Below, piece by piece: positions 1-57,660 of a DNA stretch of 57,660 nucleotides; position 1 is the first letter of the stretch, and each line of letters begins with the position of its first letter. The position numbers were made by a program, and so were the translations under genes. This DNA comes from a virus: positions 1 through 57,660 of the IMG/VR virus record IMGVR_UViG_3300042691_027362; one strand, written 5' to 3'. The notes below the pieces were generated by a model. It saw only the letters and a list, made by a program, of their open reading frames with translations, was not told where the DNA came from and made no database searches.

Positions 1-265
1 GCTCCTTCATTGGCTGGAATACTACATGAGTTGGGGTAACAATCGCAATAGTATTACAAAGTACTCTTTTTTTTTTAGACACTGAGTCTACCTGCCACGC
101 TCTGTTATGGAGGTTCGCTTTCTTCACCTCAATAAGTAGCACTTCCCCCTCCTTCATGGCAACTATGTCAACACCTTCATTTGTCTGATCCTTCTGCGAA
201 GAAAGAACAAAGCCATTGTTCTTGAGTATTCTGCGTACTTTACTTTCCGCCTTGTTCTTTTTCAT
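1..265 (-). CDS. PD-(D/E)XK nuclease-like protein, 3' end cut by window
   Basis: The reading frame opens with an ATG at 265 and runs off the window start, so only the first 88 residues are seen. The visible part has a short basic N-terminus, then GVDIVAMKEGEVLLIEVKK, which fits the D...E-x-K core of PD-(D/E)XK nucleases (VRR/Holliday-junction-resolvase type). The start overlaps the stop of the preceding gene by ATGA, so it belongs to the same leftward operon. Role is inferred: DNA processing or restriction of other DNA. The rest of the catalytic core lies outside the window. Confidence 0.6.
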   Translation of the reverse strand, partial: MKKNKAESKVRRILKNNGFVLSSQKDQTNEGVDIVAMKEGEVLLIEVKKANLHNRAWQVDSVSKKKRVLCNTIAIVTPTHVVFQPMKE

Positions 266-495
266 TTAGCCCTCTTGACTAGCTTGATTAAGATGTCTTG
301 AGATACTGAGAACTTGCACAGCATTTCCTTAAGACAATGCTCGGTCACATCTTCTCCGGTTTTGTGAGCGACGAACTTGATATTGAACCCCGCATCTATA
401 AGCTCCTTACATTCCTTAAGGTTAACGTAGCGCGAGGCATCGTTTGAGTATAGCTTCCGGTTCTTGTAGTAAGTAATCGTGTATTGCTTATTCAT
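262..495 (-). CDS. PhaR/PHB accumulation regulator N-domain-like small protein
   Basis: 77 residues, starting at the ATG behind GGGGAG rather than at an upstream in-frame start. The sequence carries YYKNRKLYSNDASRYVNL, then a helix, then HKTGEDVT and LKEML. This follows the order and key residues of the PHB_acc_N DNA-binding domain of PhaR regulators (KYPNRRLYDT..SRYVTL...DAKTGEDLT). In bacteria that domain controls polyhydroxyalkanoate genes. Here it stands alone without the C-terminal part. The phage role is unknown; it could be a small DNA-binding regulator. It sits in an operon, overlapping both neighbours. Confidence 0.6.
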   Translation of the reverse strand: MNKQYTITYYKNRKLYSNDASRYVNLKECKELIDAGFNIKFVAHKTGEDVTEHCLKEMLCKFSVSQDILIKLVKRAK

Positions 496-763
496 AAGTA
501 ATTGTCTCCCCAATTTTTTTATATCCGCTTGTTATCAATTCTCCCTTGTCTGTTCTAAAGATAGCATACTCCATGTTATAGGGCAACTTATTGAGCCAGT
601 AAATCAGTCCGTACATTGTCTCGAACTTGGGGGAGGTCTTGCGTCTTCCATTAAGAATGATCCTCTTGGGTATTTGATAACGAATCATTGCCACATATCT
701 AGACTTCTCTAACTTAGGGTCGGGCAATGGAATATCCGTCATAATGTCAGTGCTACGTTTCAT
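488..763 (-). CDS. Hypothetical phage protein (91 aa)
   Basis: Not recognised. The start is the ATG preceded by AGGAGAATACTA; it shares one base with the upstream gene's stop (TAATG). The protein is basic in the middle (KRIILNGRRKTSPKFETMYGLIYWLNKLP) and ends in KIGETITYE. No membrane segment or signal peptide is seen. Its stop overlaps the next gene's start by 8 bp, indicating translational coupling within the rII-region operon. Confidence 0.6.
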   Translation of the reverse strand: MKRSTDIMTDIPLPDPKLEKSRYVAMIRYQIPKRIILNGRRKTSPKFETMYGLIYWLNKLPYNMEYAIFRTDKGELITSGYKKIGETITYE

Positions 764-942
764 TAGTATTCTCCTTTGTAGTCTACGATACTGCACTTAG
801 CAAGAAGTGTCTTGCCTTCCCTGATTACAAAAGAATCCCCGATGTCTAAATTCTCTCGTAGTTCTTCGAGTGCTGTAGCCAGAGACTTGTATATCTTTAC
901 ACTGGTTGTCTTATCGCTGTACGTTATATATGCTTTTATCAT
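763..942 (-). CDS. Small hypothetical protein (59 aa)
   Basis: Begins at an ATG overlapping the rIIB stop (ATGA) and ends sharing a base with the next start (TAATG). The product starts MIKAYITYSDKTTSVKIYKS and contains a helix-like ALEELRENL. Function is not recognised. Support comes from gap-free packing in the operon and a frame that is open from start-overlap to stop-overlap. Confidence 0.55.
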   Translation of the reverse strand: MIKAYITYSDKTTSVKIYKSLATALEELRENLDIGDSFVIREGKTLLAKCSIVDYKGEY

Positions 943-1769
943 AGCGTCTCTCCACAGTTAGGACAATAGTTAAATCCTTCCACATCGTACTCACCACAAG
1001 CAGGACAATCAAAAGACTTCTCTTCTTCATCCTCTAACGCGGCGTTAGTAAGTTCGTATGAAGAAGTTACAAGCGGTTTGTCGATAAGCCCTTGAGACTC
1101 AGCTACAACTTTGAACTTACATACTCGCATCTTAGTACCGTTGTAATCCGTAGGAACTGCAACAACATCAGCAGGATCAACCTCAACATCGAGTAGCCTG
1201 TCATCTCCAGAACCAAAGTTTTGAGCATACGACATAGTAGCAACGTGTAAGCCATATGAACACACGTTATTAGGATTGTCGTCAACCTTGCTACGATCAA
1301 TCGATACAACATTACCTACTGAGTTGTCCATCTTCCCGGTGTGCTTATCAAGAAAGTCATTACGTACTGCACGATAGGCGATGAAGTTACCTTCGGTTGT
1401 AATAGGATGACCGTTATGTTCGAGAAACTTAAACAACATCTGTCTACTATTAAAGCTCGGGTTGTTCTTAAGCTTCGCCCAGAACTTAAGTAGGGGTTCG
1501 AATGGTAGGTTGTTATTAAAGAAGTCAAGCACTCTAGTCGATAATGATTCGGGCAAAGCGTCACCATCTACATGTACTATTCCATCAACAACTTGGAAAC
1601 CTCGCTCACTAAGAGAGTCAGCAATAGACAACAAAGGAATAATCTCGTCAAGTTTTCCCTCCTTGATTTTCTGAAGGACTCGGTCATAACGTCCATCAGC
1701 TTTGTTAATTGTAGTAGTCTTACCTGCGTGATTAAGTATAAGACTTTGTGGTAGAATTATGTAGTTCAT
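939..1769 (-). CDS. rIIB: rIIB-like protein with C-terminal zinc ribbon
   Basis: 276 residues. The N-terminal half (SLILNHAGKTTTINKADGRY...KIKEGK) and the central part (FLEHNGHPITTEGNFIAYRAV..DFLDKHTG, then CSYGLHV.T..YA) match the T4-type rIIB layout. An extra C-terminal segment has two CxxC pairs (CPACGEYDVEGFNYCPNCG), a zinc ribbon. It lies directly after rIIA with an ATGA overlap and AAGGAGG inside the end of rIIA. T4 rIIA and rIIB act at the membrane in lysis inhibition and phage exclusion; the same role here is inference. Confidence 0.75.
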   Translation of the reverse strand: MNYIILPQSLILNHAGKTTTINKADGRYDRVLQKIKEGKLDEIIPLLSIADSLSERGFQVVDGIVHVDGDALPESLSTRVLDFFNNNLPFEPLLKFWAKLKNNPSFNSRQMLFKFLEHNGHPITTEGNFIAYRAVRNDFLDKHTGKMDNSVGNVVSIDRSKVDDNPNNVCSYGLHVATMSYAQNFGSGDDRLLDVEVDPADVVAVPTDYNGTKMRVCKFKVVAESQGLIDKPLVTSSYELTNAALEDEEEKSFDCPACGEYDVEGFNYCPNCGETL

Positions 1770-3637
1770 GCGTCCTCCTTGGACTGTTTGTTAATCTCAT
1801 CAATTACAATTTGTGCAGAGTTAGTTGAGTAGTGCCCTAAGCTATGAAGCACCGTAATTAATGGGTACTTTTTTACCAGCGCATTGTACTCAGCACTAAT
1901 AGCAAGCATTTCTTTTTTAAGATCGGGGAACTGTTCAAGAAGGTAGTTCGTAATATCATCAGGCTCAGTCCTTCTGTTAAATTTTTTAAGCACATCAACC
2001 CTCTGATAAAAATGTGGAAGATTAGACAATCCTACCACACCTTTCTTGTTCTTGGACAGTAGGTAATTTTTTCCTTGTTCAAATGTCATACCCTTGGTAA
2101 GAACTAAGTTTTTATTACACTTTGGAATATTTATAACTGTAATAAACTTAGCAATAGTTCTGATATCTTCATTAAAATCGTCAACAAATACTACTGGCGT
2201 AGGATTGTTATTGAGTTTCTCGATTGTCCACTGGCTACGCTGACCAGAGTTATGTATTTGCCAACACACAGCATCTCTAGTACTCTTTTGTGTACGTTGA
2301 GCAGACTTTTTAGGCGGCATAGGCAGAGCGTCAGCATCCATTCGATTAGTAAATAGAATGTCTTGGAATGGAATATCTGAGATAGCGTCAGCACTTATCA
2401 ACACCTTGTCCTTATTTGATTCAAGATAGAAGTTAAGTTTACGAGCAAGGTTATTACCGTACTCTGTAGAAGTATAGACTACTACATTAAGATCAACACC
2501 AGTAGAATGTCCAAGCTCAGTGTGAGTCGAACCTCTGCGTCCTCTTCTAACATACCTGTATTCTTTAGGAAGTGGACAGACTACACAATCTTTCATGAGT
2601 TTAAAGTTTGCCCCAAGGTCTATGTTGATGCGGTAAATTTGATCGAACAATGAGTAAGTTTGTTTGTTCTCAAGCCTCAGTTTAAGTGGAAGATTTAAGT
2701 TATTAATCTTGTTAGTAATTACCTCTTCAATCTTACTACGACAATCGTTAAGCATCTCATCTTGTTTAGATTTATTGTCGTCGTTGTTCTCAAGACGTTC
2801 TCTTGATGAAGCAATTTTGAAATGTCCATTGGGAACATTCAAAGCTACAATGGAACTACTAGTGTTTAACTCGTCAGACTTCTTGTTCCAATAACTGGAA
2901 TATCTACCTTGATCTTCCATGATGTTATACTCGATACCATCAATTAGATAGACGGTACGAGCCTCATTCCCATGACAATCATACGCTGTCATATTGCCGA
3001 GCGTCAATGTCGGATTAAGTTGATGAATGTCCTTACTTCCGAGAAACTTGATAGGCTCTGACCAAAACCGAACGCATCGCTGCACCGCTTCTCTAAACTC
3101 TGCAATATCTTTAGGCTTCACGCCGATACTAATCTCAACACCATTAGCTTCTGAGGTTTTCTCTGTGCTGATGAGACTTACTCCGCCACTATCTCCCAAG
3201 TGTGCAACATAAATGTATTTAGTTCCATTAAAGTACGAGGTGACAGTGAAGCTATCAGTATAACTGAAGGCAGACTTAGCACCAATACCAAAGCCACCAG
3301 TCTGAGCATTTGTATTCCTTTTAGTTGATGATCCATAGTTTACAAAGATATTTTCCATTCGATCAGGAGAGATGCCTACACCAAAGTCACGCACCTTGAA
3401 TACGGGATCAAGTGTATTAGGTACAGTGATCTCGATAGGTAGCTTACCCCATGTGCCAGCCTCTCGCATAGCATCGCGACCATTACAGATATACTCTTGA
3501 ACAAGTGTTCTAATCGGATAAGCATATAGCTTACTCAAGATGTCAACCACTAGGCGTACATCAGAGATGCCGAAGTTGAGAGCTTTGCTCGGCTCAACGT
3601 TTGAATCAATCTTAACTGCGTTGTTGTTTATAATCAT
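1766..3637 (-). CDS. rIIA: rIIA-like GHKL-type ATPase
   Basis: 623 residues. The Bergerat ATP-binding fold is visible: E48 and N52 in QEYICNGRDA (N box), D84 in RDFGVGIS (G1 box), and GGFGIGAKSAFS near 114-125 (G2 box). This family includes T4 rIIA, MutL and Hsp90. Adjacent rIIB supports the rIIA name. T4 rIIA is a membrane-associated protein affecting lysis timing and exclusion. The C-terminal half has no motif I recognise. The stop overlaps the rIIB start by ATGA. Confidence 0.8.
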   Translation of the reverse strand: MIINNNAVKIDSNVEPSKALNFGISDVRLVVDILSKLYAYPIRTLVQEYICNGRDAMREAGTWGKLPIEITVPNTLDPVFKVRDFGVGISPDRMENIFVNYGSSTKRNTNAQTGGFGIGAKSAFSYTDSFTVTSYFNGTKYIYVAHLGDSGGVSLISTEKTSEANGVEISIGVKPKDIAEFREAVQRCVRFWSEPIKFLGSKDIHQLNPTLTLGNMTAYDCHGNEARTVYLIDGIEYNIMEDQGRYSSYWNKKSDELNTSSSIVALNVPNGHFKIASSRERLENNDDNKSKQDEMLNDCRSKIEEVITNKINNLNLPLKLRLENKQTYSLFDQIYRINIDLGANFKLMKDCVVCPLPKEYRYVRRGRRGSTHTELGHSTGVDLNVVVYTSTEYGNNLARKLNFYLESNKDKVLISADAISDIPFQDILFTNRMDADALPMPPKKSAQRTQKSTRDAVCWQIHNSGQRSQWTIEKLNNNPTPVVFVDDFNEDIRTIAKFITVINIPKCNKNLVLTKGMTFEQGKNYLLSKNKKGVVGLSNLPHFYQRVDVLKKFNRRTEPDDITNYLLEQFPDLKKEMLAISAEYNALVKKYPLITVLHSLGHYSTNSAQIVIDEINKQSKEDA

Positions 3638-3843
3638 AAGTCCTCCTCTTGATATAGTTTAGATTCAACCAATGCCAAGTCCTTCTCATACTGCAACCAC
3701 ATTCTTACCTCACTCGGTTGCCAATCTGATTCATTGAATAAATCAATAACCTTAGCTAGAATGTGCATACGCTCTGTTAGTTTTTCAATAGCCTGAGCGT
3801 CACTATCGACGCTCAAGCCACCATTCACCAATCTAAACTTCAT
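3634..3843 (-). CDS. Small hypothetical protein (69 aa)
   Basis: Not recognised. Mostly helical, acidic (AQAIEKLTERMHILAKVIDLF...DWQPSEVRMWLQYEKDLALVESKLYQEEDL). Both ends overlap neighbours by 4 bp (ATGA), so it is coupled between the DUF932-like gene and rIIA. No signal peptide or membrane segment. Confidence 0.6.
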   Translation of the reverse strand: MKFRLVNGGLSVDSDAQAIEKLTERMHILAKVIDLFNESDWQPSEVRMWLQYEKDLALVESKLYQEEDL

Positions 3844-4589
3844 GCTGCCATCCTCTGCTCGGCAAGGTTCCAGAGCATTGTGTTGATCTCTGTCTGAGAT
3901 ACCATACCTCGTACCTTACGGATAGCTTTATCTTTACGCTTACCATCTTCTTCAACCAATACCCTAGCACCGCCACGGATGAGAGCCTCTTGGACCACGT
4001 TCATCACAGTGAATAGATCGGTTTCCTGATCTTCTGTACGTTGGACAGGTACAGAGAAGGACTCAAGCTTTACGTCATCACCTAGACGATTCTGGATTGC
4101 TTGGCGCTGGAAGTCTTTAATCTCTGCATCAGATAACTTTGTTTGTTTCATCTTGTCGATAGACTGAGTGAGCTTGTCAGCTTGAGCTACGATGAAGTTG
4201 ATACCTTCGATCAATCGTTCGTTAAAGTTCTCACCAGAATGCCTGATTCGTACTGGTTGAATTAGGTTATCGCCCACCACTAGACCATTCGCACATATCG
4301 TGCGGAAGAAACCTAGCTGAAGAATGACCGAACTAGTTCCGTCATGTGAGTTGGTAAGAAGTAGTTGAGGCACTCCGTCAACTATCGCTTTAAGTGTAGG
4401 TGAAGTAAAGATGACACGATGTTTCTGGAATCCGTGACGTTCTTTTTTGCGTACCTTAAGAGCCACGAACCTGTCCATCTTGTAGCCGAGCCCCTCGATA
4501 GTGGCAATCATCTCACTTGTTTTAGCAAGTTTATACTTGTCTGTAAGTGTGTGGAATTTCTGGTCAAGTGTCTGAATTTCTGTTGTCAT
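3840..4589 (-). CDS. DUF932-like phage/plasmid protein
   Basis: 249 residues. I chose the ATG after AAAAGGATACAAC; an in-frame ATG 27 bp upstream has no RBS. The central region (RKKERHGFQKHRVIFTSP...LLLTNSHDGTSSVILQLGFFRTICANGLVVGD) is the hallmark of the DUF932 (TIGR03299) phage/plasmid-like family: NSHDG..., then R.ICANG. Family function is unproven, with members in phages and plasmids near replication genes. It has its own putative promoter at 4632-4660. Confidence 0.75.
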   Translation of the reverse strand: MTTEIQTLDQKFHTLTDKYKLAKTSEMIATIEGLGYKMDRFVALKVRKKERHGFQKHRVIFTSPTLKAIVDGVPQLLLTNSHDGTSSVILQLGFFRTICANGLVVGDNLIQPVRIRHSGENFNERLIEGINFIVAQADKLTQSIDKMKQTKLSDAEIKDFQRQAIQNRLGDDVKLESFSVPVQRTEDQETDLFTVMNVVQEALIRGGARVLVEEDGKRKDKAIRKVRGMVSQTEINTMLWNLAEQRMAA

Positions 4590-4631
4590 GTTGTATCCTT
4601 TTGTTTGAAGCGTCATGCTTCTGTTGTTTTA

Positions 4632-4660
4632 ATTATAGATCAAGTTCGGGTCATTAGAAA
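4632..4660 (-). promoter_or_regulatory. Putative sigma70-type promoter before DUF932-like gene
   Basis: On the - strand TTTCTA, a 17-bp spacer and a perfect TATAAT precede the DUF932-like gene. The same -35 hexamer, spacer length and -10 occur at 6375-6403. The -35 matches TTGACA at only three of six positions. Confidence 0.4.
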
Positions 4661-4669
4661 GTAGGAAAA

Positions 4670-4933
4670 CTACTCCACTTCGTATTTAATACCTTCAAAA
4701 GTTATCGACTTCAAAGTGTTGACGTTGATGGTACGATACTCCTCAGACTGAAGGTCGAAGACGGTGAGATAGTTCAATGCCTCAGCATCATACCCTAGTT
4801 CACCACCTTTAAGATACTTCTTAACCCCCAATCGACATACCATTTTTCTCAGACTTCCATTTTTTTTGGTGAATTCCACCGAAAAGATTTTGTTTCCGAC
4901 TAGTTCTCTCAATTGTCTTACTTCTGTTTTCAT
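4670..4933 (-). CDS. WYL_2-like SH3 beta-barrel small protein
   Basis: 87 residues, with RELVGNKIFSVEFTKKNGSLRKM, CRLGVKKYLKGGELGY, LLTVFDLQ-type and YRTINVNTLKSITF segments. This is the pattern of the small phage family PF10902 (Sm-like SH3 beta-barrel, formerly DUF2693). Probably nucleic-acid or protein binding; no enzyme motif. Family assignment is from recall of the motif, not a search. Confidence 0.65.
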   Translation of the reverse strand: MKTEVRQLRELVGNKIFSVEFTKKNGSLRKMVCRLGVKKYLKGGELGYDAEALNYLTVFDLQSEEYRTINVNTLKSITFEGIKYEVE

Positions 4934-4947
4934 GTTGTCTCCTATTG

Positions 4948-5526
4948 TTAGTGAGCGATTAATCCAATCTTAGGATTATTACCTATCGCTATTAAATCAT
5001 TTTCTGAAGCGTTTGCATAGCCTGCGGCAATTAATTCCGCCTCGGTTTTGAAGATGCGAGCATGGCGGTCGGATGATGCGTCAATCAAGTCGTCACGTTT
5101 ACCACCCTCCGATTTAATTAGAGTAAAGTTTACAGGAAGCTTCACACCATCAAGCAATGGCAGACTCTTTGAGTAGGCATAGAACTTGACATGAGGCATT
5201 GATTCCATAACCTTAAACCACTTGTGAAGATATTCCCGACTATAGAAGTCACCTGAGTCATGAATGCGAATAACATCCGCTTTACGTCGAGTAATCTCGG
5301 CAATCATAACCTGCGGAAAATTATCTTGTTTAGTTGCCTCAAGTCTACGCTCAAAGGCAGGCTTCACATTTGACCAGATATAAGCTCCCTTGGAAGCGTA
5401 ACAGTATTTTTTGCAGTCACCTGCCCAGATACAAGTATCCTGCGCAGGGATACCGAAGTTAAATACTCTCAAGTTATTAAGTTTACTAGTCGCTTTAAGT
5501 TTACTATTCTGCGTCAATAATTCCAT
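4948..5526 (-). CDS. Gene product 88 (gp88)-like protein
   Basis: 192 residues. The N-terminus has the phage GP88 family signature: FNFGIPAQDTCIWAGDCKKYCYASKGAY, i.e. a C-x(6)-C-x3-C cysteine cluster ending CYA, then RIHDSGDFYS and FYAYSKSLP. The family is known from mycobacteriophages and other phages with no settled function; the cysteine cluster suggests metal binding. The gene lies between the SH3-barrel gene and an unknown gene in the leftward operon. Confidence 0.7.
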   Translation of the reverse strand: MELLTQNSKLKATSKLNNLRVFNFGIPAQDTCIWAGDCKKYCYASKGAYIWSNVKPAFERRLEATKQDNFPQVMIAEITRRKADVIRIHDSGDFYSREYLHKWFKVMESMPHVKFYAYSKSLPLLDGVKLPVNFTLIKSEGGKRDDLIDASSDRHARIFKTEAELIAAGYANASENDLIAIGNNPKIGLIAH

Positions 5527-5529
5527 AAC

Positions 5530-5838
5530 TTACCACTCCTTTTCGAATTGATAATAATAATCAGCTTCACACGCTCCTAATAGTACCCTAGTTATGTAAT
5601 GCTTAGGAAGCTGGGTAAAATCTGCCTCACTTACGTTTGACTGTAATGCCCAAAATACCCTATCGGCATCATTAAACCGGTCAGATGCGTAAAGCCCTGC
5701 CGCATGGCAATCTTCTAAGGCATTCCGGAATTCACGTTTAAATTCGATTCTACACTGTGTTATGAGGGAATAGAACAATTCCCTGCCCTTCGGTGAATAA
5801 TCACGATAATGGCTCAATAAGCCCCAAATGCTTCGCAT
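5530..5838 (-). CDS. Hypothetical protein (102 aa)
   Basis: Not recognised. A predicted helical, aromatic-rich protein (IWGLLSHYRDYSPKGRELFYSLITQ, then DRVFWALQ and ACEADYYYQFEKEW). Located three bases upstream of the gp88-like gene and read in the same direction, so presumably cotranscribed. Confidence 0.6.
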   Translation of the reverse strand: MRSIWGLLSHYRDYSPKGRELFYSLITQCRIEFKREFRNALEDCHAAGLYASDRFNDADRVFWALQSNVSEADFTQLPKHYITRVLLGACEADYYYQFEKEW

Positions 5839-5840
5839 AT

Positions 5841-5996
5841 TTAGTTCTCCACCATGGCATCAAGAAGCATCATGTTTACATTATAAATCTCTGCGTTTAG
5901 TTCCTTAACCTCATCAGAGTTTGGACCATAGAATTCGCAGTACAGGACAGCTTTCGATTCCAATACCTCAAGTGTTGATTTTAGTACGTCAATCAT
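5841..5996 (-). CDS. Small hypothetical protein (51 aa)
   Basis: Frame MIDVLKSTLEVLESKAVLYC... ending LLDAMVEN. The ATG sits behind AAGGGAGATTGT, a good RBS, and overlaps the upstream stop by ATGA. Helical and acidic, no known motif. Confidence 0.55.
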   Translation of the reverse strand: MIDVLKSTLEVLESKAVLYCEFYGPNSDEVKELNAEIYNVNMMLLDAMVEN

Positions 5997-6142
5997 ACAA
6001 TCTCCCTTAGAGCAAACGCTCTCAATATGCCTTTCTGTTTTTTAGCATTAGTTAAGAGTTCTGTCAACCATGCATCGCCACGGTCAACTAGATCATAGGT
6101 AGTCTTTGTTCCTGATGCATAGAACACATGTACTCGAATCAT
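5993..6142 (-). CDS. Small hypothetical protein (49 aa)
   Basis: Frame MIRVHVFYASGTKTTYDLVD... ending ALREIV. The start shares a base with the upstream stop (TAATG) and the stop overlaps the next ATG (ATGA). The RBS of the next gene lies inside its last codons. Function unknown. Confidence 0.5.
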   Translation of the reverse strand: MIRVHVFYASGTKTTYDLVDRGDAWLTELLTNAKKQKGILRAFALREIV

Positions 6143-6252
6143 TATGCCACCTCGATAATTTTAAAGCCTTTACGTTTTGGCACCGCTGTGCCCTTTACAT
6201 AAGTCTCATAGATGGAACAATCTGTCAAGTTTAAGTATACTACTCGTTTCAT
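6142..6252 (-). CDS. Tiny hypothetical protein (36 aa), first gene of leftward operon
   Basis: Frame MKRVVYLNLTDCSIYETYVK... preceded by AAAAGGACGAAAC (AAAGGA). It is the first frame downstream of the 6.3-7.4 kb control region and is coupled by TAATG to the next gene. Could be a leader peptide for the operon or a small functional protein. Confidence 0.45.
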   Translation of the reverse strand: MKRVVYLNLTDCSIYETYVKGTAVPKRKGFKIIEVA

Positions 6253-6374
6253 GTTTCGTCCTTTTGTGCATTTTTCGGCACTGTTTGGTAAATTTATAAC
6301 TAGTTGAATTGTTGGGATATCTCAATTATTTTGAAAAAAAGATAGCTCAGATACCCTAAAAATTTAACCAGTAT

Positions 6375-6403
6375 ATTATATACGTAAAGTAATCGAATAG
6401 AAA
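6375..6403 (-). promoter_or_regulatory. Putative leftward promoter of rII-region operon
   Basis: On the - strand TTTCTA, 17 bp, TATAAT. Same hexamers and spacing as at 4632-4660. It lies about 120 bp before the first gene of the leftward operon, leaving a long AT-rich leader. Confidence 0.4.
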
Positions 6404-6433
6404 TCCGGGGAAAAAAACTATACTGTTTAGACA

Positions 6434-6457
6434 GCGAACTTAAGAAAGAAAGTTCGC
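6434..6457. repeat. Perfect 8-bp inverted repeat
   Basis: GCGAACTT at 6434-6441 and AAGTTCGC at 6450-6457 around an 8-base A/G loop. Placed about 30 bp from the putative promoter at 6375-6403, so it could be an operator or a hairpin at the start of a transcript. No U-tract follows, so a terminator is less likely. Confidence 0.5.
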
Positions 6458-6529
6458 CATGGGATACTATTGAGATAGTGGTGACACTAATAAGTAATAA
6501 AGCTATAGCGTAGAATATAATTACTAAAT

Positions 6530-6571
6530 AGTACTAAAACTATAGTACAGATTACAGTACTAAAACTATAG
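6530..6571. repeat. Direct repeat AGTACTAAAACTATAG x2
   Basis: Two identical 16-mers at 6530-6545 and 6556-6571, start to start 26 bp. Each ends in the palindrome CTATAG, and a third CTATAG lies at 6503-6508. Spacing and palindromic ends resemble protein-binding sites. Confidence 0.55.
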
Positions 6572-6675
6572 AGATTATACTCACTCTCTATACTCTCTTA
6601 CCTATAAAGTATCACGCACTATCACTCAACAGTATACGTGTATTTTATCCTCTCATCCCTAGTAGTCTAAGTGGT

Positions 6676-6789
6676 ACTATGCGTCAAGCATATACCCACT
6701 ACTAGTCTTTGAGTGTCTCAATCCCAGTTCGTAGTGCTACTACTTAGACGAGTATACCTCTCGTCAGGGACTATACCACTATGCGTCAA
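6676..6789. repeat. Direct repeat ACTATGCGTCAA x2
   Basis: Identical 12-mers at 6676-6687 and 6778-6789, 102 bp apart, in the gene-free region. Possible binding sites for the same factor. Confidence 0.4.
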
Positions 6790-7254
6790 AGCTATCAGAC
6801 TCGCGTCCATTTAACTCTTCACAGTGTCGTACCTATATGGTACTTCGCAGGATGTTACAAGTTACCTGCTACTCCAACTCAGTGCACCGTTACCGTGATG
6901 CGCCTCGTCGTTCGTTTGGTCTTAATCAGCTTACTTGATTGTCTGTGCCTTGTCAACCCCCTTTGTTAAAGTTACAAGGTGATCGTCCTGATCGTTATCG
7001 GCTACCGTTGCCGCCTCGTGAAGCCATGTTCTCACACCTCGAAAAAACTGTCAAACTATTTTGTAAGTTGTCGTAATCGTTCAGGTTTAACGTGAGGATA
7101 TACGAATCTGTATCGAACTATCAAGCACTTAACCGGAGAGTCTTTAGAATAAAGTTGTAAGTAGTTGAACGCCGTTCGTGCGTAAAGATAGAGGATACCC
7201 GTGCGCGCGTATAATGCAAGCGCAATGCCAAGTTGGGTTTGGCACGAAGTTTGC

Positions 7255-7350
7255 TACGTGCGTGTGTGCGCGTATGACGCGTGTACGCATGACGCGTGTG
7301 CGCGTGTACGCCTGCCCGCGCGTGTGCGCGTGTGTGCGCCCCCCCGGGGG
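7255..7350. repeat. Alternating purine-pyrimidine (Z-DNA-type) tract with 15-bp tandem repeat
   Basis: Uninterrupted pyrimidine-purine alternation runs over 7255-7276, 7277-7291, 7292-7311 and 7317-7339, mostly CG and TG steps. A 15-bp unit ATGACGCGTGTACGC (7274-7288) repeats with one change at 7289-7303. The tract ends in the palindrome CCCCCGGGGG (7341-7350). Base composition is sharply GC-rich against its AT-rich surroundings. Z-forming potential follows from known sequence rules; formation in vivo is inference. Confidence 0.7.
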
Positions 7351-7413
7351 TAGGTGGGTGTGAGTCTCCGTCGAGTTTGGGAGTCTCTATACACCAGTTT
7401 GGGTCTTTATATA

Positions 7414-7608
7414 CTATGCACCGGCTCTATTGAGTGTAGCCCGTAGTAGCTTTAGCTCCGTGTCCAGTTCTTCCAAATTCCACGCTAAATGCTTTGCCAC
7501 CACTACTAGCCTATATTCTTCAGGTACAGAGTCCATCTCGCTTTCTAGGCGATCCTGAAGCGTTTGGAGGTGTGGATGCTGCTCTAGGAATTCTTTAAGT
7601 TCGTGCAT
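7414..7608 (-). CDS. Small acidic hypothetical protein (64 aa)
   Basis: Not recognised. Helical and charged (HELKEFLEQHPHLQTLQDRLESEM, then VAKHLAWNLEELDTELKLLRATLN). It overlaps the upstream gene by 25 bp and is the last gene of the 7.4-8.9 kb leftward cluster before the control region. Confidence 0.55.
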   Translation of the reverse strand: MHELKEFLEQHPHLQTLQDRLESEMDSVPEEYRLVVVAKHLAWNLEELDTELKLLRATLNRAGA

Positions 7609-7817
7609 ATATACTTCTTACCTCTCTTAGCCTTAGCAAGCTCATGTTCTAGTTGAGCTATACGCTGTTTGTATGGCTCTGCTGGATCTTCTATAGAGAG
7701 TCCTCCTTCTGGAATAAAGAATACCTGTCCCGGTAACATATAGACCGAATCGTGGATTGTCACTTCTATGTTACCAGTACGGGGAGATTTGATCACAGTA
7801 AGTCTATGCACACTCAC
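7584..7817 (-). CDS. Hypothetical protein (77 aa), GTG start
   Basis: Starts at a GTG overlapping the upstream stop (GTGA) with GGGGAT upstream. Beta-like N-terminus (HRLTVIKSPRTGNIEVTIHDSVYMLPGQVFFIPEGG) followed by a basic coiled stretch (QRIAQLEHELAKAKRGKKY). No known family. Codons 3-5 contain the GTGCATAGA word that recurs in this region. Confidence 0.5.
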   Translation of the reverse strand: MSVHRLTVIKSPRTGNIEVTIHDSVYMLPGQVFFIPEGGLSIEDPAEPYKQRIAQLEHELAKAKRGKKYICTNLKNS

Positions 7818-8011
7818 TGCTCATCCCCTATTACAATGTCATATTCCGGTGCTCTTACATAAGGTTCGCTTCTACTGTCAATAAAGAAGGTAGGAATGTC
7901 TACATCCGATAGGTGTATCACTTTATGTCCAGATTGCATAACAGTCTCATATAGTTCTTTTGTATTAGAATATACTCGTATCAGTTTCTTATATGCATAT
8001 AGCTTCTTCAC
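7814..8011 (-). CDS. Small hypothetical protein (65 aa)
   Basis: Not recognised. Sequence MKKLYAYKKLIRVYSNTKEL then VIHLSDVDIPTFFID and a tail DIVIGDEQ. Immediately follows the upstream gene's stop with no gap and overlaps the next by GTGA. Confidence 0.55.
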   Translation of the reverse strand: MKKLYAYKKLIRVYSNTKELYETVMQSGHKVIHLSDVDIPTFFIDSRSEPYVRAPEYDIVIGDEQ

Positions 8012-8203
8012 CTACGCCTCCTCTTTCTTACAGTATCCATTTACGAACCAATATGGTTGCTCTTTAATTGCACCATCTTCACGTTCAATTACAACCGTAT
8101 GTTCTTTTAGTTCAATTATGATAAAGCTTTGAGGTTCGGGATACTTTATTTTCTTAGTGTCTGCTAGTAGCCTTACTGGTCTATACCTATCGCCTATGTT
8201 CAT
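8012..8203 (-). CDS. Small hypothetical protein (63 aa), KOW/SH3-like pattern
   Basis: MNIGDRYRPVRLLADTKKIKY...SFIIIELKEHTVVIEREDGAIKEQPYWFVNGYCKK: a G-D-R start and alternating beta pattern of the kind seen in short phage proteins with an SH3/KOW fold. That fold is inference only. Overlaps the lipoprotein gene by 4 bp. Confidence 0.55.
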   Translation of the reverse strand: MNIGDRYRPVRLLADTKKIKYPEPQSFIIIELKEHTVVIEREDGAIKEQPYWFVNGYCKKEEA

Positions 8204-8430
8204 CTAGTCACCCCTACATGTTCTGTAGTTGTGCAATTCTTACCGCAGGATCTGGTCCAAGAAGTAGTCGTATCAGCGTTTGGACACTTGACTACGTACA
8301 GTTCTTTCCAACCATCAGAAATGGTAAATATCTTACAATCTGAAAGCTCCGGAGGTACGCTATACCCTACTCGAGGTTTGTGATAAGGGGAACAGGCTAT
8401 AGCCAAAAAAATTATTGGTAAGTATTTCAT
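8200..8430 (-). CDS. Putative small lipoprotein
   Basis: The MKYLPII start is chosen because AAAGGG lies 8 bases before it; a GTG three codons upstream is poorer. The hydrophobic N-terminus MKYLPIIFLAIAC ends at C13 in a near-lipobox (A-I-A-C), then a polar 60-residue domain with further cysteines (SCGKNC). Expected to be exported and lipidated. Phage lipoproteins of this size can act in superinfection exclusion or as outer spanins; neither role is shown here. Confidence 0.5.
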   Translation of the reverse strand: MKYLPIIFLAIACSPYHKPRVGYSVPPELSDCKIFTISDGWKELYVVKCPNADTTTSWTRSCGKNCTTTEHVGVTR

Positions 8431-8442
8431 TCTATGCACCCT

Positions 8443-8634
8443 TTAATAGTTTCTTAAAGCTTCGTTCAATAACCTTACAATGTATTTCTTCACTATGCGC
8501 TTACGTTTAGTTTTTAGTTTATAGCGTTTTCTAGCTATCTTCCCTAGGGTAGACATGTCTTTAACAGTAAAGCCTTTTAAACCCCATTTAGATCCCATTC
8601 TGACTACGTATAGATTACCCTCTATTATATTCAT
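8443..8634 (-). CDS. Small basic hypothetical protein (63 aa)
   Basis: Very basic C-terminal half (KIARKRYKLKTKRKRIVKKYIVRLLNEALRNY), suggesting nucleic-acid binding by charge only. The start overlaps the upstream stop by 4 bp. Not recognised. Confidence 0.5.
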   Translation of the reverse strand: MNIIEGNLYVVRMGSKWGLKGFTVKDMSTLGKIARKRYKLKTKRKRIVKKYIVRLLNEALRNY

Positions 8635-8912
8635 TCTTTACCTTCTTTTAGTGCTTCTCTAGCTATCTTAATTGAACAAACACACTCATCATCAGCACAA
8701 AACCCATCACATTTTGCATAAAATTCTAAAGCTTCACGTAGCTTTTTGTTTTCAGCTTCAATTGTAAAAATATGATGAGCCAATTCAGCTTGCATATATT
8801 CACAAGCGGCTTGCCATGCTTTTTCGCATGACTCTTGCCTAGACATATCTACTCTCCAAGACGGGTACTCTAGAAACCACTTCTCAAACGCTTCTTTGTC
8901 TTTATCGTTCAT
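8631..8912 (-). CDS. Phage EAFEKWF/AWQAA-type small protein
   Basis: 93 residues beginning MNDKDKEAFEKWFLEYPSW and containing CEKAWQAACEYM, a helix (AENKKLREALEFYAK) and a cysteine run (CDGFCADDECVC). Proteins with an EAFEKWF...AWQAA opening are common accessory proteins in phages, without known function. First gene of the small leftward cluster; RBS GAGGAG, with a putative promoter 20-45 bp upstream. Confidence 0.6.
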   Translation of the reverse strand: MNDKDKEAFEKWFLEYPSWRVDMSRQESCEKAWQAACEYMQAELAHHIFTIEAENKKLREALEFYAKCDGFCADDECVCSIKIAREALKEGKE

Positions 8913-8929
8913 ATAGACTCCTCAAAGAT

Positions 8930-8958
8930 AGTATAGCACGTTGTCTATCTATGCACAA
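8930..8958 (-). promoter_or_regulatory. Putative leftward promoter
   Basis: On the - strand TTGTGC, 17 bp, TATACT, just before the 8912 start codon. The -35 overlaps the recurring GTGCATAGA word. It is divergent from the rightward box at 8965-8980. Confidence 0.4.
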
Positions 8959-8964
8959 GAAGTG

Positions 8965-8980
8965 AATAACAAATATAACT
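8965..8980 (+). promoter_or_regulatory. Conserved rightward box (putative late promoter)
   Basis: AATAACAAATATAACT followed by TAGAAGGG, 14 bp before the 8995 start. Exact match to the boxes at 20380 and 44240. Confidence 0.65.
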
Positions 8981-8994
8981 TAGAAGGGTGATAT

Positions 8995-9456
8995 ATGAAA
9001 TTAAAATTAGCTCCAAAGCTAAATCAAGCCGTGCCTCAAAGTAAACCTCTACTCAAACCGGGGCGGGCATCTAGTATGTTTAGAACCGCTCCTAAATTTC
9101 AAAATTTAAGAAATATAACCGGCAATAATCCAAAACCACTACAGTCAGCCGGTCAACCCTCCCCAGTTGCTCCAGCTACTCCAGCTAGCCCTGCAATTTC
9201 TGCACAACCCGCTATGCCGGATCAATTGAAAAATAAAACGCAAGCTCCTCAAGCTCCACTTGCTCAATCAGTAGGTCCAGCTCAGCAAGATCAGCAGATG
9301 AGAGATCAACTTATAAAGCAACCACAGCAAGCGCAACCTCAGCAACAGTCGCAGACTTCTCAGCAGGAGGCAGCTCCTCAAGATAATTCTGCAATTGACC
9401 AACAGATTGCTGCTCTTCAACAGCAAATTGAACAGTTAAAATCTCAAAAAAAATAG
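8995..9456 (+). CDS. Pro/Gln-rich low-complexity protein, likely virion-associated
   Basis: 153 residues: a basic N-terminus (KLKLAPKLNQAVPQSKPLLKPGR), a Pro/Ala/Gln-rich disordered middle and a short C-terminal coiled coil (DQQIAALQQQIEQLKSQKK). No family recognised. It is one of only three rightward genes inside leftward territory and has the conserved late box directly upstream, so late expression and a structural or assembly role are inferred. Confidence 0.6.
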   Translation: MKLKLAPKLNQAVPQSKPLLKPGRASSMFRTAPKFQNLRNITGNNPKPLQSAGQPSPVAPATPASPAISAQPAMPDQLKNKTQAPQAPLAQSVGPAQQDQQMRDQLIKQPQQAQPQQQSQTSQQEAAPQDNSAIDQQIAALQQQIEQLKSQKK

Positions 9457-9493
9457 TCCCCGCATTCTACTTATGCACAAGGATACCTAGCAA

Positions 9494-9503
9494 AATAACA
9501 AAT
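9494..9503 (+). promoter_or_regulatory. Partial conserved rightward box
   Basis: AATAACAAAT followed by TACTGTAGGAGA, upstream of the 9520 gene. Matches the consensus core but diverges after AAAT. Confidence 0.45.
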
Positions 9504-9519
9504 TACTGTAGGAGACAGT

Positions 9520-10188
9520 ATGTTAGAACGTTGGGTTGACCCTAAATATAAGTTGCTAGGAAAAAAGGCAGCGGAGCAGTATCCTGAGCTAAACAAAATG
9601 TCCTTAGAGGATGCGGCTCGGTTCATTCAACAAAAGGCATACAAGGGGCTTCCTGAATTTAGAAGTGCTCTGGGATTGGGCAGTGACGTTATAAGCGATC
9701 CGGAACATCTTGAACGTATTGGGGCACATGCTAGTAGTACTTCAAAAGGCATTGTCATTAATCCTAGTCTAGAAGGCAGGGATAGACAAGAGCAGCTTGG
9801 TTATCTTATGCACGAATATGGGCACCAGCTTGATGATGCAGCTAAAGCCTACGGAAAGTTGCAGGCAGCGAGGGCGGAGTACGAAAAAGAATCTTGGCTT
9901 CCGAATCCTATTAAGAAAATAATGAAGTATAAAGATATCTCTGAGGCTCAGCAGGCAGCGGAGGCTATGCGTAAGAATTACCCAAGTGGCAAAATGGACC
10001 CTTTCTTAGATAGCCCAGAGATACTTGAGTATAAATCTGCCCCAAGCAATCCTCGGCTAGAAAAAGACTACGAGCATCACTTTAAAAGAGATTTCAGAAA
10101 CGAAAATCTTAAGCGCATCCAGAAGGGTGGTCTTGAAGAAGTGGTTAAAACTGAAGCATTCAGAAAGCTCAGAGATCGTCTGGCTTAA
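9520..10188 (+). CDS. Putative zincin-like metallopeptidase (HEYGH)
   Basis: 222 residues. HEYGH at 98-102 sits in GYLMHEYGHQLDDA, the HEXXH zinc site of zincin proteases, preceded by a strand (KGIVINPS). HHFK occurs at 186-189. RBS AGGAGA. Preceded by a degenerate late box and convergent with the following - strand gene (4-bp 3' overlap). A second HEXXH protein lies at 24652 behind the portal gene. Possible roles are virion maturation or cleavage of a host protein at entry; substrate unknown. Confidence 0.6.
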   Translation: MLERWVDPKYKLLGKKAAEQYPELNKMSLEDAARFIQQKAYKGLPEFRSALGLGSDVISDPEHLERIGAHASSTSKGIVINPSLEGRDRQEQLGYLMHEYGHQLDDAAKAYGKLQAARAEYEKESWLPNPIKKIMKYKDISEAQQAAEAMRKNYPSGKMDPFLDSPEILEYKSAPSNPRLEKDYEHHFKRDFRNENLKRIQKGGLEEVVKTEAFRKLRDRLA

Positions 10189-10406
10189 ACCTTCTTCCAG
10201 TATTTATAATCTTTAGATAGAATTACTACATTGTACAAGCCGTCATACCTGCCTCCGGGGAATATCCGAATATCCCCAGTACGCATATCAATCCAGCGGA
10301 TTAGAAGTTTAGATCTCTTCTCATCCACATATCGAACTCTAGCCACCATAATGTCTAGATCTTTTGCAGTATCGTGTCGATATACGCAGCCCGGTTTAAA
10401 TTTCAT
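10185..10406 (-). CDS. Small basic hypothetical protein (73 aa)
   Basis: MKFKPGCVYRHDTAKDLDIMVARVRYVDEKRSKLLIRWID then DIRIFPGGRYDGLYNVVIL: alternating beta pattern resembling an SH3/KOW-type small barrel (inference). RBS TTGGAG. A TATAAT overlaps its start codon, which I read as coincidence. Confidence 0.55.
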   Translation of the reverse strand: MKFKPGCVYRHDTAKDLDIMVARVRYVDEKRSKLLIRWIDMRTGDIRIFPGGRYDGLYNVVILSKDYKYWKKV

Positions 10407-10459
10407 TATATGACTCCAATGATCTATGCACAGCTATACGTGTACAGCGGTGTTTAGAC

Positions 10460-10475
10460 CTCCCCGCAAGGGGAG
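10460..10475. terminator. GC hairpin, possible bidirectional terminator
   Basis: CTCCCC/GGGGAG stem with a GCAA (GNRA-type) loop, abutting the stop codon of the 10476-10736 gene. No clear U-tract on either side, so termination strength is uncertain. Confidence 0.4.
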
Positions 10476-10736
10476 TTATTTAGCAAACCTATGGTTATGC
10501 TTACGTTTACAATAGTCGGAACAGTATGCTACCGCTATGCCACTTTTCGTTTCATAAATGGAATGGGGCGTTCCGATATAACTAAATATTTTGAATACTT
10601 TATCGCCTACTTGAATATAGGAGAGGAGTGGTGCCTCTATAATTTTAGAGCACTTTGAACAAGTGGTCTTAGCGGAGGTATAGTTGAAAATGATTGGACA
10701 CTGGTTTGCGATTTTGCTTTCGAAGTTATAGCTCAT
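10476..10736 (-). CDS. Hypothetical protein with zinc-finger-like cysteines (86 aa)
   Basis: Contains TTCSKCSK near the N-terminus and YCSDYCKRKHNH near the C-terminus, a CxxC...CxxxC pair that could bind zinc. Between them is a beta-like core (SYIQVGDKVFKIFSYIG). Function unknown. Its ATG lies inside the last codons of the upstream micro-gene. Confidence 0.55.
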   Translation of the reverse strand: MSYNFESKIANQCPIIFNYTSAKTTCSKCSKIIEAPLLSYIQVGDKVFKIFSYIGTPHSIYETKSGIAVAYCSDYCKRKHNHRFAK

Positions 10737-10896
10737 ACTTTACACACCTTGCTTTTATTTGCACAGTACTTTTCTTTTCCATTTCTAATACTTTCCCAAG
10801 AGCATTAAGGCATGCGACCTCGCTTGAAAAATTTATTGAATTAGTTGTAATGCTACCACTAGATGAATTTAATATTACCAAAATAAGCATAGTCAT
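10726..10896 (-). CDS. Micro-gene, 56 aa, hydrophobic N-terminus
   Basis: Frame MTMLILVILNSSSG... ending STVQIKARCVKYEL. The start is coupled to the upstream stop as TGATG, and the end overlaps the next gene by 11 bp. The N-terminal ten residues could be a short signal sequence. Found by hand from the overlap pattern; function unknown. Confidence 0.45.
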   Translation of the reverse strand: MTMLILVILNSSSGSITTNSINFSSEVACLNALGKVLEMEKKSTVQIKARCVKYEL

Positions 10897-11069
10897 CAAT
10901 TATCCCTACATAATTTATAGATCTTTCCGTCTACATAAATCTTATTTAGCCGAAACACTTCCTTACTTACAAAAAAAGTTTGAATTATTCCAGACCAAAT
11001 AAAAAACATTACGGTCAATCCTACAAAAAATCCCTGAGCAAATGTTAATCCCAGTTTTTGTTTAGCCAT
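10896..11069 (-). CDS. Micro-gene, single-TM protein (57 aa)
   Basis: Starts MAKQKLGLTFAQG, then the membrane segment FFVGLTVMFFIWSGIIQTFF and a polar tail. The start overlaps the preceding micro-gene by 25 bp in another frame and has a distant AGGAG. The stop is coupled as TGATG. Probably an inner-membrane protein. Confidence 0.45.
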   Translation of the reverse strand: MAKQKLGLTFAQGFFVGLTVMFFIWSGIIQTFFVSKEVFRLNKIYVDGKIYKLCRDN

Positions 11070-11200
11070 ACAACCAAAAATGGAACTCCTAGTGTTATTA
11101 CAATTTGTAGAATTTGAAACATTAGTCTCCATCTTTCGTAAGAAGACATTTTCCCAAAATCTGACCTAACTTGATTTATAATTTTCTCTCTAAAACGCAT
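11045..11200 (-). CDS. Micro-gene, C-terminal TM protein (51 aa)
   Basis: Frame MRFREKIINQVRSDFGKMSS, then a membrane segment MFQILQFVITLGVPFLVVWL and NKNWD. N-terminal amphipathic part plus C-terminal TM. Overlaps both neighbours by 25 bp. RBS is weak, so translation may depend on coupling. Confidence 0.4.
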   Translation of the reverse strand: MRFREKIINQVRSDFGKMSSYERWRLMFQILQIVITLGVPFLVVWLNKNWD

Positions 11201-11346
11201 TTTGATAAAGTTTTATAATTACTATTAATCTCAGATCCCAAGCATTTAATGTAATACTGCTGACATTGCAATTGAACTCTGATACTGGCTACAGCATCCC
11301 ACCCATTTAGCTGACATAGTATCGAGATTACTTTCAACATTTCCAT
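11176..11346 (-). CDS. Micro-gene, Cys-containing 56-aa protein
   Basis: Frame MEMLKVISILCQLNGWDAVA, then SIRVQLQCQQYYIKCLG and LSKCVLERKL. Five cysteines, probable short N-terminal hydrophobic signal. Two bases separate it from the upstream stop. Exported disulphide-bonded peptide is an inference. Confidence 0.45.
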   Translation of the reverse strand: MEMLKVISILCQLNGWDAVASIRVQLQCQQYYIKCLGSEINSNYKTLSKCVLERKL

Positions 11347-11347
11347 A

Positions 11348-11503
11348 TTACTTGTCTCTGATTAAAAGAGCTTTAACAAAGAAGTAGCATGCTACACATC
11401 CAAATGCAATTCCCGGAAGGGGCTTATTTGATATTGTGAGATAAATATTCATCAACGAAAATAAGTATCCTATCGCCGTTAATTCCATTTTTTGTTTAAG
11501 CAT
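11348..11503 (-). CDS. Micro-gene, two-TM protein (51 aa)
   Basis: ATG behind GGAGGCACT (good RBS). Two hydrophobic segments: LTAIGYLFSLMNIYLTI and GIAFGCVACYFFVKALLI, separated by SNKPLP, with a basic end (IRDK). A hairpin membrane topology like small holins is possible. First gene of the nested micro-gene run. Confidence 0.5.
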   Translation of the reverse strand: MLKQKMELTAIGYLFSLMNIYLTISNKPLPGIAFGCVACYFFVKALLIRDK

Positions 11504-11552
11504 AGTGCCTCCGTAAATTAGCGAGCCGCCACCTCACAACTTTTACCAGTAA

Positions 11553-11573
11553 GCCTGCGGATTAGACGCAGGC
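11553..11573. terminator. Hairpin after HTH gene
   Basis: GCCTGCG/CGCAGGC, 7-bp perfect stem with a 7-base loop, just downstream of the leftward 11596-11787 gene. No U-tract, so it may be a weak terminator or an mRNA end structure. Confidence 0.4.
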
Positions 11574-11595
11574 AAGGTATGTGACACCTATAAAA

Positions 11596-11787
11596 TTATT
11601 CTACCCTGAGACTAATTCCAAGACGGGAGGCTACGCCCTGAACGGTCTTTACGGGACGGTGAATGATTGCGGCAATGCTCTTTGCTGAAATATTCCCAGC
11701 ATTAGCTACAATAAAATCTACTGTTCCAGCGGTGAGTGGCTTGTTCAGTTTTGTTGCTTTACCATTTACATTTGAAAATCGTTTCAT
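11596..11787 (-). CDS. Small helix-turn-helix DNA-binding protein
   Basis: 63 residues. The second half (DFIVANAGNISAKSIAAIIHRPVKTVQGVASRLGISLRV) reads as a helix-turn-helix: ISAKSIAAIIHR..KTVQGVASRLG. Strong RBS AAAAGGAGAAACT. Likely a phage regulator acting on middle or late transcription; target unknown. Confidence 0.6.
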   Translation of the reverse strand: MKRFSNVNGKATKLNKPLTAGTVDFIVANAGNISAKSIAAIIHRPVKTVQGVASRLGISLRVE

Positions 11788-11815
11788 AGTTTCTCCTTTT
11801 CTTGTTTATAGTATA

Positions 11816-12442
11816 TCACACATTTTGCAGCGGGTGATCTTCCGGGAACTCTTTTTGCATAATTTTTTTTCGCTCCTCCCCACCATACTTTAGCCAAGGG
11901 ATTCCATTTTCTGGGGTTCCAATTTTAGAATCGAGAAACGCTACCGCTTTATAAAAGAAGTAGCGAAGACTGCGAGTTTCTCCCCAACATTCCAGTATGA
12001 ATGCTCGGTCCTGCAAGGGAACGCTAAATGCGAATCTGTAAATTTGAGACAGTCCATTTTTCCAAAAATAGTTTCTATGTTTTCCCCTGAGTTCAAGTGC
12101 TTGCCTTACAAGATCCTTTAAGTTAAACTTTGGAATTGGATAGGGACTAAAACTCCATCCATCTAAATGTTTCGATTTTAGAAGACCAAGTGCGCTCATT
12201 CCAAGGATTTCATCCCGACTCTGTGGGGGAGTTAGCTTATCGGGACTCCGAATAGTATAAAGCTCCCCGGTAGGATGTTGCCTTACGCAATCCCTAAAGC
12301 ACTCGTAAATTAACGGAAAGCTTAGTGCCCCACCTGACTTTTGATAATATGCGGAATATATCCACCCATTATTACTAGATGGCTCCTCATTTACGCATGG
12401 TTTATCATGGAGTCTTCCCCATTTATCAAAATAATTATTCAT
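11816..12442 (-). CDS. Hypothetical protein (208 aa)
   Basis: I place the start at MNNYFDKWGRLHDKP; the frame is open further upstream (to 12517), but that stretch overlaps a Cys-rich micro-gene with a strong RBS. Contains EEPSSNNGWIYSAYYQK, then ALELRGKHRNYFWKNGL, and a C-terminal WLKYGGEERKKIMQKEFPEDHPL. Not recognised; possibly an alpha-helical enzyme of unknown class. Confidence 0.55.
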   Translation of the reverse strand: MNNYFDKWGRLHDKPCVNEEPSSNNGWIYSAYYQKSGGALSFPLIYECFRDCVRQHPTGELYTIRSPDKLTPPQSRDEILGMSALGLLKSKHLDGWSFSPYPIPKFNLKDLVRQALELRGKHRNYFWKNGLSQIYRFAFSVPLQDRAFILECWGETRSLRYFFYKAVAFLDSKIGTPENGIPWLKYGGEERKKIMQKEFPEDHPLQNV

Positions 12443-12530
12443 CTTTTTTCTCGCAGTTTTTGCAGGCGCAGGAATATTCTGTATTCTCACATTCTTCTTT
12501 GCTGCATTCTCCGCCAATTGTATCAGTCAT
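12435..12530 (-). CDS. Cys-rich micro-protein (31 aa)
   Basis: Frame MTDTIGGECSKEECENTEYS then CACKNCEKKDE. Five cysteines arranged C-x4-C and C-x-C-x2-C, consistent with a minimal zinc finger. The ATG has a very strong RBS (GGAGGAGGATCAAA), stronger than either neighbour. It overlaps both flanking genes by 8 bp. Confidence 0.45.
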   Translation of the reverse strand: MTDTIGGECSKEECENTEYSCACKNCEKKDE

Positions 12531-12756
12531 TTTGATCCTCCTCCTCCGGTTCCCACGCCGTATCTAGTGCTCCAAGTTGCTTCAAGTAAGTGAACGGGGG
12601 CAGCATACCTTCTTTTTCTAATGCGCTCAAAATTCTCTCCTCTAATCTAGTGAACTTCTCCATTCCTTCACTGTCTGTAATGTCCAATTTAAGCCAATCG
12701 TCTACAAATTTAGAGTACTGTTCATTAATGATACTCAAAGCCCTGCTTCTTTTCAT
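12523..12756 (-). CDS. Small hypothetical protein (77 aa)
   Basis: Helical, charged (SIINEQYSKFVDDWLKLD, FTRLEERILSALEKEG), with an acidic tail (EPEEEDQND). Its tail DNA encodes the RBS of the next micro-gene. Not recognised. Confidence 0.55.
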   Translation of the reverse strand: MKRSRALSIINEQYSKFVDDWLKLDITDSEGMEKFTRLEERILSALEKEGMLPPFTYLKQLGALDTAWEPEEEDQND

Positions 12757-12757
12757 A

Positions 12758-13174
12758 TTAAAAATCCACTCTCAGTGCGTGAGTTATAATACCCATGGAA
12801 ACCAAATTATCAATGCTAAATTTAACATTTTCGGATTCGTACAAAGGTAATCTGAAGTCCAAGCCTATTACTGGAGTAAATCCTGCAATCGAGGGAGGGC
12901 GTATCCCTAGCTTTTCAAAATCTTTAAAATTTGTGTTATATCCACCAAGTACAAATTCGAAGTTGCTAGAAAGCGAAAAGGATGAAATTGGACCCAGAAT
13001 ATTTCCGCAGGCAGAATCCTTTCCCTTTATGATTCCTATCTTTGTGGACTTATTTCCAGCCATTGCGATAAGATATTCGTTATGAATGGTTCCATAACTG
13101 TTAATTGAATTGCAGTAATTAAGGTTGCTTCCTATAAAATGATGGGTAATTCCGCCATACAATAAAGATATCAT
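12758..13174 (-). CDS. Predicted small beta-rich (outer-membrane-like) protein
   Basis: The start MISLLYGG is chosen for AGGAAGTTAACG; the longer form would need TTG. 138 residues with GGITHHFIG, YGTIHNEYLIAM, DSACGNILG, FEFVLGGYNTNF, GFTPVIGLDFRLPL and a C-terminal aromatic VDF. The strand/turn pattern with a terminal Phe resembles small outer-membrane barrels, but no Sec signal peptide is evident. Assignment is an inference from pattern only. Confidence 0.45.
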   Translation of the reverse strand: MISLLYGGITHHFIGSNLNYCNSINSYGTIHNEYLIAMAGNKSTKIGIIKGKDSACGNILGPISSFSLSSNFEFVLGGYNTNFKDFEKLGIRPPSIAGFTPVIGLDFRLPLYESENVKFSIDNLVSMGIITHALRVDF

Positions 13175-13176
13175 CG

Positions 13177-13728
13177 TTAACTTCCTACTATCCAATGTTT
13201 TTCATTAGCTACATACTTTGGTAGGTCTTTTTCAGTATACAATGCTTTATCTAAAAATACAATTCTATACTGAGGATATAGCATTAAGTACCCATCTAGA
13301 GTTTGAATTGCGTGTAGTTGTTTCCAATGAGTGGGATGTCGAGAATAACCTTCTCCTACAAAATCTATAGTAAATAAGTATTGCCCAAGTTTGGCACCTA
13401 TCGTAGAAGACTTTACTTCACACTCAGCATATCTTAAGCTTTCCATGCAGAATACATCGATGTCGTCGCTGATACAGTCCCACATTTGAGCATCTGGAAG
13501 TTGAAGCTTGGGATTGATTATGTCTTCTCTGAAAGTTATAGCATGGGCGGGAAGTCCTGTAAATAAAGCACCGTTATCTAGTATTACACTAAACTGCAAT
13601 GCTTGGTTTTGTCTTGATCTAACGGATACTAGATGACCTCCAGTTTTACCTGTTTCATTTGAATTACAGTTAAATAAAAAATAATCCCAAACATACACTC
13701 TAATAGGAGGCAGGTTTTGGTTTTTCAT
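13177..13728 (-). CDS. Conserved-looking hypothetical protein (183 aa)
   Basis: Starts MKNQNLPPIRVYVWDYFLFN; the start shares a base with the thyX stop (TAATG), so it is coupled to thyX. Internal features: HLVSVRSRQNQ, WDCISDDIDVFCMESLRYAECEV, HPTHWKQLHAIQTLDGYLM and PQYRIVFLDKALY. No motif known to me. Position suggests a link to nucleotide metabolism, but nothing in the sequence proves it. Confidence 0.6.
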   Translation of the reverse strand: MKNQNLPPIRVYVWDYFLFNCNSNETGKTGGHLVSVRSRQNQALQFSVILDNGALFTGLPAHAITFREDIINPKLQLPDAQMWDCISDDIDVFCMESLRYAECEVKSSTIGAKLGQYLFTIDFVGEGYSRHPTHWKQLHAIQTLDGYLMLYPQYRIVFLDKALYTEKDLPKYVANEKHWIVGS

Positions 13729-14378
13729 TACCATTCCAAGGCTCCAGATATAGAGGGAAACTGTTTTTTAAATATAACCTTAATCGCTTTCGCAATGTCA
13801 GCATGTTCTTTTTGAGTCCCATTTTCCGAACGTAGCTCTATATAATGAATCCAATTTCTAACATTTCCAGTCATGTAAAGCGTAGTTTGAGTAGATAAAG
13901 GAAGCAGGAATCTAGCTTGCTCCTTAGCTATTCCCCGCCGTAGAGCTTCGTCATACTCAGCCTTTGCCTCTGTCCACAACCTATTCTGTTGTCTATTAAA
14001 CCAATCTCTATCCTCTTCGCTCATATCGTCGATAGAGTTTTGCCTATTCTTTGTGTCTTGTCTTCTAGCCTCTACTGGTTCATTTGAAATAGCTTCTGCG
14101 TATCGCTGACTAAACTCCTGAAATACGAAGCTGCGGTGTCTAAGGATTTGTGCGGCAATTGCTCTACTTGTTGTAATCTCTACAGTCATATTGACATGCT
14201 CAAATACTGACCAGTGCTTGTGTTTAATACAGTATCCGAGAAGTTTACTTGATGTTTTAGTGTTCATCTGGTTGGATGGATTTGACACTCTGGCAATGTA
14301 CGACATTAATTCTTCTGAGGATAATTCCTCCAGATGTTTTTTTACAGGCTTAGTGATCGAAATTAATTCTACCTTCAT
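13728..14378 (-). CDS. thyX: Flavin-dependent thymidylate synthase ThyX
   Basis: 216 residues. The ThyX signature RHR-x7-S is present: R80-H81-R82 then SFVFQEF and S90, continuing QRY. It makes dTMP from dUMP using FAD, NADPH and methylene-tetrahydrofolate, as a homotetramer in the cytoplasm. Length is normal for a phage ThyX. With the class II RNR at 16171 it forms a nucleotide-supply module in the same leftward block. Stop is coupled to the next gene. Confidence 0.9.
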   Translation of the reverse strand: MKVELISITKPVKKHLEELSSEELMSYIARVSNPSNQMNTKTSSKLLGYCIKHKHWSVFEHVNMTVEITTSRAIAAQILRHRSFVFQEFSQRYAEAISNEPVEARRQDTKNRQNSIDDMSEEDRDWFNRQQNRLWTEAKAEYDEALRRGIAKEQARFLLPLSTQTTLYMTGNVRNWIHYIELRSENGTQKEHADIAKAIKVIFKKQFPSISGALEW

Positions 14379-14387
14379 GTATATCCC

Positions 14388-14582
14388 TTAAGCAAAATCG
14401 TCGTCTTCTGCGTCGTCGATGTACTTCTGCACCACTTCTGGAGAAACCCCATAATCTTCTTTTGAAAAGTATAGATCTTCCATTGCTTCTTCTAGCTTTG
14501 ATATTGCTATATCCTCACTGGTATACACTCCAACCACTGTTGTGTTCTCGAGATCAACTAAAGTTGCTACGTAAACTCTCAT
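14388..14582 (-). CDS. Small phage protein, acidic C-terminus (64 aa)
   Basis: Start MRVYVATLVDLENTTVVG with AGGTGCTA upstream. Then VYTSEDIAISKLEEAMEDL and an acidic tail (DDAEDDDFA). Short proteins with a VTLVD..NT..GV(Y/F)TSE pattern are common phage accessory proteins without known function. Confidence 0.55.
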   Translation of the reverse strand: MRVYVATLVDLENTTVVGVYTSEDIAISKLEEAMEDLYFSKEDYGVSPEVVQKYIDDAEDDDFA

Positions 14583-14589
14583 TAGCACC

Positions 14590-14952
14590 TCACTGCCTCC
14601 ATATTAAGTTAAATTTTTTATAATAAGTTTGGGATAGTGGATTTTTGATTTTTTTTGCTCCGCTCACTCCAAGATTATAACACAAAACGTAGCCGTTTTT
14701 AATTTTATGAGAGCAACTCTTCTTGAGATTTGACAAGGTCGCCATGGCTAATGCGGTATTTGTAGTTGGGTGAAAGATCCAAGAACTATTATGAAATCTG
14801 TACACTTGACGATTAAGTTGAAACAAGCCTCCATCATTTGTGCGCGACAAGGCTGTTGGGTTCATGTTACTCTCAAGTCTAGCCAATTGAAATGCCACGC
14901 TTGGATCTATTCCATTTATAGCTGAGTACAGAGTTATAACTAAGTTAATCAT
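14590..14952 (-). CDS. Lytic transglycosylase (SLT)-like protein
   Basis: 120 residues with the lysozyme-like core: LARLESNMNPTALSRTNDGG places a catalytic Glu in LES and the xGLFQLN segment, and CYNLGVSGAKKI matches the C-terminal YNxG element of SLT domains. No signal peptide is apparent. It would cleave the glycan strands of peptidoglycan. It lies in the leftward middle cluster, far from the virion genes, so it may serve as an endolysin rather than a virion enzyme. Confidence 0.65.
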   Translation of the reverse strand: MINLVITLYSAINGIDPSVAFQLARLESNMNPTALSRTNDGGLFQLNRQVYRFHNSSWIFHPTTNTALAMATLSNLKKSCSHKIKNGYVLCYNLGVSGAKKIKNPLSQTYYKKFNLIWRQ

Positions 14953-15106
14953 GTTTATCCTTTTTTAATAACCTTTCTAATCCTCTGATAATCTCTATGA
15001 GAAGTCCTTTCTCCTTTTCTAGTCTAACACAGTCCCGACAATCTTCTTTAGTGTATGGACAATGCTGCTGATTACAGGGTGTTTTGCAGAATGGGCATTC
15101 GTTCAT
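14945..15106 (-). CDS. Cys-rich small protein (53 aa)
   Basis: MNECPFCKTPCNQQHCPYTK then DCRDCVRLEKEKG and a basic helix (IRGLERLLKKDKH). Pairs CPFC and CRDC could bind zinc. RBS weak; the end overlaps the transglycosylase start by 8 bp. Confidence 0.45.
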   Translation of the reverse strand: MNECPFCKTPCNQQHCPYTKEDCRDCVRLEKEKGLLIEIIRGLERLLKKDKHD

Positions 15107-15229
15107 TTAAAATCCAATAAGATAACGAGTTCTTCCAAAACTTACTTCAAGATAAAGAGAATTAATCCCCTTTATAACCACGACCCCGAAGGATTTAATT
15201 TGGGTGCTCTTAATTTTAACCATCTCCAT
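15107..15229 (-). CDS. Micro-gene (40 aa)
   Basis: MEMVKIKSTQIKSFGVVVIK then a beta-like end LYLEVSFGRTRYLIGF. ATG behind AAGGAGCTTT, overlapping the end of the upstream gene. Directly abuts the next start. Function unknown. Confidence 0.45.
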   Translation of the reverse strand: MEMVKIKSTQIKSFGVVVIKGINSLYLEVSFGRTRYLIGF

Positions 15230-15548
15230 AAAGCTCCTTTTTGTTTATCCTTACAGTACCTTCTTGTACTTCTCGGGATATTCTAGGACCAATGTCTAAT
15301 AAGATCATGCTTTTTTCGAACATGAGCTGTTTGTATGGAAGGAGGGGATAATTTTTTTTAATGTACGATTTCAATAAGTGCTCAAGTTTCTTGTAGTCTT
15401 TTCTGCAGACCTCAAAAGCCCACACCTGCACATTATCAATACCCGAGTTCCCAAATGCTTTTTTCATACATTTCTTATAAAAATCCACTATAGGATTTTC
15501 CTTTGCATATTTTATTCTTTTTGGAAACTGGATATACGCATACTCCAT
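15216..15548 (-). CDS. Hypothetical protein (110 aa)
   Basis: Start MEYAYIQFPKRIK chosen for AGGAGGTTATT; an upstream in-frame extension crosses the rightward promoter box and is rejected. Contains DFYKKCMKKAFGNSGIDNVQVWAFEVC and a basic helix (YKKLEHLLKSYIKKNYP). Not recognised. Confidence 0.55.
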   Translation of the reverse strand: MEYAYIQFPKRIKYAKENPIVDFYKKCMKKAFGNSGIDNVQVWAFEVCRKDYKKLEHLLKSYIKKNYPLLPYKQLMFEKSMILLDIGPRISREVQEGTVRINKKELYGDG

Positions 15549-15568
15549 AATAACCTCCTGCTTTGTAT

Positions 15569-15584
15569 TATAACAAATGTACAT
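15569..15584 (+). promoter_or_regulatory. Conserved rightward box (putative late promoter)
   Basis: TATAACAAATGTACAT followed by AGAAGGAG, 14 bp before the isolated rightward gene at 15598. Confidence 0.55.
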
Positions 15585-15597
15585 AGAAGGAGCAAAT

Positions 15598-15789
15598 ATG
15601 ATTTGCAAGGTATGCGGACAAGACAAGCAAAAAGAACCGGTAATGCGAGGAGCGGTTACTAGGTTTATCGATGAATCCGGAAAGCTATGGAACGGAAAGG
15701 TCTGTAGCGAATGCTATCGGGAATACAATAGAGAGCGCATGCGTAACAAGAGAAAACAATCAAAAGTTGGAAATCCAAGAAACGTGTAA
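15598..15789 (+). CDS. Zinc-ribbon small protein, lone rightward gene
   Basis: 63 residues, MICKVCGQDKQ then VCSECYREYNRERMRNKRKQ: two CxxC knuckles and a basic tail, the look of a small zinc-binding nucleic-acid protein. Start chosen for AAGGAGCAAAT. It is embedded among leftward genes but has its own copy of the rightward box and overlaps the 3' end of the next - strand gene by 30 bp. Late expression is inferred. Confidence 0.6.
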   Translation: MICKVCGQDKQKEPVMRGAVTRFIDESGKLWNGKVCSECYREYNRERMRNKRKQSKVGNPRNV

Positions 15790-16017
15790 TCTGCATTCAT
15801 TTTCTAATGACTTAAACTCTGTTTTTCTAGCGTAGAATCCTCTCTTTTCAAGCAGGGGAATGCATTTCTTGGCAAGTTCTTTTGTTACAAATACTTCAAA
15901 CTCAAAAAATCCAAGCTCGGCATGAAGATATATCAGGTAGTCAATATCAATTTTTGCTGTATACACAAGTGATTCTGCTTCTCTAGCTATTTTCAATGCT
16001 TTCTTTTTAGTAATCAT
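15760..16017 (-). CDS. Hypothetical protein (85 aa)
   Basis: N-terminal basic helix (MITKKKALKIAREAESLVYTAKI), then LHAELGFFEFEVFVTKELAKKCIPLLEKRGFYARKTE. An alpha/beta pattern; no family known to me. Start overlaps the upstream micro-gene (ATGA). Confidence 0.55.
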   Translation of the reverse strand: MITKKKALKIAREAESLVYTAKIDIDYLIYLHAELGFFEFEVFVTKELAKKCIPLLEKRGFYARKTEFKSLENECRLHVSWISNF

Positions 16018-16169
16018 TTTATAAATCTCTTAACACACTTGTATGACCATGTTTTCTTTGTCTTAGAGATATCTGTACCTATTCTATCACATGTTTGCTT
16101 AAATGCGAAGTTGTAATTGTGAGTAATAGGTGTACCGTTAAGGTACACCGTTAATACATATACCAACAT
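16014..16169 (-). CDS. Micro-gene (51 aa) after the RNR gene
   Basis: MLVYVLTVYLNGTPITHNYN then FAFKQTCDRIGTDISKTKKTW and a basic end (YKCVKRFIK). It starts one base after the RNR stop codon and is coupled to the next gene by ATGA. Its DNA contains the inverted repeat at 16129-16149. Confidence 0.45.
   Translation of the reverse strand: MLVYVLTVYLNGTPITHNYNFAFKQTCDRIGTDISKTKKTWSYKCVKRFIK
16129..16149. repeat. Perfect 8-bp inverted repeat inside micro-gene
   Basis: GGTGTACC, loop GTTAA, GGTACACC. It lies just downstream of the RNR gene on the transcribed strand and could form an mRNA hairpin or bind a regulator. Confidence 0.5.
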
Positions 16170-16170
16170 A

Positions 16171-18024
16171 TCAAAACGTTAGCTCACAAACTCCACCGCT
16201 GCAAGCAAGCTGCTCTGCTCGATTAGTATTGTCCTCCATTTCCAAAACTTTTGTTAGGTCAATATCTTTTACCATCTTATTGTACTTATCAAATGTTTCT
16301 TTCGTACAGTCCTCAAAAGGGGCTTGTTGATATATTGCATCCGAAAAGGGAAGAAGGCTTACTGCAGCATATTGAAATCTGTCTCCCCATAGCTTGTGAA
16401 ACAATAGAGGAACTTCTTCAGGCTTGTAGTTGATAGTACAACTGATGTTGTGAGTATTGGCTCCATCTCTGTGACCCGGAACTACCCAGTTGTTGTAATA
16501 ATGTTTTACTCTATCAAAAAGAGCCTCTGCCGTTTCTTGATGGCGAGTGATAGCGCCCTCTGGAGATTCTTGAGGGATAGTAACTACTACTCCACTAGGA
16601 GAAAAGATGTCATCCTCTACCAATTCTGGAACAATTCTAGACAAGTATCTTGCAAGCTCGTCATCTTTATTCATTCGTACCCTACGCAAATAATACCCCG
16701 AGTGCCTTGCGTGAATCCCAGAGCTGGACCCAAGCACACAACTTGCGGTTCCTTCTGGTTTAATTGCGGTTGTTCTTGCTGCTTGATTAATTCCAATTTT
16801 CTTAGCGTATTTCTCATTGACTTCGAGAACGAGTTTAGCTGCCTTTTTTAGCTGATCCCCTGTCAGTCCACTAGCATCTGCAATTCCCGTAAAGCTGCAT
16901 CCAATGAGTGCTTCGTTTTCTGTAACAGTTCTCCATTTTTCCGATAGATAAGGGAAGTCTGTGAAACCTGCTTGCAAAGTTCCAAGCAATGCAGCAGCGT
17001 ATACTCTATTGTCTAGATCTTTTTCATTTTTTATTCCAGTTAGATTCGTGGTCGTAAGATTACAGAATTGGTTTGATTGCAGACCAATTTCAGCACACGG
17101 ATTAGTTCCCCATTCAAGATCATTTGTCCAAAAAAATCCGGGCTCTCCTGCATTAGAAGCAATGCACATGTCATAAACATTTTTAAATTCTTCAAAAGTG
17201 GTTTCAGTTCGAGGTAATACTGCTGAATTATTGGCTCTTGCCCTGTGCGGATACTTCTCCCACCATGCTCCATGTTTACATGTTAGCATTGAAGTATCAT
17301 TTCTATCAAAAAGAGATATCAGCGCAGCCCTACGAATACCTCCAGAGAGTACACAGTCGGCAATTAGGCAGATGATATCGTGTACATCCAGCGATGTTAG
17401 CTTCTTGCCAACAGACTTAACCAGCATCTCCTCAACCTTCTCTAGCATTTTCCTAAGAGGTTCCGGACCGGGAGCTTTTGCTCCTGTTGTTACAAGGTAA
17501 GATCCCTTTTGACGAACCTTGCTAAAATCAAAAATCGGTCTAATAGCTCCAAAAAAATATGCCGACATTAGCTGATTAAGAGCCTCTGACCATCCTTCGA
17601 TAGAGTCATGAACAACGTACGTGTTCTCTTCTTTTGGTTTCCTGATTGATGGCAACTGCTGAACATGATGTTTCTGAACTGAGTAACCAAAACCTGTTCC
17701 CGACAGTAAAAGAAATAGGGCTTCTGCAAAAATTCTTGGATATGTAATATTTGCAAACGAACAATTAAATAGTCGAACATTATTGCGAAAAATTGCTTCT
17801 CCTCCGAACTGGAGAGAGCGCATTGATGGCATGACATTAAAATCATGAACCTGTTTAAATGCCTTGATAATATCCCTGCTAAGCTTTGGATATTTTTCAA
17901 GATACATTGCGAGATTTCGATTTAGGGTTTCCTCTAGGCTCTCTCGTCGATTAAATGCGTTTAGGTGTTTTGCATAAGTGCGGTAGGCTACAATCTCGCT
18001 CAACAAACGATTAGACTTATTCAT
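16171..18024 (-). CDS. nrdJ: Class II (B12-dependent) ribonucleoside triphosphate reductase
   Basis: 617 residues. The catalytic core NPCAEIGL gives the thiyl cysteine C310 and E312. C88 (LFNCSF) and C321 (QFCNLT) fit the redox pair; the 11-residue C310-C321 spacing equals that of the Lactobacillus leichmannii enzyme (C408/C419). C608 and C613 in CSGGVC form the C-terminal shuttle pair. It reduces NTPs to dNTPs using adenosylcobalamin, needing no oxygen and no small subunit. Shorter than the about 740-residue bacterial monomer. Depends on host B12. Confidence 0.9.
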   Translation of the reverse strand: MNKSNRLLSEIVAYRTYAKHLNAFNRRESLEETLNRNLAMYLEKYPKLSRDIIKAFKQVHDFNVMPSMRSLQFGGEAIFRNNVRLFNCSFANITYPRIFAEALFLLLSGTGFGYSVQKHHVQQLPSIRKPKEENTYVVHDSIEGWSEALNQLMSAYFFGAIRPIFDFSKVRQKGSYLVTTGAKAPGPEPLRKMLEKVEEMLVKSVGKKLTSLDVHDIICLIADCVLSGGIRRAALISLFDRNDTSMLTCKHGAWWEKYPHRARANNSAVLPRTETTFEEFKNVYDMCIASNAGEPGFFWTNDLEWGTNPCAEIGLQSNQFCNLTTTNLTGIKNEKDLDNRVYAAALLGTLQAGFTDFPYLSEKWRTVTENEALIGCSFTGIADASGLTGDQLKKAAKLVLEVNEKYAKKIGINQAARTTAIKPEGTASCVLGSSSGIHARHSGYYLRRVRMNKDDELARYLSRIVPELVEDDIFSPSGVVVTIPQESPEGAITRHQETAEALFDRVKHYYNNWVVPGHRDGANTHNISCTINYKPEEVPLLFHKLWGDRFQYAAVSLLPFSDAIYQQAPFEDCTKETFDKYNKMVKDIDLTKVLEMEDNTNRAEQLACSGGVCELTF

Positions 18025-18042
18025 GCTCCTCCAGATTAAAAT

Positions 18043-19071
18043 TTAAAGACGAATTTCTCTTGCTTTTCCAAAATGCTTTTTCAGCATTTTATTCTTTTCT
18101 TCGATTATTTTAGCACAATCTGTGAAATTTTTTCCAGTTTTTTTGTGCGTAAAACACATTTCTCGGATGTCTACAATCGGCATATTGTTTGTTAAAGACA
18201 GCTCGGCTTCAGAAGGTTCTCTTTTTAAATAAAGATTCATTAGTTTCTTTCTGGCTTCAATGCTTGGATATTCCACTTTCACAAATACATCGATTCGACC
18301 ATTTCTAATCACGTTCTCAGGTATAGACTCTGGGTAGTTTGTGGATAAGAAGTAGATTGCGTTAGAGACTGAGCGAGGACCATCGAGGAACTCTAGCATT
18401 TCTCGAATGTCCTCGGAATTCTCAAGAAGAGACACCGCTTCCTCGAATACGAATATCTTCATTTTGTCTTTTGTAGATGTTTCTATTTTCTCAAGAAATT
18501 TTCTAGTGGGAACTCCATCCATAAAAATAACAATGGCGTTTTTTCTGCGAATAAACTCTCGCAGATAGCTTGTCTTTCCTGTCCCCGGTGGACCAAATAA
18601 AAGTATTCCTAGTTTGTAAGATGAGCAGGAATCGTCATAGATTTTTTTATTATTTATAAAATCTTCAACGGTGCCGTCTAAATCGATAAGACTATCCATA
18701 AGATCGATATACTTATCATCACGCATAACAGTAGGAGTTAGCCGTTCTGGGGTTCCTGAATTTGCATACTCGTGGAAGTATATGCCCTCTGGAATCTCTA
18801 TAGGAGCCTCACGTGGAGTGGTCTTTTCATACACCTCTACTAAATTGTTACTCTGTACATCATAGCTCTTATCCGTCCCCTTTAGGAAATTAGCCATCTT
18901 CTCGGCATCTTCAAAATACTTAAGTTCATGTTTGCTCTTTACAAATGGACTAAAGTATTCTCCACTTGGACCTACAAATTTATACCAGATTTGTTTTTCA
19001 TTACTCAACTCCTCTGGCTGTTCGTCACTTTCTCCGGATATTTTTCCCATTTCTTTTTCTAAGAAATTCAT
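18043..19071 (-). CDS. AAA family ATPase
   Basis: 342 residues. The C-terminal AAA domain has Walker A at 160-168 (GPPGTGKTS), Walker B IFVFEE near 206-211 (Glu in place of the usual Asp), sensor-1 STN near 243-245 and an arginine-finger-like RNGRID near 256-261. The N-terminal 130 residues are a separate polar domain. It resembles single-ring AAA proteins (BCS1/protease-regulator type). Its job is unknown: remodelling a protein or DNA complex. Upstream of the RNR gene by 18 bp. Confidence 0.8.
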   Translation of the reverse strand: MNFLEKEMGKISGESDEQPEELSNEKQIWYKFVGPSGEYFSPFVKSKHELKYFEDAEKMANFLKGTDKSYDVQSNNLVEVYEKTTPREAPIEIPEGIYFHEYANSGTPERLTPTVMRDDKYIDLMDSLIDLDGTVEDFINNKKIYDDSCSSYKLGILLFGPPGTGKTSYLREFIRRKNAIVIFMDGVPTRKFLEKIETSTKDKMKIFVFEEAVSLLENSEDIREMLEFLDGPRSVSNAIYFLSTNYPESIPENVIRNGRIDVFVKVEYPSIEARKKLMNLYLKREPSEAELSLTNNMPIVDIREMCFTHKKTGKNFTDCAKIIEEKNKMLKKHFGKAREIRL

Positions 19072-19430
19072 ACTGGGTTGTTCCTAATTTTTTGCCGCAA
19101 TTGATTTGTGATATCTTCGATTTCGTCACGTGCCTCTGTAGTCTGCATTCTTAACTCCTCGATCTCTTCGGGCGTTCGATCAGTATCTTTGTCTAAAAAA
19201 GCTAGAGCCTTATCCAGAGAGTGGCGAACGATCTCACAAAACTCTACGATGGTCTCAGCATCTCCTCGCTTAAGTTCAACAAATGCTGCATTGTCTGGTT
19301 TAATTTTATCATGTAAACGGTTAAATTCCTTAGCTAGTTCAGTATCTTTTCCGTTTATTGCATTGTTTTCAGACGCTTTGAGCACCTCTAGAATATAGTT
19401 GCGTTGCTTGTCATTCAAATATAATTTCAT
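19068..19430 (-). CDS. Coiled-coil hypothetical protein (120 aa)
   Basis: Start MKLYLNDKQRNYI chosen because AAGGGAGA lies 8 bases upstream; starts further upstream are worse. Helical throughout, acidic (IVRHSLDKALAFLDKD, PEEIEELRMQTTEARDEIEDI). Overlaps the AAA gene by 4 bp, so the two products may work together; no direct evidence. Confidence 0.6.
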   Translation of the reverse strand: MKLYLNDKQRNYILEVLKASENNAINGKDTELAKEFNRLHDKIKPDNAAFVELKRGDAETIVEFCEIVRHSLDKALAFLDKDTDRTPEEIEELRMQTTEARDEIEDITNQLRQKIRNNPV

Positions 19431-19683
19431 CTGATCGTTCTCCCTTGTCATCATTTAGCCGTTCAAAAACGTTATCGCTCAGTCTAATCCGTATGGAGAG
19501 TCCAGAATCGGTAATGGATACATAAAATACTCCAAGACCATCCCAATACATTCGTTGGCTTTTCTTCAAAACTTCAACCAGCTCGTAAGCTGTTACTTTA
19601 AGTATAGCATCCACTTCTGTGTATTTCAAGTTTACGCGCTTTGCCACCTTTTTAGATAACCTATTCATTTTAGCTACGCGCAT
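19411..19683 (-). CDS. HU/IHF-like DNA-binding protein
   Basis: 90 residues: NRLSKKVAKRVNLKYTEVDAIL, a second helix (YELVEVLKKSQR), then DGLGVFYVSI, the place of the HU GLGTF turn, and IRIRLSDNVFERLN in the place of the C-terminal strand/helix. The HU DNA-embracing arms are short or missing. Would compact or bend DNA; identification is by pattern only. Confidence 0.5.
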   Translation of the reverse strand: MRVAKMNRLSKKVAKRVNLKYTEVDAILKVTAYELVEVLKKSQRMYWDGLGVFYVSITDSGLSIRIRLSDNVFERLNDDKGERSDEIIFE

Positions 19684-19684
19684 A

Positions 19685-20086
19685 TTAATATACCCACAAG
19701 CGTTTTCCAGTTTTCTTTGGCTCTCTTACATCGACATGTACGAATTTTTTATTACGCCCATCCCCAATGTTATCAAATAGATTATAGCATATTTCGTACA
19801 GATCGTCCAATTCGTCCAAATTCATTAGAGACGGGGCAATATCAGCCGCGAGACCTGACATATGCGCACTTCCTACTTTTCCTCCGACAGCAGCGTTATG
19901 CTCTGGACAACGATATCCAGAGTTAACTATTATACCTTTTCCATAAAAGTCTCGTACTTGTTGGAGTTTATCTATTAGCTTCTGATCGATGAATTGATCT
20001 ACACACCTTGAACACGAACATTCAAACTCTTTAGAGTTAAAGTTTTTACTCAACTGCTTGTTGTCGCCTTTTTTAAATGATATCAT
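19685..20086 (-). CDS. Peptidase M15-type endolysin (D-Ala-D-Ala carboxypeptidase family)
   Basis: 133 residues from MISFKKGDNKQ (GGGAGA upstream). GYRCPEHNAAVGG, then SAHMSGLAADI and FVHVDV supply the H-x6-D and H zinc ligands of the M15_3 family. It would cut peptide bonds in peptidoglycan. N-terminal CSCSRC is an added cysteine cluster. No signal peptide, so access to the wall would need a holin or virion delivery. First leftward gene after the divergent control region. Confidence 0.8.
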   Translation of the reverse strand: MISFKKGDNKQLSKNFNSKEFECSCSRCVDQFIDQKLIDKLQQVRDFYGKGIIVNSGYRCPEHNAAVGGKVGSAHMSGLAADIAPSLMNLDELDDLYEICYNLFDNIGDGRNKKFVHVDVREPKKTGKRLWVY

Positions 20087-20484
20087 TTTTTTAAATCTCC
20101 CTATGTACATTTGTTTAAGCAAAACGTATATTATGCCATGCGTCACTTAATAATATTAACTAGTTAGTTTTCAGTAATGGGATAATCTACGATTAAGAAA
20201 ATATACGGAAAGGAGTATAAATATATAGTATACTATTATACGTATCGTATACGATGGAGTGTACTTTCCTATACGTTTCGCAGCTCGCTTTAGGCTCGCT
20301 GCGTAAATTGCGTATACTCTATAGTAATATTATACACACGATACGCAAAAACGACCAAATTATTTTTTTAGTGTACATAAATAACAAATATAACTGAGAT
20401 GATGTAAGTTCGACTGCCCCTAGTGGGGATACAAAACAATACAAGCGATTAACACAGATTCTCAATTTAACATAGGTATTTTAA
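20087..20484. other. Divergent control region between leftward and rightward blocks
   Basis: No gene seen. Very rich in TATA/GTATAC words on both strands. Contains the perfect palindrome ATCGTATACGAT (about 20244-20255), a CGCAGC...GCTGCG inverted repeat near 20278-20303 that could form a hairpin, a full copy of the rightward box, and a CCCC-TAGT-GGGG hairpin near 20417 in the leader of the morphogenesis operon. Leftward promoter position is not clear. Confidence 0.55.
20380..20395 (+). promoter_or_regulatory. Conserved rightward box (putative late promoter) of morphogenesis block
   Basis: AATAACAAATATAACT followed by GAGATGATG. It precedes the terminase/portal genes with a 90-base leader. 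Confidence 0.65.
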
Positions 20485-20772
20485 ATGCGAAATTATGATT
20501 TAATACTCATATTGGTAAGTCTTTTTGTCGTTAGAATTATAGCTTTTTCGGCTAGTTATGCAGACGCTATTTGTTTACTATCTCTCGTAGCATATAAGTT
20601 CGGTAAAGATTTTCTTGTTCTCAAGAGGATTTCTTCTGATTTCGAGAGCAAGTTGCAGTCGCAGGAAAAAGAAACAAATGCAAAGCTCGGCGTTCTTGCA
20701 GAGGAGATTGTAAAAGTAAAAAACTCCTCAGAAGGCTTAAAGGCTGCTATTAATCTGACAGCTAAGAGGTAG
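20485..20772 (+). CDS. Membrane-anchored coiled-coil protein (95 aa)
   Basis: N-terminal membrane segment (LILILVSLFVVRIIAFSAS), a second hydrophobic stretch (AICLLSLVAYKF) and a coiled coil (SDFESKLQSQEKETNAKLGVL). It lies first in the late operon, just before the terminase genes. Could be a holin-like or spanin-like protein; unrecognised. Confidence 0.55.
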   Translation: MRNYDLILILVSLFVVRIIAFSASYADAICLLSLVAYKFGKDFLVLKRISSDFESKLQSQEKETNAKLGVLAEEIVKVKNSSEGLKAAINLTAKR

Positions 20773-20773
20773 C

Positions 20774-21190
20774 ATGAAGCTAGTATCAGCGGATGACGTT
20801 AGGGATATTTTAAGTCAGAACGAAGAGCTTAAGAAATATGGCGAAAAGCTCACGCAAACAAACTTAAAATTACAACAAGAGCTTGAGCAGACAAAAGACA
20901 AGTTGAAACATCTTGAAGAATTGTCCAAAGCTAACAGTAGTCCGCTTGCAATCGGTTCTAACGAGGAAGATGTTTGTCGAATCGAGATTGGCAGATATTA
21001 CAACCTAGTAAAGACCAGACCTCTTGAGTTTAACGAAGTGAAGGCATTTGAGATTTATGTCAAGTCATTGATGCTCATTCGAGGAAAAGGCGCAGTTGAA
21101 GAAAAGAAATCTAAAAAAACACAACAGCTAAGTGAAGATCAACTGCTACAACTAGCGTTGCAGGTTGTAGATGACACAAACGAACAATAG
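20774..21190 (+). CDS. Putative small terminase subunit
   Basis: 138 residues. A coiled coil (EELKKYGEKLTQTNLKLQQELEQTKDKL) is followed by CRIEIGRYYNLVKTRPLEFNEVKAFEIYVKSL, a compact helical domain, and a Q/L-rich tail. The length, the coiled-coil/helix layout and the position directly upstream of (and overlapping) the large terminase gene support the call; no sequence motif proves it. Confidence 0.55.
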   Translation: MKLVSADDVRDILSQNEELKKYGEKLTQTNLKLQQELEQTKDKLKHLEELSKANSSPLAIGSNEEDVCRIEIGRYYNLVKTRPLEFNEVKAFEIYVKSLMLIRGKGAVEEKKSKKTQQLSEDQLLQLALQVVDDTNEQ

Positions 21191-22607
21191 TCCATTACAG
21201 ATAAGTCCTCAGCAAGCTAGAGAAATCCTTTGGAATAAAGGAAAAATAACCGATTTTCTACTAGATGCCAATCAAAAACTACTTCGTGATCAGATAAAAA
21301 ATAAAAAAAGAAGAACCCATGTTGCCGTATTTTCCCGTCAGATGGGTAAAAGTTATGGGGCTTTGGCAATTGCTGTGGAAGAATTGCTCGCTAGAAAGAA
21401 CATAACTGTATGCTATGTTGCGCCAAGATTAAAGCAAGGCAAGAAGATTGTAAAAAACAACCTAGATGAAATACTCAAGTCTTGTCCTCAAGAACTGAAG
21501 CCTAGATTTGATCGTGACTCTTCGTCCTATATTTTTCCATCTACTAAAAGCAAACTAGAGTTGTATGGCTTTAATGCGGAAGAGATTGAATCTGCTCGTG
21601 GTCCAAAGGCTCACATGATAATTGTGGATGAGTGCGGATTTATGACGGATTTAAAATACGGACTTAGATCAGTACTGTACCCAAAGCTAAACACCACGCG
21701 AGGACCAATGATCCTTGTGTCAACTCTTCCTAAGTCGCAAGGTCATGAATATTGGGATCTTGTGAAGAAGGCTGAGTTTGATGAGGTTCTAATTAAAAAG
21801 AACATATACGACTGTCCTAGGTATACGCAAGAAGACATTGATACCTTTGCAGAGGAAGTCGGAGGGTATGATTCTGTAGATTTCAAGCGAGAGTATTTGA
21901 ATATAATGATTACAGACGAGGATCATGCTGTAATACCAGAGGCTAATGAAGAAGCACTTGCTAGGATTGTAAAGCAGTATCAACGCCCCGCATACTTTGA
22001 TCCATACGTATCAATGGATATTGGGGTAAAAGATCTTACTGGTGTACTCTATGCTTACTATGATTTCATCACAGGTAAAATTGTAATCGAAGATGAAGCC
22101 ACCTTCAGAGGGAAGTCTTTTACTACAGCTAATCTCGCAGCATCAATTAAGAAAACTGAAGAATTACTGTGGGGATTAAAAAAGCCATTCCTGCGAGTAT
22201 CAGATAACAACAACTTGATTTTATTGAATGATCTAGGCATTGATTACGGCATCTCTTTTATCCCAACTGCAAAAGATAATAAGCATGCTTGGATTAACCA
22301 GATTCGTATTTTAATAGCAGAGGAACGAATTGTTATTAATCCAAAGTGTAAGCAGTTGATTTTTCATTTAAAAAATGCAACTTGGAACAAAAGTAAAACA
22401 GAATACGAAAGATCGCTTGATGGCGGTCACTACGATTTGATCGATGCTCTGGCATACTTAATTCGTAACATATCGTATTCACGTAATCCTTATCCAAAGG
22501 GATATGGCATGACGTATGGTGACGGTGCTTTTAAAGTGGGCAACGAAAGCAGGAGCAGCTTTGAATCACATCTTGTCAACATGTTTAGTACTAAGAAGCA
22601 CAGTTAA
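21171..22607 (+). CDS. terL: Terminase large subunit
   Basis: 478 residues. The ATPase half has a Walker A variant RQMGKS at 56-61, an adenine-binding-like YVAPRLKQG, and Walker B IIVDE with D153/E154, followed by the coupling motif VST at 183-185. The nuclease half begins with MDIG (D283) and ends with GGHYDLIDAL, giving the RNase H-like acidic residues. It packages and cuts the phage DNA at the portal. Confidence 0.9.
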   Translation: MTQTNNSPLQISPQQAREILWNKGKITDFLLDANQKLLRDQIKNKKRRTHVAVFSRQMGKSYGALAIAVEELLARKNITVCYVAPRLKQGKKIVKNNLDEILKSCPQELKPRFDRDSSSYIFPSTKSKLELYGFNAEEIESARGPKAHMIIVDECGFMTDLKYGLRSVLYPKLNTTRGPMILVSTLPKSQGHEYWDLVKKAEFDEVLIKKNIYDCPRYTQEDIDTFAEEVGGYDSVDFKREYLNIMITDEDHAVIPEANEEALARIVKQYQRPAYFDPYVSMDIGVKDLTGVLYAYYDFITGKIVIEDEATFRGKSFTTANLAASIKKTEELLWGLKKPFLRVSDNNNLILLNDLGIDYGISFIPTAKDNKHAWINQIRILIAEERIVINPKCKQLIFHLKNATWNKSKTEYERSLDGGHYDLIDALAYLIRNISYSRNPYPKGYGMTYGDGAFKVGNESRSSFESHLVNMFSTKKHS

Positions 22608-22624
22608 ACAAATACTATTAGAGG
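22604..22624 (+). promoter_or_regulatory. Degenerate copy of the rightward box
   Basis: TTAAACAAATACTATTAGAGG overlaps the terminase stop and supplies the portal RBS. It resembles the box at 28966 (AACAAATATACCTAGAGG). Confidence 0.3.
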
Positions 22625-22630
22625 TTTGGA

Positions 22631-24652
22631 ATGGCTAAAGCTACATATTTTGCTGCGAGAGAAGGTAAGGAGACAGCATCTGTTTTGCTCGAAAAGGCAA
22701 CAGATTGGAGAAATACCCTTACTACTAACGGATATCTAGAGAAGCTTAAGACATGCTGGGCTGCATATCATGGAGCATATTTCACTGATACTGCATCCGG
22801 ACACACCATAACTTTTGCGGGAGAGCAGGGGGAGCTTGCACAGCTTCCGGTGAATCACATTCGAAACCTTGCTCAGCACATGTACGTTATGACAACATCA
22901 AGCCGCCCATCCATGGAGGCTCGTGCTGCAAATACTGACTATAAATCCAGTGCTCAAGTTACCCTAGCTAATGGTCTTCTCGATTATTATATGCGGGAAA
23001 AGCGGCTAGAGCGTTATATTAATCGTGCTGTTGAATTAAGTATTGTTCTTGGCGCGGGCTACGTTAAGATTGAATGGGATGCCACCACCGGTAAGGTTGT
23101 CGAGGAAGATGAAGAAAGTGGAGAAAAAGTGTATGAAGGTGACATAAAGTTCACAAACTTGTCACCATTTGATGTTGTGTTTGATGTAAATAAAGAAGAT
23201 AATAGCCATGACTGGGTTCTTGTCAGAACGTATAAAAATAAATTCGATCTAGCTGCTAAGTACCCAGAACTTGAAGACAAAATCTTGGCACTTGACACAA
23301 AATCAACAAAAGACAGATACTCTTTACAGGTTTTCCGTAAAGTAGAATCTGACGAGGTTGAGGTGTGGACAATGTATCATCGCAAGAGCGACGCTATTCC
23401 CGAAGGTCGAGAATTGATATTCTTATCTGATGACATTGTTCTACATGATCAAGTTCTTCCTTATCGTAGAATCCCTGTTTTTAGAATGAGTCCAAACGTA
23501 ATTCTTGGAACTGACTTCGGATACTCTAATTTATTTGACCTACTTCCCCTCCAAGAAGGTATCAATCATTTGTACTCTTCTATAATGTCAAACAATATTG
23601 CATTTGCGACCCAGAATCTATTTGTTCGTTCGGGTGCCAATATCGATATCACTAATCTTGGCGGAGGATTGAATATCATACAAGGATCGGAGAAACCTGA
23701 ACCCCTTAATCTATTGGGGACATCTCAAGAAACTTATAGTTTTCTAAGCATCCTAGAGTCTAAAATGGAACAACTATCTGGAGTAAACTCTGTAACTAGA
23801 GGAACTCCCGATCCAGCTCAAAACTTAAGATCAGGAAACTCTCTCGCTATGGTTCAATCCATGGCAATTCAGTTTCAATCAGGTCTTCAAAATCAGTACG
23901 TTCAATTAGTAGAAGATCTTGGCGTTGCTATTCTTGAAATTCTACAAGATTACGCAATGGCACCGCGAGTTGCCTCTATTGTTGGTATAAATAATAAGCA
24001 ATACCTTGTAGCCTTTAAGGGTTCTGATATTGCAGATATTAATAGGGTAATTGTTGATGTAGGAAATCCTCTCGCGAGAACTACAGCAGGACGGGTTCAG
24101 ATGGCAGAACAGCTTATGCAGATGAAGCCAGATGAATTCTCAATTCAGCAGTATGCTCAGGTGATTAATACTGGTCGCATTGATGGAATGATGGAAAGTC
24201 CAGTTGACCAATCTAATCTTATTCAGCAAGAAAACGAACGCCTTATTCAGGGTATTTCAGTTCCCGCCCTTGTCATTGACGATCATAAAGAGCATATCTT
24301 GCGCCATAGAATTATCCTGAATGACATTGATATTCGCATGGATGATGAAAGAGCTTCTGTAATTTTTGCTCACATTCAAGAGCACATTAACTTTGCAAGA
24401 AGCACTGATCCGGCAGTACTTACAATGACTAATCAGCAGCAGCTACCCCCATCAGCGCCGCCAGCCGAACCCGGAAAAGACTTAGCTAATAATCCTGAGC
24501 AGAATTCTGAGGGTCAGTCAGCTATAGGACAAGTAATGGAAGGTTCAGAGCAAAGTCAAGGTCAACTAATGCCGGGAACCCCAGCACCAGCTACTCCCCC
24601 AGCCCCTTTTGAAAATTTACCAACTACAACTGTACCAACCCCTAATCAATAA
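22631..24652 (+). CDS. Portal protein
   Basis: 673 residues following the terminase. Mixed alpha/beta N-terminal half typical of podovirus portals (TTSSRPSMEARAANTDYKSS, then DIKFTNLSPFDVVFDV), a central LLPLQEGINHLYSSIMSNN, the SGVNSVTRGTPDPAQNLRSG loop, and a Pro/Gln-rich tail past 600 (PPSAPPAEPGKD...). It forms the dodecameric ring at the packaging vertex. The call rests on position, size and portal-like segments. Confidence 0.8.
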   Translation: MAKATYFAAREGKETASVLLEKATDWRNTLTTNGYLEKLKTCWAAYHGAYFTDTASGHTITFAGEQGELAQLPVNHIRNLAQHMYVMTTSSRPSMEARAANTDYKSSAQVTLANGLLDYYMREKRLERYINRAVELSIVLGAGYVKIEWDATTGKVVEEDEESGEKVYEGDIKFTNLSPFDVVFDVNKEDNSHDWVLVRTYKNKFDLAAKYPELEDKILALDTKSTKDRYSLQVFRKVESDEVEVWTMYHRKSDAIPEGRELIFLSDDIVLHDQVLPYRRIPVFRMSPNVILGTDFGYSNLFDLLPLQEGINHLYSSIMSNNIAFATQNLFVRSGANIDITNLGGGLNIIQGSEKPEPLNLLGTSQETYSFLSILESKMEQLSGVNSVTRGTPDPAQNLRSGNSLAMVQSMAIQFQSGLQNQYVQLVEDLGVAILEILQDYAMAPRVASIVGINNKQYLVAFKGSDIADINRVIVDVGNPLARTTAGRVQMAEQLMQMKPDEFSIQQYAQVINTGRIDGMMESPVDQSNLIQQENERLIQGISVPALVIDDHKEHILRHRIILNDIDIRMDDERASVIFAHIQEHINFARSTDPAVLTMTNQQQLPPSAPPAEPGKDLANNPEQNSEGQSAIGQVMEGSEQSQGQLMPGTPAPATPPAPFENLPTTTVPTPNQ

Positions 24653-25503
24653 TGAAACAAAAGCGATTTTCACAAGTTACACCGAGAGCCATAGATCAAT
24701 TTAATTCTTATATTGCTAATACACCAATGGTGCAATATGAGGATTTGGTTAATAAGGCTTTAGAAATGGGATATGATCCGCATGAACTGATAGACACAGC
24801 ACTAGGTAGCGTTAAGTACGAAAAGTCTGGAGCTAATCTAAAAAACTCACTAGAAGACATTTTAAATTCCATTTACGAAAAAGATATAGTTCCCGGAAAA
24901 AGATACGTTATAGATCCTCTAGAGGCTGTTTCCAGAAGAGCAAAAGAGGTTGCAAAAAATCTAGAAGGGTCGGTAGGGTTTGCTTCGGCGTTATCTTCAA
25001 AAAGAAGAGCACTTCCAGATTATGCGGCAGTGATACCAAGATCTAGCGAGATGGGTAAATTTAGAGCCATTGGTGACGCTGGTCACGAATTAGAACATTT
25101 AAAAGATTTTTTAATTAGACCAGATTTTAGACCAAAAACAGAGCAAGCCTATAAAAGTGGACATCATTTCAAAGATATATACGAACCAAGGGAATTAATT
25201 CGAGAAGTTAAGGATCTTCCAGAAGATTCGAAAGTTGTAAAAGAGATAGCAAAGCAAAGCAAGAAGTCAGGATTAAGCCCGTCATTATTTACACGATTAC
25301 GTTCTTTAGTTGGGATTGTTCCCGGACTAGCTGCCGCCGGCTTAGCTGCGTATGCCCCTGATTCAAAAGCAGCCCAGATTCCAGCAAAAGTTATTGAAGA
25401 GGGAGATCCAACATCTGCCCTATTTCCACCAGAAGCTGGCGCAGGAGAGGAAGAAGAAATTAAAAAAATGTACGAAGAAGCAAAAAAGAAAAATTTAAAA
25501 TAA
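24652..25503 (+). CDS. Putative zincin-like virion protein (HELEH)
   Basis: 283 residues, coupled to the portal stop (TAATG). HELEH at 145-149 in AGHELEHLKDFL is an HEXXH zinc site; HHFK follows at 171-174. A hydrophobic Gly/Ala segment (VGIVPGLAAAGLAAYAPDSKA) near 220-240 precedes an acidic Lys/Glu tail. Lying between portal and scaffold suggests a head maturation protease or an ejected enzyme. No other prohead protease is visible nearby. Confidence 0.6.
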   Translation: MKQKRFSQVTPRAIDQFNSYIANTPMVQYEDLVNKALEMGYDPHELIDTALGSVKYEKSGANLKNSLEDILNSIYEKDIVPGKRYVIDPLEAVSRRAKEVAKNLEGSVGFASALSSKRRALPDYAAVIPRSSEMGKFRAIGDAGHELEHLKDFLIRPDFRPKTEQAYKSGHHFKDIYEPRELIREVKDLPEDSKVVKEIAKQSKKSGLSPSLFTRLRSLVGIVPGLAAAGLAAYAPDSKAAQIPAKVIEEGDPTSALFPPEAGAGEEEEIKKMYEEAKKKNLK

Positions 25504-25534
25504 AAAATACTAAACAAAAAAGTAAGAGAACAAT

Positions 25535-26188
25535 ATGCCCAAACAATCGACACTTGAACAACTAGAAAGAATGAGATTATCAAGCTCAGTAAAGGCTCCA
25601 AAAGATTTTGCCAAAATGAGAGATAGTTTATCTCATAAGCCAGTCGAGACTTTATCGCAAGTTATTCCTGAAATAAAAGCACACAATAAAGCCCTACCTG
25701 TGTTGAAAGAAGCGGAAAGACTTAGGAAGGCAGGAACAATTACGAAAGAAGCAGACGATGCCTATAAAGCAGCAAAAGCTCTTGGCGGTCCTAAAAAATT
25801 GTTTGCTAAAGGCTCTGGAAAATTCGGAATACTAACTTCCTTGCTTGGGGCTGGGACCTCCTTAATGGCTCCAGATTCCGCAATGGCTGGAACTATAGAT
25901 CAATTAGCAAAAGCTGCAGAAGAGATAGATCCCGCCAAGCATTTACAGGAAGCTCTTAACGACCCTAGAAATAGTGTTGAGGCTATAACTGCGTATGCTA
26001 AAAGGGCTAAAAATAAAACACCAGAGTTATCAGAAGAGTCTATCAGCAACGTAAAAGGTCTTCTTAGTGGAGATCAAGATATTAGTTCTTCAATGGGAGA
26101 GCGCAATATTCCAGACATGGAAGACGGAGAAAGACTATATAGATATAAAAAGGAAGATGAAATCAAAAGAAAACTAGGTTATAAGTAG
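25535..26188 (+). CDS. Structural-type protein with Gly-rich hydrophobic segment (217 aa)
   Basis: Helical, basic N-terminal half (KVLEAERLRKAG-like, with repeated KA...AAKALGG), then FGILTSLLGAGTSLMAPDSAMAG near 110-130, then a charged C-terminus. The hydrophobic stretch ending APDS-A parallels the one in the preceding zincin-like gene, so the two may share an ancestry or a location. Function unknown; virion or assembly role inferred from context. Confidence 0.5.
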   Translation: MPKQSTLEQLERMRLSSSVKAPKDFAKMRDSLSHKPVETLSQVIPEIKAHNKALPVLKEAERLRKAGTITKEADDAYKAAKALGGPKKLFAKGSGKFGILTSLLGAGTSLMAPDSAMAGTIDQLAKAAEEIDPAKHLQEALNDPRNSVEAITAYAKRAKNKTPELSEESISNVKGLLSGDQDISSSMGERNIPDMEDGERLYRYKKEDEIKRKLGYK

Positions 26189-26271
26189 TATAAATACAAA
26201 ATACAGGCTACCACAATATCGTGATGCCTTAACTTAATTACTATCCTATATGGACGTAAAAAGGAAAATGT

Positions 26272-27192
26272 ATGTCAGAAGTATCTAATGATGTCCCAGT
26301 ATCAGATGCGCCAGAGGTGGACTCTGCTGAAATGGAAGCACAGCAATCTCCATCAGAAAATCAGGAACTGAAAGAAGAACTCGAAGAGTTTGTTCTTAAG
26401 GTTAATGGTAAGGAAGTTCGCGAAAAGATCAACCTCAAGGATAAAGAGCGAATCACAAAAGCTCTCCAGATGGAAAAAGCCGCCCAATCGGCATTTCAAG
26501 AGCGAGCCATTACAGCAAAACAACTGCAAGAAATTCAATCAGATGTACAAGAGTTTCTTCAGCAATTTACAGAGAACCCTCTTTCGATTGTAATGAATCC
26601 AGAGTTCAATCTATCTAAAGAGCAGAAGCGTCAGCTTGCAGAAGCTATTCTTCGGGAGGATCTTGAGGAGAGCCAAAAGACTCCAGAGCAACTTGAGTAT
26701 GAAGCCACCAAGAGAAAATACGAAGAACTTCTAGCCGAGAAAGAAGCCCTCGAAGCTCAGCGCAGAGAAGAAGAACAAGCTCGCCTTGAGCAGGAAGCTG
26801 CTATTGAACTAGAAAACGAGATTGTTCAGGCTATTGAGGTTGGATCACTTCCTCGATCTCAGTATATTTCAAAAAAACTTGCCGACTTGGCATATATTGC
26901 ATATTCTAATGGCATTGATCTTTCTATTCAAGACCTTATCCCATTTGTAAAACAACAATATAAGCGAGATATTGCTGAAATGCTTGGTGTTTTGGACGAC
27001 GAAGAAGTTGAAATGTTAGTATCTAAAGACCGTATCCGTGCTATTAGAAACAAACAAATTCAATCAGTTAAACCAAAAGATGGCGCACCAAAAGCACCTT
27101 TAAAAACTCAAGATACTGGTTCTTCTAGTAAAAAGCAAGAGGAACCTCAAAAGATTAAGGCTAAGGATTTTTTCAGAAATCTAGGCGGTTAA
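26272..27192 (+). CDS. Scaffolding protein (putative)
   Basis: 306 residues, acidic and helical with long coiled coils (LEYEATKRKYEELLAEKEAL, then RREEEQARLEQEA), a disordered Pro/Lys/Ser-rich end (KPKDGAPKAPLKTQ) and a small C-terminal helix (KIKAKDFFRNLGG). That composition and the position between portal and capsid genes are typical of podovirus scaffolds, which line the procapsid and leave before packaging. RBS AAGGA. Confidence 0.7.
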   Translation: MSEVSNDVPVSDAPEVDSAEMEAQQSPSENQELKEELEEFVLKVNGKEVREKINLKDKERITKALQMEKAAQSAFQERAITAKQLQEIQSDVQEFLQQFTENPLSIVMNPEFNLSKEQKRQLAEAILREDLEESQKTPEQLEYEATKRKYEELLAEKEALEAQRREEEQARLEQEAAIELENEIVQAIEVGSLPRSQYISKKLADLAYIAYSNGIDLSIQDLIPFVKQQYKRDIAEMLGVLDDEEVEMLVSKDRIRAIRNKQIQSVKPKDGAPKAPLKTQDTGSSSKKQEEPQKIKAKDFFRNLGG

Positions 27193-27203
27193 CAAATATA
27201 ATC
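27188..27203 (+). promoter_or_regulatory. Conserved rightward box (putative late promoter) before head genes
   Basis: GTTAACAAATATAATC then GAGTAAAC, starting inside the scaffold gene's last codons and giving a 120-base leader before the 27327 gene. Confidence 0.55.
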
Positions 27204-27326
27204 GAGTAAACATGTCTCAATAGACTTCTAAGCAAGCAAAAATAGCCCTTAGAATATCGAATGATGCGCATTGTCTATTTCAAAAAAAAAATAAAACAAA
27301 AATACGGCTATAAAAAGGAAAACAAA

Positions 27327-27653
27327 ATGGCTATTTCAACGCAATCAAAAGACCCGAAGGTACAAGACCTTCAACTTGAACAAAAAGATCTTCTCCTTGT
27401 TGCAAATCTTGTTGCTCCATCCGCAGAGGATGCTAGCATTGTTTCAATTTCTGGAGCACTTGCTACTCGTACAATTCTTGTAGATGTCAAGGAACCAGTA
27501 AAATCTGTACAGAAGGTTCGTGTTATCAACCGTGCCACTGGTGCTAGCATTGCTCTTGCTGCTGTTCCATCTATCTCTGGAAACACAATTTCTGTAACTG
27601 TTGATGGTACTGGCGCTTCTAGCGTTTGTATCGAAGTATCTTTTAAAGTCTAA
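27327..27653 (+). CDS. Putative head decoration protein (108 aa)
   Basis: Start MAISTQSKDPKV chosen for AAAAGGAAAACAAA; a 22-residue upstream extension lacks an RBS. The C-terminal 60 residues are beta-rich (VQKVRVINRATGASIALAAV, NTISVTVDGTGASSVCIEVSF), an Ig-like or small barrel pattern. Immediately upstream of the major capsid gene, as decoration or cement proteins often are. Role inferred. Confidence 0.5.
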   Translation: MAISTQSKDPKVQDLQLEQKDLLLVANLVAPSAEDASIVSISGALATRTILVDVKEPVKSVQKVRVINRATGASIALAAVPSISGNTISVTVDGTGASSVCIEVSFKV

Positions 27654-27676
27654 TCTAAAGAAAAAGGAAAAAATTT

Positions 27677-28897
27677 ATGAGTACTACTGCTAACACACTT
27701 GACAACCTGAATGGTTTGTACAAAAAAGTTTACGACGGTAAACTTGAAAACCTTATCCCAGATGGTGTTAAGCTTCTTAACGCTATCAAATTCGTTCGCA
27801 AAGAAAAGCGTCCGGGTGCTGATTACAACCAATCAGTAATCCTTGGTATGGAGCACGGCGTAAGCTTTGCTGAGCCTGACGAAGGTGCTTTCGCTCTTAA
27901 TCCACCTATCTCTGGTGTAATTAAGCAAGCATCCATTAAAGGCTACCAGATGGTGCTTCGTTCTGCTATGGCTTTCGACACTATGTTTGCTGCTGACTCT
28001 GCCGGTGAAAGAGCTTTTGAAGAAGCTACTAAGTACATTTTCCAAGCTATGATGGACTCTATGTCTAAAAAGCTTGAAATTCGTCTTTTCTACGGTCAGT
28101 CTGGTCTTGCTACAGCTACTGCCTCTTCTAACACTCTCAGCATTTCTGCTGGTCAGTGGGCACCCGGAATTTGGGGCGGTGCAGAAAACATGAGAATTGA
28201 GCTTTTTGATTCTTCTAACAACACTCTTGGTGACTGTAAAGTTCTTTCTGTAGACTTCGATAACAAAACTGTAACAGTTGATGCAATGCCTTCTGGCGCT
28301 GCTGCTGCGGGTACTATTACTATCTATGAGTACGGTTCTTACGGTAAAGAAATGGCGGGTCTTCACAAGATCATCACCAACACTGGTTCTCTTTTCGGAA
28401 TTTCTGCTTCTCAGTACTCTCTCTGGAAAGGTAACTCTCACGCTGTTGGCGGCGCACTCAGCTTCAATAAACTCGCTAAGGGTCTTGCTAAGCCAGTTGC
28501 TAAAGGTCTTCAGTCTGACGTAACAGTTTATGTTAACCCGGCTTCTTGGGCTGACCTTATGACTGAACAAGCGGGTAGCCGTCGTTTTGACGTAAGCTAC
28601 AAGTCTGCTACAGCTCAGAACGGCTCTGAAGCTCTTGAGTTCTTCTCTCAGAATGGTAAGATGACAATCGTCTCTTCTATCTTCGTGAAAGAAGGTCTTG
28701 CTTACGCTATCAACCACGAGCAGTTCCTCCGTGTTGGTTCTACAGATCTTACTTTCAAGAATCCTCTCAGCAATGAAGATTTCTTCCACTTGCTTGAGAA
28801 TAACGCTGGTGTAGGTATCCGTTGCTACACAAACCAAGCTTTGTTCTGTACAAAGATCGGTCACCAGCTCGTATTCACAGGTATCACAGTATCTTAA
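27677..28897 (+). CDS. Major capsid protein
   Basis: 406 residues, placed after the scaffold gene. Features fit HK97-fold capsids: helical N-arm (LDNLNGLYKKVYDGKLENLIP), an E-loop region (VILGMEHGVSFAEPDEGAF), a long spine helix (FEEATKYIFQAMMDSMSKKLEIRLFYG), an inserted beta domain, and a P-loop/A-domain end (KNPLSNEDFFHLLENNAGVGIRC). Its codon use (strong TCT, GCT, CTT, AAC preference) is typical of a very highly expressed gene. Followed by a strong terminator. Confidence 0.85.
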   Translation: MSTTANTLDNLNGLYKKVYDGKLENLIPDGVKLLNAIKFVRKEKRPGADYNQSVILGMEHGVSFAEPDEGAFALNPPISGVIKQASIKGYQMVLRSAMAFDTMFAADSAGERAFEEATKYIFQAMMDSMSKKLEIRLFYGQSGLATATASSNTLSISAGQWAPGIWGGAENMRIELFDSSNNTLGDCKVLSVDFDNKTVTVDAMPSGAAAAGTITIYEYGSYGKEMAGLHKIITNTGSLFGISASQYSLWKGNSHAVGGALSFNKLAKGLAKPVAKGLQSDVTVYVNPASWADLMTEQAGSRRFDVSYKSATAQNGSEALEFFSQNGKMTIVSSIFVKEGLAYAINHEQFLRVGSTDLTFKNPLSNEDFFHLLENNAGVGIRCYTNQALFCTKIGHQLVFTGITVS

Positions 28898-28927
28898 TTC
28901 AACCACTTGTGCAATGCAAGAACGATG

Positions 28928-28956
28928 GGGGAAGCTTCGGCTTCCCCTTTTGTTTT
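28928..28956 (+). terminator. Rho-independent terminator after capsid gene
   Basis: GGGGAAGC, a TTCG tetraloop, GCTTCCCC, then TTTTGTTTT. A complete intrinsic terminator 30 bp after the capsid stop codon. Confidence 0.9.
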
Positions 28957-28965
28957 ATATAGTTA

Positions 28966-28981
28966 AATAACAAATATACCT
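28966..28981 (+). promoter_or_regulatory. Conserved rightward box right after terminator
   Basis: AATAACAAATATACCT followed by AGAGGTGA, nine bases after the terminator U-tract and before the 28993 gene, as expected of a promoter that restarts transcription. Confidence 0.65.
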
Positions 28982-28992
28982 AGAGGTGAACC

Positions 28993-29463
28993 TTGAGCGT
29001 TACATTAGTAGTAAACAATATACCGTTTGATTACCCAGAACAAGGAGAACCGGCTCCTTGGGGCGAAGCAGCCACAGGTTGGGCTACCGAAGTCACCAGA
29101 GTACTTAGTTCTGTTAGCGGTCCATCTGACATCCTTGAGTCATCTTCTTCTGTTCTTAACAATCAAACAGTTTTTCAAAATATTCCCGGATTATTTTTCG
29201 ACACAGCCCTAGTACGGTCATTTATCGTTAATGGTAATGTTTATAGAACATATAACATTTCTCAAGAAGTTAGCGAAAGCTTTACGATCACAGGTCTTAA
29301 TCAGGGCGGAGCTGGATGGCTCCTTCAAATCGAAGGAATTGGCGACGCGGGCATGATTTTTAACATCGACTCTAGTGGTCAAATACAGTATAAGTCATCA
29401 AACCTCTCGAATTATATTAGTGGACTAATTAAATTTAGAGGGATTGGAATACTTAAAACTTAA
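28993..29463 (+). CDS. Small fibre-related virion protein (156 aa), TTG start
   Basis: Starts at TTG behind AGAGGTGAACC. The N-terminal 60 residues (VNNIPFDYPEQGEPAPWG, ATEVTRVLSSVSG) resemble a phage fibre attachment region. The C-terminal 80 (LVRSFIVNGNVYRTYNI, then DSSGQIQYKSSN) match the end domain of the following 622-aa protein (SSGQIQYTSTN). It is therefore likely a short fibre or tip sharing the same receptor-facing domain. Confidence 0.6.
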   Translation: MSVTLVVNNIPFDYPEQGEPAPWGEAATGWATEVTRVLSSVSGPSDILESSSSVLNNQTVFQNIPGLFFDTALVRSFIVNGNVYRTYNISQEVSESFTITGLNQGGAGWLLQIEGIGDAGMIFNIDSSGQIQYKSSNLSNYISGLIKFRGIGILKT

Positions 29464-29475
29464 TAAGGTAATACG

Positions 29476-31344
29476 ATGGCTACAATAATGAAACGTTTCA
29501 CCAAGGGTATTGTACTCAAAGGTGAAACAACAGATGTTACAGAAAATGCCGAAGGGTCACTCTTTCAAAACAGTGCTGAGCTTCGTTTAAAAGCCTATAT
29601 TGAAGGCGCTGTACGACAGATTGTAACTAATACTCAATCACAAGTACTTACAAATAAAACTATTGACGCTGATAATAATAGCGTTTCTAATATTCAAACT
29701 ACGAATCTTAAGAGTGGAGTACTTAATACTTCCACGACTCTCTCTGGAGCATCCAACACTCAATTACCATCCGCTCTTGCAGTAAAAACGTATATTGATG
29801 ATAAAACTGCAGCACAAAACGAAGCTTCTGAAATTAGTTTTGCTCCAGCCGGAACAATTTCCGCAACGAACGTTCAAGCAATGGGTCAAGAACTCGATGG
29901 CGACATTCAAGGTCACATTACGAGTATCTCTGGTGCCCATGCTGCCTCTGCAATTAGCAATACGCCATCTGGCAATCTAGCTGCAACAACAGTACAAGCC
30001 GCTTTGAATGAACTTCAGGGCGATGTAGATACGCGAGCAACCTCCACTGACCTCACAAATCACACTACAGCTTCAGCTAACGTTCATGGTATAGGAGTTA
30101 GTAACTCTGTAGTCGGAACAGGCACAAGTCAGGCTCTTACAAATAAAACAATTGATGCATCTCTTAATACAATATCCAACATTAGCAATACCAACATCGC
30201 CGCTGGTGCTGCAATTGAGAGAAGTAAGCTTGCATCTGGTTCAGCCAATCGAGTTGTAGTCAATGATGCCAGTGGAGTAGCCTCCGACGCCGCAGCAATT
30301 ACCGCTGCTAGGGCTTTGATCTCTGACGCAAACGGTATTCCAACTCATTCAACAGTAACCTCCACAACACTTGCATTCCTAGATGCAACATCATCAGTCC
30401 AGACACAACTTAATTCGAAAGTAAATGCTTCTGGCGGAACTCTTACCAATGGTTCTATTGTAACTCCAGCTCGTCTTGATGTTAAGCAGGACACACTTTC
30501 CAACCTCACAACTTATGCCGCATCTGCAACAAACGGACAAATCGTTTTTGCCACAGATGAAAAAAAGATGTATCAAGTTGTCGATGGACAGCTTGTATCT
30601 ATCGGTGGAGCTGGAATCGTAAAGCTCACCGCCGGTGAAAACATTTCAATAAACGATCTAGTTTATATTTCTACGGGAACTGGCAATGACTCCGCTAGAA
30701 CTGCCGGAAGAGTGTATAAAGTTGATGCTTCTAACGATGACCGAGTAGAGGTTCTTGGTTTTGCAACAAAAGCGATCACCTCTGGAGCTATCGGTGAAAT
30801 CCAAACATCCGGAAGTCTACCCGGATTTTCTGGTTTAACTCCGGGAAGAATTTATTATGCGTCCGCTTCAACTCCCGGCGCAATCACTCTCACTCCACCA
30901 TCCACAAATGGTCAGTGGGTTGTTGCTGTAGGCTTAGCCACATCGGCAACAGAACTCGTAATTAACCCGGTTTCCTCTGCTTCGGCTATTTATGTTGTTG
31001 ACGGGGACACAAGCTTTACAATTGCAAATAACCAATCTTCTGCGGCTAACGTCACGGGACTTTTGATTGATGGAGCATCCACGCGTAGCTTTATTTTGGA
31101 CTACAGCATTTATCGACAAACAGCTACGGCACTTTCTGGCGTTGCTCAAGTTGGACAGCTTAGAGGTGTTTATAACACACAAAGCGCAAGCTGGTTTATG
31201 TCAGATGATTTTTCTGGACAAAATGCAGGAGTGACTTTTTCCATCCTATCTTCTGGTCAAATACAGTATACGAGTACAAATATTGCTGGTACTAGTTATG
31301 TTGGAACGCTTAAATACGCAATTAGAAAAACTTTTGGAGTATAA
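29476..31344 (+). CDS. Tail fibre protein (622 aa)
   Basis: N-terminal TKGIVLKGETTDVTENAEG and repeated fibre-shaft words (QVLTNKTIDADNNSVSNI and QALTNKTIDASLNTISNI; SAISNTPSGNLAATTVQAAL). A mid domain (VYISTGTGNDSARTAGRVY) and a C-terminal beta domain from about 520 (FTIANNQSSAANVTGLLID ... SSGQIQYTSTN) follow. Trimeric fibre for host binding, secreted to the virion surface. Terminal domain shared with the previous gene. Confidence 0.75.
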   Translation: MATIMKRFTKGIVLKGETTDVTENAEGSLFQNSAELRLKAYIEGAVRQIVTNTQSQVLTNKTIDADNNSVSNIQTTNLKSGVLNTSTTLSGASNTQLPSALAVKTYIDDKTAAQNEASEISFAPAGTISATNVQAMGQELDGDIQGHITSISGAHAASAISNTPSGNLAATTVQAALNELQGDVDTRATSTDLTNHTTASANVHGIGVSNSVVGTGTSQALTNKTIDASLNTISNISNTNIAAGAAIERSKLASGSANRVVVNDASGVASDAAAITAARALISDANGIPTHSTVTSTTLAFLDATSSVQTQLNSKVNASGGTLTNGSIVTPARLDVKQDTLSNLTTYAASATNGQIVFATDEKKMYQVVDGQLVSIGGAGIVKLTAGENISINDLVYISTGTGNDSARTAGRVYKVDASNDDRVEVLGFATKAITSGAIGEIQTSGSLPGFSGLTPGRIYYASASTPGAITLTPPSTNGQWVVAVGLATSATELVINPVSSASAIYVVDGDTSFTIANNQSSAANVTGLLIDGASTRSFILDYSIYRQTATALSGVAQVGQLRGVYNTQSASWFMSDDFSGQNAGVTFSILSSGQIQYTSTNIAGTSYVGTLKYAIRKTFGV

Positions 31345-31347
31345 TAT

Positions 31348-31887
31348 ATGCCTTTAAAAAATGGTAGAACAACGGCTTCTTTGCAGACAATTCTTGTTGG
31401 TTCTGTAATTCCTGCAGGCACAATTGCTCCTTTTGGCGGAGGAACAGTTCCTGCTGGTTGGCTTCTTTGTGATGGTTCAACTGTAAGCCGCACTGTTTAT
31501 CCAAATCTTTTTGCTGCAGTTGGCACTCTTCATGGACAAGGTAATGGAACTACAACTTTTCACCTTCCTGACTATCGTGGGCGGTTTCTTCGTGGAGCCG
31601 ATGACATGGGTACTGGAGCTGCTGGTCGCGATCCAAATGCTGCTGTTCGTACCGCTGCTAATGCGGGCGGGGCAACTGGAGCTGGGGTGGGGTCTGTGCA
31701 AGATTCTGATAATAAAACTCATACACACGTAATGGCTGCTGGTAGAAACGGAGCATCTTTAAACAATAACCAGCAATTTCCAACTACTACTTTACCTTTG
31801 GGTGGAGATGCTCTAACGCAGGCTACTGGAAATTCCGCAGAAGCTCGTCCACAAAATGCTAACGTAGAATACATCATTAAGGTATAA
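31348..31887 (+). CDS. Tail collar domain fibre protein
   Basis: 179 residues. A classic phage tail collar (PF07484) segment: PAGTIAPFGGGTVPAGWLLC, DGSTVSRTVYPNLFAAVG, then FHLPDYRGRFLRG, with the end ARPQNANVEYIIKV. Forms a trimeric tip or collar on fibres. Directly after the 622-aa fibre, so probably part of the same appendage. Confidence 0.8.
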   Translation: MPLKNGRTTASLQTILVGSVIPAGTIAPFGGGTVPAGWLLCDGSTVSRTVYPNLFAAVGTLHGQGNGTTTFHLPDYRGRFLRGADDMGTGAAGRDPNAAVRTAANAGGATGAGVGSVQDSDNKTHTHVMAAGRNGASLNNNQQFPTTTLPLGGDALTQATGNSAEARPQNANVEYIIKV

Positions 31888-31889
31888 CA

Positions 31890-32102
31890 ATGAAAACTAT
31901 TGAAGTATCGACTCAATCTGAGATTTCATCTAAGCAAGCAGAAGTTGCAGCCAAGGTTGCAGCTTACCAAGCCGCACAAGCGCACCAGCTGGAACATGGC
32001 GGTCCTGGTCCTGTAGCTGATTACGACATCATGGAAATTGTAAACGAGCATAATGGAGAATTTCAAGTTGTGGCAAAACAACAAGAAGAACCAATAGAAT
32101 AA
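31890..32102 (+). CDS. Small protein between fibre genes (70 aa)
   Basis: MKTIEVSTQSEISSKQAEVA, helix rich in Ala/Gln, then PVADYDIMEIVNEHNGEF and an acidic end. RBS AAGGTATAACA. Likely a fibre accessory or chaperone by position; no known motif. Confidence 0.5.
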   Translation: MKTIEVSTQSEISSKQAEVAAKVAAYQAAQAHQLEHGGPGPVADYDIMEIVNEHNGEFQVVAKQQEEPIE

Positions 32103-32142
32103 CAACTTAATATATAATACATAAAATGGAGAATGAAATTTT

Positions 32143-35100
32143 ATGAGTAATTTTTTTCGTGTACGTAACGGGTTAAATCTATCCCCGGTCGATCTAACAA
32201 CTCTCACAAGTCCTCAAGCTGGCGATCTTGCTTGCGACATCAACGACAGCAATAAGATTAAGCGATATGACGCTAATCTCCTAAGCTGGACAGAAGTTGG
32301 TTCTGGAGGTGTTGGCAACATAGATGCGCTGCTTACTCAAAACTTTGATAATGCCGCCCTTTCTCAATTCACTCAAACAGGACTTGCTCTTGTTACAAGC
32401 AATACTCTTAACGGCTCTCAAACTGCTCGCTTAATTCATCAGTCTGGTTCTCCCCAGTCTTTCAAGCAAGTAATTTCTGTTGACCGCAAATATCGCTCAC
32501 AGCTTATGCAGCTTAGCTTATTGCTGCAATCTTCTGCTCCACAGGGCGATGTTACGATTAATATTTACGATGAAACTAATGCTGCTAACATTGTAGCCTC
32601 TGAGCAGCTCACAACGGGCGCACAAGCTATTTCTGGACTTGCGACTACCAATCTATCACCTACCATTTCAGGCTTCACTAACGCTGTTATAAACACGCTG
32701 AAAGTAGGCGAGCGAGTTACCGGCTCTGGCATTCCAACTGGCTCAATCATCAATTCTATCAATGCTACAGCTCTAACTGTTACCATTTCACAAAACGCCA
32801 CAGCCACAGCTTCAGGATTAACGCTAAACTTCTCTGAGCTTCCAACTCGCCAAGTAGTTAGCTTCGTAATTCCAGCGTCTTGCGCAAGCCTTTCATACAC
32901 AGTAACAGCATTGGCTGAAGCGGGACTTCCAGAAACTTACGTAGATGATGTTGTAATTGAGCTTGCTGAGACAGCTCTTCTTGAAACTTCTGTTGAGGTT
33001 CCAGTTGTTACTGCTTGGCAAGGATATACTCCAACATTTCAAGGATTTGGATCTCCAAGTGCTATAGAATTTGAATGGAGACAAGTTGGAGAAAATATTG
33101 AAATTAGAGGTAAATTTACAGCAGGAACTACTACTGCGGTTGAAGCAAGGGTTGGACTTCCAGCTGGGTTAAGCTCCGCTAACACAAGTTTAATTCCAAG
33201 TTTGCAACAAGTAGGTAGAGGATCAAAAACTGGCACAACAACTACTTATTTTGGCGGTATAACAGCATTGATTGAGCCTTCTGTGACTTATTTAACTTTT
33301 GGAGCTGAGTCATCATCTGCTGATGGAATTACAAAAGCCAATGCCAGTAGTATTTCTGGTTCTAGCAATACTATATCATTCTTCGCATCCGTCCCTTGCT
33401 CAGGTCTTTCAGCTACCAGCACAAAAACCATTCCATTGACTCAAAGTGGGTTGGTGCAGGAAGCTGACTCCATCATGGCAAGACAGAATACCGCATTCAC
33501 TGCTAACTGGTCATCTGGATTTGTGCTTAATTCTCTTTACGGTGCGCGTTTTCCAGACGCTATGCGTGTAATTGGCTCTGATATTGCGTGGTCTGATAGT
33601 GCTGCTACAGGAAGTGTTTTTACCGTACAGAAAGAAGGGTTATACAACATATCTGCCACGGCTACCAACTCGGCGGATAGTGACGATCTTCTATATCTTG
33701 CGGTAAATACTCAGATAATCGCCTCCCAAAGATACGGAAACGGCGCGGGTAATAACCAAGGTAACGTAAGCGCATCTTACTACTGTTATGTTGGCGATAT
33801 TATTCGTATTCTTGCTGAAGGTAATAATACTATCGCGTCTCCTATTGTTATTACTAGAGCTGGCTCTCTCAAGCAAGTTTCTGTCAATCCCAATTCTAAA
33901 ATTGTAATTCCAACTTCTGAGCTACGCTTTGAAGGGGCTTCTAGTCGAGGGTCTGCGGCTACGTCTATTGTAAGATTTGATACTCAAACAAACATTCGTG
34001 GAGACGCTTTTGAGGTAAATCCACTTGGCGATCCTGCGGTGCTTGGAACGCATATACGAATTAGAAAAGCTGGTCGTTTAAGCGTCAACGCTAGTGTCTA
34101 CGCGGTTAATGGAGCCTATGTATACCTTTCAAAAAACCAGTCAGTTCTAACTACTACCCCCACACTTAACTCTGAAGTAGTAGCAGCATCTGGTGCAGTA
34201 GCGGCAGGTCAACCTTACGCTCACGTTTCTAGCACTTTTGATGTGGTAGTGGGAGACATTATTCGAGTATCTTCTTCGGCTGCTATTAGTAGTGCGGGCA
34301 ATGCGACTTTCTTACTTAATCTCCAAGAACAACAAGTAGCCGTTAGCGTAACTAACGTTCTGCCACAATTCTCGGAATCAGACTCCTCAGTGAGAGTTGA
34401 CACAGCGAATGGGTATGGTTCTACTGCTACTAAAATTCGCAGATTTAGCAATGTCAGAGAAAATGTTGGAAGTGATATTAATTATGTCGATAGTGCTACA
34501 GAAGGTTCAAGTTTTATTGCTAGAACTAGTGGTATTTACGAGATTAGCTACACTGAAAATACAAGCGGTACTGTATCTTATTTTGCTATTTCAAAAAACT
34601 CCTCTCAGCTAACAACTAACCCAGATGGTATTAGCGATGCGGATAGACTAGCGTTGGGTATTGTTTCCACTGCTGGTTATCCTGTAACTATTTCTTCTCA
34701 AGTTTACTTAGTTGCTGGCGACGTTATTAGAGCACACGCTTCGGGTCAAGCGGCTGGTACAAATAATTTTGTAGCGTTTAGAATCTCCAAAGTTGGTAAG
34801 CCTAACGTCACAGGCGTAAACGTTACTCCATTTGTTAACGTGCCTCAGCCTGAGAGTCAGTTTTCAAGATTGAATCAAACCGCCTCTTTTGGTATTGCAA
34901 CAATTACAGGAGTCTTAACTGAGAATACTAACAGTGGTTTGTTTTCTTATAATTCTACAACTGGTATTTATACTGCACTAAAACAAGCCACGGTTACTGT
35001 GTCTGCTTCTTTTGTGGGGTTAGCCTCGGCAGTGGCAATTTTAAAGAATACACAAGCCCAAGCTTTTGAGTTTGCTCCAAGTACGGCGGGACAGTCATGC

Positions 35101-36225
35101 TCCGCTTCAGCGACCTTTAGTGTCCAGGTAGGAGATACGTTTTCGGTGCAGAACCAAGCAAATACTGCTACCAGTCAGACAATAGTTGTAGCTGCAACAG
35201 CACTCTCCGAGCAAATCCTTACAGCTCCAGAAACATTCAGCACAGACACAGCATCCTTGCAATACGCGCCGTCAAGTCTATATAACTTGACAACGCTTAG
35301 CGATGCTCCTATAGGCACTTACATTACATTTAGATATGCAACAGCGAATTCTAATACAAGAACGCAGACAACTGGATCTGGTGCAGGAAACTTAAGACCA
35401 TCTCAGACCGATGCAGATATGAACACCAATGGTATATTACTATATACTAGAGCGTATAGTTCTACCAGTACAGGAGAACAACCGGCGGCAATTGCTATTC
35501 AGATTGGCAAAGGGATGAAAGGGGTAGCTCAAAATCTATATAAGAGTGCAGGAAAAGTAACTGCTGGTAGTTTAGACTATGCTTTAGAAACTGCTACAGT
35601 AGACTACGGTGCAAGAATAAAAGATTATAATGAAGTTACTGGAATTTTATTTTTAGATGCCGGAATTAGAGCAGCAGGAATAACTGGTAGTGCAAATTTT
35701 TTATTTTCAGATGGAATAGCACAAACATCAGGCTACCTCGTAATTAATGCGGCGAAAACCCCCGCATTGACTGGAATTGGCTTGAATAGAGTTGCTGCTA
35801 GAGCTGTGAATACTGCCGGCACTTCTGTGAGTACTTCTGGAACAATAATTCCATGGGATGCAAACAAAACATACGATACACATGGAGCTTTAAATACCAC
35901 AACCGGCATATTTACAGTCCCAGAAACAGGTTATTATCAAGTTTGTGCAAGCTTGTTATATGCTTCGGATACGTATACTAATTCTTCACAAGCTGTTCTC
36001 TGTGTGATTGTTAAAAATGGCACAGATTTAAGTAATGGCTTGACAAGAGTGCAGCAGCAAGGGGCAAATACAGTTACTGCAGCATTACCAGCTAGTGCAA
36101 ATGATATTTTATTCTTAGCTAAAGGAGATACGGTTTCTGTAAAAGGATATAATGACTCTGGACCGACAAATCTTATTACATCTGCAAATTATAATTATTT
36201 TTCAATAGCTAAATTGTCGGTATAA
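32143..36225 (+). CDS. Giant tail fibre with repeated C1q/TNF-like domains (1360 aa)
   Basis: A short N-terminal attachment segment (SNFFRVRNGLNLSPVDL) is followed by beta-rich modules. At least four modules share the plan S..(A/V)xGS-x-F-(T)-(V/A)-x-x-x-G-x-Y-x-(I/V)-x-A near their start and (V/L)xVGD-x-(I/F)xV near their end (for example near residues 485-570, 620-710, 780-870 and 925-1010), a jelly-roll C1q-like pattern. The last 300 residues are different and more AT-rich. Probable main receptor-binding fibre. Confidence 0.7.
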   Translation: MSNFFRVRNGLNLSPVDLTTLTSPQAGDLACDINDSNKIKRYDANLLSWTEVGSGGVGNIDALLTQNFDNAALSQFTQTGLALVTSNTLNGSQTARLIHQSGSPQSFKQVISVDRKYRSQLMQLSLLLQSSAPQGDVTINIYDETNAANIVASEQLTTGAQAISGLATTNLSPTISGFTNAVINTLKVGERVTGSGIPTGSIINSINATALTVTISQNATATASGLTLNFSELPTRQVVSFVIPASCASLSYTVTALAEAGLPETYVDDVVIELAETALLETSVEVPVVTAWQGYTPTFQGFGSPSAIEFEWRQVGENIEIRGKFTAGTTTAVEARVGLPAGLSSANTSLIPSLQQVGRGSKTGTTTTYFGGITALIEPSVTYLTFGAESSSADGITKANASSISGSSNTISFFASVPCSGLSATSTKTIPLTQSGLVQEADSIMARQNTAFTANWSSGFVLNSLYGARFPDAMRVIGSDIAWSDSAATGSVFTVQKEGLYNISATATNSADSDDLLYLAVNTQIIASQRYGNGAGNNQGNVSASYYCYVGDIIRILAEGNNTIASPIVITRAGSLKQVSVNPNSKIVIPTSELRFEGASSRGSAATSIVRFDTQTNIRGDAFEVNPLGDPAVLGTHIRIRKAGRLSVNASVYAVNGAYVYLSKNQSVLTTTPTLNSEVVAASGAVAAGQPYAHVSSTFDVVVGDIIRVSSSAAISSAGNATFLLNLQEQQVAVSVTNVLPQFSESDSSVRVDTANGYGSTATKIRRFSNVRENVGSDINYVDSATEGSSFIARTSGIYEISYTENTSGTVSYFAISKNSSQLTTNPDGISDADRLALGIVSTAGYPVTISSQVYLVAGDVIRAHASGQAAGTNNFVAFRISKVGKPNVTGVNVTPFVNVPQPESQFSRLNQTASFGIATITGVLTENTNSGLFSYNSTTGIYTALKQATVTVSASFVGLASAVAILKNTQAQAFEFAPSTAGQSCSASATFSVQVGDTFSVQNQANTATSQTIVVAATALSEQILTAPETFSTDTASLQYAPSSLYNLTTLSDAPIGTYITFRYATANSNTRTQTTGSGAGNLRPSQTDADMNTNGILLYTRAYSSTSTGEQPAAIAIQIGKGMKGVAQNLYKSAGKVTAGSLDYALETATVDYGARIKDYNEVTGILFLDAGIRAAGITGSANFLFSDGIAQTSGYLVINAAKTPALTGIGLNRVAARAVNTAGTSVSTSGTIIPWDANKTYDTHGALNTTTGIFTVPETGYYQVCASLLYASDTYTNSSQAVLCVIVKNGTDLSNGLTRVQQQGANTVTAALPASANDILFLAKGDTVSVKGYNDSGPTNLITSANYNYFSIAKLSV

Positions 36226-36237
36226 TAAGGATAAATT

Positions 36238-36672
36238 ATGATTAAAATACAAATTAAAAAAGAAGATCAGATTACTAACCAAGCCTCTTTTCCAACAATG
36301 GAAGAAGCTCAAGCTTGGCTTGCCCATCACGAGGGCATGAAAAGCTTTGGGCAACCTAAGCAAGTTGTTCAGCAACAAATTGAGATTTCTCCAGCAGTTA
36401 TAGCAGAAGACGGCTCTGTGCTACAAGAAGCTGTTGTTGAGCTGCAGGAAGTTGAACTTCCGGGTTATGAAGTGGAAGTTCTTGATATAACTTCCCAGCT
36501 AGAACAAGAGCAAATTAACGCAGAAGCACAAGCTTTCCTTGACTCAACAGACTTTAAAGTGCTACGCCATATTAGACAGAAAGCTTTAGGGCAAGAACTA
36601 AGCCTGTCCGAAGAAGAGTACTTGGTTTTAGAACAGCAACGCTCAGATGCGGCAGCATCGATTGTTAAGTAA
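36238..36672 (+). CDS. Putative tail fibre assembly/accessory protein
   Basis: 144 residues. The C-terminal FLDSTDFKVLRHIRQKALGQ, then LSLSEEEYLVLEQQR, resembles the common (S/T)D(W/F)KV.RH....LG....SEE(E/Q)Y..L..QR end of phage fibre-assembly proteins. Middle is acidic and beta-rich. Follows the giant fibre directly, the usual place of such a helper. Confidence 0.55.
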   Translation: MIKIQIKKEDQITNQASFPTMEEAQAWLAHHEGMKSFGQPKQVVQQQIEISPAVIAEDGSVLQEAVVELQEVELPGYEVEVLDITSQLEQEQINAEAQAFLDSTDFKVLRHIRQKALGQELSLSEEEYLVLEQQRSDAAASIVK

Positions 36673-36685
36673 CAGGAGAACGTAT

Positions 36686-36862
36686 ATGATCAAGAGCAAA
36701 TCGCAGCAACGTCTAATGTATGCGGTAGCACAAGACCCCGAAGTAGCAAAGAAAACTGGAGTATCTCAAAAGGTAGCTCGCGAGTTTATTAAGTCTACTC
36801 CAAAAAAGCGTTTCAAAAAACTCAAAGAGAAACTCGGTTGCTCAAAGTGTTCTGAGGAATAA
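36686..36862 (+). CDS. Small KSKSQQRLMYAVA-type phage protein (58 aa)
   Basis: MIKSKSQQRLMYAVAQDPEV, then KKTGVSQKVAREFIKST and a basic end with CSKCSEE. The opening is a recurring small phage protein pattern of unknown function. ATG behind CAGGAGAACGT; a longer upstream frame is rejected. Confidence 0.6.
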   Translation: MIKSKSQQRLMYAVAQDPEVAKKTGVSQKVAREFIKSTPKKRFKKLKEKLGCSKCSEE

Positions 36863-36863
36863 A

Positions 36864-37001
36864 ATGAATACACCTGCCGATCCTAAACTTTACGCAAGAG
36901 TTAAACTTGAAGCTAAGAAAAAGTTTCGAGTATTCCCATCTGCTTACGCAAGTGCATGGATAGTAAGTCGATACCGTAAACTTGGTGGTAAATATGAATA
37001 A
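36864..37001 (+). CDS. Lys-rich small protein, DUF5872-like (45 aa)
   Basis: DPKLYARVKLEAKKKFRVFP then SAYASAWIVSRYRKLGGKY. This matches a short conserved pattern seen in phages and large DNA viruses that I associate with DUF5872. Very basic. One base after the previous stop. Confidence 0.6.
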   Translation: MNTPADPKLYARVKLEAKKKFRVFPSAYASAWIVSRYRKLGGKYE

Positions 37002-37080
37002 ATTGATCACTACTGAATCTTTTAGTAAATTTATTGAGATATTAAAACACTCTTTAGCTCAAAAAAGAGAAACAATATGA
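36994..37080 (+). CDS. Possible micro-gene (28 aa)
   Basis: MNKLITTESFSKFIEILKHS then LAQKRETI. Overlaps the previous gene's end by 8 bp and the next start by ATGA. It might only couple translation of its neighbours; no function seen. Confidence 0.25.
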   Translation: MNKLITTESFSKFIEILKHSLAQKRETI

Positions 37081-37328
37081 AAGGATTGAAGAGGTGGTTC
37101 GCGGAGCGTTGGAAGGATGAAAAAGGAAACGAGTGTGGTTCTGGTAAACTTAAAACTGTACCTAAGTGCCGACCCTCTAAACGCATCACTAGCGAAACTC
37201 CTCGTACTTGGAAAGAGCTTACTCCTTCTCAAAAGAAACGTGCTATAGCTGACAAAAGAAAAGCCACCAGAGAAGGTAAACAATATGGTAAAGTTAGATT
37301 TGAAATATTACGGAGTAAACTGAAATGA
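37077..37328 (+). CDS. Lys/Arg-rich small protein with CRPSKR motif (83 aa)
   Basis: RWFAERWKDEKGNECGSGKL then VPKCRPSKRITSETPRTWKE and SQKKRAIADKRKA. Cys pair and highly basic character. This W-x-DE..G..CG....K.P.CRPS pattern recurs in phages beside the genes found here. Function unknown; DNA or capsid binding is possible from charge. Confidence 0.6.
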   Translation: MKGLKRWFAERWKDEKGNECGSGKLKTVPKCRPSKRITSETPRTWKELTPSQKKRAIADKRKATREGKQYGKVRFEILRSKLK

Positions 37329-37597
37329 GATTTAAAAAATTAAAAGACGCTTTGAAATGCAATACTCCCAGATCATCTACTAGACCGGGTAAAAAAAAGA
37401 TGGTAAAAGCTTGTGAAGACGGTCAAGAAAAACTTGTACACTATGGTGCAGAAGGGTATAAACATAACTACTCTAAGCAAGCAAAAAAATCGTTTAGAGC
37501 AAGACATTCGTGTGATCAGAAGAAAAGCAAGCTTAGCGCACAATATTGGGCTTGCCGTGATCTATGGGGTAAGTCTAAGAAAATAGGTGAAAAATAA
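37325..37597 (+). CDS. Lys-rich small protein with FRARHSC...YWAC motif (90 aa)
   Basis: GQEKLVHYGAEGYKHNYSKQ, KSFRARHSCDQKKSKLSAQY and WACRDLWGKSKK. The G-(x)-FRARH.C.....YW.C..LW signature is a conserved phage/giant virus family (I recall DUF6321). Overlaps its neighbour by ATGA. Together with the two preceding Lys-rich genes it forms a recurring cassette of unknown purpose. Confidence 0.6.
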   Translation: MRFKKLKDALKCNTPRSSTRPGKKKMVKACEDGQEKLVHYGAEGYKHNYSKQAKKSFRARHSCDQKKSKLSAQYWACRDLWGKSKKIGEK

Positions 37598-37863
37598 TGC
37601 TAGATAAAATCAAAGAACTCATAAAAGAACTACAAGAAAAAGGAATACCTGTAATTTTCCTTAGAGACCCAATTACGAAACAGCCAAGCGTTTCTTTGTC
37701 TCTTCTTATTGTGGCTTTTGTTTTGAGTATATTTGCGCTCATCAATAAGTTTGCTAAAATAGTAGACGGCGTTGATGTTGAGAATACTTTACAGCTTTTA
37801 ATTATATGTGCGTCTTTATACTTTGGACGTTCTCTTTCTAAGAAAATGAACGATAAGGGATAA
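37597..37863 (+). CDS. Putative holin-like two-TM protein (88 aa)
   Basis: An N-terminal amphipathic stretch (KIKELIKELQEKGIPVIFLRD), then membrane segments SLSLLIVAFVLSIFALI and TLQLLIICASLYFGRSL and a basic cytoplasmic end (SKKMNDKG). Size and two-TM layout fit a class II holin, which would form inner-membrane holes for lysis. It sits inside the late fibre block rather than beside the endolysins. Confidence 0.5.
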   Translation: MLDKIKELIKELQEKGIPVIFLRDPITKQPSVSLSLLIVAFVLSIFALINKFAKIVDGVDVENTLQLLIICASLYFGRSLSKKMNDKG

Positions 37864-37865
37864 TT

Positions 37866-38036
37866 GTGAATATTAAAATGGGTCTAAATAAACAGATAAA
37901 ATCAACTGGATCACTTGGTCTTTTTGACATTACGGATGATCTAACCATTCGTATTGCAATTGAAGGAGCAGGAGTCGAAAATTCCATTGCTGTAAGAGGC
38001 AGAATTAAATTTAGAGCAACAACAACTAGCGTATAA
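37866..38036 (+). CDS. Small fibre-like beta protein (56 aa), GTG start
   Basis: Start GTG behind AAGGGATAATT. NIKMGLNKQIKSTGSLGLFD then LTIRIAIEGAGVENSIAVRG and RIKFRATTTSV. The end resembles the end of the 28993 protein (LIKFRGIG). Possibly a short fibre tip or oligomerising piece. Confidence 0.5.
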   Translation: MNIKMGLNKQIKSTGSLGLFDITDDLTIRIAIEGAGVENSIAVRGRIKFRATTTSV

Positions 38037-38037
38037 T

Positions 38038-39027
38038 ATGAGCAAAAACGATAAACCCTCACCATTAGATTATACAAATTCCATTACGTCGGCATATAAT
38101 CACGACGCTAGAGCTTTAAATGTCGTTAATGTAAATAATCTAGTTCCAGTTCGATTTGGAAAGGTGGAGGTTCAGTATATCACTTCTGGAAACGGAGCAG
38201 GTCAAGTTGGACGAGCCGACTATTACTCCACAGGAGTTTATCAAGAAACCAGCATTATATGCAGAGGAGACTCCCTTGGGTTTGCTCACAAGACCACAAT
38301 TAATTTCATAGGTAGAACCCCAGCGTCTTTAGCAGGTAAAGCTATTGTATTGCATGATGATGGTGGAGCGGTTAATGTGTGGTTTAATGTTGACTTTGCG
38401 AACTCTCAACCAACAGTTCCGGGAACTTATAGAGCAATTGCCATAAATCTTCTATCAAGTCAAGACTCAGAAACGATAGCTAAAAAAGTGGTACAAGCTT
38501 TAGCCATGGACCCTTCATTTCTTGGCGTGTATAGCTTAACTTATGTAATAATTTCAAGCAGTTCTTCTGGGATCAAACCGGATTCATATGATTTTAATAC
38601 ACAATTATTCCTAAAGAACACATCGGGTTCACCCCCTCAAACTTTAAATAATAGGTATTTTTTTATAAATTCAGCAGAAAACGCAAACCAATATTACGTA
38701 TGGTATAACGTAAATGGTACAGGAACCAATCCTTCTGTATCTGGTAAAACCGGGATAATGGTAGCGATATCAAGCGGTTATTCTGCCAATCAAGTAGCTG
38801 CAGCAACCAAAGCTGCTCTGGACACTACAAATAAATTTATAACAAATATAAATGGAGATACATTAGAAGTTTCTAATCAACTAGTTGGACCTTCTGATCC
38901 CGCAAAAGAGAACGATACCGGATTTGTAATATTTGTACAGAAATCCGGAGAAGCTAGGCAATTATTGGCATCTGTAGTTATAGCTTACGATGCAGATTGC
39001 AATATAGTATCGGCAGAGAGATTATAA
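38038..39027 (+). CDS. Structural protein with two internal repeats (329 aa)
   Basis: Two copies of a roughly 95-residue unit: first VLHDDGGAVNVWFNVDFANS...VPGTYRAIAINL...AKKVVQAL, second FFINSAENANQYYVWYNVNG...VSGKTGIMVAISSGYSANQVAAATKAAL. Both have the V-W-x-N-V, then P-x-V-x-G, then A..V...AL pattern. N-terminal VPVRFGKVEVQYITSGNG and C-terminal AYDADCNIVSAERL flank them. A virion surface or appendage protein by context. Confidence 0.55.
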   Translation: MSKNDKPSPLDYTNSITSAYNHDARALNVVNVNNLVPVRFGKVEVQYITSGNGAGQVGRADYYSTGVYQETSIICRGDSLGFAHKTTINFIGRTPASLAGKAIVLHDDGGAVNVWFNVDFANSQPTVPGTYRAIAINLLSSQDSETIAKKVVQALAMDPSFLGVYSLTYVIISSSSSGIKPDSYDFNTQLFLKNTSGSPPQTLNNRYFFINSAENANQYYVWYNVNGTGTNPSVSGKTGIMVAISSGYSANQVAAATKAALDTTNKFITNINGDTLEVSNQLVGPSDPAKENDTGFVIFVQKSGEARQLLASVVIAYDADCNIVSAERL

Positions 39028-39028
39028 A

Positions 39029-39292
39029 ATGTCTTTATATTTTAACCCTATAACTGGTAATTTTGAGAATAGTGCTTGTTGCGACAATCAAGGCGATACT
39101 CCCCGAGGTCTTATAGTTGACCAAGTTAGCTCTACTGTGATATACTTAGGTGAGGGATTATTCGGAGCCTTAACATCCGAGGCTAAGTGGAGAATAAGCA
39201 AAATCGACTTATCTACTGGAGTACGAATTAAACTAGCATCCGAAGACTTTGATCAAATATGGGACAATAGAACGAGCCTTACCTATGTCTGA
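39029..39292 (+). CDS. Small structural protein (87 aa)
   Basis: MSLYFNPITGNFENSACCDN then beta-rich VSSTVIYLGEGLFGALTSEA and LSTGVRIKLASEDFDQIWDN. Overlaps the next gene by 8 bp. Likely virion-associated from operon context; not recognised. Confidence 0.5.
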   Translation: MSLYFNPITGNFENSACCDNQGDTPRGLIVDQVSSTVIYLGEGLFGALTSEAKWRISKIDLSTGVRIKLASEDFDQIWDNRTSLTYV

Positions 39293-40346
39293 TTTTAAAA
39301 TTGTAAAACTATTAGATCCTGCGGTTCAGATCACAACGAACGTCACGCCAAAAGGCGTTTACAGCGCATCGACTACATATGGAGTTGGTGATACAGTTTC
39401 ATTTGGAAACTCGTCTTATATCGCAATTCAGCCAACGACAGGCAATGCTCCGACTAATACAACCTATTGGCAATTGTTAGCGTCTTCCTCCACTAATAAA
39501 CTAACAACTACAGCTAGAAACTTAACAGGGTCAACTATTCCAGCAGGTGCAGTAGTTTACTTCTCCGGAGTAAACGGAAATCTCCCAACTCTTGCACTGT
39601 CCCAAGCAAACACGGAAATGGGGTCAACTAAGACTATCGGTATTACAGCGGTAGCGATAAACAATAATGCAGATGGTGAGGTAGTTGTATTTGGTCTAGC
39701 TGATAGCCTAAACACATCGGCATTTACTGCCGGTTCTGCCTTATGGTTATCTCCTACCGTTCCCGGCGGTATGACCATGACAAAGCCATCAGCACCTAAT
39801 CACGCGGTGTTTATCGGCTTTTGTACGAGATCTCACCCTACTGACGGCACTATTGAAGTAAAGATTCAAAATGGATTTGAGCTTGAGGAGCTTCATAACG
39901 TAGCTATTTCATCCATAGCTAATGGTCAGGTTATTCAGTACGAGTCATCGACTCAACTATGGAAGAACCATACATTAACTAAATCAGATGTCGGGCTTGG
40001 GAATGTCCCTAATGTAGACGCGACAAATCCGGCGAATATTGTTCAAACGTCTTCCTACAGATTTGTGACCGACACAGAGAAGGCTATATGGAACGCAAGT
40101 GTTGATGAAACATTTGAAACAGTTTCTAAGAATTTAAAATCATATCCTTATGTTCTTAATTATACAGGATCTCAGTTAACTTCTATCGTTTATACACTTC
40201 CAGCAGGATCAATTACAAAAACTTTGAACTATGCCGGAACAAAGCTAACATCTATTGTCCTATCTGGCAGTACCCCTCTAGGTATAAATCTGACTAAAAC
40301 TTTAACTTATTCTGGTTCTACATTAACGGGAGTATCTTATGCTTAG
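39285..40346 (+). CDS. Fibre protein with CBM5/12-like domain (353 aa)
   Basis: Start MSDFKIVKLLDPAV chosen inside the overlap. Residues near 20-60 (GVYSASTTYGVGDTVSFGNS and YIAIQ..TGN.P..T.YW) match carbohydrate-binding modules of the CBM5/12 type. A later KSDVGLGNVPNVDATNPANI is a phage fibre shaft word. The C-terminus has repeated YTGSQLTSIVYTLPAGS-like beta units. Would bind a glycan on the host or be a fibre connector. Confidence 0.6.
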   Translation: MSDFKIVKLLDPAVQITTNVTPKGVYSASTTYGVGDTVSFGNSSYIAIQPTTGNAPTNTTYWQLLASSSTNKLTTTARNLTGSTIPAGAVVYFSGVNGNLPTLALSQANTEMGSTKTIGITAVAINNNADGEVVVFGLADSLNTSAFTAGSALWLSPTVPGGMTMTKPSAPNHAVFIGFCTRSHPTDGTIEVKIQNGFELEELHNVAISSIANGQVIQYESSTQLWKNHTLTKSDVGLGNVPNVDATNPANIVQTSSYRFVTDTEKAIWNASVDETFETVSKNLKSYPYVLNYTGSQLTSIVYTLPAGSITKTLNYAGTKLTSIVLSGSTPLGINLTKTLTYSGSTLTGVSYA

Positions 40347-40632
40347 TTTAAATAATCCAATCGACCATGAAGGAAAAACATACGATAAGGCAGTTATAAT
40401 GCTAGCCATTTCTCCGGTGAATAAGGGGGGAAACTACAGCGCAGCGGTATCCATGACGATCAAGCCGTTTAGGAAGGATGCTTCTGGGAATATTGAGGAA
40501 CTAGAGGAGCATGATAAGTACGTTATCATCGCAGACATTGACCAAACCATGTTAACCGATTCATCGCTCCAGAGTTCAGTCGCAGGCATCCTACAGTCGC
40601 TTCAGTCGTATCTCAACGCGAAGGGGATTTAA
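40339..40632 (+). CDS. Small structural-type protein (97 aa)
   Basis: NPIDHEGKTYDKAVIMLAIS, GGNYSAAVSMTIKPFRKDA and IADIDQTMLTDSSLQSSVAG. Overlaps the upstream gene by 8 bp and abuts the next. Possibly a tail fibre connector or chaperone; no known motif. Confidence 0.5.
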   Translation: MLSLNNPIDHEGKTYDKAVIMLAISPVNKGGNYSAAVSMTIKPFRKDASGNIEELEEHDKYVIIADIDQTMLTDSSLQSSVAGILQSLQSYLNAKGI

Positions 40633-43600
40633 ATGCCTATCGCGATTGCTCAGACTAGTGGTAACTGGAGTTCCGCTGCAACATGGTTCGATGGATATAT
40701 TCCTCAAGCTGGGGATTTTGTTTTTGCAAATAACTTCACCGTGACGATTGATCAAGACTTTACCGTTGAACGTATTTCAGTCTCTTCCTACGCCGGAGCT
40801 AGAGCTAATCCAAACATGTCCAGCAACTCTAGCCCGAGTGGAACGGCTTCTGCGTCTTCCAACGGGTCCAACGCATGGATTGCCTTCGATGGATCTGTTG
40901 CTTCCACTGGTAACGCATGGGTATCGACAGCCGGATCAGGTCCAACTGGATGGGTGGCATATCAGTTTCCATCAACGAGAAGGATGGTTCGCTATTCACT
41001 GACCGCATCAATTGATTCCACTAACACGAACCAAAACCCTACTGCTTGGGAATGGCAGGGATCAGATGATGGGATTACGTGGACAACTCTTCAAACAGTT
41101 ACAGGACAATCCCTTGGTCCTGGGTCTATCTATGACTCTGGAGTCTTAACCCAACCTAACTCTTACCTTCGGTATAGAATCAACATCACTGCAAGTGGTG
41201 CAGGTGCAACGCAAACACGAGTTGGAGAACTATCTTTTTTTGAGTATATCAACGGAGCAAGAACAGCCTCCATTGGGGGCAATTTTTTAGCGAGTTCTCC
41301 TCGAACGATAAATCTTCAAGCCACTACTCCACTGTTTCATGGAAATAACATTCCAGTTTTAACAGTGAATCACTCTGGGGCATCTCCATTCGTCTTAAAC
41401 GCAGCGAATACCATTACGGGCAGCTTTTCATCTGGAGTTATTTCTCACATCAACACTGGAGCGTTAACGATCACTTGCCCGAGCATGGGAGGATCAGGAT
41501 CAAACAGCGGGAACACGTTGATTCGATCAGGGTCAGGAACGCTGAACATTAACTCAGTTTTAAACGGCGCAAGCTCAAACGCGAGTAATGTGACTCTTTC
41601 AAATACTGGCACAGGAACAATCAATGTCGTAGGCAATATCGTCTCAGGTTCCGGAGTCAACTCCGCTCAGGTTATCGTATCGACTCAAGGTGATATTAAT
41701 GTGACTGGAAATGTTTTCGGTGGAACTGGAGCAGGGGTCACAGGCATCTCGCTTTCAGGCGGTACGGTAGTGGTTAACGGAACCGTAACTGGTGGAACTG
41801 CTACGGCAATCAACCACTCTTCAACTGTGACGGTGAATGGAAACGTAAACACAATCGGATCAGCGTTTGGGGTTTCCTCAAGCGTTGGGGGCACGACAAA
41901 TGTTATCGGTAATGCCACGGCAGGTGCAAGTGGGGCTGCGATATACCTGAGCAATAACGCTCACACTCTTAACTTCACTGGGAACATTATTAACAACCTT
42001 TCTAGACAAGCTATCGTATCGACGACTCTTAGATTATCTGATTCGCTGCCATCATTCTGGCAAGCGGCGACAGTAACAAATGCAGCGAAGACGTTCTACA
42101 CTGAAGACACATTCCCCAACTCTCCGGCGGCACTAGACGTAAGAAGCGGAACTACTTACGGACCTGGACTTGCATCGACAGGAACGCTCATCGTACCGTC
42201 ACCAAGTAACGTAGTCGCAGGTGTTCCTACTGACAACACAGTAGGAACATATTCAACTACTCCGACACTGATCGCGACAGAAATCTTCACAAAGCTCCTA
42301 TCTAACTCTGACTTCAACACCGCTGGAAGCTTCGGAAAGCTAGTGAAAGATAATCTCGACGCCACAGTATCAAGCAGATCTACTCAGACAAGTGTTGATT
42401 CAATCCCTACAAACCCACTTCTTACCACCGACTCACGCCTTAATAACCTCGATGCTACTGTATCTAGTCGACTTGCTTCGGCTTCTTATACCGCTCCAGA
42501 TAATACTACAATTGGAACTATTAACACTAAGATTGGGACCCCTGTTTCTACAGTATCAAGTGACATCGCTTCAGTTAAGTCAGATACAAATGGATTAAGA
42601 ACTGATTACACAACGTCAAGAGCAAGTAATCTAGACAACCTAGATGCGACTGTTTCTAGTAGGCTAGCATCAGCGTCCTATGTTGCTCCTGCTAACTCAG
42701 ACATTGCTGCGATTAAGGCTAAGACTGACAATCTCCCATCTGATCCGGCTAGTGAGACTACCGTTAACACTCGTCTGGCATCATCGTCTTATACCGCCCC
42801 AGATAATGCGACTATCGGCACTATTAACACGAAGCTAGGTACTCCTGTCTCATCTGTTTCTAGCGATATTGCAGCGGTTAAATCGGACACCGCAAGCATT
42901 GACGGTAAAGTGGATGTAACACTCTCGACTAGAGCTACGCAGACTAGCGTTAACGCAATCCCTACTAATCCGCTACTTACCACAGATTCACGGCTTGATA
43001 ATCTGGACGCGACTATCTCAAGTCGCCTTGCTTCAGCTTCTTACGTTGCACCAGACAACTCTGGAATCACGGCTATCAAGGCTAAGACAGATAACCTCCC
43101 GAGTGATCCAGCAGATAACTCTGACATCCTAGGGGCTATCTCTGCTATCCCATCCGCTCCATCAGCTTCATCCGTCGCCTCTGCAGTACGTACGGAGCTG
43201 ACTACTGAACTAGGGCGTATTGATGTGGCTACCTCAACAAGACTTGCATCGGCTTCTTATGTTGCGCCTGCAAATTCTGACATTGCCGCAATTAAGGCAA
43301 AGACCGATAATCTTCCATCCGATCCGGCGGATAATTCTGACATTCTTAGCGCAATTAGTTCAATTCCATCTGCCCCATCAGCCTCTAGTGTAGCGTCTGC
43401 CGTTAGAACAGAACTTACTGTTGAGCTTGATAGAATTGATGTGGACGTATCGAGCAGATTAGCGTCTAGCTCCTACACTGCACCCGATAACTCATCGATC
43501 ACAGCGATTAAGGCAAAGACTGATAACCTGCCAGCAGATCCGGCAAGCGAAGCCACAGTTAACACAAGGCTTGCAGCAGCAGCGTATACTGCTCCAGATA

Positions 43601-44196
43601 ACACAACTATTAGTACTATTAATACTAAGCTTGGAACTCCAGTATCGTCCGTATCTAGTGACATTGCTGCGGTAAAATCCGATACTAGTAGCATTGATGG
43701 CAAGGTCGATGTCACGCTCTCTACTAGGTCAAGTCAATCAAGCGTTGATGCTATTCCAACTAATCCGCTGTTAACAACTGATATAAGGCTCAACAACCTC
43801 GACGCTACTATCTCAAGTAGGCTAGCTGCATCGTCTTATGTTGCACCGGACAATTCTGGAATCGCAGCAATTAAAGCGAAAACTGATAACCTTCCAAGTG
43901 ATCCAGCAGATAATTCTGAGATTCTTGGAGCCATCGCTGCAATCCCAGCAGGAGCTACCCCTGAACAGATTGCTGATGCGGTCAGAACTGAGCTTACTGT
44001 TGAACTTGACAGAATCGACGTAGACGTATCTAGTAGGCTTGCTTCTGGCTCATATACTGCACCGGATAATACTTCGATCGCAGCAATCAAAGCGAAAACC
44101 GATAACTTACCCGCAGATCCTGCTAGTAATACTAATGTAAACACCAAAACCGAAGAAATAAAACAAAACACAGATTTAATACCTGCGATAATTTAA
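40633..44196 (+). CDS. Large fibre: F5/8C-like, beta-helix and coiled-coil repeats (1187 aa)
   Basis: Residues about 1-45 attach; about 70-205 show an F5/8 type C-like sugar-binding domain (SNAWIAFDG, WEWQGSDDG, NSYLRYRINITASG); about 205-470 carry beta-helix-like rungs (NTGALTITCPSM, GTGTINVVGNIVSGSG, TVVVNGTVTGG); about 575-1187 are tandem stalk repeats (SRLASASYTAPDN, IKAKTDNLPSDPA). RBS AAGGGGATTTAA. A likely glycan-binding appendage. A terminal chaperone domain is not evident. Confidence 0.7.
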   Translation: MPIAIAQTSGNWSSAATWFDGYIPQAGDFVFANNFTVTIDQDFTVERISVSSYAGARANPNMSSNSSPSGTASASSNGSNAWIAFDGSVASTGNAWVSTAGSGPTGWVAYQFPSTRRMVRYSLTASIDSTNTNQNPTAWEWQGSDDGITWTTLQTVTGQSLGPGSIYDSGVLTQPNSYLRYRINITASGAGATQTRVGELSFFEYINGARTASIGGNFLASSPRTINLQATTPLFHGNNIPVLTVNHSGASPFVLNAANTITGSFSSGVISHINTGALTITCPSMGGSGSNSGNTLIRSGSGTLNINSVLNGASSNASNVTLSNTGTGTINVVGNIVSGSGVNSAQVIVSTQGDINVTGNVFGGTGAGVTGISLSGGTVVVNGTVTGGTATAINHSSTVTVNGNVNTIGSAFGVSSSVGGTTNVIGNATAGASGAAIYLSNNAHTLNFTGNIINNLSRQAIVSTTLRLSDSLPSFWQAATVTNAAKTFYTEDTFPNSPAALDVRSGTTYGPGLASTGTLIVPSPSNVVAGVPTDNTVGTYSTTPTLIATEIFTKLLSNSDFNTAGSFGKLVKDNLDATVSSRSTQTSVDSIPTNPLLTTDSRLNNLDATVSSRLASASYTAPDNTTIGTINTKIGTPVSTVSSDIASVKSDTNGLRTDYTTSRASNLDNLDATVSSRLASASYVAPANSDIAAIKAKTDNLPSDPASETTVNTRLASSSYTAPDNATIGTINTKLGTPVSSVSSDIAAVKSDTASIDGKVDVTLSTRATQTSVNAIPTNPLLTTDSRLDNLDATISSRLASASYVAPDNSGITAIKAKTDNLPSDPADNSDILGAISAIPSAPSASSVASAVRTELTTELGRIDVATSTRLASASYVAPANSDIAAIKAKTDNLPSDPADNSDILSAISSIPSAPSASSVASAVRTELTVELDRIDVDVSSRLASSSYTAPDNSSITAIKAKTDNLPADPASEATVNTRLAAAAYTAPDNTTISTINTKLGTPVSSVSSDIAAVKSDTSSIDGKVDVTLSTRSSQSSVDAIPTNPLLTTDIRLNNLDATISSRLAASSYVAPDNSGIAAIKAKTDNLPSDPADNSEILGAIAAIPAGATPEQIADAVRTELTVELDRIDVDVSSRLASGSYTAPDNTSIAAIKAKTDNLPADPASNTNVNTKTEEIKQNTDLIPAII
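42355..44160 (+). repeat. Tandem coding repeats of fibre stalk
   Basis: About 600 residues of mixed repeats: NLDATVSSRLASASY, (Y)(T/V)APDN, AIKAKTDNLP(S/A)DPA, SSVASAVRTEL, INTKLGTPVSSVSSDIA. The peptide units are nearly identical while the DNA copies differ mainly at third positions (for example AATCTTCCATCC and AACCTCCCGAGT for N-L-P-S). Confidence 0.75.
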
Positions 44197-44239
44197 TGGA
44201 TAAGTATTTGATTTTAGTATAAAATGATATATTATATTT

Positions 44240-44255
44240 AATAACAAATATAACT
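44240..44255 (+). promoter_or_regulatory. Conserved rightward box (putative late promoter) before tail/ejection genes
   Basis: AATAACAAATATAACT then AGATACGGG, in the 95-bp gap before the 44292 gene. Exact 16-base match to the boxes at 8965 and 20380. Confidence 0.65.
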
Positions 44256-44291
44256 AGATACGGGTTCTGGTTATACATAAGGGGAAATGGT

Positions 44292-44684
44292 ATGATGGAA
44301 GAGTTTATGAAGCTTTTAGCTAAAAAGGCTAGAGAGCAGAAGGGACCAATGCACGGTCCAAAAATGGATGCTAAAGCTGCTATGGCAAAGGAGCTTTCTG
44401 ACTCTCTTGGTTCCGACATAATGGACGGAATTAAGGGTATGAAGAAAGTCACTGTTGCCTCCAATTCTGAAGAAGGTCTGAAGGAAGGTCTTGAAAAAGC
44501 TGAAGACGTTCTTGAGTCTAAATCAGAAGACGAAAGTGAAGATGAGGTTGAGGAGCGCGATTCTGATATGTCCGAAGATGACATGGAAAAAGATGAGGAG
44601 TCAGAGAGTTCCGATTCTATCGAGTCCGAGATTGCCAAACTAGAAAAAGAGCTAGAAGATAAAAAGAAAAAGCTTAAGAGATAA
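44292..44684 (+). CDS. Acidic/basic low-complexity protein (130 aa)
   Basis: Opens MMEEFMKLLAKKAREQKGPM, then a strongly acidic Ser/Glu/Asp run (SEDESEDEVEERDSDMSEDD) and a Lys/Glu coiled end (IAKLEKELEDKKKKL). RBS AAGGGGAAATGGT. Between fibre and tail-nozzle genes; could be a scaffold-like or chaperone protein. Not recognised. Confidence 0.55.
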   Translation: MMEEFMKLLAKKAREQKGPMHGPKMDAKAAMAKELSDSLGSDIMDGIKGMKKVTVASNSEEGLKEGLEKAEDVLESKSEDESEDEVEERDSDMSEDDMEKDEESESSDSIESEIAKLEKELEDKKKKLKR

Positions 44685-44686
44685 AA

Positions 44687-45688
44687 ATGATTAGCTCAGT
44701 AAAGGCTGGTCTAACTACCTCTGCACTCTTGAAATCTATTAAGCGCAGAACACTAGTTCCAGATAATCAAAATACTTTTAGTGACCAAGATTTCATCGAT
44801 CTAATGAATGAGGAGATGATGATTGGCATTGTTCCCTCTGTTTTACAAACAAAGGAAGAGTATTTTATTTTCAGGCAAATTACCCCTCTTGTTCCAGATA
44901 AGTCAAACTATCCTATACCAGAGAGAGCCTTAGCTAATAAATTAAGAGAGATTTGCTTCCGTGATACAGCCAGTACTAACTTTAATAACGAGTATGAGAT
45001 GACTCAGATCGCTATTGACGATAGATATACGGGGCTATCAAATGGAACAGGATCTAGCGATTTTACTGGATTTAGACGTTTTTATGTAATGGGAAGTGAC
45101 GTAGTTCTTCATCCGAATGTAGGACCAACCCCTTATGGAGCATTAGCTTTTTATTATTATCTAAGACCGAATACTCTGGTAAAAGATAGTCAGGTTGCTA
45201 GTATTGTAGCGATTAATAGAACTAGCGGAGAGATTTCACTATCCAGCATCCCCTCTGGATATACACTGTATTCTGCCGCTTCCAATAATGTGCTACTCAC
45301 TGGATTTGATTTTGTAAAAGCCAAGTCGCCACATAACATTCTTAGCATTGACGTAACAGCTACTAACATAAACAATACAACTAAAGTCATCACAGTCAAT
45401 CCAAGTTCTATTCCAAAAGACTTAGAAATTGGAGATTATATGACTCTAGCTGGTCAAACTTGTATTCCAAATATCCCAACCGAACTACACATGGTGCTTG
45501 CTCAAAGAGTGGCGCAGCGCGTGTTAGAAGCGATTGGAGATTCTGAAGGATTAAATAACGCCACGGCAAAGGTAGCTGAAATGGAAGGTAAGCTTTCTAC
45601 AATGTTAGATAACAGAGTCGAAGGCGCTCCACGTAAAGTTGTCAACCGAGCGTTAATGACTGGGGTTGCTAGAAATAGACGGAGATAG
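44687..45688 (+). CDS. Head-tail adaptor / tail tubular A-like protein
   Basis: 333 residues. The N-terminal helical part (LKSIKRRTLVPDNQNTFSDQ DFIDLMNEEM) and the end (MVLAQRVAQRVLEAIGDSEG, NATAKVAEMEGKL) are alike in many podovirus adaptor/nozzle base proteins, with a beta domain between. It precedes the 945-aa propeller-like protein, matching the T7 gp11-gp12 order. Docked under the portal. Function by position and layout. Confidence 0.6.
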   Translation: MISSVKAGLTTSALLKSIKRRTLVPDNQNTFSDQDFIDLMNEEMMIGIVPSVLQTKEEYFIFRQITPLVPDKSNYPIPERALANKLREICFRDTASTNFNNEYEMTQIAIDDRYTGLSNGTGSSDFTGFRRFYVMGSDVVLHPNVGPTPYGALAFYYYLRPNTLVKDSQVASIVAINRTSGEISLSSIPSGYTLYSAASNNVLLTGFDFVKAKSPHNILSIDVTATNINNTTKVITVNPSSIPKDLEIGDYMTLAGQTCIPNIPTELHMVLAQRVAQRVLEAIGDSEGLNNATAKVAEMEGKLSTMLDNRVEGAPRKVVNRALMTGVARNRRR

Positions 45689-45690
45689 TC

Positions 45691-48528
45691 GTGGCTACTC
45701 AAATAGTAAATCTGAAAGCTGCTGGACTTCAAACATATTTTCAAACACTCATGGAAATATCTCCGGGAGCACTTCTTAAGGCAAATAATACGGTAATCAA
45801 TAGAAGTGGGGTAATTGAACCCCGCCGTGGAATAAAAGCCTATGGCTCTAGCTTTGGAGTATCTTCAGATAGATGCAAACAGTTATTAGAGTACAAGGGT
45901 AGAATTATTCGTCATATAGGCAATAAGCTGGCTTACGATGATGGCACTGGAAACTTCACCAACTTTTTAGGAGACTATCTAGAGCCAGCATCTGGTTATC
46001 GAATAAAGTCTACAGAAGCAAAAGGAAACTTCTACTTTACTACTAGTGAGGGAGTTAAAAAAATATCAGCACGTTCTCCCGCTGATTTTAATTTAGTAGA
46101 CGCTATTGAAGACGCTGGAGGACCGAAAGCAATTGCTGGAGTCCTATCTTTAAATGGAGCAAGCGGGTTCCTCTTAAACAACAACACTGTGGCGTATAGA
46201 ATACTTTGGATCTATACAGATAGAAATCAGAACCTCATATTCGGAGCGCCGTCTGCGTCTATGACGATCAGCAACACATCTGGAGGAACTAGAAACGTAC
46301 AGGTAAATTTTCAAGTTCCGTATGATGTCAATACTACGGACTACAAATATCGCTTATATCGATCCGAAATGTCGGCATCAGGTACACCGTCAGACGAACT
46401 ATACCAAGTATACGAAGGAACCGTTACACCCGCTCAGATTACATCTGGAACCATTAGTGTAATAGATTCCCTAGATGAATCTCTTCGCTTAGGAGGAGTT
46501 CCCCTTTATACGAACCAATATAGTGGAGAAGGCATTCTTAGCTCTAATGAACCGCCTCCGGCAGCTAAAGATGTAGCTCTCTTTAAGGGGCACATGTTCT
46601 ATGCTAACACCAGAACAAGACATTCTACTCAATTTACCATACTAGACCTATCCTCTTTTGTCGCAGGAACAAGCACATTTGTAATTGGTACAAGCTCCCC
46701 GGCTTCGTCATTTACATATACATTCAATACTACAGAAAATATTGCAACAAGAACAGCAAAATTAGATCCACTAAGCATAGAGAATACAGCAAACTCCTTG
46801 GTGCGAGTTATAAACGGTAATAGTGCGGAAATAGTGACTGCGTATTATTTATCAGTTTTGGGTGAAACCCCGGGAAAAATTCTATTACAAAGGAAAACTC
46901 TAATAGATAACCCTTTCTACATAGGAACTACTCATGCTGCAATAACTACTTCGTTTAGCCCCGAACTTGGAACTGGAAGTAGCCTTACTACAAAAGTATT
47001 AAGTAGTACGGAATCAATTGGAAATAGACTATACTATTCAAAATTTCAAGAAATCGAAGCGGTCCCTCTTTTAAATTACATTGATATTGGCTCGCAGGAT
47101 CAGGAGATACTAAGAATTATATCTCTAAGAGAATCATTATTTGTATTAAAGGGAGACGGAGTATATCGACTAGCTGGAGACCCCGGAGCAAATCCAGTAT
47201 GGGACATTGGAGCTTTTGACCTTACCTCTATTATCAAAGCCCCGGACACTGCCGTAACGTTATCTAATAGTTGCTATTACTTTAGCAATCAAGGAATTGT
47301 AAAATTAAACGAGTCTACTCTTGAACCAATTTCTGATCCCATTAAAGACAAACTAATTCCATTCCTATCTACGAATCCAAATTCAGTTAGTGCTTCATTT
47401 GCGGTTGGATATGAATCAGATAAAGCTCTTTTGGTGTGGACAGTGCTAACTAAAAATGATACTCAATCGACAGTGTGCTATAGATATAGTCTACTAACTC
47501 AAGCTTGGACAGAATGGAAAATTCCAAAAACTTGTGTAGTTTTAAATAGCCATGAAGATAAATTGTACTTCGGTTCTGGAGTTGATAATTATATAGAGGC
47601 TGAGAGAAAAAATTTCGATAGATTTGATTACGCAGATCGAGAACTACCACTCTCATTTTCATCAGCCGGACTATCTGGAAATGTAATTAAGCCATCTGGA
47701 TTTTTTCTGATATCGGTAGAGGACGTATTGCTGCAAGAACAATATGTCACTATACACCAATATAATACATTATTAAGACATTTAGATTTAGATAATGGCT
47801 TACTTGTTCATGACTTTTATAATGAACTTAAAATGGTTCCCGGTGATAATTTAACATTTAAGATGTCCCAACTCGTCGCCAAGCTCAACATAGCCGACCC
47901 AACCACGAACTATAGCGCCATCTGGACAAACCCATCAGCATTTAATGTTATCCAAACTCAGTTTAATCAAATCGTTGTAGCTTTGAATGCTTCATCTGGA
48001 GCCATTTTAGCGAACTATGTTTTGTCAGTTGGAACTATTAAGTATGAGGCAATTGTCAACTCTCTTGATAGTATTAGACAAGAGGTAACCCTTAACGCTG
48101 TTCCATCTTTTATGGTAGGACCGCTAACACTATATAAAGGAATTAAAACAGAAATAGAGTATGCCCCTCAACATGCTGGAGATCCCGCTAGTTTTAAGCA
48201 ATACTCTGTGGGAACTTTTATGTTTGAGAGGCGTTCATTTTATACGGCTCAAACTGCTTACAAAAGCGATATAAGCGATAGTTATGAGGAGATATCTTTC
48301 CAACCAAATTCCGCAGGAACGTTTGGAACCAACTCCTTTGGGGATAGTTCTCCATTTGGAGGACAGGGGGATCAAGGACAAATACGAACTTATATCCCAC
48401 TAAAGAAGCAGAGGTGTCGCTTCCTCGGATGCAAGTTTACACACGGAGTGGCATTAGAATCATATCAACTTTACGGACTAGCTTTATCTGTTCGTCAGTA
48501 TGCTATTCCGGATAGGGATTATAAGTAA
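45691..48528 (+). CDS. Tail nozzle / tail tubular B-like protein (945 aa), GTG start
   Basis: Start GTG behind CGGAGATAGTC. N-terminal GALLKANNTVINRSGVIEPR, then EYKGRIIRHIGNKLAYDDGTG and repeated blade-like turns (FYFTTSEGVKKIS; GDGVYRLAGDPG; CYYFSNQGIVKLNE), the pattern of podovirus nozzle proteins with a beta-propeller. C-terminal part contains FMFERRSFYTAQTAYKSDIS and ends in DRDYK. Would form the tail tube tip. Confidence 0.65.
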   Translation: MATQIVNLKAAGLQTYFQTLMEISPGALLKANNTVINRSGVIEPRRGIKAYGSSFGVSSDRCKQLLEYKGRIIRHIGNKLAYDDGTGNFTNFLGDYLEPASGYRIKSTEAKGNFYFTTSEGVKKISARSPADFNLVDAIEDAGGPKAIAGVLSLNGASGFLLNNNTVAYRILWIYTDRNQNLIFGAPSASMTISNTSGGTRNVQVNFQVPYDVNTTDYKYRLYRSEMSASGTPSDELYQVYEGTVTPAQITSGTISVIDSLDESLRLGGVPLYTNQYSGEGILSSNEPPPAAKDVALFKGHMFYANTRTRHSTQFTILDLSSFVAGTSTFVIGTSSPASSFTYTFNTTENIATRTAKLDPLSIENTANSLVRVINGNSAEIVTAYYLSVLGETPGKILLQRKTLIDNPFYIGTTHAAITTSFSPELGTGSSLTTKVLSSTESIGNRLYYSKFQEIEAVPLLNYIDIGSQDQEILRIISLRESLFVLKGDGVYRLAGDPGANPVWDIGAFDLTSIIKAPDTAVTLSNSCYYFSNQGIVKLNESTLEPISDPIKDKLIPFLSTNPNSVSASFAVGYESDKALLVWTVLTKNDTQSTVCYRYSLLTQAWTEWKIPKTCVVLNSHEDKLYFGSGVDNYIEAERKNFDRFDYADRELPLSFSSAGLSGNVIKPSGFFLISVEDVLLQEQYVTIHQYNTLLRHLDLDNGLLVHDFYNELKMVPGDNLTFKMSQLVAKLNIADPTTNYSAIWTNPSAFNVIQTQFNQIVVALNASSGAILANYVLSVGTIKYEAIVNSLDSIRQEVTLNAVPSFMVGPLTLYKGIKTEIEYAPQHAGDPASFKQYSVGTFMFERRSFYTAQTAYKSDISDSYEEISFQPNSAGTFGTNSFGDSSPFGGQGDQGQIRTYIPLKKQRCRFLGCKFTHGVALESYQLYGLALSVRQYAIPDRDYK

Positions 48529-48932
48529 TGAGACTACAATCAGTCAGAATAAAAGCTAACGACTTTCCAGACGATCAGAGAGAATTTGCAGATGCACTAG
48601 GGGGAGCACTTAATCCATTCATCGACAAACTAGTGATCGGATTTAATAAAAACTTCACGGTAGACGATAATCTTCCGTTTGAATTTAGGACGCTAGACAC
48701 CAAAGTTGATGCTAACGGCATTCCTCAAATAAACTCAGCAATCAACACCAATCTAAAAAATCTAAAGGGTTATATTTGTATCAATGTAATTAACCTTGAC
48801 GGTACTACGTCATATCCAATGGCTACTCCATTTTTAAGTATAGAAGTTAATACAAATATAGTAAATATACGTCATATCGCAGGGTTGCCATCAAATGTTA
48901 ACTATAGATTAATCCTCCTTGCTATTAGTTAA
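48528..48932 (+). CDS. Small virion protein after nozzle gene (134 aa)
   Basis: Coupled to the nozzle stop (TAATG). MRLQSVRIKANDFPDDQREF ADALGGALNPFIDK, then beta segments (FEFRTLDTKVDANGIPQI; YICINVINLDGTTSYPM). Resembles short podovirus tail-associated proteins that follow the nozzle gene. Function unknown. Confidence 0.55.
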   Translation: MRLQSVRIKANDFPDDQREFADALGGALNPFIDKLVIGFNKNFTVDDNLPFEFRTLDTKVDANGIPQINSAINTNLKNLKGYICINVINLDGTTSYPMATPFLSIEVNTNIVNIRHIAGLPSNVNYRLILLAIS

Positions 48933-48933
48933 T

Positions 48934-48949
48934 AATAACAAATATTTAT
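48934..48949 (+). promoter_or_regulatory. Conserved rightward box (putative late promoter) before ejection genes
   Basis: AATAACAAATATTTAT then TAGGGATAGG, in the short gap before the 48969 gene. Core AATAACAAATAT is intact, the 3' part diverges. Confidence 0.55.
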
Positions 48950-48968
48950 TAGGGATAGGAAATAATAT

Positions 48969-51503
48969 ATGAGTTGGAAAAAATGGAAAAAGAAGCTTAA
49001 AAAAGCTCTTAAAAAAGCTGCTCCTAAAGTTACAGTGGGCAAAGACCTCGGTACGAAAAATCTTGGGAAGGCTGCTTCTACTGCCACAAAAGCTATAGGC
49101 GGAGCTGGAAGTGGGCTTGTAGAATCCCTAGGCAAAGGTACAGAAGGTATTGTTGCAAATACTGCAGACATTGGAAAAAGTCTAGCTAAGGGCGACTTTA
49201 AAGGCATAGGCAAAGAAGCTTTGGAGCTTGTGCAAAGTGGTAAAGACATTGCTAAAGGCGTGGCTTCATCTAATGTAGGATTAGCAAGTGGACTAGTGGG
49301 AGCTGTGGGCAGTGGGATCGGAGATAAAAATATACAAAAAGGCGCAAAAGATATACAAAGAGAAAGTCAGAAGGGAATAGATAAATACGGCGATGTCGCA
49401 ATGGATGTGGGAGCAAATGTGGTTACAGGCGGTGGCTATGGAGCAGCTAAAACTGCCACTCAGAGTTTGGCTTCTGGTGGTCTTGGGGGTCTTGTTAGTA
49501 GCAAGGGGCTTCGGGATGCGGCTCTACAGGCTGCTGGATCTTACGCTGGAGTTGATCCTAATATGTTAAAAATGGGAATGTCTGCTTCTCAAGGAGATCT
49601 TAAAGGAGCCACGTTACAAGGTCTAGGATCGTTTGCAGGATTATCTCCAGATCAAATGAAAATAGCAACTACAGGAGCTGCCGCTCTTACAGGTGATAAG
49701 AAAGGATTGGCTTCTGGATTAGCTTCTCAATTTGGAGCAGGAGATACAGCTTCTGATTTAATAGGGAGCGCAGCAGGCGGGAATGTGGATTTTAAAAAAA
49801 TGGCATTAGAAAAATTAGGGTCTTCTGCTGGAGTATCTCAAGATATTCTTAAACAAGTGTCTACAGGTAAATTTGACGTAGGAGAACTTGCTAAGAACGC
49901 AAACCTCACTGCTTCTCTAGGAGATTCTGCAAAAGCATACATGCCGGGAAGTATGCAGAACTTTATATCACAAGGAGAGCAAGTAGCAGGTCTTGCTAGA
50001 GATCAAGTTAAAGCCATTCAAGACGTACAAAAAGCTGCAGAGAGTACTTATAAAATTGCTAAGGGTGATACTCTCAATGCAATTGCTAAAAAAATGGGAG
50101 TTGATCCTAAAGCTTTAGCTGCTGCTAATAATATCAAAGATCCAAATAAAATCGCGGCAGGTATGAATTTAAAAATACCAAGTGCTGTAAAACAAGCGGT
50201 AGACACCGCTACTGGTGCTAGAAAAAGTATAACTGATAAATATTTAAAAGATGCTAGTGGTAAAACTATATATGGTCCAAATAATGCTCCTATTCCAAAT
50301 CCAGACTATAATCAAGAGGAAGCAGATAAACTTGCTATCCAACAACAAGGTGGGACTGGAGAAGAAATTATTCTTCCAGAGGAACCGGGATTCTTAGATA
50401 AAGCAAAAGACTTCTTCGGTGGAGCTAAAAAAATTCCCGGCGCAATTAGCTCTGGTTTGTCTAGTGCCAAAAAGTTTGCTGCAGAAAATAAAGCAGGAAT
50501 CGGACTTGGCGCAGATGTTCTCGCTGCGGGAGCCGGGTATATGGCAGGAGAGGCAGCAAGAAAAGAAGCAAAGGGTCTTTCTGAGCAGCAATTAAAAGAA
50601 CTGCAAGGAGCTGGTGCTGCGTTTGAAAAGATGCAGTATGATCCAACACGCTACAAGAAAGAGCGCGAATTTATAGAGCAGCGTATTGCTGGCGGAGGGA
50701 TTACTCCTCAAGAAAAATTAATGCAACAGCAAGGAGATATCCGGGCAGCAAGAGCAGGGGCGGCAGCTAGACTTGCTGGAATAGAGCAACAAGCTCGTAT
50801 GGGGAGAGGAGCTACTGGATCAGGGTCAGCATTGGCAGCATCGCTGGCAGGCGGACAGTCTGTAATGGGCACACAAGCTGAAACTAACTTAGCTAGAGAA
50901 GCTTCTGCTAGTCAACGTCTGGAACAAGATATACAGAGACAAACTAATCTCGCTCGTCAACAGACGGCTGAAGAAGCGCAATTAGCGCAAGAGCAAGGGC
51001 AGTTTGGATTGTCACGAGCACAACAAACCGGATCTGTTCGTGGCGATTTAGGTAATCTTGCTCTCGGTAGAGCAGCGGCATTGCAAAACTTGGCAGGTCA
51101 AGGAGCTGAAATGGCTAAGCGCGGATTGTCGATGATGGACACTACAGATCAGCAGTCGCAAGCTCAACAACCAACCAGTCCACAGCCACAGGCTCAATCT
51201 CCAGCCCCTGCGTCGGCATCGTCAGCAAAAGTTGGCGGAGCTAAAAGATTGTCACAAGGCACACAACAAACTAATAAACCGCAACAATCTCAACCGCAGC
51301 AACCGGCAGCTCAAAAATTTAATCAACAAAACATGCCGCAGCCGGGACAGGGTCAAGGATATGGAGTTTTGGCTCCTGTAACTCAAGCTGTTCAAAAGGG
51401 TCAACAGGCTGTACGACAAGCTCAGAACACTGTAGACCAAGCAAAACAAAAGGCAGAGGAGCTGAAAAAAAATCCGCTCGGGGCTTTTGGAATTAAATTC
51501 TAA
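48969..51503 (+). CDS. Internal (ejection) protein with LysM domain (844 aa)
   Basis: Lys-rich N-terminus (SWKKWKKKLKKALKKAAPK), Gly/Ala-rich helical repeats to about 300 (units like GSYAGVDPNMLKMGMS, GSFAGLSPDQMKIATT, GSSAGVSQDILKQVST), one LysM domain at about 360-405 (YKIAKGDTLNAIAKKMGVDP), a long coiled Ala/Gln region, and a Pro/Gln-rich tail past 720. Layout fits a virion ejection protein that reaches the host envelope; LysM binds peptidoglycan. No catalytic wall-cutting domain seen. Confidence 0.65.
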   Translation: MSWKKWKKKLKKALKKAAPKVTVGKDLGTKNLGKAASTATKAIGGAGSGLVESLGKGTEGIVANTADIGKSLAKGDFKGIGKEALELVQSGKDIAKGVASSNVGLASGLVGAVGSGIGDKNIQKGAKDIQRESQKGIDKYGDVAMDVGANVVTGGGYGAAKTATQSLASGGLGGLVSSKGLRDAALQAAGSYAGVDPNMLKMGMSASQGDLKGATLQGLGSFAGLSPDQMKIATTGAAALTGDKKGLASGLASQFGAGDTASDLIGSAAGGNVDFKKMALEKLGSSAGVSQDILKQVSTGKFDVGELAKNANLTASLGDSAKAYMPGSMQNFISQGEQVAGLARDQVKAIQDVQKAAESTYKIAKGDTLNAIAKKMGVDPKALAAANNIKDPNKIAAGMNLKIPSAVKQAVDTATGARKSITDKYLKDASGKTIYGPNNAPIPNPDYNQEEADKLAIQQQGGTGEEIILPEEPGFLDKAKDFFGGAKKIPGAISSGLSSAKKFAAENKAGIGLGADVLAAGAGYMAGEAARKEAKGLSEQQLKELQGAGAAFEKMQYDPTRYKKEREFIEQRIAGGGITPQEKLMQQQGDIRAARAGAAARLAGIEQQARMGRGATGSGSALAASLAGGQSVMGTQAETNLAREASASQRLEQDIQRQTNLARQQTAEEAQLAQEQGQFGLSRAQQTGSVRGDLGNLALGRAAALQNLAGQGAEMAKRGLSMMDTTDQQSQAQQPTSPQPQAQSPAPASASSAKVGGAKRLSQGTQQTNKPQQSQPQQPAAQKFNQQNMPQPGQGQGYGVLAPVTQAVQKGQQAVRQAQNTVDQAKQKAEELKKNPLGAFGIKF

Positions 51504-51524
51504 TATAGTATAATAGAGGATAGC

Positions 51525-53021
51525 ATGGCTAGGTATAAAACACCAGAAGAAATAGAAGCAGCAAAAAAACTTCAAGCAGAAAGATATCCAGATATTACTC
51601 CTAGTGATGTCGATCCTACTCAAGCGAACAGAGACGCTCTAAAAAGACTTATTCAAAAATCTCCGATTGTTCAATCTGCTTCTGACAACCCAGAAACGTT
51701 TGACATGTCTCCCGAAATAAAACGATATGGGTATAACTTATTTGGAATGGATCAGATTGCTCCTAGCGATGTTGAGATTCCTTTTCCAGTAGGTCAAGAG
51801 CCAGTCGAAGAGATTTCTCCGCAGGATTTAGAACCGCAAGAGTCTCCTGAGCAAGAGGCGGCTCCAGCAAGACAACCGGCGGCATTACAGGAGGCTGCTC
51901 TAGAACCAAAGCAAATGCCTAGTGAGAACCTTATGGCAGCACAGGCAGAGCCTTTACCTGCCCCAGAGCAACAAGCTCAGCCAGATATTGACGCAATGAT
52001 AAAGCAAAAGCAAGAGGAAGAAGATAGAGCTGCATTGTGGAAACAATCGGCTAAACTTCGTGACGCTGCTATGGGTGCTGGATCTGGCACTATTTTAAAA
52101 ACAGATACTAGCTTGTATGAGGATTTGGAAAAAAGAGCGCAACGTCCAATGCAGAACTTGCTACTGAAGCAAGAGCTTGGGGACAAGAAAGCCAAGAATG
52201 ATCCAAATAGTGACATATCTAAACTGCTGCGTAAGTCTTTAAGTGATTTAGGAATGAACATGCAAGGTCTAGAGGGGATTCCTTATTCACAACTAGAAAA
52301 GCTATACCCTTCTCTCACTCAAGCTCTGTACACAAAAATTGCAGCAGATGCTAGAAAAGAAGAAGCGGAAGCTCGTCGATATGATAAGCAAGCTGATAGA
52401 GAGCGCAGGGCTGACGTTAAAGAAAAAGAAAACTACTTCAAGGTACAATCCGGCATAGACCGGCAAGTTCAACAACTAAGAACTAGCAAAGCATACATTG
52501 GCTACCAGCAAGCAAATCAAGCGAAACAATTGTTAAACGAAGCAATCAATTCAAAAGATCCAGTTGTGAAAGTTCAGAATGCTGCAGCTTTTATGAATTA
52601 TGCAAAAACCGCACAAGGAGACGATTCAGTTGTTCGCTCCGAGGATATGAAAGTACTTGCTGGTCAACTTGGATTCAATAGTCCATCTGAGCTTCTTAGT
52701 AAGCTTTCTTCCAGAGCAAAGGGAACTCCTTTTACTCCAGCAGAATTAAACATGATGACTAAAGTTATCGGCACTATACAATCTACAAAAAGAAAACAAC
52801 TACAAAGTCAACTCAATCCTATTATAAGCAGAGCAGAAAGTAACGCTTATCCTATTTCTGAAAGTTTAGATCCTGATTTCATAAGAGAAATCCAAGAAGA
52901 GCCAACTGTACAAGAGACTTACTCTCCTAAACAAGAAGCCGGAATAAAGGCATATATGAGCGCCAAGGGTCTGTCCAGAGAAGAGGCTATTCAAAAATTA
53001 AAAGCAGCAAAGAGACTGTAA
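51525..53021 (+). CDS. Internal virion protein, coiled (498 aa)
   Basis: N-terminal Pro/Glu/Gln-rich disordered region (about 90-165), then helical coiled coils (KIAADARKEEAEARRYDKQA) and a helical C-terminus (FTPAELNMMTKVIGTIQSTK; AGIKAYMSAKGLSREEAIQK). Second in the cluster of three long proteins between the tail nozzle and the holin-like gene, so probably an ejection or internal core protein. Confidence 0.55.
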   Translation: MARYKTPEEIEAAKKLQAERYPDITPSDVDPTQANRDALKRLIQKSPIVQSASDNPETFDMSPEIKRYGYNLFGMDQIAPSDVEIPFPVGQEPVEEISPQDLEPQESPEQEAAPARQPAALQEAALEPKQMPSENLMAAQAEPLPAPEQQAQPDIDAMIKQKQEEEDRAALWKQSAKLRDAAMGAGSGTILKTDTSLYEDLEKRAQRPMQNLLLKQELGDKKAKNDPNSDISKLLRKSLSDLGMNMQGLEGIPYSQLEKLYPSLTQALYTKIAADARKEEAEARRYDKQADRERRADVKEKENYFKVQSGIDRQVQQLRTSKAYIGYQQANQAKQLLNEAINSKDPVVKVQNAAAFMNYAKTAQGDDSVVRSEDMKVLAGQLGFNSPSELLSKLSSRAKGTPFTPAELNMMTKVIGTIQSTKRKQLQSQLNPIISRAESNAYPISESLDPDFIREIQEEPTVQETYSPKQEAGIKAYMSAKGLSREEAIQKLKAAKRL

Positions 53022-53022
53022 T

Positions 53023-54984
53023 ATGATTAAAAAAAATCAACAAGAAGATGACTTCTCGGCTTTTGATGATGTAATGAGCAGACCAGATGATGAGTTTGCT
53101 TCATTTGATTCTGAAGTTAAACAAGAAGACTATACTCCAGAAACTTCTATGTTAGAAGCAGGGCTGCGGGGTGCTGCACAGGGCGCTACATTTGGCATGG
53201 CAGACGAACTTACTGCCAGAGCAGAATCTCTCTTAACTGGAAAACCATATGATCAGGCGCTTCAAGAGTCTAGATCGGAGTATAAAATGGGAGAAGAGGA
53301 GTATCCCATTACTTCCGCTGTTGGAGAAGTGGCTGGCGGTATTGGTCAGGCTGTAGGTTTGACAGCTTTAACTGGAGGAGCAGCCGCTCCTGCTGCGGGA
53401 GCTGGCGCGGTGGGAAGACTTGCTAAGCTTGGACAAATGGCAAAAGCCGCACTAGTCCCCACTACTAAGGCTGGTACTCTTAAAAACATAGCCACCGCCG
53501 CTCGCACCGGAGCAGTGGTTGGCGGATTAACTGGCATTGGTAAGTCAGAAAAAGAAGGATTAGAAGCTCTAAAAGAAGCTCCATCTTCTGCGTTGGCTGG
53601 AGGAGTTGTAGGAGGAGTTCTCGGTGGTGCAGGAGAAGCACTTGGTGCAGTAAGCAAGAAAGCAGGGCAAACTCTGTCAAAAGCAATCGAAGAAAAGAGA
53701 CTTCCCCAAATGTTTCGCATGGCTAGCTTTGCTGCTAAAGAAGGAGCTGAAGGAAGAACATACGTTTCCGAGGGAGCAAAAGATAAAGCCAAGAAAGAGA
53801 TTGTGGACACTGCTAAAAAAGTTATCGACGACATGGATAATGAATTGACTAGTGCCAAGGAAGTTAGAAATTATATTGTAGATAACTCCGTCAGCAAGTT
53901 TGGAGTAAACGATATTCTCGATGGATTGAAGTCAAAGGTTTCCGAAGTTACTGATGTAGAGGCTAGTCCTATACTCCAGAGACTGAACTCAGATATCAAG
54001 ACCATTATGAAAGTTCCCAAAAAAGGTATGCCACAACTCCTTGATGCACAGGGTATTCCTATTAAAACACAAGCAGAGATTAATCCTAGGCAAGCCTATT
54101 TGATAATAAAGTCAATAAGAAACGAACTCAATGATGAGAAGCTTCCAGAGACATTGAGGACTCCTCTTAAAGAAGCAGTAAAAGAAATTAAGGATAGAAT
54201 CAATAGTTCAGTAAATGAACAGGAAATTGAAAACTTACTTTCCAGTAACGAGAAAATGCTCAGCAAGTATAATTCTTTGAGGGCTGATTCTTCGGATGAT
54301 TTAGTATCCGCTTCTGGAGAAGTAATTCCCGGAACAAAGAATCTCCCAACCCTACAAATGCTCGATACCAAGATGAATAAAATTCTTTCTTCTGCCGAGA
54401 CTATGGGAATCAATCCATCTAAAACTGACCTAGCAGATAAATTTTCAGACGAAAGAAAACTGTCGCAATTATTTTTCTCTCTAGCTAAGGATACTCAAAG
54501 CGGAATACTTGGAGAAGCTAACTTCGAGACGGCAATGAATACTCTGGAATCAGCATCGCCCAACTTGGCAAAAAAGATTAAAACTTCAGTTGACCCCGTA
54601 GTTAAAGTGAACGAATACTTGCGATACACCGAAGGTCAAGCTGGAGCTGGTCCACGAACTACAGACAGGGGTCTTATTGGTGGAGTGGTTAGTGACATTG
54701 GAAAATACGGAGTAGAAGGCGCAAATATTGCCGCATATTTGAAATCTAGACAACCCATTCAGACTACACTTAGACCAACTGTAGCAACGTTAAATACCTT
54801 CAAAACTAAATTAGATCAAAAATTGATAGCTAATCCGGATAATAAACCAGTACAGATGTTTGCTGGTATGGTCAAGAATGCGCTAGATCAGCAAGATGAG
54901 AGCAGAAGAGCTGCTATGCTGAATACTTTAATGCAATATAAATCTTTTAGAGACATGTTCAAAGACGAATTTCCAGAGGAATAG
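53023..54984 (+). CDS. Internal (ejection) protein with Gly/Ala-rich hydrophobic region (653 aa)
   Basis: N-terminal acidic leader (DDFSAFDDVMSRPDDEFASFDSE-like), then FGMADELTARAESLLTGKPY and AVGEVAGGIGQAVGLTALTG with long Gly/Ala runs, typical of phage DNA-ejection proteins that insert into the host membrane. The rest is helical (RRAKEIVDTAKKVID-type segments). Third of three such proteins; works with 48969 and 51525 products in forming the DNA conduit, by analogy with T7 gp14-16 and P22 gp7/16/20. Confidence 0.6.
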   Translation: MIKKNQQEDDFSAFDDVMSRPDDEFASFDSEVKQEDYTPETSMLEAGLRGAAQGATFGMADELTARAESLLTGKPYDQALQESRSEYKMGEEEYPITSAVGEVAGGIGQAVGLTALTGGAAAPAAGAGAVGRLAKLGQMAKAALVPTTKAGTLKNIATAARTGAVVGGLTGIGKSEKEGLEALKEAPSSALAGGVVGGVLGGAGEALGAVSKKAGQTLSKAIEEKRLPQMFRMASFAAKEGAEGRTYVSEGAKDKAKKEIVDTAKKVIDDMDNELTSAKEVRNYIVDNSVSKFGVNDILDGLKSKVSEVTDVEASPILQRLNSDIKTIMKVPKKGMPQLLDAQGIPIKTQAEINPRQAYLIIKSIRNELNDEKLPETLRTPLKEAVKEIKDRINSSVNEQEIENLLSSNEKMLSKYNSLRADSSDDLVSASGEVIPGTKNLPTLQMLDTKMNKILSSAETMGINPSKTDLADKFSDERKLSQLFFSLAKDTQSGILGEANFETAMNTLESASPNLAKKIKTSVDPVVKVNEYLRYTEGQAGAGPRTTDRGLIGGVVSDIGKYGVEGANIAAYLKSRQPIQTTLRPTVATLNTFKTKLDQKLIANPDNKPVQMFAGMVKNALDQQDESRRAAMLNTLMQYKSFRDMFKDEFPEE

Positions 54985-54992
54985 AGGTTGTT

Positions 54993-55322
54993 GTGGATAA
55001 AGATAGACTGATCCGTATCGAAGAAAAGTTAGATTCGCTGAATGAAAAACTTCAGGAGACTAATATCACTTTAGCTGAAAATACCCAGTCTCTTATTGTC
55101 CATGAAAAACGTACAGATCTTGCCGAAAAGAAGTTGGAGTTAGTTGAGAACAGACTAGAAAGACAGATTGATAAAGATAGAGACCTTCTTGAAAGACTCG
55201 GGGAAAAACTTAAACCGATTGAAGAACACGTTAATATGGTTAATGTTGTTTTTAAATATGTAATTCCAACATTGTCGGCGATTTTATTATTTCTCGTCAA
55301 GCTTGACGTTATTAAACTTTGA
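54993..55322 (+). CDS. Coiled-coil protein with C-terminal TM (XhlA-like), GTG start
   Basis: 109 residues, GTG behind AGAGGTTGTT. A long coiled coil (RIEEKLDSLNEKLQETNITL, LAEKKLELVENRLERQID) is followed by one membrane segment VFKYVIPTLSAILLFLVKLD. Same layout as XhlA/hemolysin-type holin partners. It is the last rightward gene and overlaps the convergent - strand gene by 36 bp. Lysis role inferred. Confidence 0.55.
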   Translation: MDKDRLIRIEEKLDSLNEKLQETNITLAENTQSLIVHEKRTDLAEKKLELVENRLERQIDKDRDLLERLGEKLKPIEEHVNMVNVVFKYVIPTLSAILLFLVKLDVIKL

Positions 55323-55868
55323 CATCAACATTTTGCCATAGTTAGATTGTGCCATCTTTTTATCAGTGGCGCACTGTGGATTGATGCATTTTAAATAATC
55401 CTCATACATTTCCTTAATGATGCTCAGTTCAAATTCATCCGCATCCCCATTAAACTCATCAAATACATAATCACTAAAGCAATTAACTCCATCCATCATA
55501 GTATCCGCATCAGTAAGAGAGTCCATAAATCCGGCAATATCATCTGAGCGAAATGTTTGACCTGTAGCATTTGAAACAGTTAACCCACAGCGATTACGTG
55601 TATTATTGCGAGTATAGCACTCCCTTCGTTCCTCTACAGTTTTATGCATATTATCTTCGCTATATTCCCCTTCGGAGGTTTTTTTAAAGGCTCCGCTTAC
55701 GTACTCTCCCATAAATTGATTTAAGTACTCAAGATCCTCCTTGCTGAGCTTTTTTAAATAATCCATATCCAAAACTTCAAAACGTGTTTTTGCATTAAGT
55801 CTTGGATTTAATGCCGGATATTTTTCTAAGTCGCGCTTCTTTTTGCCTTTCTCTTTCTTTTTTGACAT
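55287..55868 (-). CDS. Hypothetical protein (193 aa)
   Basis: Basic N-terminus (SKKKEKGKKKRDLEKYPAL), then FEVLDMDYLKKLSKEDLEYL and FMGEYVSGAFKK, and an acidic helical C-terminal half with four cysteines. RBS AGGAAATT. Overlaps the upstream gene by 74 bp in another frame, which is long for this genome. Not recognised. Confidence 0.55.
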   Translation of the reverse strand: MSKKKEKGKKKRDLEKYPALNPRLNAKTRFEVLDMDYLKKLSKEDLEYLNQFMGEYVSGAFKKTSEGEYSEDNMHKTVEERRECYTRNNTRNRCGLTVSNATGQTFRSDDIAGFMDSLTDADTMMDGVNCFSDYVFDEFNGDADEFELSIIKEMYEDYLKCINPQCATDKKMAQSNYGKMLMSKFNNVKLDEK

Positions 55869-56166
55869 AATTTCCTATTAGTTCGTCTAAATTTAAACTA
55901 CAAAGATCTTTGTTTATGTAGACAGAAGTCTTATCTTTTCTATTTAATTTTAACATATCTTGAAATGCATTCAAACCGATGGGATCTGAAGACCACGATT
56001 TATAGTGAAGGTGCAAATGATTTGTGAACACTCTATGATCTCCGTCAAAAATACAGAATCTCTCTTGATAGTACCCAACGTCATGCCTGTCGTCGTCTGC
56101 ATCAAGCTCCGTAGCTTGCTTTGCGATCTCAACAAGTTCCTCATCGCTTAGTTTGCGTGACTCCAT
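55795..56166 (-). CDS. Hypothetical protein with His-rich strand (123 aa)
   Basis: MESRKLSDEELVEIAKQATE, then ERFCIFDGDHRVFTNHLHLHYKSW (TNHLHLHY), and a basic helical end (GNYVKKERERQKEARLRK). The H-x-H-x-H could bind metal. It may be a homing- or replication-related protein; I cannot name it. Start overlaps the spanin-like gene by 26 bp. Confidence 0.5.
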   Translation of the reverse strand: MESRKLSDEELVEIAKQATELDADDDRHDVGYYQERFCIFDGDHRVFTNHLHLHYKSWSSDPIGLNAFQDMLKLNRKDKTSVYINKDLCSLNLDELIGNYVKKERERQKEARLRKISGIKSKT

Positions 56167-56512
56167 AACTTATAAATCCCGTAATGACAGCGCCAGATAA
56201 GAAATATAATGCGTTCTTAATAAACTGATCACGCTCAGAGACCACCTCTCTATCAGCCAACTCCTTAGACTTTTCCTGATAAAGAGATAGGCGTTTAGTG
56301 ACAATGTCTATTTCTTTTTCATTAGCTTCGTTTATCTTTGTGAGTACGTCATTTCGGCGTTTGAGTTTTTCCATATCTTCTCGGATATCTTTTTCGAGTT
56401 GTCGAGTGAATAGAACCCCATCAAAAGGAACGACTTCCCCTCTCTTGACCACTTTGACACTTTGAGCAAGGCATAGATTACTAGCAATGAGTAAGCTTAA
56501 AAATATTTTCAT
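56141..56512 (-). CDS. Spanin-like protein: N-signal, coiled coil, C-terminal TM
   Basis: 123 residues. An N-terminal Sec-type signal (MKIFLSLLIASNLCLAQS), a periplasmic coiled coil (RQLEKDIREDMEKLKRRNDV, EKEIDIVTKRLSLYQEK) and a C-terminal membrane segment (NALYFLSGAVITGFISYGV) ending TQTKR. That order (outer-membrane or export signal first, TM last) is the layout of a unimolecular spanin such as T1 gp11. The lipobox is imperfect (SNLC), so signal peptidase I cleavage after LCLA is an alternative. Confidence 0.55.
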   Translation of the reverse strand: MKIFLSLLIASNLCLAQSVKVVKRGEVVPFDGVLFTRQLEKDIREDMEKLKRRNDVLTKINEANEKEIDIVTKRLSLYQEKSKELADREVVSERDQFIKNALYFLSGAVITGFISYGVTQTKR

Positions 56513-56763
56513 TTCTTACGATCTCCCCAATACTTCTCGATCTCTTCGTCAGAAAGATCGCTCGCCTTCTGCTGATCAATCTTCTCCAGTTCTTTCTTTA
56601 GAACAGCCTTCTCTTCTTGAACTTGAGACTGCTTCTCTTCCTGCTTAGAATCCTCAACAGAAATGTCGTTTAGCTTTTTATCGGACTCAAGCTTTCGTAA
56701 TTTGTGAAGGAGAGCGACAATCGCTCCCCCCATTAATCCCAGTATAACTAGTACCGCTTCCAT
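56509..56763 (-). CDS. Single-TM, charged coiled-tail protein (84 aa)
   Basis: MEAVLVILGLMGGAIVALLH gives one N-terminal membrane segment, followed by a Lys/Glu/Gln coiled tail (SKQEEKQSQVQEEKAVLKKE). Layout fits an inner-membrane spanin (Rz-type) or a class III holin. It lies between a secreted ClpP-like protease and a spanin-like gene, so a lysis role is plausible but unproven. Confidence 0.5.
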   Translation of the reverse strand: MEAVLVILGLMGGAIVALLHKLRKLESDKKLNDISVEDSKQEEKQSQVQEEKAVLKKELEKIDQQKASDLSDEEIEKYWGDRKK

Positions 56764-56769
56764 AAAACC

Positions 56770-57510
56770 TCAGTTCACTTCACGACGCATAGAGAAGTAT
56801 TCAAGTACCTTCCCTGTGTCTTCTCGTTTTTTAGCTACCGGCATTGTGAGTAGCGGACAATTCGATACCTGAGCCTCGATCTGAAAAAACATTGCATTGA
56901 TTGTAATGTCTTTATAAGTGTTTAAACTTTCATCACATTTCAGAGAAACCACTTCATCCGCAAATCCATCCTCAATAGCATTAGAACCGACGGCATAGTA
57001 TTCATCACGAATGAGTTCGCCATAACTCTGTTTAGTATGTTTTCCGTTAGTTCTCTTTACAACATCCTCGTCCATTTTATCAACAAGAGAGATAATATGG
57101 TTAAGACGAGAGGTTATTTGTTGCGGAATATCTCCTCGAAATCCTCCATGGGCACGATGAGACATAATGGTAGCGAACTTAGTCACATAACGTTTGGGAC
57201 TATTTTGCAAAATATGAAACCCCATACTGGCGGCATAGTTGGCTACAACATGAACAGGTCGTCGCAGAGTGTTTACGTATTGCATAAGTTCTAGCCCAGC
57301 AAACACGCTCCCACCCGGAGTATTTAGAACAAGAAAAATAGGCTCTTTTTTATCTCCAGATTGAGACAGAGTGTTGATTTCTTGCATTAGCTCTGATATT
57401 GATTGGTCCGTAACTGGTCCCAGAAGAGACACCGTATTATCCTTGGTTAATAGAAGTTCCTTCGAAAAGACGTTAGTTGCCAGCAATGTTAGTAGAATAA
57501 ACAGTTTCAT
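56770..57510 (-). CDS. Secreted ClpP-like (S14) serine protease
   Basis: 246 residues from MKLFILLTLLATNVFS-KELL, chosen for AAGGAGAATT. Signal peptide 1-16. ClpP-fold motifs: NTPGGSVFAG at 63-72 (oxyanion glycines), catalytic S95 in NYAASMGFHIL, H118 in IMSHRAHGG, and a candidate acidic residue in RDEYYAVG (168-175). Cytoplasmic ClpP and phage prohead proteases lack a Sec signal; this one should act in the periplasm. Near spanin-like genes, it may serve lysis or envelope takeover. Confidence 0.8.
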   Translation of the reverse strand: MKLFILLTLLATNVFSKELLLTKDNTVSLLGPVTDQSISELMQEINTLSQSGDKKEPIFLVLNTPGGSVFAGLELMQYVNTLRRPVHVVANYAASMGFHILQNSPKRYVTKFATIMSHRAHGGFRGDIPQQITSRLNHIISLVDKMDEDVVKRTNGKHTKQSYGELIRDEYYAVGSNAIEDGFADEVVSLKCDESLNTYKDITINAMFFQIEAQVSNCPLLTMPVAKKREDTGKVLEYFSMRREVN

Positions 57511-57660
57511 AATTCTCCTTGTCAATTAATTTTGTTTTATTTGGATTTGTAAATAACTCCCTGTCGTACCATTCTTTAAATGCTAGATAACAAGAAGATG
57601 TAGGACTGATATATGGATGCATTATGCTGATGGGGCAAAGAAACCCATTGTCTTCGGTAT
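57473..57660 (-). CDS. Partial gene running off window end
   Basis: The only frame open from the window end: ...TEDNGFLCPISIMHPYISPTSSCYLAFKEWYDREL... ending NYETVYSTNIAGN. It overlaps the ClpP-like start by 38 bp. Not recognised; the start and most of the protein lie outside. Confidence 0.4.
   Translation of the reverse strand, partial: TEDNGFLCPISIMHPYISPTSSCYLAFKEWYDRELFTNPNKTKLIDKENYETVYSTNIAGN

Follow-up and report, generated by a model that had tools for sequence, protein, structure and literature searches.

The window, that is the whole stretch of DNA analysed here, comprises 57,660 bases of IMG/VR record IMGVR_UViG_3300042691_027362, which is classed as linear and is probably a fragment. 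It represents a tailed phage, with the genes encoding the large terminase (at 21171), the portal (22631) and the major capsid protein (27677) all on the plus strand. Close to the end of the window, the minus strand carries a gene (56770..57510) for a predicted exported Clp-fold serine protease of 246 aa plus stop, recognized by its match to PF00574, by its AlphaFold2 model and by the resemblance of this model to ClpP structures. An in-frame TTG at 57525 offers an alternative, earlier start, although the ribosome-binding site, a Shine–Dalgarno sequence AAGGAG read directly at 57515..57520 (minus strand), favours the ATG at 57510, which lies 4 bases downstream of it. The gene is under purifying selection, with a dN of 0.05 against a dS of 0.95 for the pair L001/L002. 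Elsewhere in the window, a 1187-aa tail protein (40633-44196, plus strand; PHROG tail, E=5e-23) contains many degenerate SSRLASASYTAPDNSTIAAIKAKTDNLPSDPA-type repeats in its C-terminal half, and homologues of rIIA (1766-3637, minus strand; PHROG E=1e-76) and rIIB (939-1769, minus strand; E=5e-62) sit in this phage with otherwise unrelated head genes. In phage T4, rIIA and rIIB are tied to lysis control and exclusion.

The start of the protease gene is overlapped by the C-terminal fragment of a gene for an HExxH metallopeptidase, predicted to be exported or anchored (57473..57660, minus strand), which is cut by the window end. Its orthologues are complete at L001 (4498-5004) and L002 (4444-4947) and share HE(W/L)GHC and SIM motifs as well as conserved cysteines. 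The metallopeptidase makes up a neighbour cluster found at 8 loci. In the clade to which the window belongs, its gene immediately precedes that of the exported Clp protease, at times with an overlap, and the distant family members L142 and L173 also have an HExxH metallopeptidase nearby. Two further HExxH motifs, HEYGH and HELEH, occur in the products of 9520-10188 and 24652-25503 (both plus strand), neither of which has a Pfam or PHROG match.

On the other side of the protease gene, the same strand encodes an 84-aa protein with an N-terminal membrane segment followed by a coiled coil (56509..56763; 7-member neighbour cluster) and a 123-aa protein with a signal peptide, a coiled coil, a C-terminal membrane segment and the motif KKGxxxPFDGVLFT (56141..56512; 11-member neighbour cluster), which weakly matches a PHROG annotated as ‘hemolysin’ (E=4.6e-4). 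The block also includes a conserved 193-aa protein (55287..55868, minus strand), found at 20 loci with orthologues 62–85 % identical, and is met by a converging plus-strand gene for a 109-aa coiled-coil protein with a C-terminal membrane segment (54993..55322; neighbour cluster of 15 loci). The gene order in the window clade is HNH, HExxH metallopeptidase with an N-terminal anchor, Clp, a protein of 83–96 aa with one membrane segment and a protein of about 123 aa, followed by further genes and then the converging coiled-coil membrane protein. L018 has, in place of the two small membrane genes, a single unrelated gene (5275-5706, plus strand), possibly a non-homologous replacement; its product is a 143-aa membrane protein with a single membrane segment, at the N-terminus, and a Thr-rich stalk.

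The preliminary description of the locus had called these neighbours spanin-like, a label that does not hold. The 84-aa protein is predicted to be oriented N-out/C-in because positive charges follow its membrane segment, and was rejected as an inner-membrane spanin. The 123-aa protein, considered as a lipoprotein spanin with a C-terminal membrane segment, was also rejected, as a conserved lipobox is absent. In addition, a scan of seven phages revealed no lipobox-containing ORF near the cassettes that would fit an outer-membrane spanin.

A profile scan of viral contigs identified at least 176 relatives of the protease, compared with 15 in an earlier scan; 80 of these were fetched and examined, and the residue counts given below refer to 75 distinct sequences. 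The window protein matches the Pfam CLP_protease model (PF00574) over residues 21–189 (E=6.2e-21). Its AlphaFold2 model, computed from 39 aligned viral Clp sequences, has a mean pLDDT of 89.9 and a pTM of 0.84, an earlier model from 4 sequences (pLDDT 57.6) having been discarded. Residues 20–191 superpose on solved ClpP with Z scores of up to 23.6, at about 2 Å and 22–28 % identity (Foldseek, VIA-align); the solved-structure matches listed in a second comparison are all ClpP and end at protease residue 189–192. The structure prediction that had been proposed as a check thus returned a confident ClpP fold.

The catalytic residues are equally well preserved. Ser95 (codon 57226..57228, minus strand; motif AASMGF) and His118 (57157..57159, minus strand; motif MSHRA) are present in 75 of 75 family members, and neither the glycine pair G66/G67 nor the S-M-G motif varies, which bears out the earlier claim that the catalytic serine and histidine and the oxyanion glycines are intact. 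The third catalytic residue is presumably Glu170 (57001..57003, minus strand), which aligns with the catalytic Asp of canonical ClpP and is Glu in 72 sequences and Asp in three. Asp169 was also considered for this role and rejected, since position 169 is mostly Asn across the 75 members and E170 is the conserved acid. The model, a monomer prediction, also retains the handle-region helix (residues 129–152), so that ring assembly of the exported protease may still be possible.

The N-terminus of the protein has the characteristics of an export signal. Residues 1–16 (MKLFILLTLLATNVFS; 57463..57510, minus strand) are predicted to form a Sec signal peptide cut before KE, with a hydropathy of 2.67 over 10 residues, a net charge of +1 and Ser at position -1; signal calls throughout this work were made by hydropathy, charge and cleavage-site rules. 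By these rules, the features recognized by Sec and signal peptidase I (a positive n-region, a hydrophobic core and a small residue before the cut) are found in the window protein and its orthologues. All six of the closest orthologues, from other viral contigs, begin in the same way, for instance with MKFFVLFFLLSLNAFA cut before A or MKFVLLLLLLIPTAFA cut before K, and the protease is the sole ORF to pass the signal rule among 61 non-overlapping window ORFs of at least 80 aa. Being common to the orthologues and unique among the window ORFs, the signal-like start is more than a chance occurrence in a single sequence. Among these orthologues, the signal stretch is only 45 % identical, compared with 70 % for the Clp core, which is the usual pattern for signal peptides.

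Of the 80 family loci examined, 79 have a complete 5' end, and every one of these encodes an N-terminal signal or signal anchor (73 above the hydropathy threshold, and L138, L143, L168, L171, L175 and L183 judged by eye); L160 was not counted because the contig end cuts the gene. The signal is absent from the 80 canonical viral ClpPs used for comparison, among which the only protein above the hydropathy threshold, L060, has an ordinary hydrophobic ClpP N-terminus rather than a signal, and from all 18 second Clp genes located within seven genes of family members. A few members have lipoprotein-like starts (L141, ...LASC; L197, ...LLSC). In the window phage, the predicted signal is probably cleaved after residue 16, while in some relatives it appears from the sequence to be kept as an anchor or lipid attachment. 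The combination of a ClpP-type fold with a Sec signal, first noted for this single gene, is therefore a trait kept across a phage family, to which an invariant cysteine pair can be added.

These cysteines belong to a C-terminal extension that is absent from canonical ClpP and runs from Cys192 onwards (56773..56937, minus strand; defined by the model secondary structure and the family alignment), with a two-strand hairpin (residues 199–216) and a helix (229–243) in the model. Cys192 (codon 56935..56937, minus strand) and Cys218 (56857..56859, minus strand) are invariant in the 75 sequences and are the only cysteines of the window protease. The model shows a C-terminal sheet with strands 186–192, 199–206 and 209–216, the first and third of which have these cysteines at their ends, and the conservation of the cysteines together with this strand order suggests that they may form a disulfide. 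Further cysteines have been gained as pairs in L116/L118 and in L119/L120. This pattern fits the trace expected of disulfides in an exported protein, and the invariance of the pair provides an independent argument for an extracytoplasmic location.

ClpP is a cytoplasmic, ATP-gated protease that is fed by an ATP-driven unfoldase. The phage proteins share with bacterial ClpP (S14, PF00574) the fold, the catalytic serine and histidine, an acid at the same place and the handle-region helix, but differ in three respects: the export signal stands in place of the axial N-terminal loops, the third residue is Glu in nearly all members rather than Asp, and the C-terminal extension carries the invariant cysteine pair. 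The GERSYDIYSRLL segment, which in canonical ClpP makes the axial loops and contacts ClpX, is missing in all members, with the signal found instead, and the structural match of the window protease begins at ClpP residue 22. The predicted export signal is at odds with a ClpP-type cytoplasmic location alongside an AAA+ unfoldase. We consequently file the protein as a Clp-fold protease and not as the ClpP subunit of a Clp ATPase complex.

The phage head maturation proteases (phrog_94, phrog_133, NF045542) are likewise phage-encoded and have a related Clp domain. However, these enzymes are encoded between the portal and capsid genes, as in Streptococcus phage APCM01, and the examined members have no signal, whereas the window protease is far from the head module and its family forms a branch of its own. 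The contrast with prohead-type phage ClpP had been drawn in the preliminary description, and it is upheld by the position of the window gene, about 28 kb from the capsid gene and on the opposite strand. A Clp-like fold is likewise found in SppA and the SDH/NfeD-type membrane proteases, which need no ATP for their activity at or outside the inner membrane; SppA faces the periplasm. Their profiles match the window protease weakly, and they use a Ser-Lys dyad, in contrast to the Ser-His-acid triad of the phage family with its invariant His118.

The exported Clp-fold proteases are a distinct phage family. A tree built from 103 sequences places the 75 exported proteins on one side of a branch supported at 100/98, the remaining sequences being canonical, head-maturation and paralogous Clp proteins. 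The fold, triad, signal and cysteines are thus, by computation, conserved features of a single family. A search of 50,697 records of isolated phages revealed no close member, the best matches reaching E ~1e-10 and at most about 32 % identity; the E-values of family members against the query, within the candidate sets, were far lower than these. UniProt entry A0A6J5KYR7, from an uncultured Caudovirales phage, is 40 % identical to the window protease, and its predicted structure follows the window model from end to end, C-terminal extension included (TM 0.84). It very likely belongs to the exported family, although it is named ‘ClpP protease subunit’, as an ordinary ClpP would be. A Clp protein of the giant virus Fadolivirus (BFVD A0A7D3V576, 299 aa) matches over 233 columns (TM 0.79, 24 % identity), and this match takes in much of the C-terminal extension. 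The ClpP fold and phage-encoded ClpP are already known. The open literature searched, on periplasmic, secreted or signal-bearing ClpP and on phage periplasmic proteases, contained no description of an exported family of this fold in phages; as far as this search extends, the family would be new.

According to a Pfam model search, 15 of 17 larger phage contigs contain two or three Clp-fold genes, and larger relatives therefore usually have a second one, whereas the six contigs of the window clade contain the exported gene and no other Clp-fold gene. Signal-less second Clp proteins are encoded near the exported one at L118 (3907-4524), L121 (4385-4954), L122 (4277-4852) and L123 (2447-3061), and in the tree these sit apart on a separate long branch. 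The surroundings of the exported gene vary over the 80 loci: the membrane-protein block or parts of it were found at 24, genes for SbcD-/SbcC-like nucleases at 32 and head genes at 13, with none of these at the remaining 11. In the head-gene context, the protease gene lies upstream of those for the prohead protease, scaffold and capsid.

The terminase and capsid protein of the window are closest to those of a Silvanigrella aquatica phage (29 % identity and E=4e-41 for the capsid protein, 26 % identity for the terminase), and five structural genes in all match this phage. It is a reasonable guess that the host belongs in or near the Bdellovibrionota; the diderm envelope assumed below is deduced from this distant Silvanigrella phage. 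The relatives differ in affinity, one group having SPO1-type capsid proteins and a second group a recombination nuclease whose closest counterpart is that of Myxococcus phage Mx1. Nothing significantly similar to the protease was detected in the searched part of the Silvanigrella phage genome, and none is annotated in the examined part of Mx1. Scans of bacterial genomes for the protease and for its 193-aa neighbour returned no match, so that no prophage host can be named.

Taken together, these observations favour, with a probability of roughly 0.7, an exported, ATP-independent Clp-fold protease that acts on envelope proteins of the infected cell. Such an enzyme would keep the ClpP fold and the Ser95-His118-Glu170 triad and would be exported by Sec, its signal peptide being removed after residue 16 in the window phage or retained as an anchor or lipid attachment in some relatives. 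Outside the inner membrane, a C192-C218 disulfide would tie the C-terminal extension to the core. The mature protein would begin at the first strand of the Clp fold, where the axial loops of ClpP end, which makes a ClpX-type partner unlikely on the basis of the sequence and the model. As there is no ATP outside the inner membrane and the axial loops are absent, an AAA+ partner would not be expected. We infer that the protein is proteolytically active and independent of an unfoldase, and that, with no need for ATP, it would cut peptides as well as envelope-protein segments that are exposed or unfolded. Its likeliest job would be to alter the envelope while infection proceeds, by eliminating host proteins at the surface, in the periplasm or exposed on the inner membrane that admit rivals or work against the phage.

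A role in lysis or in receptor stripping, as suggested in the preliminary description, is not established, two of the three main contexts being recombination nucleases or head genes. If the protease were a lysis factor, it would act late, cutting envelope proteins such as those that link the outer membrane to peptidoglycan, and so replace or aid spanins. Exported or anchored coiled-coil proteins and the exported metallopeptidase do adjoin the gene in the window clade and in several deeper branches, no conventional spanin pair was recognized near it, and the exchange of two membrane genes for one unrelated membrane protein in the same slot at L018 points in the same direction. On the other hand, the endolysin-like genes of the window (M15 peptidase, 19685-20083; transglycosylase, 14590-14952) lie at least about 37 kb away, and the frequent company of SbcD-/SbcC-like nucleases (32 of the 80 loci) or head genes (13 of the 80) is not that of a lysis gene. 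A lysis role is therefore possible but not favoured. A contribution to superinfection exclusion, by stripping or inactivating the receptor or by destroying incoming tail or ejection proteins in the periplasm, has a comparably modest chance of being correct: an export signal combined with an intact triad suits an envelope-directed enzyme, the 32 loci with replication-recombination genes would suit expression before lysis, and the window phage possesses rIIA and rIIB homologues, while the 13 head-gene loci point elsewhere. Remodelling of the envelope, be it for the exclusion of rivals or for the removal of host factors, is favoured over a dedicated lysis step because the gene keeps company with both early- and late-type genes and has no consistent association with lysis genes. 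Given this varying context, one role for all members is not assured.

Two further explanations would place the enzyme closer to known proteases. Under the heavy protein production of a phage infection, it could serve in an SppA-like housekeeping capacity, digesting what is left of signal peptides or exported proteins that have misfolded. SppA is an ATP-independent, periplasm-facing enzyme with a Clp-like fold, and its profile weakly matches the phage protease (E=6e-4), but the ClpP profile and fold matches are far stronger and an invariant Ser-His-acid triad differs from the Ser-Lys dyad of SppA, which leaves this explanation rather improbable. Least plausible by a wide measure is an ordinary prohead-maturation or cytoplasmic Clp protease with a hydrophobic N-terminus that is no export signal. 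Although the best PHROG matches are head-maturation proteases and in 13 relatives the gene precedes those for the prohead protease, scaffold and capsid at a distance of a few genes, a signal is present on every intact member and on no control, the window gene is distant from the head module, and an invariant cysteine pair would be unexpected in the cytoplasm. Moreover, the head-gene loci have a separate prohead protease and mostly also a second, signal-less Clp gene. A head-maturation role was rejected on the grounds of position, these separate prohead proteases, the second Clp genes of relatives and the signal.

Our preferred reading, that of an exported envelope protease, can be extended to the family as a whole, at slightly less than even odds: a widespread family of exported, disulfide-stabilized, unfoldase-free phage Clp proteases, sometimes paired with an exported metallopeptidase, would digest envelope proteins from within, shutting out competing phages or opening the envelope. 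For A0A6J5KYR7, the database name ‘ClpP’ hides the likely location of the protein. If the proposed function is correct, the family would represent a Clp-type protease that works without an unfoldase, as well as a phage strategy of host-envelope proteolysis that goes beyond the usual holin–endolysin–spanin picture.
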